Source: Candidatus Rokuibacteriota bacterium
GTDB lineage: Bacteria; Methylomirabilota; Methylomirabilia; Rokubacteriales; CSP1-6
DNA: 32,207 nt
Reading direction: 5' to 3'
Assembly (NCBI GenBank): GCA_016188005.1
Contig: JACPIQ010000041.1
Coordinates: 1-32,207 of the forward strand
Shown: positions 1 through 32,207 of the stretch, in pieces
Position numbering within the stretch: the first letter of the stretch is position 1
How the letters are laid out: each line of letters opens with the position of its first letter
Position numbers and translations under genes: made by a program
Notes under the pieces: generated by a model
Database searches by the model: none
Seen by the model: only the letters and a program-made list of their open reading frames with translations
What the model was told of the DNA's origin: nothing

Positions 1-1807
1 CCACCACGTACATGGCCCGGATGCGGCCGTCGAGGCACCCCTCGACCATCTCGGTGACCACCAGCCCCTTCTCTCCTGGCGGCCGCAACCCCCAGGCTCG
101 CTCGAAGCGGTCGAGGCTCGCCGGGGAATAATCGGCATAGCCCGGCAAGTTGGTCGGGATGCAGCCCGCATCCCCGCAGCCCTGGACATTGTTCTGACCG
201 CGGAGCGGGGAGATCCCGGAGCCGGGGACACCCATCTGGCCGGCGGCCAGCGCGAGGTTCAGGAGCGCATGCGCATTGGCCGTGCCGTTGATGTGCTGGG
301 TGATCCCCATGCCCCAGATGAGGCAAGAGCCCGAGAAGGGGGGACGCGCATACCAGCGCGCGGCGCGAGCGATGTCCTCGGCCGGCACCCCGGTGACCTC
401 TTCGGCATAGGCGAGGGTGTAACTCGCGAGCGAGGCCGCCCACGGCTCGAAGCCCTCCGTGCGGGCGCGCACGAAGTCGAGGTTCGCGAGCCCCTCGTCC
501 AGCAGCACCCTGGCCATGGCGTTGAAGAGCGCCACGTCGGTGCCGGGACGCTCGGAGAGCCACAGGTCGGCCTGATCGCAGAGCTCCACGCGCTTGGGGT
601 TCACCACGATCAGCCGGGCGCCGCGGCTCACCGCGCGCCTGAGCCTCACGGCGATGACGGGATGGTTCGCCGAGGCGTCCGACCCCACGACCATGAGGCA
701 GCCGGATTCCTCGTAGTCCTGGAAGGAGTTGGAGGTGGCGCCCGAGCCCATGGAGACGAGCATGGCCTCCACCGACGGGGAGTGGCAGAGGCGCGTGCAG
801 TGGTCCACGTTGTTGGTGCCCATGACGGTCCGGGCGAGCTTCTGGATCACATAGCCGTCCTCGTTGGTGGCCTTGGCCGAGGCCAGCGCCCCGAAGCGGC
901 CGAGGTGCCTCGCGAACCCCTCGGCGGCCGCCTCCAGCGCCTCCTCCCAGCCGACCTCGCGCCAGATGCCGTCCCGCTTGACCATGGGCATCGTGATCCG
1001 GTCGCGGGAGTGGACGAAGCCCGTGCCGAAGCGCCCCTTGACGCAGAGCATCCCCTCGCTCGAGGGGTTCCCGGGCGCATCGTCGGCCATCATCGCGAGC
1101 CGCCCGTCCCGGCGCACCCGGAGCGTGAGACCGCAGCCGACGCCGCAATACGGGCAAGTGGTTTCCACCTCCCGGGCCACGGGCGCGGGTGCCTCTTTCG
1201 GGCGGAGGGCGCCCGTGGGGCAGGTGGCAACACATTGGCCGCAGGAGGTGCAGATGGAGGACGACATGAGGCCGTCGGCGAAGACGCCGACGCGCGCATC
1301 GTGGCCTTTCCCGACGAGCGAGATGGCGGCGATGTGCTGGACCTCGCCGCAGGCGGTCGTGCAGCGGCCGCAGAGGATGCACGCCTCCCGGTCGAGGACG
1401 AAGAACGACTTGGAGTCGTCCACGACGAAGCGGTGATGCGGTGGGAAGCTCGGGCGGGCGAGGCCGTGCCGCTCCGCCGCCTCTCCCACCTCGTGGAAGC
1501 CGCCGCGGTCGGTGCCGGGGTTGAGCATCGAGAGCGTGAGGTCGAGCACCGCGCGGCGCGTTCTCACGGCCTCCGGATGCCGCGTGTCGACCACCATCCC
1601 GTCCCGCGCGGGCAGGTGGCAGGCGGCCGGGGTGCCGCGCAGCCCGTCCACGTGGACGAGGCAGCTGCGGCAGGCGCCGAGCGCGGGGCGGTCGGGGTCC
1701 TTGCAGAGCTGTGGCAGGGCGATGCCGAGACGGTTCACGGCGTCCAGCACCGTGGCGCCGTCGGGCATCTCCACGGGCTGGCCGTCGATGATGACGCCGA
1801 GGGTCAC
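1..1807 (-). CDS. fdhA: Formate dehydrogenase alpha subunit (molybdopterin, Cys type), C-terminus cut by window edge
   Basis: Oxidises formate to CO2 at a bis-MGD molybdenum centre and passes electrons to the NADH-type subunit encoded just upstream. About 602 codons are present, roughly two thirds of a ~900-residue family member. The N-terminus has a NuoG-like [2Fe-2S] site (C35, C46, C49, C63), followed by two ferredoxin-type 4Fe-4S motifs (ACILCGRCTTAC and SICTSCGQCVATC). A CPYCGVGC cluster motif opens the molybdopterin domain. The Mo ligand lies in RLCHSPSV (C341), so this is a cysteine rather than a selenocysteine enzyme. The formate dehydrogenase signature GQNNVQGCGDAGC lies near residue 540. 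The start is a GTG that overlaps the upstream TGA (GTGA), which implies translational coupling. A soluble NAD-linked complex is inferred from the partner. Family identity is secure; the electron acceptor is inferred. Confidence 0.95.
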   Translation of the reverse strand, partial: MTLGVIIDGQPVEMPDGATVLDAVNRLGIALPQLCKDPDRPALGACRSCLVHVDGLRGTPAACHLPARDGMVVDTRHPEAVRTRRAVLDLTLSMLNPGTDRGGFHEVGEAAERHGLARPSFPPHHRFVVDDSKSFFVLDREACILCGRCTTACGEVQHIAAISLVGKGHDARVGVFADGLMSSSICTSCGQCVATCPTGALRPKEAPAPVAREVETTCPYCGVGCGLTLRVRRDGRLAMMADDAPGNPSSEGMLCVKGRFGTGFVHSRDRITMPMVKRDGIWREVGWEEALEAAAEGFARHLGRFGALASAKATNEDGYVIQKLARTVMGTNNVDHCTRLCHSPSVEAMLVSMGSGATSNSFQDYEESGCLMVVGSDASANHPVIAVRLRRAVSRGARLIVVNPKRVELCDQADLWLSERPGTDVALFNAMARVLLDEGLANLDFVRARTEGFEPWAASLASYTLAYAEEVTGVPAEDIARAARWYARPPFSGSCLIWGMGITQHINGTANAHALLNLALAAGQMGVPGSGISPLRGQNNVQGCGDAGCIPTNLPGYADYSPASLDRFERAWGLRPPGEKGLVVTEMVEGCLDGRIRAMYVV

Positions 1808-3882
1808 GGCAGCGCTTCCGGGAACCCGGCCAGCGCCGAGAGGATGGAGAGCGGCGCGGCCTGCCCCAGACCGCAGAGGGAGGCGAGCCTCACCACCTCG
1901 CAGAGCTGGCGCAGCTCATCCGCGCTCGCCCGCAGACCGCCATCCAGCATGTCGCGCAGCCGCGCCGTCCCCTCGCGGCAGGGGGTGCACTTGCCGCAGG
2001 ACTCGCGCGCATTGAAGTCGAGGAGCGTGAGCACGACATCTCGGATGGACACCGAGTCGTCGAGCGCCACGATGCCGCCGCTGCCGGGGGAGACGGCGCC
2101 TCCCGGCAGCACGGGCTCGTCCAGGAGCCTCGGGTGGACGAGGCTGCCAGAGGGGCCCCCCAAGAGCACGGCCTGGAGCCAGCGGCCACCGGGGGGCTCA
2201 CCGCCGCCCGACGCGAGGACCTCGCGCAGTGTTGCCCCCATCTCCAGCTCGACGATACCGGGGCGGCTCACGTGGCCCGACAGCCCGACGCACTTGGTGC
2301 CATGCCCCCGTCCCAGCGATGTCCACCACGCGGCGCCCCGGCGGAGGATGAGCGGCACCGCCGACAGCGTCTCCACGTTGTTGATCACCGTGGGGCGCCC
2401 CCAGAGTCCCGCCTCGACGGGGAAGGGGGGCTTGGCGCGGGGCATGGCGCGGCGTCCTTCGATGGACTCCATCAGCGCCGACTCCTCGCCGAGCACGAAG
2501 CCGCCGGCGCCGCGCCTGATCTCGATCTCCACGGAGAGATCGCTGCCGAGGATCCGCTCGCCGGCCAGCCCCCAGCCGCGAGCCTGCCCGACGGCATGCT
2601 CGAGGCGCGCGGCCGAGAGATGGGCCTCGCCGTGAACATAGAGGTAGATGCGGCTCGCGCCGGCGGCGTCGGCCGCGAGCAGGGCCCCCTCGAGGAGCCG
2701 GTGCGGGTCGCCTTCCATGAGGTGGCGGTCCTTGAAGATGCCGGGCTCGCCCTCCTCGCCATTGACGATGAGGTACCGGGGCTCGCCGGCGGCGGCCCGG
2801 GCGCCTTCCCACTTGATCGCCGCGCGGAAATAGGCGCCGCCCCGGCCGGCCAGCCCGGCCGACTTCACGGTGGCGATGACCTCCGCGGGGTTGCCCGCAG
2901 CAAGGGCCTCGGCCAGCGCGGCATAGGAGCCGCGACGGATGGCGTCGGCGATGTCGCCGGGATCGGTGAGGCCGCAGCGCTCGGTAAGGACGCGGCGCTG
3001 CCCCGAGAGCCACGCCGACACCTCGGGCTCCTGCACGAGCCGTCCGGCCGCGGCGGCGTCGAGGAGGCCGCCCACCCGGTCGGCGGTGATCCCTGCCGCG
3101 ATCACCGGCGCGCCGTTGGGCGGGATCACGGTGACGGCAGGCGCCGCCCAGCAGAAGCCGCCGCAGCCGCCGGCCACCACGGCCGCCTCGATCCCGCGCC
3201 GCCCTGCCTCGGCTTCGAGGGCACGGAGCGTCTCCTCGGCGCCGACCGAGACGCCGCAGGAGCCCACGCCCGCCACGAGCCGCAGCCCCGGGGAGTCGGC
3301 AGCGGCGGCCGCGCTCTCGAGGGCGGCGAAGCGCTCTCGCGCGCCCCCTCGTCCTGGCGGCGGCGCGGGCACGGGAGCGAGGCGCGAGGCTGCCGGCGCG
3401 ACCAGCGGGGTGGCGGGAGGCGGCTCGTCCGATCCCAGCAGCGCCAGCAGGCGCCCCTGCTTGTCAGGGGCCAGCCTCCCGAGCTGACGGCCATCCACCT
3501 CCACCACCGGCGCCATGGCGCAGTTGAAGGCGCAGTCGAGACGCTCGAGGGTGATGGCGCCGTCCGCCGTCCTGCTGTCGGCCGCGACGCTGAGCCGACG
3601 CTCGAGCGCCGCCAGCAGCTCCAGCGAGCCCTTCACGCGGCAGGACACGCCGACGCACACGCGCACGATGCGCCGCCCGGGCTCGCTCAGCCGGAATTCC
3701 GGGTACTGGGTGGCAACGCCATACACCTCGCTCCGGGGCACGCGCAGGTGATCGGCCACGGCGAGCAGCGCCTCGGGCGACAGCCAGCGCTCGCGGTGCT
3801 GCACCGCCTGGAGGGCGGGCAGGAGCCAGCTGCGCTCGCGGGGGAACCCGCCGAGGATCGGCGCGCGGTCGGTCATGGCCAC
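1804..3882 (-). CDS. NAD-dependent formate dehydrogenase beta subunit, NuoE-NuoF fusion
   Basis: This is the diaphorase arm that moves electrons from the formate dehydrogenase alpha subunit to NAD+. It is 692 residues long, with three modules in order. A NuoE/FdsG-like thioredoxin fold with [2Fe-2S] cysteines (C76, C81, C117, C121) comes first. A second thioredoxin-like [2Fe-2S] segment follows (C209, C240, C244). The third is a full NuoF/FdsB domain with the FMN/NADH glycine-rich motif GLAGRGGAYFRAAIKW near 343-358 and a 4Fe-4S site (ESCGKCTPCREG, with a distal C670). In many bacteria NuoE and NuoF are separate genes, so this is a gene fusion. The GTG at 3882 has AGAGG 5 nt upstream; an ATG two codons later is an alternative. 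It sits 10 bp downstream of queC and overlaps the alpha subunit by 4 bp. Confidence 0.93.
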   Translation of the reverse strand: MAMTDRAPILGGFPRERSWLLPALQAVQHRERWLSPEALLAVADHLRVPRSEVYGVATQYPEFRLSEPGRRIVRVCVGVSCRVKGSLELLAALERRLSVAADSRTADGAITLERLDCAFNCAMAPVVEVDGRQLGRLAPDKQGRLLALLGSDEPPPATPLVAPAASRLAPVPAPPPGRGGARERFAALESAAAAADSPGLRLVAGVGSCGVSVGAEETLRALEAEAGRRGIEAAVVAGGCGGFCWAAPAVTVIPPNGAPVIAAGITADRVGGLLDAAAAGRLVQEPEVSAWLSGQRRVLTERCGLTDPGDIADAIRRGSYAALAEALAAGNPAEVIATVKSAGLAGRGGAYFRAAIKWEGARAAAGEPRYLIVNGEEGEPGIFKDRHLMEGDPHRLLEGALLAADAAGASRIYLYVHGEAHLSAARLEHAVGQARGWGLAGERILGSDLSVEIEIRRGAGGFVLGEESALMESIEGRRAMPRAKPPFPVEAGLWGRPTVINNVETLSAVPLILRRGAAWWTSLGRGHGTKCVGLSGHVSRPGIVELEMGATLREVLASGGGEPPGGRWLQAVLLGGPSGSLVHPRLLDEPVLPGGAVSPGSGGIVALDDSVSIRDVVLTLLDFNARESCGKCTPCREGTARLRDMLDGGLRASADELRQLCEVVRLASLCGLGQAAPLSILSALAGFPEALP

Positions 3883-3892
3883 CGGATCCTCT

Positions 3893-4582
3893 TCAGCGGG
3901 CCGTGGGAAGGGGGTCCTCGAGCCCGGCCTCGGCGAAGCCCTTCTTCCTGAGGAGGCAGGAGTCGCAGAGGCCGCAGGCGCGGCCGTCGGGCTCGGGCTC
4001 GTAGCAGGACCACGTGAGGGCGAAGTCCACGCCGAGGGCCTGTCCGCGGCGGACGATCTCCGCCTTGGTGAGCCGGATCAGCGGGGTGTGGATCGTGAAG
4101 CGGCTCGTCCCTTCCACGCCCGCCTTCGTGGCGAGGTTCGCCATCCGCTCGAAGGCCTCGATGTACTCGGGACGGCAATCGGGATAGCCCGAGTAGTCGA
4201 GCGTGTTGACGCCGATGAAGATGTCCTGGGCGCCGAGCACTTCCGCCCAGGCGAGCGCGTGGGCCAGGAAGATCGTGTTGCGCGCCGGGACATAGGTCGC
4301 CGGGATCCCTGCGCCAACGGCCGCCTCGCTCCGCCCCTTGGGCACCGGGACATCGTCCGTGAGGGCCGAGCCGCCGATGGCGCGGAGGTCGAGCCGCAGC
4401 ACCAGGTGCTCGCCGGCGCCCAGCGCCGAGGCCACGCGACGCGCGGAGTCGAGCTCGCGGCGATGGCGCTGGCCGTAGTCGAAGGAGAGCGCGTGGCAGG
4501 CATAGCCCTCGGCGCGCGCCCCGGCCAGCGCCGTCGCAGAGTCGAGCCCGCCCGAGACGAGGACGACGGCCCTGCCGCCCAT
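3893..4582 (-). CDS. queC: 7-cyano-7-deazaguanine synthase QueC
   Basis: Converts 7-carboxy-7-deazaguanine to preQ0 with ATP and ammonia, a cytoplasmic step of queuosine biosynthesis. About 229 residues, the usual family length. The PP-loop ATP pyrophosphatase motif SGGLDSAT lies at residues 10-17, followed by [11 protein letters not shown]. The C-terminal zinc site is C-x9-C-x2-C-x2-C ([17 protein letters not shown]). The ATG at 4582 is chosen because it starts [12 protein letters not shown], fits the family and has GGGGAAG directly upstream. A longer reading to 4654 would add an unrelated low-complexity leader and overlap queE. It lies 10 bp after the queE stop. Confidence 0.95.
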
Positions 4583-4592
4583 TCTTCCCCGC

Positions 4593-5273
4593 TCAGACGC
4601 CGCGGCGGGCGCCCCAGAGGAGGACGTGAAGCCGCGGCGAGAAGCGGAAGCCATGCCGCGTGCAGGCCTCCGCCACCCAGGGCGAGCGCGCGATGAGGTC
4701 CTCGCGCCTGATGGCCTCGGGCTGGAGCAGGATGCGCGCCCGGGGCAGCGCGAAGCGCTCGGCGAGCGCGAGGACCTCCGCCAGGTCGCCGTCGTCGGTC
4801 ACCACGAACTTCCACCACGTCTCCCGCTCGAGGAAGGCCGCGATGGCGGTGGCGTTGATCCGGCGCTCCGCGGCGACCCCGGAGCCCGAGAGCTTGACGG
4901 ACACGTTCCACTGGATCGAGCGCGGGGTCTCCGGCGGGGGCGCCAGCGTCCCGGAGGTCTCCACCTCGATGGCGAAGCCGCGGTCGGCGAGGCTCGCGAC
5001 GACGGGCACGAAGAGGGGTGATTCGAGCGGCTCGCCGCCCGTCACCACCGCGCGGCGGCAGGGGAAGGCCGCCGCCTCTTCCACCAGCGCCTCGCACTCC
5101 ACCTCGCGCCCGGCCTCGGCATCCCACGAGTATTTCGTGTCGCACCAGGCACAGCCTACGGAGCAGCCCTGCAGGCGAACGAAGACGGCCGGGGCACCCG
5201 CCGTGACGCCTTCACCCTGGAGGGAGTGGAAGACCTCGGCGACGCGGCCCGCGGTGGCCACCGGCGCCGTCAT
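4593..5273 (-). CDS. queE: 7-carboxy-7-deazaguanine synthase QueE (radical SAM)
   Basis: Radical SAM enzyme that converts 6-carboxytetrahydropterin to 7-carboxy-7-deazaguanine. 226 residues. The cluster-binding motif is C37-x3-C41-x2-C44 (CSVGCAWC), preceded by [10 protein letters not shown], which is typical of the family. VVTGGEPL further on is the GGEP SAM-binding motif. The ATG at 5273 overlaps the queD stop as ATGA. The same frame is open further upstream, but that part is antisense-like, low-complexity sequence inside queD. The order queD-queE-queC keeps three consecutive pathway steps together; QueF and FolE are not in the window. Confidence 0.95.
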
Positions 5274-5698
5274 GGCCGGGAGCGGGCAAGGGCGCTGCCC
5301 GAGGTCGGTGTCTCGCGGATGGCGACGCGCTCGAGCCTGACGTGCGCCGGCAGCGCGCGCTCGATGGCGCTCCACGCCTCCCGCGTCAGGAGCTCGGCCG
5401 TGGGATTGCCGTCGAGCCGCACCACCCTGTCGGGCGCCTCGTGCTGGACCGAGGCGATGGCCTCCGCGAGCGGGTCGTCGGCGGCCAGGAGCGTCGCGTG
5501 GTCCCACTGGTCGAGGACGGCCTTGCGCACCAGCTCGCGCAGGTCCTCGAAGTCCATGACCATGCCGAGAGGATCGAGCCGCTCGGCGCTGACGGTGAGC
5601 TCGAGCCGATACGTGTGGCCGTGCAGCCCGGCGCACTTGCCCGCATGCCCGCGGATCCTGTGAGCCGCGTCGAAGGTGTAGGAGGTCTGCAGCTCCAT
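5270..5698 (-). CDS. queD: 6-carboxy-5,6,7,8-tetrahydropterin synthase QueD
   Basis: Makes 6-carboxytetrahydropterin from dihydroneopterin triphosphate, the first dedicated queuosine step. About 142 residues. Zinc ligands are H13 (FDAAH) and H26/H28 (LHGHTY), and the catalytic cysteine is C22 in KCAGLHGH. NPTAE near the C-terminus matches the family's PTxE motif. The ATG at 5698 (MELQTSYTFDAAH) is chosen over an in-frame TTG at 5710. A recognisable Shine-Dalgarno is not obvious; the nearest purine-rich run, GAGGGGGTGG, is more than 20 nt upstream. An inverted repeat separates it from the menaquinone genes. Confidence 0.93.
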   Translation of the reverse strand: MELQTSYTFDAAHRIRGHAGKCAGLHGHTYRLELTVSAERLDPLGMVMDFEDLRELVRKAVLDQWDHATLLAADDPLAEAIASVQHEAPDRVVRLDGNPTAELLTREAWSAIERALPAHVRLERVAIRETPTSGSALARSRP

Positions 5699-5727
5699 GG
5701 GCCCGGCCAAATGGTACCACCCCCTCT

Positions 5728-5789
5728 GGGGTCAGGTCTTGCATTCCAACATCGGTCGGGGCGCGTGCTGGATTGCAAGACCTGACCCC
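5728..5789. repeat. Inverted repeat between menG and queD (REP/MITE-like)
   Basis: Arms 5728-5747 and 5770-5789 are 20 bp with one mismatch and a 22-nt loop. The outer 16 bp (GGGGTCAGGTCTTGCA) match perfectly. No T-tract follows on the minus strand, so it does not look like an intrinsic terminator. I recall similar GGGGTCAGGTCTTGCA palindromes as dispersed elements linked to REP-associated transposases, but could not check that. Confidence 0.85.
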
Positions 5790-5791
5790 GG

Positions 5792-6514
5792 TCAGGCGAT
5801 GCCGGTGTGGATGGTGACGGAGCCGAGGCCGAGGCGGCGCCAGGTCACGCCCCGCAGCCCCGCCGACTCCATCAGATGCGCGAGATCGGCCGGCGAGAGA
5901 AAGCGGTCCACCGACTGGGGAAGATAGGCGTACGCCTCGCCGTCGCGCGCCACGAGGCGCCCGATCTGCGGCACGACGCGGTGGAAGTAGAAGCGGAAGA
6001 GCGGCCGGAAGCCCGGCGCCTCCACCTGAGTGATCTCGAGCGCCACCACGCGCCCGCCGGGGCGGGTCACCCGCCGCATCTCGGCCAGCCCCAGGCCGAG
6101 GTCGGTGAGGTTACGCAGCAGGAAGGCCGAGGTGACGCAGGCGAAGGCGCGGTCCTGGAAGGGCAGGGCCAGCGCATCTGCCGCCACGAGACGGATCCGG
6201 CCGTGGCCCCCGGCGTGGCGGATCTTCTCGAGCGCCACGGCGAGCATCCCTTCGGAGAAGTCGGCGCCCACGACGCCCCGGTGGGGATGGGTCTCGCGCA
6301 GCTCGAGGGCGAGGTCGCCCGTGCCCGTGGCCAGGTCCAGCGCCGGCCCTTCGGGCGAGGGGATGGTCTGCCGGGCCGCCGCGCGCCGCCACGAGTGGTG
6401 CATGCCGAAGGTCATGAGGCCGTTCATCAAGTCGTAGTGGCGCGCGATGCGCGAGAACATCTGGCTGACGAAGCGGGCCTTGTCCGGCCCGGCGCCGAGC
6501 GCGGGCTCCCTCAT
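5792..6514 (-). CDS. menG: Demethylmenaquinone methyltransferase / UbiE-family methyltransferase
   Basis: SAM-dependent C-methyltransferase for the last step of menaquinone (or ubiquinone) synthesis. 240 residues. FSRIARHYDLMN near residues 20-31 and the SAM-binding motif LDLATGTGDLAL (59-70) are classic UbiE/MenG features. FLLRNLTDLGLGLAEMRRV and GGRVVALEIT are the following family blocks. The ATG at 6514 overlaps the prenyltransferase stop (ATGA). Its neighbours are MqnP-like and UbiD-like genes, which favours the menaquinone assignment. The reading frame is open far upstream, but that is antisense-like sequence within the prenyltransferase gene. Confidence 0.92.
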   Translation of the reverse strand: MREPALGAGPDKARFVSQMFSRIARHYDLMNGLMTFGMHHSWRRAAARQTIPSPEGPALDLATGTGDLALELRETHPHRGVVGADFSEGMLAVALEKIRHAGGHGRIRLVAADALALPFQDRAFACVTSAFLLRNLTDLGLGLAEMRRVTRPGGRVVALEITQVEAPGFRPLFRFYFHRVVPQIGRLVARDGEAYAYLPQSVDRFLSPADLAHLMESAGLRGVTWRRLGLGSVTIHTGIA

Positions 6515-7368
6515 GCCCAGCGCCCCGCGAGCACCGCCGCGAAGAAGATCACGGCGATGTAGCCGTTGACGTTGAAGAAGGCCATGTCCAGCCGCGAGAG
6601 GTCGGTGGGCGAGACCAGCGAGTGCTCGTAGACGAGGAGCCCGGCCACCACCAGCACCCCCGCCCAGTAGAGGAGCCCGAGCCCCATGGCCCAGCCCAGG
6701 GCGGCGAAGGCGCCCACCGTGAGGACGTGGCAGGCCTGGGCGGTGCGCAGCGCCGCCGCGATGCCGAAGCGCGCCGGAACCGAGTGGAGCCCCGCCGCCC
6801 GGTCGAAGGCCGCGTCCTGGCAGGCGTAGATGAGGTCGAAGCCCGCGATCCACACCGTCAGCGCGAACCAAAGGATGAAGACGGGCGGGTCGAAGGTGGC
6901 GCGCACCGCGATCCACCCGCCGGCGGCGGCGATGCCGTCGGTGAAGCCCAGGATCCAGTGCGAGAGCCAGGTGAAGCGCTTGGTGTAGGAGTAGCCCACG
7001 AGGAAGAGGACGGCCAGCGGCGAGAGCGCCAGGCAGAGCGGGTTGAGCATCGCCGCCGAGGCGAGGAGGAGCGCGCCGGAGAGCAGCGCGGCGGCGGCCA
7101 CCGGCCCGGGGCGGAGGAGGCCCGACGGCAGGTGCCGGGACCGTGTTCGCGGGTTGAGCGCGTCGAGCCAGCGATCCGCGAGGCGGTTGACGCTCATGGC
7201 CAGCGTGCGCGCCCCGACCATCGCCAGCGTCACCCAGAGGAGGACGCGCCAGCCGGGCCAGCCGTCGGCCGCCAGCACCATCGCCACGTAGGCGAAGGGC
7301 AGAGCGAAGACGGTGTGCTCGAACTTGATGGCGTCGAGGAAGTGGTGAACCGCGCCCGGCTCGCTCAT
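6511..7368 (-). CDS. ubiA: UbiA-family prenyltransferase, MqnP-like
   Basis: Integral-membrane enzyme that attaches the polyprenyl tail to the aromatic head group of the quinone. 285 residues from the ATG at 7368, with about 8 hydrophobic segments. The first Asp-rich motif is NRLADRWLDALNPRT (61-75), and the second lies in DLIYACQDAAFDR, followed by GLHSVPARFG. The NRxxDxxxDAxNPRT variant and YACQDxxFD are, as I recall, hallmarks of MqnP (futalosine pathway) rather than 4-hydroxybenzoate octaprenyltransferase UbiA. The longer start at 7410 would lie inside the repeated spacer, so MSEPGAVHHF is preferred. Confidence 0.9.
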   Translation of the reverse strand: MSEPGAVHHFLDAIKFEHTVFALPFAYVAMVLAADGWPGWRVLLWVTLAMVGARTLAMSVNRLADRWLDALNPRTRSRHLPSGLLRPGPVAAAALLSGALLLASAAMLNPLCLALSPLAVLFLVGYSYTKRFTWLSHWILGFTDGIAAAGGWIAVRATFDPPVFILWFALTVWIAGFDLIYACQDAAFDRAAGLHSVPARFGIAAALRTAQACHVLTVGAFAALGWAMGLGLLYWAGVLVVAGLLVYEHSLVSPTDLSRLDMAFFNVNGYIAVIFFAAVLAGRWA

Positions 7369-7388
7369 GCTCGCCGGATCTCCGTCGC

Positions 7389-7490
7389 CGCTCGCCTCGC
7401 CGTGAGGCACGTCTCGGCTCGCACGGCTCGCTCACGCTCGCCAGGCTTCCACTTCGCTCGCCTCGCCGTGAGGCACGTCTCGGCTCGCAC
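7389..7490. repeat. Two 36-bp perfect direct repeats between ubiD and ubiA
   Basis: Copies at 7389-7424 and 7455-7490 are identical over 36 bp and are separated by 30 bp. Each contains a small hairpin, GCCTC-GCCGT-GAGGC. The second copy ends on the first base of the ubiD stop codon. The spacer between the two genes (7369-7489) holds no gene. The two-copy repeat resembles a minimal CRISPR unit in size, but nothing else supports that. Confidence 0.85.
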
Positions 7491-8944
7491 TACAGGCCGT
7501 ATTCGGGCCAGCGGCGGGTGACGAGGGTGCGAATTTCCTCGCTCATGACGATCTCGTCGGGCCAGGGCTGGCCGATGTCGTCCATGGCACTCTTCTCGGT
7601 GGCGTCCACGCCGAGCTTGCCGCCGAAGCGGTGGCGGAGGGCGGCGTGGTCGAGGTCGTCCGTGGGGCCCTCGATGACCACGAGGTCGCGCCGAGGGTCG
7701 ATGTTGCCCGTGGCCCGCCAGGCCACCTCCGAGAGATCATGGACGTTGACGGTGTCGGACACGACCACGATGGTCTTGGCGAGCATCATGAGCCCGAGCC
7801 CCCAGAGGGCGTACATCACCTTGCGCGCCTGCCCCGGATAGCGCTTGCGGATGGAGACGATGACCAGGTTGTGGAAGACGCCCGCGGCCGGCATGTTCAT
7901 GTCCACGACCTCGGGAAGCAGCAGGCGGATGATGGGCAGGAAGATCCGCTCCGTGGCCTTACCCAGCCAGTAGTCCTCCTGCGGCGGGCGGCCGACGATG
8001 GTCGTGGGGTAGATGGGGTGCTTGCGCCGTGTCACCGCCGTCAGGTGGAACACCGGGTACTCACGGGCCAGCGAGTAGTAGCCGGTGTGATCGCCGAAGG
8101 GGCCTTCCACGCGGCGCTCGGCCGGGTCCACGTAGCCCTCCAGCACGACCTCGGCCCCGGCCGGGACCTCGAGGTCCACGGTCTTGCAGGCCACCATGGG
8201 CACCCCGGCGCCGCGGAGCCACCCCGCGAAGACCATCTCGTCGATGCCCGGCGGCAGCGGGGCGGAGGCCGCGTAGATGGCGGCGGGGTCCCCGCCCAGC
8301 GCGACGGCCACCTCCATGCGGCTCCGCGACTGCTCCTCCGCCACGCGGTGGTGCTCGGCCGAGCCCTTGTGGACCTGCCAGTGCATGCCGAGCGTGCGGT
8401 CGTCGTACACCTGCAGGCGGTACATGCCCACGTTGCGTGCGCCCGCGACGGGATCGCGGGTGATGACCATCGGCAGCGTGATGTAACGGCCGGCGTCCCC
8501 CGGCCAGCAGCGGAGGATCGGCAGCTCCGCGAGGCTCGGCGCCGCGGTCTCCACCACTTCCTGGCAGGGCGCCGATCGCACGCGCCTGGGCCCGGCCTTG
8601 GCGAGATCGAAGAGGTCGCCGAGCTTGCGCAGCTTCTCGAAGAGGGTGCCGGGCATCTTGAGGTCCAGGAGGTGCGCCACGCGGGCGGAGAGATCGTCGA
8701 GACGCTCCACGCCCAGCGCCGCGGCCATGCGCCCCGGAGCGCCGAAGGCGTTGATGAGGACGGGCGTGGAGAAGCCCTCGACGCGCTCGAAGAGCAGCGC
8801 CACGTTCCGCTCCGCGGGGCCTCGCGAGATCCGGTCGGCGATCTCCGTGATCTCGAGGTCGCGCGTGACGGGGGCCGCCACGCGCCGGAGCTGTCCCCGG
8901 CCTTCCAGATGCGCGATGAACTCGCGGAGGTCGGCGAACGGCAC
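7490..8944 (-). CDS. ubiD: UbiD-family prenylated-FMN decarboxylase (MqnL-like)
   Basis: Removes the carboxyl group from the prenylated aromatic quinone precursor using prenylated FMN. 484 residues, normal for the family. The signature EGPFGDHTGYY at 280-290 carries the catalytic acidic residues. PTTIVGRPPQEDYWLGKATERIFLP is likewise a conserved UbiD block, shown here only in part: PQEDYWLGKATERIFLP. The GTG start at 8944 opens MPFADLREFIAHLE, a typical UbiD N-terminus, 10 bp after the permease stop. Its neighbours point to the menaquinone pathway. The flavin prenyltransferase UbiX that it needs is not in the window. Confidence 0.93.
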   Translation of the reverse strand: MPFADLREFIAHLEGRGQLRRVAAPVTRDLEITEIADRISRGPAERNVALLFERVEGFSTPVLINAFGAPGRMAAALGVERLDDLSARVAHLLDLKMPGTLFEKLRKLGDLFDLAKAGPRRVRSAPCQEVVETAAPSLAELPILRCWPGDAGRYITLPMVITRDPVAGARNVGMYRLQVYDDRTLGMHWQVHKGSAEHHRVAEEQSRSRMEVAVALGGDPAAIYAASAPLPPGIDEMVFAGWLRGAGVPMVACKTVDLEVPAGAEVVLEGYVDPAERRVEGPFGDHTGYYSLAREYPVFHLTAVTRRKHPIYPTTIVGRPPQEDYWLGKATERIFLPIIRLLLPEVVDMNMPAAGVFHNLVIVSIRKRYPGQARKVMYALWGLGLMMLAKTIVVVSDTVNVHDLSEVAWRATGNIDPRRDLVVIEGPTDDLDHAALRHRFGGKLGVDATEKSAMDDIGQPWPDEIVMSEEIRTLVTRRWPEYGL

Positions 8945-8954
8945 AGCCGGCGCC

Positions 8955-9464
8955 TCACTCGTGGTAGTACAGCTTCACGAGCAGGCCGGCGATGACGGGG
9001 AAGGACAGGCTCGGTACGACGCGGGCGAAGACGAAGTGCCAGCCCATGAGCGGCGCTTCCCAGGCGATGATGCGCTGCAAGCCGAACAGCGACCAGGCGG
9101 TCATGTAGGCCACGAGCGGTCCGAGCGCCACCCCCGAGTTGGCCAGCACCACGAGGAGCGGCATGCTCACCATGGGCCCGCCCGGGGTGATCATGCCGGC
9201 GAGCGTGGCCATCAGGATGGCCGTGAGCCCCGACTGGCGCCCGAAGTAGCGGGCGACGGTCTCGTGCGGGATCACCACCTGTAGCATCCCGGCGAGGATC
9301 AGCGCGGGGACCAGCCGCGGCAGCAAGAACCACAGCAGCGACAGTCCCGTCCGTGCCCCGATCCACGGCAGACCCGGGTCCTTCCAGTACGCCACGGCCG
9401 CGAAGAGCAGGGCGAGCAAGATCAGGATGAGCGCGGAGAGATCGAACAGCGGGGCTCGCGGCAT
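8955..9464 (-). CDS. Half-size membrane permease, DUF318/ArsP-like
   Basis: 169 residues with about five hydrophobic segments (roughly 10-28, 45-65, 82-105, 112-128 and 142-165). The stretch GMITPGGPMVSMPLLVVL resembles the TPGGP motif of DUF318 (ArsP_1) permeases, which are normally about twice this length, so this may work as a dimer. The substrate cannot be told from sequence. It is the first gene of the minus-strand run and ends 10 bp before ubiD, so it is likely co-transcribed with the menaquinone genes. The ATG at 9464 starts MPRAPLFDLSAL; the frame continues upstream only as antisense of the sensor kinase. Confidence 0.75.
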   Translation of the reverse strand: MPRAPLFDLSALILILLALLFAAVAYWKDPGLPWIGARTGLSLLWFLLPRLVPALILAGMLQVVIPHETVARYFGRQSGLTAILMATLAGMITPGGPMVSMPLLVVLANSGVALGPLVAYMTAWSLFGLQRIIAWEAPLMGWHFVFARVVPSLSFPVIAGLLVKLYYHE

Positions 9465-9471
9465 GAAAGGG

Positions 9472-9494
9472 ATTATACGCCAATGAGCTATACT
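9472..9494. promoter_or_regulatory. Divergent promoter region with two -10-like boxes
   Basis: On the minus strand a perfect TATAAT (9477-9472) ends 7 bp before the permease ATG, so the transcript would begin at or near the start codon (leaderless or nearly so). On the plus strand TATACT (9489-9494) lies 31 bp before the kinase ATG. No convincing -35 box is seen for either. The position between divergent genes supports promoter function; the exact start sites are inferred. Confidence 0.5.
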
Positions 9495-9500
9495 GGCCGC

Positions 9501-9518
9501 GGCGGCGTTCGCGCCGCC
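9501..9518 (+). other. GC-rich hairpin in the kinase leader
   Basis: GGCGGCG-TTCG-CGCCGCC forms a perfect 7-bp stem with a TTCG loop. It ends 7 bp before the kinase ATG, where a ribosome binding site would be expected, and no Shine-Dalgarno is seen. It would lie at the very 5' end of a transcript from the TATACT box. It may limit translation, or may be a chance product of high GC. Confidence 0.55.
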
Positions 9519-9525
9519 TTCGCGT

Positions 9526-12500
9526 ATGCACTGGACCATCCAACGGAAGCTCACGGCGCTGGTGCTGGTGGTCCTCCTCCCGCTGCTCGCGGGCGTTCTC
9601 CTGGAGTTCCGGGGGGAAACCTGGGTGGCGCGCGAACGCGCCCAGGAGGAGCTGCTCGCGACGGCGCAGAGCGTAGCGCGCCAGCTCGATGCGGTGCTGA
9701 GCGGACAGATCGAGAACCTCGACGCGCTGGTGACGCTGCGGGGGATCGAGCGCCTCGAGGATGGTGACCTGGCCGCCTTTGCCTCCCGGGTGCGCGTGGC
9801 CCATCCCTTCGTCCGCGAGCTGTTCACCGCCGGCGCCGACGGGCGCCTCCTCGCTGTGAGCGGCTCGCGCGCCGTCGGGGCGACGCCGTCCGTCGCCGAC
9901 CGGGCCGACTTCCGCGCGGTGATGCAGGCGCGGGCGCCGCGCGTGGGCGGACCCCAGCCCGGGGTCACCGATCCGCGGCTGGCCGTGCCCATCCTCGTGC
10001 CTGCCCTGGACAGGCAGGGCACCTCGCTGGGCGTGGCCGTCGCCGAGATCGACCTGGCGGCGCTGTCGGCCTTTCTCGAGGGCGCGCCACGCGGACAGCG
10101 GGGCGAGGTCGCCGTGCTCACGGCGGCCGGCACCGTCGTCGCCCGGACCGGCGCGGAGCCGCGACAGCTCGGCCGGCCCCTGTCCTCGGAGCCCGCGTCG
10201 CTGGCCCTGATCCGCCAGGGCAACGGGGTGGCCGAGTGGCGCTGGGAGGACGGCCAGACGCGGCTGGCCGGGGCTGCCGCGATGCCGCGGACAGCCTGGG
10301 TGGTCGTGGCCACCATGGCCTCGGAGCTGACTTCCGCGGCGGGCGGCGCGCGCCTGCTCAGCGATCTGCGCTGGGTCGCGCTCGTCACGCTGCTGGCGCT
10401 CCTCGCCGCCTCGGTGATCAGCCGGCGGATGAACCGCTCGGTCCAGGCGCTCATCGCCGGCGCCCGGGGCCTCGCGGAGGGCGAGGGAGCCCCCATCGTG
10501 GTGCCGACGCGCGACGAGCTCGCCGAGCTGGCGGAGCGCTTCAACCGGTCCGTCGACACGCGACGGGCGGCGCGGGCCGCCCTCGAGGCGCGGCAGCGGG
10601 GGGTCGAGGCGCTCGCCGAGGTGAACCTGGGGCTGTCGCGCCAGCTGGAGCTCGAGCCGCTGCTGAAGCAGGTCACCGACGCGCTGGCCCGCCTCACCGG
10701 GGCCCGGAACGTGGTCCTCTGGGGCGTGGAGGACCGGGTCCGCCGGCTCGTCCGCCGCGCCTGCACCTGCGACGCCGCGATCTCACTGGAGGGCTTCCCG
10801 GAGAGCCTCGCCTTCGGCGAGGGCGCCACCGGCTGGATCGCCGACAATCGCCGGCCGCTCGTGGTCGACGACGTCACCGGCGACGCCCGCATGTACGCCG
10901 TGCCGTGGGCGCGCGCCCACGGGCTCCTCGTCTTCGCCGGTGTGCCCGTGCTCGCGGCGGACGAGCTGGTCGGAGTGTTGACCCTCAACCTCGATCGCGG
11001 TCACGTCGTGGACGATGACGAGCGGGCGCTGCTCGTATCCTTTGCCTCGCAGGCCGCCGTGGCCCTGCGCAACGCCCAGATATTCGCGCGGACCGAGGCC
11101 CGGCGACGCATGGCCGAGACCCTCGCCGATCTGGGCCGGACCCTGGCGCAGGCCCTGGACCCTGACGTCGTGGCCCGCCAGGTCGTCGACCACGTGCGCG
11201 GGCTCCTGCGGGTGCACTCCTCGGCCCTGTTCCAGCTCGATCCCCAGTCGGGTGATCTCGTGGCGCTGGCCGTCACGGGGGAGGTGGGCCCGACCCTCTG
11301 CCCGGGCTTGGTCTTTCCCCGCGGCATGGGGGCCGCCGGGCTCGCCGTGCAGTCGGGCCTGCCCGTCGTGTCCCGCAATGTCCTCACCGATGCGCGCATC
11401 ACGCTCAACTCGGAGATGCGCGAGGCCATCGAGCGCTCGGCTCACCGGGCGGTGCTCACCGTGCCGCTCACCGCCCGGGGCACGGTCGTCGGGGCGCTCT
11501 CCGTGGGGGACCGCGAGGACCGGGAGTTCGACGCCGAGGAGATCGGACTCCTCCAGGCCTTCGCCGACGCGGCGGCCCTGGCGCTGGACAACGCCCGGCT
11601 CCACGAGCAGACGCGACAGCGGCTGCGCCACCTGGACTCGCTCCGCGAGGTGGTCGAGCAGATCCTCGAGCCGCTGAGTCTCGAGGACCGGCTCAACGTG
11701 ATCACGCGGAACGCGGCGGAGCTGGTCGGGGGCGACCGCGCCACGCTGGCCCTCATGGCGCCGGCGGGTGACGGGCTCGAGGTTCGCGCAGGCTACAAGC
11801 TCTTCCAGGGCGAGCTCGGGTCGCAGGTCGCGCTGGGGCAGGGGGGGCTCGGGGTGGCCGCTGACACGCGCGAAGGCGTCCTCGTCACCGACTACCAGGG
11901 CTGGCCGCATCGCAGCCCGCTCCTGGTCGCCCGCCAGGGGGAGCATCCGATCCTGGGCGCCATCGCCTATCCGCTCCTCGTCCGGGACCAGGTCATCGGC
12001 GCGCTGTCGGTGGGCACCTGCACCCCCGGCAAGCGCTTCTCCGCGGCCGACGTCGACCGGCTCGCGAGTCTCGCCGGGCCCGCCGCACTGGCCATCGAGC
12101 ACAGCCGCCTCTACCAGGAGCTCGAGGCGAGACTCTCCCAGCTCCAGGAGACCCAGGCGCAGCTCGTCCAGGCTGCCAAGCTCTCCGCCGTGGGCCAGCT
12201 CGTGTCCGGCGTGGCGCACGAGCTGAACAACCCGCTCTCGGTGGTCATGGGCCACAGCCAGCTTCTCCTCTCGAAGGAGCTGCCGCCCGCGCTCCGCCGT
12301 CCCCTGGAGCAGATCCTCGCCCAGGGGGCGCGCATGGCGAAGATCGTGCAGGGGCTGCTCCTCTTCTCCCGCCAGCGGAAGCGGACCCACGAGGCCGTGT
12401 CGCTGCCCCGGATCATCGAGCAGACACTGGCGCTGCGTGCCGACCAGCTCCGCCTGTCGGGGATCCGCGTCGAGGTCGAGCATGCCGCGGACCTGCCGCC

Positions 12501-13272
12501 GGCGGCGGGCGATGCCCACCAGCTCCAGCAGGTGTTCCTCAACCTCCTGCTCAACGCGGAGCAGGCCATCGCCGGCCCCGGCGGCGGCGACCGCATCAGC
12601 ATCCGGAGCTGGGCGGAGGTCGAGCGGGGCAAGCCGCGTGTGCGCGTGGAGGTGAGCGACAACGGCCCGGGGATCCCCCCCGACGTCCTCCCACGGATCT
12701 TCGACCCGTTCTTCACGACCAAGGCCGTGGGCAAGGGCACGGGGCTCGGCCTCAGCGTCTCCTACGGCATCATCGAGCAGCACGGCGGCCGGCTCATCGC
12801 CGAGAGCCGGCCGGGTCACACGGTGTTCACCGTCGAGCTGCCCGCGATGGCGGAGGCGGCCGCGGCGGCCCCGGCGCCGCCGGCGCCACCCCCGCGGGCG
12901 GCGGGCCTGGGGCGCCGCGCGCTCGTGGTGGACGACGAGCCCTTCATCGTGGACTTCCTGACCGCCCTGCTCCAGGAGAGCGGCTGGGAGGTGGACGCCT
13001 GTGGCGGCGGCCGGGCCGCGCTCGAGTGCGTGCGGCACGGCCGCTACGACCTGGTCATCTCCGACATGCGCATGGCCGAGGGCACGGGCGAGGAGCTCTA
13101 CCGGGCCGTCGCCGTCCAGCGGCGCGAGCTGGCGCGGCGCTTCCTCTTCATCACGGGGGACACGGCGAATCCGCAGGTGTGGAAGTTCCTGGAGGAGGTG
13201 GGCGTGCCGGTTCTCGCGAAACCGTTCAGCGCGGATGCGCTGCTCCGCGCGGTGCAGCAGCTGACCGCTTGA
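9526..13272 (+). CDS. Membrane hybrid sensor histidine kinase with three GAF domains and receiver
   Basis: 1248 residues. In order: TM1 (about 9-25); a periplasmic double-Cache-like sensor (about 30-280, with a [12 protein letters not shown] segment); TM2 (about 283-301); a HAMP linker; three GAF-like domains (about 365-515, 530-690 and 705-865); a short coiled coil; a HisKA dimerisation helix with phospho-acceptor H898 in [10 protein letters not shown]; and the HATPase N-box near 1000, DNGPGIP near 1045 and [13 protein letters not shown] near 1069. An Ala/Pro linker (about 1110-1125) leads to a receiver domain with D1180 in DLVISDMRM. No DNA-binding output domain is present, so the signal must pass to another protein. 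The signal is unknown; GAF domains bind small ligands or cofactors. HU follows 31 bp downstream and may be co-transcribed. Confidence 0.93.
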
Positions 13273-13303
13273 CTTCGGCCACTCCGCTCGCGTAGATGAG
13301 GGA

Positions 13304-13576
13304 ATGACCAAATCGGAGCTGGTCGCGGTCATGGCGAAGGCCTCGGGCGGGACCAAGGTATCCTCGGAGCGGGCGCTCAACGCCTTTCTCGACACCGTCT
13401 TCGAGTCGCTCAAGAAGGGCCGGCGCGTCACCCTCGGCGGATTCGGCACGTTCATGGTCAGTCGGCGGGCCGAGCGCGACGGACGCAACCCCCGCACCGG
13501 CAAGGTCATCAAGATCCCGGCCGCCAGGGTCCCGCGCTTCAAGCCCAGTCGCGCCCTCAAGGCCGCAGTCCTCTAG
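13304..13576 (+). CDS. HU-family DNA-binding protein
   Basis: 90-residue nucleoid protein that bends DNA. It has the full HU/IHF layout: MTKSELVAVMAKASGG helix, VTLGGFGTF turn, and the DNA-inserting arm GRNPRTGKVIKIPAARVPRF ending in KPSRALKAAV. It lies 31 bp after the kinase gene on the same strand. GAGGGA stands very close to the ATG, giving a short SD spacing. HU or IHF often assists tyrosine-recombinase integration, and the adjacent tRNA is such a site, but that link is only positional. Confidence 0.95.
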   Translation: MTKSELVAVMAKASGGTKVSSERALNAFLDTVFESLKKGRRVTLGGFGTFMVSRRAERDGRNPRTGKVIKIPAARVPRFKPSRALKAAVL

Positions 13577-13648
13577 GCCCGGACGGGGGTTGTCGCCGCC
13601 TGACTCGCGGGCTCTCGCCTGCGGGCGCCCGGTGGCAGGGTCGTCGCC

Positions 13649-13678
13649 TTGACAGGGCGCGAGACCGCCACGTAGAAT
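13649..13678 (+). promoter_or_regulatory. Sigma70-type promoter for the tRNA pair
   Basis: TTGACA (13649-13654), an 18-bp spacer and TAGAAT (13673-13678) lie 10 bp upstream of tRNA-Gln. The consensus -35, near-consensus -10 and spacing make this the clearest promoter in the window. The spacer from HU (13577-13648) contains no gene. Confidence 0.85.
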
Positions 13679-13688
13679 GGCGGCGCGT

Positions 13689-13762
13689 TGGGGGATCGTC
13701 TAGTGGTAGGACGCGTGGCTCTGGACCACGTAGCGGGGGTTCGAATCCTCCTCCCCCAGCCA
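13689..13762 (+). tRNA. tRNA-Gln (anticodon CTG)
   Basis: A cloverleaf folds by eye. The acceptor stem TGGGGGA pairs with TCCCCCA, and the anticodon stem CGTGG/CCACG encloses loop CTCTGGA with anticodon CTG. The T arm is GGGGG-TTCGAAT-CCTCC. Discriminator G and an encoded CCA (13760-13762) follow. The D arm contains GTCTAGTGGTAGGAC. Reads CAG codons. Confidence 0.96.
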
Positions 13763-13783
13763 CTTTCGCTGCCCCGCCGTCGC

Positions 13784-13859
13784 GGCCCCATCGTCTAGAG
13801 GCCCAGGACACGGCCCTCTCAAGGCTGAAACACGGGTTCGAATCCCGTTGGGGCCACCA
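13784..13859 (+). tRNA. tRNA-Glu (anticodon CTC), island attachment site
   Basis: The acceptor GGCCCCA pairs with TGGGGCC. The anticodon stem CGGCC/GGCTG encloses loop CTCTCAA (anticodon CTC, reads GAG). The T arm is ACGGG-TTCGAAT-CCCGT. Discriminator A and encoded CCA end at 13859. It lies 21 bp after tRNA-Gln and is probably co-transcribed. Its 3' 44 bp are duplicated at 30123-30166, as expected when an integrase uses the gene as attB and leaves the tRNA intact. Confidence 0.96.
13816..13859 (+). repeat. attL-like copy of the 44-bp tRNA-Glu repeat
   Basis: The 3' part of tRNA-Glu, from the anticodon loop (CTCTCAAGG) to the CCA, is identical base for base to 30123-30166. Together the pair bounds the island. 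Confidence 0.9.
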
Positions 13860-13906
13860 CACCACGACGCGCACTTACGGGGCGCTCGTGTCTCCGTCGC
13901 CCCGCG

Positions 13907-13926
13907 CCGGTGCCGAAATAGTGCCA
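13907..13926 (+). repeat. Left subterminal 20-bp island repeat
   Basis: CCGGTGCCGAAATAGTGCCA lies 48 bp inside the left island end and recurs in the same orientation at 29980-29999. It may be an arm-type integrase site or the end of a nested element. The spacer 13860-14006 contains no gene. Confidence 0.75.
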
Positions 13927-14006
13927 TTCGGCCCCGAGCGCGAGGTGCGGTGCCATCGTTCCCCTCCAAGCGTGACGGCGCTGGCTGTTGGAGGCTTTCC
14001 AGGCCC

Positions 14007-15362
14007 TCATGGCTCCGCTCGCGCCGCCCAGCGGTGCCGCGCCCGATCGAGGAACGACGGCGCGTCGCTCGGGCCCTGGCCGGCGGCGAGCCGCTCGAAG
14101 CCGGCCATGAAGCCGACCTTTCGATGGTGCGCCTGACGCACCTCCGCGACGAGCGCCGCCCACTCGCGATGGAGGTCGGAGCGCTCGTAGCAGCGCTTCG
14201 CGTTCTCGAAGTGCGAGAGCGCCGCTTCGTAGTACTTGCTCTTCTTCGCCTTGAGGATGCGTATGCCCAGCGCCCGGTAGACCCTGGCCGCCACGTCCGG
14301 GTGCGCCTTCGCGAGGCGCCTGGCGGCGGGCTCGGTCCGGTGATGGCTGAGCTCCTCGATCTCTGGATCGGTTGCCGCGCGCAGGCGTCTCACGAGACGC
14401 GCGACCTCCCGGGTCTCGAGCCAGAGTTCGATGAGCGACCCGAGGTCAGCGCGCTCCGCCGCGTCCATCGCCTTCGCGTGCCACGCTGCGCGCTCGGCCT
14501 TCGGCACGAAGCGCATGAGATCGCCGTAGCTGAACGTGCTCGGACCCTCGCGGAACGCGGCCCAGGCGTCCTCGAGCGCGTCGCGCTGCCGGCCGAGCTT
14601 CGTGAGCAGCTCGCGCTTCAGCGTCACGAGGTCGTGCCCGGCCATCGAGCCGTGTGGGTGCGTCTTCTCCAGCGCGAGACCGCGATCCACCCAGGCGAGC
14701 GCCTCGTCCCGCCGGCGGCGCGTCGTGAGCATGGCGGCGACCGCGAGGCAGTCCTGGGCCGAGAGCTCCGTCTGCTCGCACAGCGCGACGTAGGCCCGCA
14801 CATCGCGCTGCCTGGCGTAGATCGCGCGCAGGATGTCGCCCCGGCGGCGGCGCGAGTACGCGGGGTCGCGCCGGGGCGCGCCATCGGACGCCTCCTCGAC
14901 GGCATCCGTCGCCTCGAAGCGGGCCTTCACCTGTCGCTCGAAGGCGGCGAGGCCGTCCTTGCTCATCACCGTCACGGCATCGCGCTCAAGAGTGTACGCG
15001 AAGCCGTAGGGGTCGGTCTCCATGCGCCCGAGCAGCAGTCTCGCGGTCTCGTCGGCATCCGAGCTTGCCGCCTGGCGGGCCCTGATCCAGCCGCAGTAGA
15101 GGCGCACCACGAACATCGAGAAATTGCCGCCCGAGTCGTCGAGCTCCTCGGCCTTCTCGTAGCAGCCGGCGAGGAAGGTCTCGTAGAGGCCCACGGCTCG
15201 CCCGGCGGCGGTACGGACAAGCGCGTCGAGCTGACCCGCGATCTCCTCGAGGCTCGAGACGAAGTCCCAGCCTGCCCTGTACGCGATGAACCGTCCTGGC
15301 TGGAGCGCGACCTCGATCGCTGCCTCCAGCGGGTCTCGTCGTCCAGGTCTTCGCGTCGTCAT
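14007..15362 (-). CDS. Helical-repeat protein, DUF6880-like
   Basis: 451 residues, almost all helical by composition and rich in Ala, Arg and Glu, with TPR-like pairs in the second half (for example DEALAWVDRGLALEKTHP and YYEAALSHFENAKRCYERSD). No catalytic motif, signal peptide or membrane segment is visible. The order of blocks in the N-terminal half (FVSSLEEIAGQLDALV, then CYEKAEELDDSGGNFSMF, then DPYGFAYTLERDAV) resembles what I remember of DUF6880, whose role is unknown. The ATG at 15362 has GGGGA 8 nt upstream and is preferred to 15431. It lies about 100 bp after a frameshifted helical-repeat gene on the same strand and is the leftmost island gene. Confidence 0.7.
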   Translation of the reverse strand: MTTRRPGRRDPLEAAIEVALQPGRFIAYRAGWDFVSSLEEIAGQLDALVRTAAGRAVGLYETFLAGCYEKAEELDDSGGNFSMFVVRLYCGWIRARQAASSDADETARLLLGRMETDPYGFAYTLERDAVTVMSKDGLAAFERQVKARFEATDAVEEASDGAPRRDPAYSRRRRGDILRAIYARQRDVRAYVALCEQTELSAQDCLAVAAMLTTRRRRDEALAWVDRGLALEKTHPHGSMAGHDLVTLKRELLTKLGRQRDALEDAWAAFREGPSTFSYGDLMRFVPKAERAAWHAKAMDAAERADLGSLIELWLETREVARLVRRLRAATDPEIEELSHHRTEPAARRLAKAHPDVAARVYRALGIRILKAKKSKYYEAALSHFENAKRCYERSDLHREWAALVAEVRQAHHRKVGFMAGFERLAAGQGPSDAPSFLDRARHRWAARAEP

Positions 15363-15462
15363 CGTGCGGTCCCCAGCTCGTCTGCTGTGCGGGGACTGTG
15401 CTGCACGCCCTCGGGTCGGTAAGGAGGCCACGCGCCAGGAGCCGCGCCGTCTTGCGGGCCGC

Positions 15463-17252
15463 TCACAGCGGCAGTTGCTTTCTGCTGATGGCCAGCCAGA
15501 GGTTCTTCCGGCGGGCGTGGGGCCCGGCCCACCCTCGCACCACCCGCCGGTACGCCGCGGGGTCCAGCTCGAAGACCGCGGCGAGCCACTCGGCGCAGTC
15601 GTTGTAGTTCGACCCGGTGGCGTTCGCGGGGTCCGGCACCAGACTCGCCGCGTGGCGCCGCCAGAAATCGAGCACGTCCGCGAAAAGATCCGCGACTCCC
15701 AGGCGCTCGACCCACCGGCGCCGTGATGCAGTCACGGCCGGCTCGCCGGGCCATCCCGTGGACAGCAGGCGATGGAGCGTGGGCGAGGCCCGGCGCAGCG
15801 AGGAGCGGCGGTCGAGGTCCAGCGTCAGCGTTCCGAGCGCGTTCCGCGACTGCTGGAGCGCGGCCGGCGCGCGCCCCGTGTCCTCGAGCCACCGCCGCAC
15901 GGCCCGGCGGAACGACGGCGCGCCATCCGCCCGCGCGCGGGCGGCGTCCACCAGCGCATGGACCCAGACCGAGCCCGGCGACTGACGCCCTCCGGCTTCT
16001 TGCTCGAGGGTCGCCTCGACGATCAGCGACCGCCAATCGGCAAGAAGCCGGTCGCGCATGCTTGCGAACCGAGGTGACGGGACCCGCCGGAACGCCTCCA
16101 GGGCAGCGTCGCCGTCCGCCCACCGCCGGCCGAGGGTGACCTGGAGTTCGAGCGCGCAGGCCAGCTCGTCCTGGCCGAGTCCCGTGGCGACCTTCCGCCA
16201 ACTCTCGAGGAGACGGAACAGCCCGGCAGGCCGATCGCTCCAGTACCGCAGGACAGGATGGGAGATGAGCAGTGTCCCCCGCGGGTCCCAGGCCTCCCCG
16301 GGCTTGAGGCGCAGGAGCGCGCGCACGGCGTCCTCGATGAGGGGCCACGCCTGGTCGAACTTCTTCCCGCGAAGGCAATCCGCGACCAAGGGGAGCGCGA
16401 GCTCCCAGTCCTGCGCGATGTTCTCCCGGCTGTTCGCCTCGAAGAGGGCGGGGTCCCACCGCCCAATGGCTCGCGCTGCGGTGCGCGACGATGCCCTTCA
16501 GGACCACCTGCTGATCCGTATCGCCGAGCCCGAGGATGAACCGCGCGATCGTGTCGCCATCCAGGCTCACGATCCTGGCCGAAGCCTCCAGGGTCCGGAT
16601 CGCGTCGGCCAGCTCGGAGGCGCTGCGCCCGTCCCGCCGGCGCGCCCGCCATTCCCATTCCAGGAGACAGCCGGTCACCTCGGGGCCGAGGGGGCACCCG
16701 TCGCCGGACGACGGGTCCATCCACTCGGGCAGACCCGAACCGATCTCCGCGGAGATCCTTGATGGCGGTGAGGAAGCTGAACTCGGGCTCCCGGCCCTCG
16801 TCCATCACGCGTTCCAGGATCTTCCGCATCCTGGCCGCGATGGGTTCGAGATCCTGGGCCAGGCTGGACCCGTCCAGGTACGGCTCTTCCCAGTGGTGCT
16901 CGCGGACGACGTACCGGCCATCCTCGTCCCCCGACTCCGCGACGCAGGCCTCCCACTCGTCCCAGGTCTTCCCCCACTCCTCGTGGATCTTGGCGCTTCC
17001 CGGGGACGGCTCCGCTGCCGTGCGACTCCGCTCGCGGGAGACCAGCAGCCTGCCGAGCGTTCCGCCAGTCTCCTCGCCCAGCCGGGCGACGAGGCGTTCG
17101 CGCCCCCGGTCATCCAGCGCGAGGATCGCGCACGCGAGCACGCGCTGGATCTCCTCCTCCGATAGCCCGCGGGAGAGTCGCTCCAGCAGCGCTCGCTCCT
17201 CCGCGCGGTCAGCGTCCTGGCTGTTCCGGGTCCCCCGCGCTCTGGCCGTCAC
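15463..17252 (-). pseudogene. Helical-repeat protein of unknown function, two frameshifts
   Basis: Three consecutive open frames line up as one ancestral product of about 595 residues. Frame 1 runs from the GTG at 17252 to about 16755 (ends FSFLTAIKDL). Frame 2 runs from about 16755 to 16465 (GLPEWMDPSSGDGCPLGPEV through QQVVLKGIVAHR). Frame 3 runs from about 16460 to the stop at 15463 (RAIGRWDPALFEANSRENI through RKNLWLAISRKQLPL). Both shifts go the same way, as a single inserted base would cause. The GTG start has a strong AGGAGG 8-9 nt upstream. The product is hydrophilic and helical with no recognised enzyme motif. Either this is a decayed gene or two sequencing errors hide an intact one. 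Confidence 0.7.
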
Positions 17253-17594
17253 GTCGGTCGCCTCCTCTCGAAGCCGTTCCCGTTGGCCGCTCAGGACGCC
17301 GGGGCCTCAACGCCCACCCGGCACTGTCCAGTGGGCGGGCGCCTTTCGCTTACACGCCGGCACGGGAGAAGTCGTTTCCGCCGGCGAACCTGGCCGCGTC
17401 GAGCATCGTACGCCAGGACGGACAACGGGCACCGACTTTCCGGATCGACGCCACCTCGATGCCTGATGGCCGGCGGGCTGCTCCGGCGACCTGCGGGGTG
17501 CCCGACATCAAGCATTCCCCGCCGGCGATCTCCAACGTAGAATCGCCGGTGAGCGATGTCCGGCGGGCGGATTCCCGAGCGGCTTGAGGTGTAG
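17253..17594. other. Non-coding spacer with hairpin
   Basis: No gene is supported in this 340-bp divergent spacer. A perfect 8-bp stem (CCGGCGAT at 17522-17529 with ATCGCCGG at 17542-17549, 12-nt loop) is the only clear structure. CCGGCGA recurs irregularly nearby (17381, 17483). No promoter with good spacing was recognised. Confidence 0.5.
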
Positions 17595-17774
17595 GAACCC
17601 TGGAAGCTACCCCTCCTGGCATTCATCGAGCACTTGTACTTCAAACGGTTTGCCAAGCGGCGCCCGGATGTCGTCGTCTCCATCGAGGAACGGGCTCGCA
17701 GGGAGGAGGCCAAGAAGGCGTTGAGGCGCGACATGAGGCTCGAGACGAGAAGAGGTGACGATGCCCAAGGCTGA
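17595..17774 (+). pseudogene. 5'-truncated remnant of an unknown gene
   Basis: This frame opens after an in-frame TAG (17592) and stops at 17772-17774, giving about 59 codons with no early ATG. The sequence looks coding: FIEHLYFKRFAKRRPDVVV followed by a charged helix, SIEERARREEAKKALRRDM. It overlaps the start of the next gene (ATG at 17761) in the way coupled operon genes do. The simplest reading is the C-terminus of a gene whose front was lost on insertion or deletion. A short gene with a TTG or CTG start is possible but less likely. Confidence 0.45.
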
Positions 17775-18981
17775 GGCCCATCGCTGGGAGTTCGTGAGGC
17801 GCTTCCGGCGGGGCGCCTTCGGCTGGAAGTCGCAGCCGGCGATGCTGCGCGTCAGGCAAGCCGTGAGCGAGATCAAGAAGGGCGCCCGCCGCGACCCGTT
17901 CCTCGGCGCGGAGGGGGCGGTGCTCTTCCTGGAGCGTGTGTCGGCCGCGCTCGAGCACGTGGACAGCTCCTCGGGGGCCATCGGCACCGCGGTGAACCAT
18001 GCCGTCGAGGAGCTCGCGGCCATCATCGCCGGCGCGCCCGCGGACGCCAGGACGCGCGGGGGCTGGCTCGAGCGCCTCTGGGAGGCCCACGCGAACGACG
18101 CGATCCCGTACATCGAGCGGCTCGGGGACTTCTGGGGCGAGATCTGCGCCTCGCGGGAGATCGCCTCGGCCTGGGCGGATCGGCTGGTCCCGGTCGTGGA
18201 GATGGCGTGGAGCCCGGACCCCGAGCGCCGGGGCTTCTTCCACGGCACGACGGCGTGCCTGAGCGCCCTTCTCCGGGCCGGGCGCCACGAGGAGATCCTC
18301 GCCCTGCTCGAGAAGGCGCCGTTCGTCTTCTGGCACGATCGGCAGTGGGGCGTGCGCGCGCTCGCGGCCCTCGGCCGGCCGGACGAGGCTATCCGCTACG
18401 CCGAGGCGTCGCGCGAACTCAACGACAGCCCCGTCGGCATCGCGCGCGCATGCGAGGAGATCCTGCTCGCCTCCGGTCGCGCCGAGGAGGCGTACCAGCG
18501 TTATGCCCTCGAGGCAACCCGCGGCACCTCGTATCTCGCGACCTACCATGCGCTCGCCAGGAAGTACCCACAGAAGGGGCCCGAGCAGTTGCTCGGGGAT
18601 CTCGTCGAGAGCACGCCTGGCGACGAGGGGAAGTGGTTCGCCACGGCGAAGGAGGTGGGGCTCTTCGACCAGGCGATCCAACTCGCGAATCGAACGCCCT
18701 GCGATCCGAAGACGCTGACGCGCGCCGCGCGGGACTTCGCGGAGGCGCGCCCGGAGTTCGCCATGGAGGCGGGTCTGGCCGCGCTCCGCTGGCTCGTGGA
18801 GGGGTACGGCTACGAGATCACGGGCCTCGACGTCTGGGCCGCGTACACGAACACGGTGAAGGCGGCCGAGAAGGCCGGACGGGCCGGAGAGGTGCGGGGC
18901 CGGATCAGGACGCTGGTCGCGAGCGAAACGTACGGCGACAGGTTCGTTACCCGGATCCTCGGCCGGGACCTGGGTTTCTGA
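17761..18981 (+). CDS. Conserved helical-repeat protein of unknown function
   Basis: 406 residues, cytosolic and helical. TPR-like motifs cover the middle (for example LSALLRAGRHEEILALLEKA, then WGVRALAALGRPDEAIRYAE, then EEILLASGRAEEAYQRYALE). Clusters of conserved-looking residues such as RGFFHGTTAC and ANRTPCDPKTLTRAARDFAE suggest a real family, but I do not recognise a function. The ATG at 17761 is preceded by AGAAGAGG with 5-nt spacing; a GTG two codons upstream is less likely. It is transcribed away from the two minus-strand helical-repeat genes. Confidence 0.8.
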   Translation: MPKAEAHRWEFVRRFRRGAFGWKSQPAMLRVRQAVSEIKKGARRDPFLGAEGAVLFLERVSAALEHVDSSSGAIGTAVNHAVEELAAIIAGAPADARTRGGWLERLWEAHANDAIPYIERLGDFWGEICASREIASAWADRLVPVVEMAWSPDPERRGFFHGTTACLSALLRAGRHEEILALLEKAPFVFWHDRQWGVRALAALGRPDEAIRYAEASRELNDSPVGIARACEEILLASGRAEEAYQRYALEATRGTSYLATYHALARKYPQKGPEQLLGDLVESTPGDEGKWFATAKEVGLFDQAIQLANRTPCDPKTLTRAARDFAEARPEFAMEAGLAALRWLVEGYGYEITGLDVWAAYTNTVKAAEKAGRAGEVRGRIRTLVASETYGDRFVTRILGRDLGF

Positions 18982-19010
18982 GGGCGTCGCGGTAGAGTGC
19001 GGCTGGGCGG

Positions 19011-19295
19011 CTAGGCATCCGGACGCGCGAGCGGGTGCACGATGTCGTCCGGGATCTGCTTGCGGTCGCTGTACTGCTGGATCTCGGCCTGGTGGTCCGC
19101 GTCGTAGCTCAGGGCGTTGAACACCTGGGCCAGGGTGAGATGCGAGAGGTGGGTGGGAATCTCCTCGGGGGCCACGCCGAGGCGCCAGAGCTCCACGACG
19201 GCGCGCACCGGGACGCGCGTGCCCACGATGATGGGTTGGCCGCCGAGAATCTCATCGGCGCGGACGATGTAGCGGCGCTCGGGTCTTGCCGTCAT
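19011..19295 (-). CDS. DUF433-family antitoxin-like protein
   Basis: 94 residues. The core ILGGQPIIVGTRVPVRAVVE, then GVAPEEIPTHLSHLTLAQV and NALSYDADHQAEI are the DUF433 layout, a helix-turn-helix family often paired with a DUF5615 PIN-like RNase toxin (VapBC45 type). That toxin normally follows immediately, but here the gene ends 30 bp from the convergent neighbour and no toxin frame is seen, so it is an orphan. It may neutralise a toxin elsewhere or be a relic. Confidence 0.85.
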   Translation of the reverse strand: MTARPERRYIVRADEILGGQPIIVGTRVPVRAVVELWRLGVAPEEIPTHLSHLTLAQVFNALSYDADHQAEIQQYSDRKQIPDDIVHPLARPDA

Positions 19296-19496
19296 GGCGC
19301 TGAGGTCTCGCCTCCCGGTGGGCGGGGCATCACGGCCCCGGGGCCCTCCGGTAGCGTCTCACGCGAGGCCGCCCGGGGCCAGTCTCTCGTGCCGGGATCT
19401 TAAGGAGCTCCTCGTCCTGCTGAGCGGACCGCCGCCCGCCGGCGGGGCCGTCGCCGTGCAGGGTGAGGCGCCCGGCTCGGCCCCGGCTGCCCGGCC

Positions 19497-19817
19497 CTAC
19501 CCGGTGAGCCGCAAGATCTCCTGGATCGTCATGAACGCGTCGAGACGGAGACACTCGAACTCGCTCTCGGCGGCGGGCGAGAAGAAGCGCGCCACCCAGG
19601 TCGGACCCTCGGCGTCCTGCGCCCGGAACTTCTCCGCGATGGCGGCGAGCCCGCGCCGCACGGGGGCCTCGTCGCGGGCCGGCCGCAGGCGCTCGGCGAC
19701 GGCGCGGGGCCCGCCCGTGTGATGGGCGCACAGCATGTAGATGTCGTAGGCGTCTTTCTCCGCGTAGCGCTCGCCGATGGCGAACCCTTTGAGACCTTCC
19801 CCCTTGGAGGCAGGGTG
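19497..19817 (-). pseudogene. C-terminal remnant of an AbiEii-like nucleotidyltransferase
   Basis: The stretch LKGFAIGERYAEKDAYDIYM, then CAHHTGGPRAVAERLRP, AAIAEKFRAQDAEGPTWVARF and DAFMTIQEILRLTG matches what I know of the C-terminal part of AbiEii/DUF1814-type nucleotidyltransferases. The N-terminal GSxxD nucleotidyl-transfer motif is absent. Upstream of about 19805 the frame passes into TCCCTCACCCTGCCTCC-like sequence resembling a common dispersed repeat. A different frame then opens at an ATG at 19951 (MASSVKVTPDRSIRVGVLRA). So the gene is broken, possibly by that insertion. The partner antitoxin AbiEi is not seen. The spacer 19296-19496 contains no gene. Confidence 0.6.
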
Positions 19818-19951
19818 AGGGAGATGGCCCAGGGGCCCTGGGCCGAGCCCGGCTCGGGGCGGAGGCGGGCGCCAGGGACCAGCTCGCCGAGGGCGCGGAG
19901 CACCCCGACGCGGATCGAGCGGTCGGGCGTGACTTTTACTGAAGATGCCAT

Positions 19952-19970
19952 TTTTACCGTACGGGTAAAA
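19952..19970. promoter_or_regulatory. AT-rich palindromic operator-like site
   Basis: TTTTACC-GTACG-GGTAAAA has 7-bp perfect arms and is conspicuously AT-rich in a very GC-rich window. It touches the ATG at 19951 of the broken minus-strand frame and lies about 80 bp beyond the stop of the helicase-nuclease gene. It looks like a binding site for a dimeric repressor, perhaps of a lost toxin-antitoxin operon. Confidence 0.5.
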
Positions 19971-20048
19971 TACGCCTGTCGCCGCGCCCTGGTCAACTAT
20001 CAGGAGGGGGATACGCGCCGGACGGCCTCGCAGGGCCGGTTCGGCTTC

Positions 20049-23000
20049 TCAAGGTGACTGCCGGGCACCCTGCTCCAGGGCCGCCGGGACGTCGGCAACC
20101 CGCTTGGTGATCGCGTAGGCCCACGGGCCGTAGCTGCCATCGGCATTCACCGCAGCCACCCAGCGTCTCGCGGCGGCCACCTTGACCTCTTCGAGGGGGT
20201 CGTAGCCCTTGATCTCGAGCACGAGGTGCCTGGGCGGATCCGTCCGCAGGCGGACGACGAAGTCCGGGACGTAGTCGTGAGTCTGCCCGTTGTGCAGGTA
20301 GGGCATGGCGAACCCGAGGCCGGCGTTCTTCGCGAAGGCCTCAACCAGCGGATGGGTGTCGAGGATGTACGCGGCCGACTGCTCCCACTTTGCCGTGTCC
20401 GCCACCACGTAGTTGACATGGCTTCTCGTCACCTCGCGCACGTCGCGGCTCGTCCAGAAGTCCACTTCCGCGGTCGAACCCTGGCCCCTCCGGCTCTCGT
20501 AGCGTGGGAGCTCGGGCGCCTCGCCACCTGACGTGTCCGGCTTGATGGCGCCCACGAGGGCCTCGATCACCCATCCGTAGTACGGCGACAGGGCCACGTC
20601 GAGCAGGTTCGCCGGCGGAAGCGGGTGGACGCGTTCGGCGAGGAACCGCTCGACGATCCGCGCGAGCTGGGGAAACAGCACGTGGGCGGGCGCCTCGCAC
20701 CCCGGGTGGCCCACGTAATCGCGCGTGAGATCGGCCGCCATGTCAAAGACGATCTGCTGCATCCGGTAGCCGGCCCGATACGGGTTCAGGTCCACGCGCT
20801 CGAGCTTGCCGGGTCCGGTGAGGGAGGGACGCCCCCTGTTGTTGGGCAGCGCCGCCTTCACCTCCACCTCGGGCGGGATCCTCGTGGGGTCGAGCGTGAC
20901 GGACGGCACGGCGGCCCAGTCGAGTGCCACGCGATTGCGGATGGCCTGTCGATACCCCTCCACGCGAGGAAAGCGGATCTCCAGAGCGGACCGGGCTGGA
21001 ACGGCGTGTACGTGATGACGCTTGGGCACCGGCGGCCGGGCGGCGCCCTTGTTCTCCTTGAACGGGATGACCTGGAACGGCACGCCGAAGACCTTCGCGA
21101 CCTCCTCCTCGAGGCGGCCGTTCTCGCCCACCTCGTAGCTGGAGCGCCGGAGCCCGCGGCCCACCACCTGCTCGCACAGGAGCTGGGACATGAACGGGCG
21201 CAGCCCGACGATGTGTGTGACGGTGCTGCAATCCCAGCCCTCGGTGAGCATGCCCACGCTCACGATGCAGCGGACATCGCGGCCTGGGGGGTGTAACGGC
21301 CTTCCGAGCTTGCGGGCCAGCTCCTCGAAGCCCGCGGGGTGGATCGCCCGGCCCTGCCGGTCGACCGGCCAGGCAACCTTGCCGACCGTGTCGAGAGTCA
21401 GACGCATCCAGGCGGACTCGTCGCTCTTGGCCTGATCGCTATCGGTCTCGTGCACCACCTTCGAGTCCACCCGGATCGTGTTCTCGCGCCCCGGCGCGTT
21501 GCGGAAGCCGGCGATGTTCGCCGGGGGGATACCGGCCGGCGGCCGGTCGAGGGCCAGCCACTCGTACACGACCTTCGCGATGGCCGTGTTGCGGCACACG
21601 AGGATGAAGACGGGCGGCCGTGGATCGTCCTGTCGCCACGCCCATTCGGCGCGCAGCTCCTCCCATAGCCCGGCCAGCATGGCGACGGGCGTGGCCGCCC
21701 ACTTCACCACGGCCTCCGGCTTGGGGTTGCCGCGGGAGCCGCCGCGCTCGCCCGCCGTGAGCCGCGGCATGATCCAGCGCCAGATGTTGAAGTAGCCGGG
21801 GATCTCGGCGCCCGTCGTGTCCCGCACGGCGAGCTGCGGGATCTTCACCAGCCCGGACTCGATGGCGTCGGTGAGGCCGAAGTCGCTCACCACCCAGGGG
21901 AAGATGCGGTTGGTGTCCGGGCCCATGCGGCCGAGGTAGTACGGCGTGGCCGACAGGTCCACGCAGAAGTTGATGCCGCGCAGCTTGTGGATGCGGTCCA
22001 GGCCGTCGACCCAGACCGTCGCCTCGCGGTAGAACTCGTCCTCGTCCTCGGCCTCGCCGAAGAGACCGTCAGTCTCGCCATTCGGCTCCTCGCGGCGGAT
22101 GCGGTAGGCGTGGTGCGCCTCGTCGTTGAAGACGAGGATGTTCTGCTTCCCGCCAACCTCCCGGCCGATCACGCGATTGACGAGAGCCGTGTCGCTCTCC
22201 ACGTAGCGGACCGCCTCCACCCGGACCCTTCTGAGGTTGCCCTGGCGGTCGCGGTTCTCCTCGAGGACCGCCAGGAGGCCGGCCGCGAGCTGGCGGTCCA
22301 GCTCCTCGGGCGTGAGGTAGCGGCGATTGCGGGCTGTGGTGGTCTTCGGCCCGATTGTGATCGTCTCTTGCGTCCGGACCGCGACGCCGGCCCGCGCCAC
22401 CTTGGCGCTCACCCCTCCCGGGGTCATGGCCTGAGGCTCGAAGACGTGCCAGTTGGTCATGAGCACCCGCCCCTGGGTGAGGTCGGCCATCAAGTGGGGC
22501 GGCACCAGGTCCCGGGTCCGGTAGAGGCTGGCGTCGCCTCCCTGGGGGTCCAGCTCGCCGAGGCGGCTGCGGATCGTGACGTTCGGGCAGATGACCAGGA
22601 CCACGTCGGAGAAGCGGGCGTCGCTCCGGTTATTGACCTTGTTGAGGATGCTCCAGGCCGCGAGCATGGCCATGACGGTGGTCTTTCCGCTGCCGGTGGC
22701 CATCTTGCAGGCGAACCGACGGAATGCGGTGTGGCCGGCCGCCCGCCGCTCCTCGCTCGGCTCGTCGAGAGGGATGTCGATGCCCTGGCGGAAGTCGGCC
22801 CGCGCCTCGGTGAGGAAGATGATGGTCTCCGCGGCCTCGCGCTGGGCGAAGAAGAGCCGGTGCTGGCGGCCCTCGCGCGTCCAGTACTCCAGCAGCTCGC
22901 CCGTGGTGCGCGTGACGCCGGGCCGGCCCGCCGCCTGCCACTCCTTGAGCCGCTGGCGGACGCGGCTGACCAGCTTCAGCTCGATGAGAGTGCCGAGTCC

Positions 23001-23165
23001 GTCGGCCTCGCCTTCGCTGACGGGGCCGGGCGGCCGGTAGTAGTACATGGCGGGTCGTCGCCCGGGCTCCAGGCGCGGAGGCTCGCCCTCCACGATGCGC
23101 CAGTGCTCGCCGGGCTCGTCGTACGGGCCGCTGAGGATGGGTTCTGGGACCTCGAATTCGCTCAC
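20049..23165 (-). CDS. res: Type III-like restriction helicase-nuclease (Res subunit)
   Basis: 1038 residues. A superfamily 2 helicase core shows Walker A ATGSGKTT (156-163), DEAH box FNDEAHHAYR (348-351), SATP (405-408) and motif VI EQVVGRGLRR. A C-terminal PD-(D/E)XK nuclease follows: PD at 967-968 (DYVPDFVVRL) and E984-x-K986 (LVLEIKGYD). It should cut DNA lacking the cognate methylation after ATP-driven translocation or sliding. The family may be the one named BPTD_3080-type in current databases (from memory). The GTG start at 23165 overlaps the ATPase stop as GTGA. It is the last gene of the mod-ATPase-res operon. Confidence 0.92.
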   Translation of the reverse strand: MSEFEVPEPILSGPYDEPGEHWRIVEGEPPRLEPGRRPAMYYYRPPGPVSEGEADGLGTLIELKLVSRVRQRLKEWQAAGRPGVTRTTGELLEYWTREGRQHRLFFAQREAAETIIFLTEARADFRQGIDIPLDEPSEERRAAGHTAFRRFACKMATGSGKTTVMAMLAAWSILNKVNNRSDARFSDVVLVICPNVTIRSRLGELDPQGGDASLYRTRDLVPPHLMADLTQGRVLMTNWHVFEPQAMTPGGVSAKVARAGVAVRTQETITIGPKTTTARNRRYLTPEELDRQLAAGLLAVLEENRDRQGNLRRVRVEAVRYVESDTALVNRVIGREVGGKQNILVFNDEAHHAYRIRREEPNGETDGLFGEAEDEDEFYREATVWVDGLDRIHKLRGINFCVDLSATPYYLGRMGPDTNRIFPWVVSDFGLTDAIESGLVKIPQLAVRDTTGAEIPGYFNIWRWIMPRLTAGERGGSRGNPKPEAVVKWAATPVAMLAGLWEELRAEWAWRQDDPRPPVFILVCRNTAIAKVVYEWLALDRPPAGIPPANIAGFRNAPGRENTIRVDSKVVHETDSDQAKSDESAWMRLTLDTVGKVAWPVDRQGRAIHPAGFEELARKLGRPLHPPGRDVRCIVSVGMLTEGWDCSTVTHIVGLRPFMSQLLCEQVVGRGLRRSSYEVGENGRLEEEVAKVFGVPFQVIPFKENKGAARPPVPKRHHVHAVPARSALEIRFPRVEGYRQAIRNRVALDWAAVPSVTLDPTRIPPEVEVKAALPNNRGRPSLTGPGKLERVDLNPYRAGYRMQQIVFDMAADLTRDYVGHPGCEAPAHVLFPQLARIVERFLAERVHPLPPANLLDVALSPYYGWVIEALVGAIKPDTSGGEAPELPRYESRRGQGSTAEVDFWTSRDVREVTRSHVNYVVADTAKWEQSAAYILDTHPLVEAFAKNAGLGFAMPYLHNGQTHDYVPDFVVRLRTDPPRHLVLEIKGYDPLEEVKVAAARRWVAAVNADGSYGPWAYAITKRVADVPAALEQGARQSP

Positions 23166-24814
23166 AGCCCGAACGCCCTCATGATGCCGTCGAGCTTCTC
23201 GGTCACCTCCGGGTGGATCTCCTCCGGCCGCATGAACGCGGCGATCTCGTGATACCTCGTGTAGGGCAGCCCGGGTAGGCCAGCCGCCGCCAGGGCGGGG
23301 GGCAGTAGCTCGGAGCGCGCCTTCGTGGCGTTCAGGAATGCATGGTCGCCCAACGGATCACGGAGGACTGCGGGCGGGAAGTTCTCCCGGAGGTATCGCC
23401 GCAGGTCCGCGACGTGGGGGGCGGCGGCTGCCGGGCCGACAGTGTGCTCGACGAAGCGAACAAGCGCCTCGGGATGCACGAGGTAGCTCTCGATCTCGTA
23501 GCGTCGCCATCGGAGGCGCTGGAATCCGCGCCCGGTGATCTCGGTCGGCTGGATCTCGGGGCGGGCGTCTCCATCCACGAGCTCAATGGCGGGGAGGTTC
23601 TCGCGGACCAGCCGCAGTGCCTCGTAGTGCTGCGGGGCGCGGATGCCCGGGGAGCCCGTGCGTGTCTCCGCGACCGTGGGCCTCCAGAAGAACGTCCGAG
23701 AGCCGAAGAGGTCGTAGGCGGGATGCCCGAGAACCCGCGCCCACTCGCGCAGGATATCGCGGTCGGTGTAGTTCTCGAGATAGAGCACGCCCGGCGCGGT
23801 CAGGGCCAGCATCATGTCCGTCTGCGACAGGACCTTCAGCGAGAGGATCACCCGCGCCTGCTCTTCCGTCGTCGCCAGCATGCGCGGCCCGTCGAAGAGG
23901 ACGCAGAGCTCCCGGGGCTCCGCCCCGTTGATGATGACCTCCGAATGCGTGGCGATGATCAGCTGCGAACGCGCCTGGGCGGCGACGGCGCGGAGCTCGC
24001 CGCAGATGGCATCCTGCAGGATCACGTGGAGATGAGCGTCCGGCTCGTCCAGCAACAGGACGGCGCCGGGGCGCGTCTGGAGAAAGGCCAGGAGCATCAG
24101 CACCTGCTGGAACCCGCTCCCCGCGCTGGCGATATCGAGCGCGGGGCCGCCCGGCCGCTCTCGGTACTCCGCCAGGATGTGCGGCCCCGCGGCGTCGGGG
24201 GGCGTTAGCTCGAAGCCGAACAGCCGGCGGATCGAGGCTTGCAGACCCGTCCAGGCGCGCTCCGAGGCGGCGGCCTCCACGAGCAAGTTCCGGAGCACGT
24301 CCCCGGGCTTGGCCTGCCCGAGGAGCTGATCGACCTTCGGGCGCTGGTAGAGCGGTTCCTCGGTGCCGAGGCCGCTCATGGCGGGGACGAAGACCGTCGT
24401 CAGGTGGGCGGCCCTCACGACCTCGGGGCTCGCGGCGGGGAGCGGCCGGACGTAGATCTGCTCGGTGCTGTCGGCAATCAGCTCCATGGCGACCGTCCAG
24501 CCGTCGAGGGCGCTCTGGATCTCGATCTCGAGACTTCCCCGGTAGTCCCGCTCCCTCCACAGGAGGTCGAAGGAGCGCAGGGGAACCGCGGAGAAGGCCT
24601 GGCGCGCGATGGGGGCCCTGGTGTAATAGCCCCCGTGGCGCTGGTAGTCGTTGAGCTGCTTCCATCGCTCGAGGGCCAGCGACCAGGCCGCGATGGCCTG
24701 GAGCACGGTAGTCTTCCCCGTGTTGTTCGGGCCGGCCAGCACCACGTGCCCGGGCAGGACGAACTCGACGTCGCCGAACCGCTTGAAGCGGCGCAGACCG
24801 ACGCGGTGGATCAC
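23162..24814 (-). CDS. OLD-like ATPase with TOPRIM-like C-terminus, in an R-M operon
   Basis: 550 residues from the GTG at 24814, which overlaps the mod TGA (GTGA). The N-terminal half is an ABC-type ATPase related to OLD/RecF: Walker A GPNNTGKT (28-35), signature SAGSGFQQ (230-237), Walker B LLLDEPDAHLH (253-263) and H-loop ATHSE (288-292). The C-terminal half has VLYLENYTDRDIL (E347) and LVDGDARPE (D414, D416), which fit the E...DxD layout of a TOPRIM nuclease as in OLD proteins. The TOPRIM reading is inference. It lies between methyltransferase and restriction genes, so it probably regulates or adds a nuclease activity to the system. The longer frame to 24943 lies inside mod and is not used. 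Confidence 0.85.
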   Translation of the reverse strand: MIHRVGLRRFKRFGDVEFVLPGHVVLAGPNNTGKTTVLQAIAAWSLALERWKQLNDYQRHGGYYTRAPIARQAFSAVPLRSFDLLWRERDYRGSLEIEIQSALDGWTVAMELIADSTEQIYVRPLPAASPEVVRAAHLTTVFVPAMSGLGTEEPLYQRPKVDQLLGQAKPGDVLRNLLVEAAASERAWTGLQASIRRLFGFELTPPDAAGPHILAEYRERPGGPALDIASAGSGFQQVLMLLAFLQTRPGAVLLLDEPDAHLHVILQDAICGELRAVAAQARSQLIIATHSEVIINGAEPRELCVLFDGPRMLATTEEQARVILSLKVLSQTDMMLALTAPGVLYLENYTDRDILREWARVLGHPAYDLFGSRTFFWRPTVAETRTGSPGIRAPQHYEALRLVRENLPAIELVDGDARPEIQPTEITGRGFQRLRWRRYEIESYLVHPEALVRFVEHTVGPAAAAPHVADLRRYLRENFPPAVLRDPLGDHAFLNATKARSELLPPALAAAGLPGLPYTRYHEIAAFMRPEEIHPEVTEKLDGIMRAFGL

Positions 24815-27633
24815 GCCCCGGCGTCCGTCAGGCGCTTCACGACGAGCAGCTCGTTGCCCCGGTCGTCGATGACCTTGACCGCCACCTGCCCGTGCTCGCC
24901 CGCCTCGAAGGGCGCGCTCACAGTGCCGGCAAGATGCTCCCACACCGCGTCGTCGTACTCGCCGCGGAGCGCGCGCCGGAGGTCATCCCAGGCCCCGGTG
25001 CGTGGGAAGAAGGCCTGGCAGACGTGGAAGCAGAGGCCGTTGTAGTCGGTGTCGAGGAACCAGGCGGGCACGTCGGCCGCGTCCATGTGCTTGGCGCTCA
25101 TCGTCGCCGGATCGAAGAGATTGAGCTTTGTCAGCTTGACCTCGTACCGCTTGTCCCGTAGCCGCCGAAGCTCCACGTCGGGCAGGCCGCACACGCTGAA
25201 GATCTGGCTCGACCGCATGTTCTTGAGGAGGTCGCCCATCACGAGATCGGGCGTGGCCTGCACGTAGCTGGCCGGCGGCAGCCCCATCTCGGCTGATCGT
25301 TCGATGAGCAGGCGCGCGTCCGGCTGGATGGCAAAGCCGATAGCGTAGAGGTGCATATAGCCCTTGAAGCTAGCTTCCTTCAGCGCCTCGTGTACAGCAA
25401 GCTGGGTGAGGCCACCATTCTCGGGCCCGAAGATCAGGGCCACGGGCCGCTCGTCGCCGTTGGCGACCACCGCCTCCGCTGACAGCGACAACGTCTTGGC
25501 CGGGGGGCGGACGTTCCGGAGGGTTACCGTCTTGCCGCCACCCACGTGGAGCACGGGCGACTTGCGGAGCACCTCCAGCATTCGGTCGACGAACGAGCCG
25601 TGCGCCTCCGCGTCGGCCGCTCCAGAGTCCGGCACCCCGTCCCCCTCCCAGTCCACAGGGGTCGGGATGGTCGCCTCGACGGTGAACGGCCCCGTCACCC
25701 GAACAATGCCGCCGTCCACCTCCGGCCGGTCGACGAGCACCTCCTCGTCGGGCGGCTCGTTGTTGGCGATGCTCTTTAGGGTCACGTGCGGGACGACGCC
25801 GCCAACCTCCTCGCCCTTCCGGTTCTGCTTGCGGGCGTAGACGAATCCGCCCACGGGCCCCCGCGCGTGGTCCTTCAGCTGGTAGTAGGGGAAGGTCGCC
25901 GTGAGCAGCCGCTGACGGGCGAGGGTCAGCGGCACCCGGCTCGTGTCGACCGTGATCCACCGCCTGCCCCACTGTTCGGCGACGTAAGCCGTCGTGCCGC
26001 TGCCACAGGTAGGATCAAGCACGAGGTCACCGGGATCAGTTGCCATCAGGACGCAGCGCCGAACAACTTCTTCGCTCGTCTGGACGACGTAGACCTGATC
26101 ACGCGCGCCTGCAGTGTCCTCCCAGGTGCTTGTCAGCTTCCGAAGGCGATAGTCGTCCAAGTAAAGCACGTAGCGGAGGTAATTGCCCTCAGCCTCGATC
26201 CTATTGGCGTCGACAAGGGTCCGCATTGCCTCAGGGCTTGACGGGTAGCACTGGCCGGGAGGTGGCCACCATTCCTTTCCTCTCCAGAGGACAGGAAAGA
26301 CGCCAGACCGGCTGAAAGTCGGAGGCCACATCGACACAAGGCGGAAGATTCGCGCGCCGTTGGGCAGAAAGGCATGGGAGTTCATCTGCTCTTTCGTCAT
26401 GGGATGGCGGCTTCCGTCTGAAAGCTCATACCACTTCCAATGGAAATCCCCTTCAACGGATTGTTCCTTGTAGAGCTGTCGATAACGAGAGGGCAGCCGG
26501 CTGACATCTCGGCCGTACCAGAGCAGGAAATCCCCCATCGACTCGAGAAAAATAGATCCAAGCGGCATCGTCTTCTTCCGGAAGAAGATCGTGCTGAGGA
26601 AGTTGTCTGCCCCGAACACCTCGTCCATCAGCTCCCGCACGTGGTGCAGGTTCTCGTCGCTGATCTGGACGAAGATGCTGCCCGTGGGGGCCAGCAGCTC
26701 GCGGCAGAGGAGCAGGCGGTCCCGCATGTAGGTCAGGTACGAGTGCAGGCCCAGCTCCCAGGTGTCCCGGTAGGCCTTGACCATCTCGGGCTCGCGCGTC
26801 ATGTCGGCGTCGTCGTTGTGGCTCACGTCGCGGCGGCGGACGAAGGGCTGGAAGTTGGAGCCGAACTTCACGCCATAGGGCGGGTCCATGTAGATCATCT
26901 GGACCTGGCCGCCGAGCCCCTCGTAGTGGAGGAGGGAGTTCATGACGACCAGCGAGTCGCCGAGGACGAGCCGGTTCACCCACTTGTCTGGGTACTCGTA
27001 GGCGCGGAGGGTCTGGTCCGTGATAGGGTGCTGTGGGTCGCCGAAGAGCTCGAACAGGGTCTGCTGCTTGTCCCGGCGGTGGCTGGTGAGCGTCTCGACG
27101 ATGGCCTTGGTCGATAGACGCTCGTGGATGAAGAGCGGCAGCGTGGGCACGTCGAAGGACAGGCGCTCGGCCTTGCCCGCCCAGTCGAGGAAGGGCTTGC
27201 CCAGGCGGCGGAGGTGCTCGACGGCCTCGTGAAGCGAGCCGACGGAGAGGAGCACGGTGCCGTCGGCCGCCTTGAGCTCGCGCGGCCGGTCGAAGGCATG
27301 GGGCGGCGGGAGGGCAGCGGCTTCCTGGATGAGCCGCAGGAGCCACTCGCCGACCTCCCGGGCAGGGTTCTGTCCGTCCCAGTTCAGCGCGGGGGCGAGC
27401 GAGGAGTCGTAGCGGTAGGTCGCCGGCGGTTTCTTCTTCCTGAACTGGGGCTGCGTCCCGATCTCGGGACGCATGGGGCTGGTGGCCTCGTAGTGGCGGT
27501 AGTTCTCCGCGACCCGGCCGGGGTTTTCCCCGCCGGCCCCGTCGCGCCGCGCGCGCCTCACCGCCATGGAACGCCCTTTCCCGGCGCTACCCCTGCGGCT
27601 CCCCGGCTTGGCTCCGCGACGCCTGTTCCTCAC
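24811..27633 (-). CDS. mod: Type III-like site-specific DNA methyltransferase (Mod, beta class)
   Basis: 940 residues. Motif IV MIYMDPPYG (DPPY 250-253) precedes motif I LDPTCGSGTTA (539-549), the beta-class order, which predicts N6-adenine methylation. The target-recognition region between them (about 350-520) is visibly lower in GC than the rest. After motif I come about 390 residues of mostly unassigned sequence, including a block PVALIFGPENGGLTQLAVHE. It modifies host sites and, in type III systems, also gives Res its specificity. The GTG at 27633 has GAGGAGG 5 nt upstream; an ATG at 27567 (MAVRRARRDG, GGGAAAGGG upstream) fits typical family starts and is a real alternative. It is first in the three-gene operon. 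The 230-bp spacer 27634-27865 contains no gene. Confidence 0.92.
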   Translation of the reverse strand: MRNRRRGAKPGSRRGSAGKGRSMAVRRARRDGAGGENPGRVAENYRHYEATSPMRPEIGTQPQFRKKKPPATYRYDSSLAPALNWDGQNPAREVGEWLLRLIQEAAALPPPHAFDRPRELKAADGTVLLSVGSLHEAVEHLRRLGKPFLDWAGKAERLSFDVPTLPLFIHERLSTKAIVETLTSHRRDKQQTLFELFGDPQHPITDQTLRAYEYPDKWVNRLVLGDSLVVMNSLLHYEGLGGQVQMIYMDPPYGVKFGSNFQPFVRRRDVSHNDDADMTREPEMVKAYRDTWELGLHSYLTYMRDRLLLCRELLAPTGSIFVQISDENLHHVRELMDEVFGADNFLSTIFFRKKTMPLGSIFLESMGDFLLWYGRDVSRLPSRYRQLYKEQSVEGDFHWKWYELSDGSRHPMTKEQMNSHAFLPNGARIFRLVSMWPPTFSRSGVFPVLWRGKEWWPPPGQCYPSSPEAMRTLVDANRIEAEGNYLRYVLYLDDYRLRKLTSTWEDTAGARDQVYVVQTSEEVVRRCVLMATDPGDLVLDPTCGSGTTAYVAEQWGRRWITVDTSRVPLTLARQRLLTATFPYYQLKDHARGPVGGFVYARKQNRKGEEVGGVVPHVTLKSIANNEPPDEEVLVDRPEVDGGIVRVTGPFTVEATIPTPVDWEGDGVPDSGAADAEAHGSFVDRMLEVLRKSPVLHVGGGKTVTLRNVRPPAKTLSLSAEAVVANGDERPVALIFGPENGGLTQLAVHEALKEASFKGYMHLYAIGFAIQPDARLLIERSAEMGLPPASYVQATPDLVMGDLLKNMRSSQIFSVCGLPDVELRRLRDKRYEVKLTKLNLFDPATMSAKHMDAADVPAWFLDTDYNGLCFHVCQAFFPRTGAWDDLRRALRGEYDDAVWEHLAGTVSAPFEAGEHGQVAVKVIDDRGNELLVVKRLTDAGA

Positions 27634-27865
27634 CCGGCCCTCCTCGCCAGCCCGGCGGCTGGCTCCGGCCCGAGTCTACCAGCAGGTGTGACAGGCGGGG
27701 TCATGGATCTCCGGGGCGGGATCGAGACTGGCCCCAGCCCGCGATCTCTCCAGGAGGATCCGGGGGCGGGGCCCTGGTCCCCTATGGGCCCGGCCCTCCA
27801 TGGGTTGCAGCGAGGTGCCGGACTGGGACCGGCCAGCAGGGGCAGCGCTCAGCCAGCCCCAGTGT

Positions 27866-28321
27866 TTACTCCCAGGGCATCGCGTACCACGAGGTGAATT
27901 CCTGGATCGAGCTGTCGAGGATGCTGTACTCGTCGCCTCGTGCATTCACGCGCCTCCCGGCCACCTTCGCGTCGCGAAAAAGGCCGGCGATTAGATCGCC
28001 AATCTGATCCGCCGCCTGCTCCGGATCGGCTTCCTCCGCTGCCCCGATGAGTGAAGCAGCCGCTGAGCATTCCGGCGCGTCCTCGCCAAACCTTGCCACC
28101 GCGACGTCCACTGCATGCCGAAGCATGCCGGCCACGAGGATCGAGAGGCGGTGCGTCCGCCCATCCGGAACAAGCGAGCCCAACATCTCCAGCCACACCG
28201 AGTACGTCTGCGCGCCCACGACGGACCTGAGCGTACGTTCGGGCCGAGATCGTGGCTGGGATCTGGGCCTGGCGGCGGCTGCCCTTGGCTGCGTCGCGGG
28301 CTGGCGTGTCCTGGAAGCCAT
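27866..28321 (-). CDS. Conserved hypothetical protein, partner of pRiA4b ORF-3-like gene
   Basis: 151 residues. A basic, Pro/Arg-rich N-terminal 30 residues precede a helical domain: TYSVWLEMLGSLVPDGRTHR, then VAGMLRHAVDVAVARF, DAPECSAAASLIGAAEEADP and a C-terminal end SILDSSIQEFTSWYAMPWE. I recall proteins with this type of ending next to pRiA4b ORF-3-family genes, but know no function. It starts 27 bp after the fusion gene on the same strand, with a GAGGG-type SD before the ATG at 28321, so the two are probably one operon. No membrane segment or catalytic motif is visible. Confidence 0.7.
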   Translation of the reverse strand: MASRTRQPATQPRAAAARPRSQPRSRPERTLRSVVGAQTYSVWLEMLGSLVPDGRTHRLSILVAGMLRHAVDVAVARFGEDAPECSAAASLIGAAEEADPEQAADQIGDLIAGLFRDAKVAGRRVNARGDEYSILDSSIQEFTSWYAMPWE

Positions 28322-28348
28322 CTGTGCCCTCACTCCGGGCATGGCCGG

Positions 28349-29518
28349 CTACTTCGGGCCAGTCCTCCTGGAAGTGCGACGAGCGCCACGGCGTCGGCTC
28401 TGCACGGTCTTCCCGAATGCCAGGTTCCAGCGCTTGCCTGGATGGTCGAACTTCACCGTCTTCGGATTGAACCGCTCCGGATCGAACCGGCCGCCGAGCC
28501 ACTGCAGGGTGCGCTCGTACTCCTCGTGCGTGGGGTCGCGCATCACCGCCATGAGATCCTCGTACCCACCGACGCCCCCGCAGTCCTCGGGCGGGCACGC
28601 CCGCTCGCCGGCGAGGCAGCGCGGATAGCGGACGCCTTTCTGGCGCGGCAGGATCGCCTCGAGAGTGACCTCGTGCTCCCAGCCGTCTCCGAAGTCGTAC
28701 TCGTACTTTGCCGCGGCACCCGGGCGGGAGAAGTAGCGGGCGATGGGGAGATCCCATCCCGGAAGGATGGGCTCGTCGCCCTCGAAGGCGTCCTCGTCCG
28801 GGATGCCGATCTGCACGATGTCGGAGGTGCCCGGCCTGCTCACACGAAAGAGGTGCAGGTGGTAATCGAGCCAGCCCATCGAATCCTGGATGGCGACATG
28901 CAGGCCCCAGAAGCTGTAGCTCCCCGGCACCTGGATGGTCCTCCAGATCGGCGGCGCGACTTCGAGGAGAACGATCCTGAACTGGTAGACCTCACTCCCG
29001 GCTTGCACGCGCTCTTCCCGGCCGCTGGTCGCCGGGCCCAATGCTCCGGCGCCTCGCCGGGCCCCTTGGCCTGTCCCCCGGCCGCTGTCGCGGACTCCGC
29101 GCTGCCGCGGTCGACCACGTTCCGGCCGTGGCGCAGCCCCGCCCGGTGGCCGCGGCGCCTTCGACGTTGACACAGGCCGAACCCCGCGCTCCCGTCTTGC
29201 CACGAAGGTCGACTCATCTCCCTGGTGGATGAAGAGCTTCCCGCGCATCGTGTCGCCATCGATGCGCGCCCAGGCCCGGCCACCGGCTGCATCCATCTCG
29301 TCGAAGCCGGACCACGAGAGCTCCACGACGGACGCGCCCTCGCGCTGCTCGACCCGGTAGTCGATCGATGCGCCGATCGCGATCAGTTGCATCTCCCCCA
29401 GGCCGTTGCCGTCGAAGCTGATGTACGCTGGCACGACGAGGTCGAGTGCCTCCTGATCCCACAGCTCCGTCTCCACGATTCTCCACCGGCCCTCGATCAA
29501 CGATTCACGTCTTGCCAT
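28349..29518 (-). CDS. Two-domain protein: small N-terminal domain fused to pRiA4b ORF-3-like domain
   Basis: 389 residues. Residues 1-112 form a compact, beta-rich domain (RWRIVETELWDQEALDLVVP, YISFDGNGLGEMQ, VELSWSGFDEMDAAGGRAWA) that I believe also occurs as a stand-alone protein. Residues about 113-175 are a Pro/Arg/Gly-rich linker. The rest is the plasmid pRiA4b ORF-3-like domain (PF07929): YQFRIVLLEVAPPIWRTIQV, YEYDFGDGWEHEVTLE, and a Cys-containing PRCLAGERACPPEDCGGVGG block that could bind a metal. The family is linked to mobile elements but its biochemical role is unknown. The fusion may be native or result from loss of a stop codon. The ATG at 29518 is the only good start. Confidence 0.85.
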   Translation of the reverse strand: MARRESLIEGRWRIVETELWDQEALDLVVPAYISFDGNGLGEMQLIAIGASIDYRVEQREGASVVELSWSGFDEMDAAGGRAWARIDGDTMRGKLFIHQGDESTFVARRERGVRPVSTSKAPRPPGGAAPRPERGRPRQRGVRDSGRGTGQGARRGAGALGPATSGREERVQAGSEVYQFRIVLLEVAPPIWRTIQVPGSYSFWGLHVAIQDSMGWLDYHLHLFRVSRPGTSDIVQIGIPDEDAFEGDEPILPGWDLPIARYFSRPGAAAKYEYDFGDGWEHEVTLEAILPRQKGVRYPRCLAGERACPPEDCGGVGGYEDLMAVMRDPTHEEYERTLQWLGGRFDPERFNPKTVKFDHPGKRWNLAFGKTVQSRRRGARRTSRRTGPK

Positions 29519-29584
29519 CGCACTCTGCCCATACTGGAGTTGCTGATGAGATGCGTGGGCCAGTCCGACCCCCGACTGGTCACG

Positions 29585-29943
29585 TCAACGGGAATAGAGC
29601 AGTCTCCCCTCGCGGCCGACCGTGGACGGTAGCGACGCGCGCAGATGCAGCCGCCCGGTGAACGCCGCGTGGGTCCAGACGAGGACGTCGCCGGCCGCCG
29701 GGAGCCCCCAGAGAGCCTCATAGGCCCGCGCGCTTCGCTGCAGGGCAGGGGGACGTCGCCTGGAACGACCACGAGCAGATCGTGATCGTTCTCCGGCCCG
29801 GCTGTGCCTCGCGCGCGCGAGCCGAAGAGATAGATGCGTTCGGGTCGGTAGGTCTCGACGAGGCGGCGCGTGATCTCGACGGGCGTCGGGTCCTCGACCG
29901 GTACGGTGAACTGGCTTCCGGGCTGCGCGCGATCGGTCGTCAT
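29585..29943 (-). pseudogene. Frameshifted MNT-type nucleotidyltransferase
   Basis: The first frame, from the ATG at 29943, encodes the minimal nucleotidyltransferase core: RPERIYLFGSRARGTAGPEN followed by DHDLLVVVPGD (GSxARG and DxD). Near 29745 the frame is lost. The expected C-terminus continues in another frame as LQRSARAYEALWGLPAAGDV, VLVWTHAAFTGRLHLRASLP and STVGREGRLLYSR, stopping at 29585. Members of this family act as MntA antitoxins that AMPylate HEPN toxins; no HEPN gene is adjacent. It probably represents toxin-antitoxin debris at the island edge. A sequencing error could also produce this break. Confidence 0.75.
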
Positions 29944-29979
29944 CGCGGGCTCATTCTAGCAGCCTTGGCCCGCACGGAT

Positions 29980-29999
29980 CCGGTGCCGAAATAGTGCCA
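29980..29999 (+). repeat. Right subterminal 20-bp island repeat
   Basis: Exact copy of 13907-13926 (CCGGTGCCGAAATAGTGCCA), 123 bp inside the right att copy. It is followed by a related string, GCCGGTGTCATTCGGTGCC (30003-30021). The left copy continues with a similar TTCGG. No gene lies between 29944 and 30258. Confidence 0.75.
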
Positions 30000-30122
30000 C
30001 TTGCCGGTGTCATTCGGTGCCTACAGCAATCGCTCTGCCAACTTTGCCATTGGCGGATAAGCGCGCGTCAGAGTTGCTCAATGTCACTCTCGCTCGCTCC
30101 GCATCGGAATGGCCCGGCCTCA

Positions 30123-30166
30123 CTCTCAAGGCTGAAACACGGGTTCGAATCCCGTTGGGGCCACCA
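30123..30166 (+). repeat. attR-like displaced 3' end of tRNA-Glu (44 bp)
   Basis: Identical to 13816-13859, covering the anticodon loop, variable region, T arm, acceptor 3' strand and CCA. The 5' half of the tRNA is missing, so it is not a functional tRNA. The tyrosine recombinase gene ends 92 bp further right. Confidence 0.9.
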
Positions 30167-30258
30167 GTCGGATTTCGTTGATGTTTTATGGCTGCATGTT
30201 CGAGTCGCGTCGCCGACGGGATTCAAACACGGAGCCGCTGTCCTCGGTCTTATCCTCG

Positions 30259-31398
30259 CTATCGGCTCAAGACGTCGAGCGCCTTCGCCTCGTAGAACTC
30301 CACGGCCAGCTTGAGCGCGGCCGGCCGGATCTGCGCGTAGAGCTGCGTGGTCTCGATGCGCGTGTGCCCCAGCAGGCCGCGCACCTGCTCGAGATCGCCG
30401 TGCTGCTCGTAGACCTCCATCGCCACGCCGTGGCGGAGGTCGTGGGGCTTCAACATCGGGTAGCCGATGAGGCGTCCGTAGGTCTTGCAAAGTCGCCAAA
30501 TGTTCTTGCCTTCCATCGGGCGGCGCACGGTGCCCTGGCGCCGCTGGCCGAAGGTCGACCAGAAGAGCGGCGCGTCGGGGGTGATGTCGTCACTTTCGGT
30601 CGGTAGGTACTCCGAGACGTAACGGTCGAGGTACTGCATCACGACGCTGGGGAGCGGGATGTCGCGGGTCTTACCACCCTTCACGAGCACGTTGCGGAGG
30701 CCCCACTGCGGATCCAAGTTGCAGACTTTGAGCGTGGCCACCGACTCCCGCCGCATGCCCGAGTAGCGAAGGATCAGGAAGATCGCCAGGTCGCGCGGAC
30801 GCTGGCGCTGCTGGGCAGCCTTGACGAGCGCGTCCATGATCGCCGCGCCCGGGACCTGGCGCGGCGCCTCGCGGCGATGCGGCGGCCGGTCGAGGCGGGC
30901 CACCGGATTGGCATCGAGGTGACCGCGCTTCACCAGGAATGCGCACAAGCTCGAGAGCGTGGACTGACGCACGCGTATGGTGCCAAGGGCCAGGTCCGCG
31001 GCCGCCATGCTATCCATCGACGCCTGAATGGTGGCCGCGTCGAGATCGCCGACGCATGCCGGCCGGCCACGGCGACCAGCGACGAACGCGAGGTACTGAG
31101 CGGGATTCCATCGGTAGGTCTTCACGCCTCCTTCCGCCTTGCCGCGCTGTTTGCGTTGGAAAAAGCAGAACTGCTCCACCAAGTCGATGAGCGGTTGGGC
31201 CATGCTCCCGGTCCTCCGGCCCGAGCCACGGCCACGTTTTCGCCGGGGGCCAGTCTCGGGTGGGACCAGCCAGCCGTCAAGAGCTGTCTTGGTCGGGGCT
31301 GGCCGAGCGAGGGCCTCGGGGTTCGGAGCAGGGAGCTCCAGCTGGGCCCAAAGGCCTGGGACTGATCGGTGGCTGTGAGGAATCCGGCGAGATGGCAT
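30259..31398 (-). CDS. int: Tyrosine-family site-specific integrase
   Basis: 379 residues from the ATG at 31398. The N-terminal SAM-like core-binding domain (about 68-165) is followed by a catalytic domain with all expected residues: R216 (YSGMRRES), K243 (GGKTRDIP), H319/R322 (HDLRHG), H345 (LLGH) and nucleophile Y354 (TTQLYAQI). The first ~65 residues are Pro/Arg-rich and unlike the domain; an internal ATG (residue 66, MAQPLIDLVEQF) could be the real start. It points toward the displaced tRNA-Glu fragment and is the likely enzyme for integration at tRNA-Glu. It appears intact. Confidence 0.93.
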   Translation of the reverse strand: MPSRRIPHSHRSVPGLWAQLELPAPNPEALARPAPTKTALDGWLVPPETGPRRKRGRGSGRRTGSMAQPLIDLVEQFCFFQRKQRGKAEGGVKTYRWNPAQYLAFVAGRRGRPACVGDLDAATIQASMDSMAAADLALGTIRVRQSTLSSLCAFLVKRGHLDANPVARLDRPPHRREAPRQVPGAAIMDALVKAAQQRQRPRDLAIFLILRYSGMRRESVATLKVCNLDPQWGLRNVLVKGGKTRDIPLPSVVMQYLDRYVSEYLPTESDDITPDAPLFWSTFGQRRQGTVRRPMEGKNIWRLCKTYGRLIGYPMLKPHDLRHGVAMEVYEQHGDLEQVRGLLGHTRIETTQLYAQIRPAALKLAVEFYEAKALDVLSR

Positions 31399-31452
31399 GG
31401 TGAGTGCCTGATTCGTCTTGGGGCAAGGAACTTGCCGGAAGTAGATACCCCC

Positions 31453-32087
31453 TTCCCCCACCGGCCGTGACAGCCGCTGGTGCGAACGATCTCGCCGACG
31501 CCATGCGCCGCCTCGGCGAGCCGATCGAGGCCACGGCCGACGTGACGCCGGGCGATGCGGGTCAGCGATTCTCGATGCATGCCTTCGGCGCCGTGTTCGT
31601 GGAAGTCGCAGTCGATCCGGATCTCGGCGAGACGCGCGTGCGCCGTATCGTCGGCGCGTACGGCGCGGGCCGCATCGTGGATCCGAAGATGGCGCGCAGC
31701 CGGTGCGTAGGCGGCATGATCGGGGGCATCGGCATGGCGCTCATGGAGCATTCGGTCGTCGACTCGAACAACGGCCGAGTGCCGAACGCCAACCTCTGCG
31801 AATATGCCGTGCCGCTCTACGCCGACACACCGCGCGCCATGGACGTGATCTTCGTGGAGGAGCACGACCCTCACGTGAACCCGCTTGGCGTGAAAGGCAT
31901 CGGCGAGATCGCGATGGTCGGCGTCCCGCCGGCGATCGTGAACGCCGTCTTCCACGCGACGGGCAGGCGCATCCGCGACCTGCCGATCACGCCGGACAAG
32001 CTGCTCTGAGGAGCGAGCAAGGACATGGGCCGGACAGCGGCGAGTTCGTCAAATTCCCCGAGAACTATGTCACGGCCGGTGGGGGAA
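31453..32087. repeat. Perfect 20-bp inverted repeat around a gene fragment
   Basis: TTCCCCCACCGGCCGTGACA at 31453-31472 is the exact reverse complement of 32068-32087. The arms enclose about 595 bp that contain the xanthine-dehydrogenase fragment. Short GAAGTAGA/AAGTAGAT strings lie just outside both arms. No transposase lies between the arms. Confidence 0.8.
31473..32009 (+). pseudogene. 5'-truncated xanthine dehydrogenase-family molybdopterin subunit
   Basis: About 178 codons that correspond to the extreme C-terminus of the ~750-residue molybdopterin-binding subunit of xanthine/aldehyde/CO dehydrogenase-type enzymes. Visible blocks are AFGAVFVEVAVDPDLGETRV, GGMIGGIGMALMEHSVV, then NANLCEYAVPLYADTP, HVNPLGVKGIGEIAMVGV and a terminal DLPITPDKLL. 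The frame can be extended to an ATG at 31404, but that part crosses the inverted-repeat arm and the integrase leader and is not homologous. The front of the gene is absent, so it is a remnant cut by element insertion or rearrangement. Confidence 0.85.
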
Positions 32088-32207
32088 AAGTAGATGTAGT
32101 CGGTAGGGGAAGTAGCGTCAGCGCTTCATCGCGCATCTTCTTCAAGGAGTGCCCTGGAGACGGGACGTGTCCTGCCGCTGGTGATCATCGAGCGGCGGTG
32201 TACGACG
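32010..32207. other. Right edge, no supported gene
   Basis: Contains the right inverted-repeat arm (32068-32087) and GGGGAAGTAG-like strings. One plus frame stays open to the window edge (EFVKFPENYVTAGGGK and onward) but has no clear start or family match. Confidence 0.4.

Follow-up and report, generated by a model that had tools for sequence, protein, structure and literature searches.

A type III-like restriction-modification operon with an OLD-type ATPase-TOPRIM gene in a variable slot between mod and res

Defence genes embedded in other defence operons

Type III restriction-modification (RM) systems carry out an ATP-dependent cleavage that requires two sites and a complex of Mod and Res. 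OLD proteins of class 2 are defined by a tandem UvrD/PcrA/Rep-like helicase (GajB), while PARIS is triggered by an Ocr-like antirestriction protein and cleaves tRNA-Lys. Hma is said by Payne et al. to carry embedded defence genes (HEC, Septu). PrrC, the anticodon nuclease of EcoprrI, becomes active once its RM system is inhibited by phage Stp, and PrrC and PARIS are both regarded as RM guardians (PMC12707154). DarTG2 sits between hsdS and hsdR of a type I RM system (PMC12255303), OLD-TOPRIM proteins in BREX are described as backup suicidal effectors (PMC12839542), and HmaB is an m5C methylase (PMC8565338).

The operon described here lies in the draft genome of a Candidatus Rokuibacteriota bacterium, on a contig of 32,207 bases that was analysed at its full length (the window). 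As in EcoprrI-PrrC and DarTG2, an effector gene is found inside an RM operon. There, however, the hosts are type I RM systems and the effectors a HEPN-type anticodon nuclease and an ADP-ribosyltransferase, whereas here a type III-like mod/res pair encloses an OLD-type ATPase-TOPRIM gene. PARIS (AriA-AriB, class 4 OLD) likewise pairs an OLD-type ABC ATPase with a TOPRIM domain, and its complexes were the next fold matches after OLD. PARIS has separate ariA and ariB genes; the window has a single fused gene between mod and res with weak similarity to AriA, and we did not assign it to PARIS. OLD class 1 and class 2 (GajA of Gabija) share its ATPase-TOPRIM order and catalytic motif. The gene was placed in neither, as class 1 genes are standalone while this one is embedded, and class 2/Gabija genes lie beside a UvrD/Rep helicase while its helicase neighbour is the SF2 restriction helicase Res; Pfam gave no UvrD domain match in the operon.

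The BREX OLD-TOPRIM proteins are, likewise, OLD-ABC/TOPRIM backup effectors within a methylation-based defence operon, but their host is a PglZ-based locus and not a BPTD_3080 RM operon. Like the operon here, that of Hma joins a helicase to a methylase and an ATPase and is reported to contain embedded genes, and one related locus (L174) has a payload that itself matches HEC-01AB. Membership in Hma was rejected because Mod is of the N6/N4 type (N6_N4_Mtase), in contrast to the m5C methylase HmaB. The mod-res slot holds exchangeable defence and TA genes inside another defence operon, which is what marks an embedded defence module. We found no OLD gene or variable slot described for type III-like operons in the literature, where earlier mention in work on embedding or on ABC ATPases is possible, and the RM-embedded OLD clade, like its host locus, appears to be undescribed. 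Embedding of backup defences is already known for type I RM (PrrC, DarTG), Hma and BREX; on our reading, the present locus adds a type III-like RM family of wide distribution.

Three coupled genes and their predicted products

The operon and its parts are as follows.

24811..27633, minus strand: mod, type III-like (beta-class) adenine DNA methyltransferase, at most 940 aa
25984..26583, minus strand: Mod target-recognition region, from DNA identity between the window and L125 and from low conservation of residues 341-520
24811..24814, minus strand: mod/ATPase GTGA overlap (Mod stop TGA, ATPase start GTG)
23162..24814, minus strand: OLD-type ABC ATPase-TOPRIM payload gene, 550 aa, GTG start
23165..23797, minus strand: TOPRIM nuclease domain, residues ~340-550, with E347, D351, D414, D416, E440 and E442
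23162..23165, minus strand: ATPase/res GTGA overlap (ATPase stop TGA, Res start GTG)
20049..23165, minus strand: res, SF2 helicase of the BPTD_3080 family, C-terminal PD-(D/E)xK nuclease, 1038 aa

The ORF list and the junction DNA agree on three co-directional open frames on the minus strand, Mod, ATPase and Res, with GTGA at both junctions, and thus confirm the operon layout first proposed for this DNA. The ORF list offers a longer frame of 593 aa for the ATPase, but the family alignment begins at the GTG of the 550-aa frame; because this start also fits the GTGA junctions, we take 23162-24814 as the gene. In the 940-aa frame of Mod, homology sets in around residues 38-45, and the true Mod start may lie up to ~120 bases inside 27633.

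Mod matches Pfam N6_N4_Mtase (4e-30) and PADLOC MTase_III (PDLC03632, 486 bits), and a phmmer search of solved structures returned the Mod of 6k0w (5e-18) and EcoP15I Mod (4zcf, 4e-9). Its motifs follow the beta-class order, with DPPY ahead of the SAM motif and the TRD between them. In DNA comparison with L125, most of 25984-26583 is 26-50% identical, while both sides are 80-93% identical; the poorly conserved residues 341-520 fall in the same region, which is exchanged even between sister species. Res matches NF046055, 'BPTD_3080 family restriction endonuclease', over its full length with 1021.7 bits (cut-off 800), whereas PADLOC REase_III covers a short helicase stretch alone (26.9 bits). 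It has a ResIII domain match and conserved SF2 helicase motifs, and its PD-(D/E)xK site is almost unchanging (P967, D968 and E984 each in 94/94 sequences, K986 in 92/94). A PDB sequence search with Res found no type III Res and no relative beyond the helicase motif. We describe Mod and Res as a type III-like RM operon. The same genome holds two more BPTD_3080 res fragments at contig ends (L135 on C37, L136 on C114), which are only 32-44% identical and part of other systems.

The middle protein was originally predicted to be OLD-like, and both its domains and its fold bear this out. AAA_21 (7.8e-21) and AAA_15 match the protein, whose N-terminal part carries the Walker A, signature, Walker B and H-switch motifs of the OLD N-terminal ABC ATPase. 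G28, S233, G234, D256, E257 and H290 are invariant in 59 homologues, of which 57 have K and two have R at position 34. In the TOPRIM domain, D351, D414, D416, E440 and E442 are invariant (59/59), with E in 55 and D in four sequences at residue 347. The catalytic residues hardly vary, whether in the 42 members embedded in RM operons or in the 17 solitary ones. The earlier suggestion that the protein could add a nuclease of its own is supported by this predicted TOPRIM nuclease. The metal ligands of Burkholderia OLD are E400, E404, D455, D457, T506 and E508 (PMC6755086); with residues paired by motif order and not by superposition, the residues found here match them, except that D351 replaces E404 and E440 replaces T506.

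An AlphaFold (AF2) model of the whole protein reached a pLDDT of 93.7, and its best Foldseek match was the class 1 protein Thermus OLD (TsOLD, 6p74; 492 columns, E 2.8e-14). With the C-terminal domain modelled alone (pLDDT 96.9), the five best fold matches were class 2 OLD C-terminal regions, followed by PARIS AriB. The TM-scores by query length are low (0.44-0.47 for class 2 OLD, 0.33-0.34 for AriB), and the TOPRIM fold is therefore OLD-type but not close. A PDB sequence search returned short matches to the ATPase part alone, and AriA scored 28 bits in a profile search. By motifs and model, the middle protein is of OLD type, an ABC ATPase with a C-terminal TOPRIM domain and an intact active site.

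Recurrence of the operon and turnover of the mod-res slot

Anchored on the ATPase, a scan of 84,980 species with one genome each confirmed at least 481 relatives. Among the best 80 of these, nearly all above ~47% identity lie between Mod and Res, and the Mod-OLD-Res operon spans ~14 phyla with the same 4-base overlaps, which supports the original statement that related three-gene loci exist. The Mod-ATPase junction is exactly -4 in 42/59 readable related loci, and the ATPase-Res junction in 44/63. Relatives at 38-44% identity are mostly solitary, often amid housekeeping genes, and form a separate tree branch; in two Anaerolineae loci (L105 and L107, 8001-9719) the solitary member sits between parA-like and parB-like genes. 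This setting makes a non-defence role possible for the distant branch, and archaeal Cran1 provides a precedent (PMC12796447). Of 95 genomes from the window's phylum, five have the ATPase and 16 have a Res above the cut-off. In a plasmid collection, Res relatives occurred in 47 records, with no close ATPase.

A 4-base overlap is by itself frequent in operons. Its conservation on both sides of OLD across ~14 phyla, together with the shared gene direction, would be expected if the operon encoded a true three-subunit restriction enzyme, in which an obligate OLD gates or completes Mod-Res cleavage and translational coupling sets the stoichiometry. Sampling from Res bears on this directly. We read 26 loci whose Res is 57-91% identical to the window's, leaving out genomes used as centres. 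OLD occupies the slot in 11 (L125, L126, L129, L139, L142, L145, L150, L162, L168, L041 and L175, the last two with an extra insert between Mod and OLD), the slot is empty in two (L140, L159), and 13 hold other content:

L143, L144, L169: opposite-strand 163-aa family, function unassigned
L149: IS200 transposase
L160: zinc-finger protein alone
L161: MNT and HEPN
L163: DUF4160 and DUF2442
L164: DUF2281 and PIN (VapBC-like)
L165: DUF4258 and MqsA-like (DUF4258/YgiT)
L170: MNT-HEPN fusion
L171: unassigned gene and Fic
L172: DUF3800
L174: HEC-01AB (413 and 213 bits)

The sampled phyla were picked for holding at least one OLD-bearing locus, and the OLD occupancy of 42% is thus likely an upper figure. 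Between mod and res, the ATPase is thus largely sporadic, an outcome that by the original prediction would speak against a single three-gene unit. This exposes a sampling trap: anchored on the ATPase, the three-gene unit seems fixed, whereas anchored on Res it does not. For the same reason, a near-fixed OLD within one Res clade, as the ATPase-anchored scan and a first Res tree had suggested, was rejected on the evidence of Nitrospirota and Gemmatimonadota loci sampled from Res. More distant Res have slots with DUF3800 (L116), PIN-like genes (L132, L151), DUF4258 (L130) or PDC-M07A (L156), or empty ones. In L096 and L102 a gene pair adjoins OLD, typed as PD-T4-4-like in L096. Some cyanobacterial, alphaproteobacterial and methylotroph plasmids have the order res-X-mod, where X is UPF0175-DUF3368(PIN) or hypothetical genes.

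Two observations may be added on these slots. The 163-aa family (L143:9234-9830, L144:7676-8161, L169:6226-6711) comes from three loci of one Res clade, and its members in L144 and L169 have no Pfam match. Plasmid pAQ5 of Picosynechococcus PCC 7002, a genetically tractable strain, carries res-UPF0175-DUF3368(PIN)-mod (L180:4989-11673).

4-base overlaps likewise flank unrelated payloads, at one end or at both (L161, L170, L172, L174, L115, L116, L156), which argues that the overlaps mark the slot and not an OLD-Res partnership. The original claim that they imply fixed stoichiometry and a single functional unit is therefore not borne out, given also the variable Res-anchored sample. On a Res tree of 64 rows with 13 payload labels (FastTree; one long branch, L138), at least 22 label changes are required. 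Seven closely related Nitrospirota loci comprise two with OLD and five with other payloads. In the pairs L161/L164 and L160/L164, unrelated slots lie between Mod and Res ends that mostly share 80-95% identity.

Alleles of OLD itself are exchanged as well. Between L076 and L079, the Mod ends are 90-100% and Res 73-99% identical, with ATPase DNA at ~50-60% (one window 72%), and sharp-edged exchange is also seen in L037 versus L103 and in L074 versus L096. OLD alleles only 42-51% identical have been swapped while Res stayed 91-96% identical. In L126, codons 347 to ~538, the TOPRIM part, are missing while the ATPase domain and Res are retained and Mod runs off the contig, a loss that rests on one draft genome and could be an assembly fault. 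Identities correlate closely for Mod-Res (0.88) and much less for the ATPase, at 0.63 with Res (0.70 without three swapped loci) and 0.55 with Mod. The ATPase-Res correlation and the rank of OLD as commonest occupant speak for a three-subunit enzyme. Against it stand the close Mod-Res pairs with an empty slot or unrelated genes, the overlaps shared by other payloads, the allele swaps beside near-constant Res and the TOPRIM deletion beside an intact Res, and we regard such an enzyme as highly improbable. The mod-res slot looks exchangeable, and OLD does not look like a fixed third part.

The operon has one other exchange island that is regularly present, the Mod target-recognition region, and it varies independently of OLD. 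A match between ATPase allele and target specificity was considered and rejected: L076 and L079 have the greater part of the target-recognition region in common yet differ in the ATPase, and L102 and L096 show the opposite. That swaps are unlinked to this region, and that solitary members keep all catalytic residues, would suit an independent defence gene on a common promoter, with OLD a class 1-like nuclease acting against phages whatever the state of the RM system. We nevertheless think this unlikely, as most members above ~47% identity occupy precisely the mod-res slot and have coupled start codons, a position inside the operon that suggests a benefit. The cassette boundaries coincide with gene edges, as they would if a selfish or homing element used its TOPRIM nuclease to spread into the mod-res junction. 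Yet unrelated genes use the same slot, and ordinary homologous recombination within the conserved mod and res ends would also leave sharp flanks, which makes homing barely credible.

Proposed role of OLD and genomic setting

The reading we prefer, and consider fairly likely, is that of a type III-like RM operon with a variable payload slot, in which OLD is translated together with Mod and Res and serves as a semi-independent second line of defence. This reading as an embedded backup module draws on the slot, which in loci with like Mod and Res holds unrelated but thematically alike modules (HEPN-MNT, PIN, DUF4258/YgiT, DUF4160/DUF2442, DUF3800, Fic, HEC-01AB, PD-T4-4-like with OLD, PDC-M07A). 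It draws further on the payload turnover, the allele swaps, the near-invariant catalytic residues, the TOPRIM deletion in L126, the intact OLD genes that occur without mod and res, and the precedents of PrrC, PARIS, DarTG2 and the BREX OLD-TOPRIM proteins. We infer the following course. The ABC ATPase part would keep the TOPRIM nuclease inactive until a phage-derived trigger appears, most plausibly a sign of blocked restriction, as for PrrC and PARIS. The released nuclease would then cut nucleic acid (DNA or tRNA) and halt the infection, possibly at the cell's cost. The sensing of phage interference by OLD, one of the original suggestions, is possible and would be the leading mechanism. As the commonest single payload (11/26), with 4-base overlaps at both ends, OLD would also fit a closer physical partnership, and the solitary branch amid housekeeping genes leaves room for a role outside defence.

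In a bolder and rather doubtful version, the BPTD_3080 mod-res slot would be a dedicated docking site for interchangeable suicide effectors on one RM core. The OLD clade embedded in RM operons would be a new class of OLD, with swappable alleles that recognise phage proteins blocking this RM system. The loci form a natural series, with a near-identical Mod-Res core and differing payloads or none, which permits a direct test of the idea that suicide effectors are taken up by RM systems as guards.

The operon lies on a 16.3-kb segment that is apparently integrated at a tRNA-Glu gene, because an exact 44-base repeat of the tRNA end is found beside an integrase:

13784..13859, plus strand: tRNA-Glu (CTC), whose final 44 bases (13816-13859) are repeated exactly at 30123-30166
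30123..30166, plus strand: second 44-base copy of the tRNA-Glu 3' end, putative att site
30259..31461, minus strand: tyrosine integrase (Phage_integrase 1.1e-21), adjoining the att copy just beyond the 16.3-kb segment

In 12 related loci checked, no tRNA adjoins the operon. A mobile setting of this kind would suit addiction or stabilisation cargo, where TA-like slot genes penalise cells that lose or silence the RM operon, without specific phage sensing; many payloads belong to classic TA families, and RM systems can themselves act as addiction modules (PMC12707154). OLD, however, is a single protein without an antitoxin-like partner, and intact OLD genes persist without mod and res (L059, L064, L066, L080), so that OLD is not selected against once the RM genes are gone. 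For OLD we thus hold a role as addiction cargo to be very unlikely, and return to the backup module as the preferred reading.

The segment and its border have further features. The position of the integrase beyond the second 44-base copy suggests islands in tandem, or an element truncated where the contig ends. Two proteins are encoded at 28349-29943, upstream of mod and on the same strand. One is pRiA4b ORF-3-like (E 4e-62); the other, a small MNT-type nucleotidyltransferase (29497-29943), is of a family also found as slot payload in other loci. A DUF6880 protein is encoded within the island at 14007-15431 on the minus strand.
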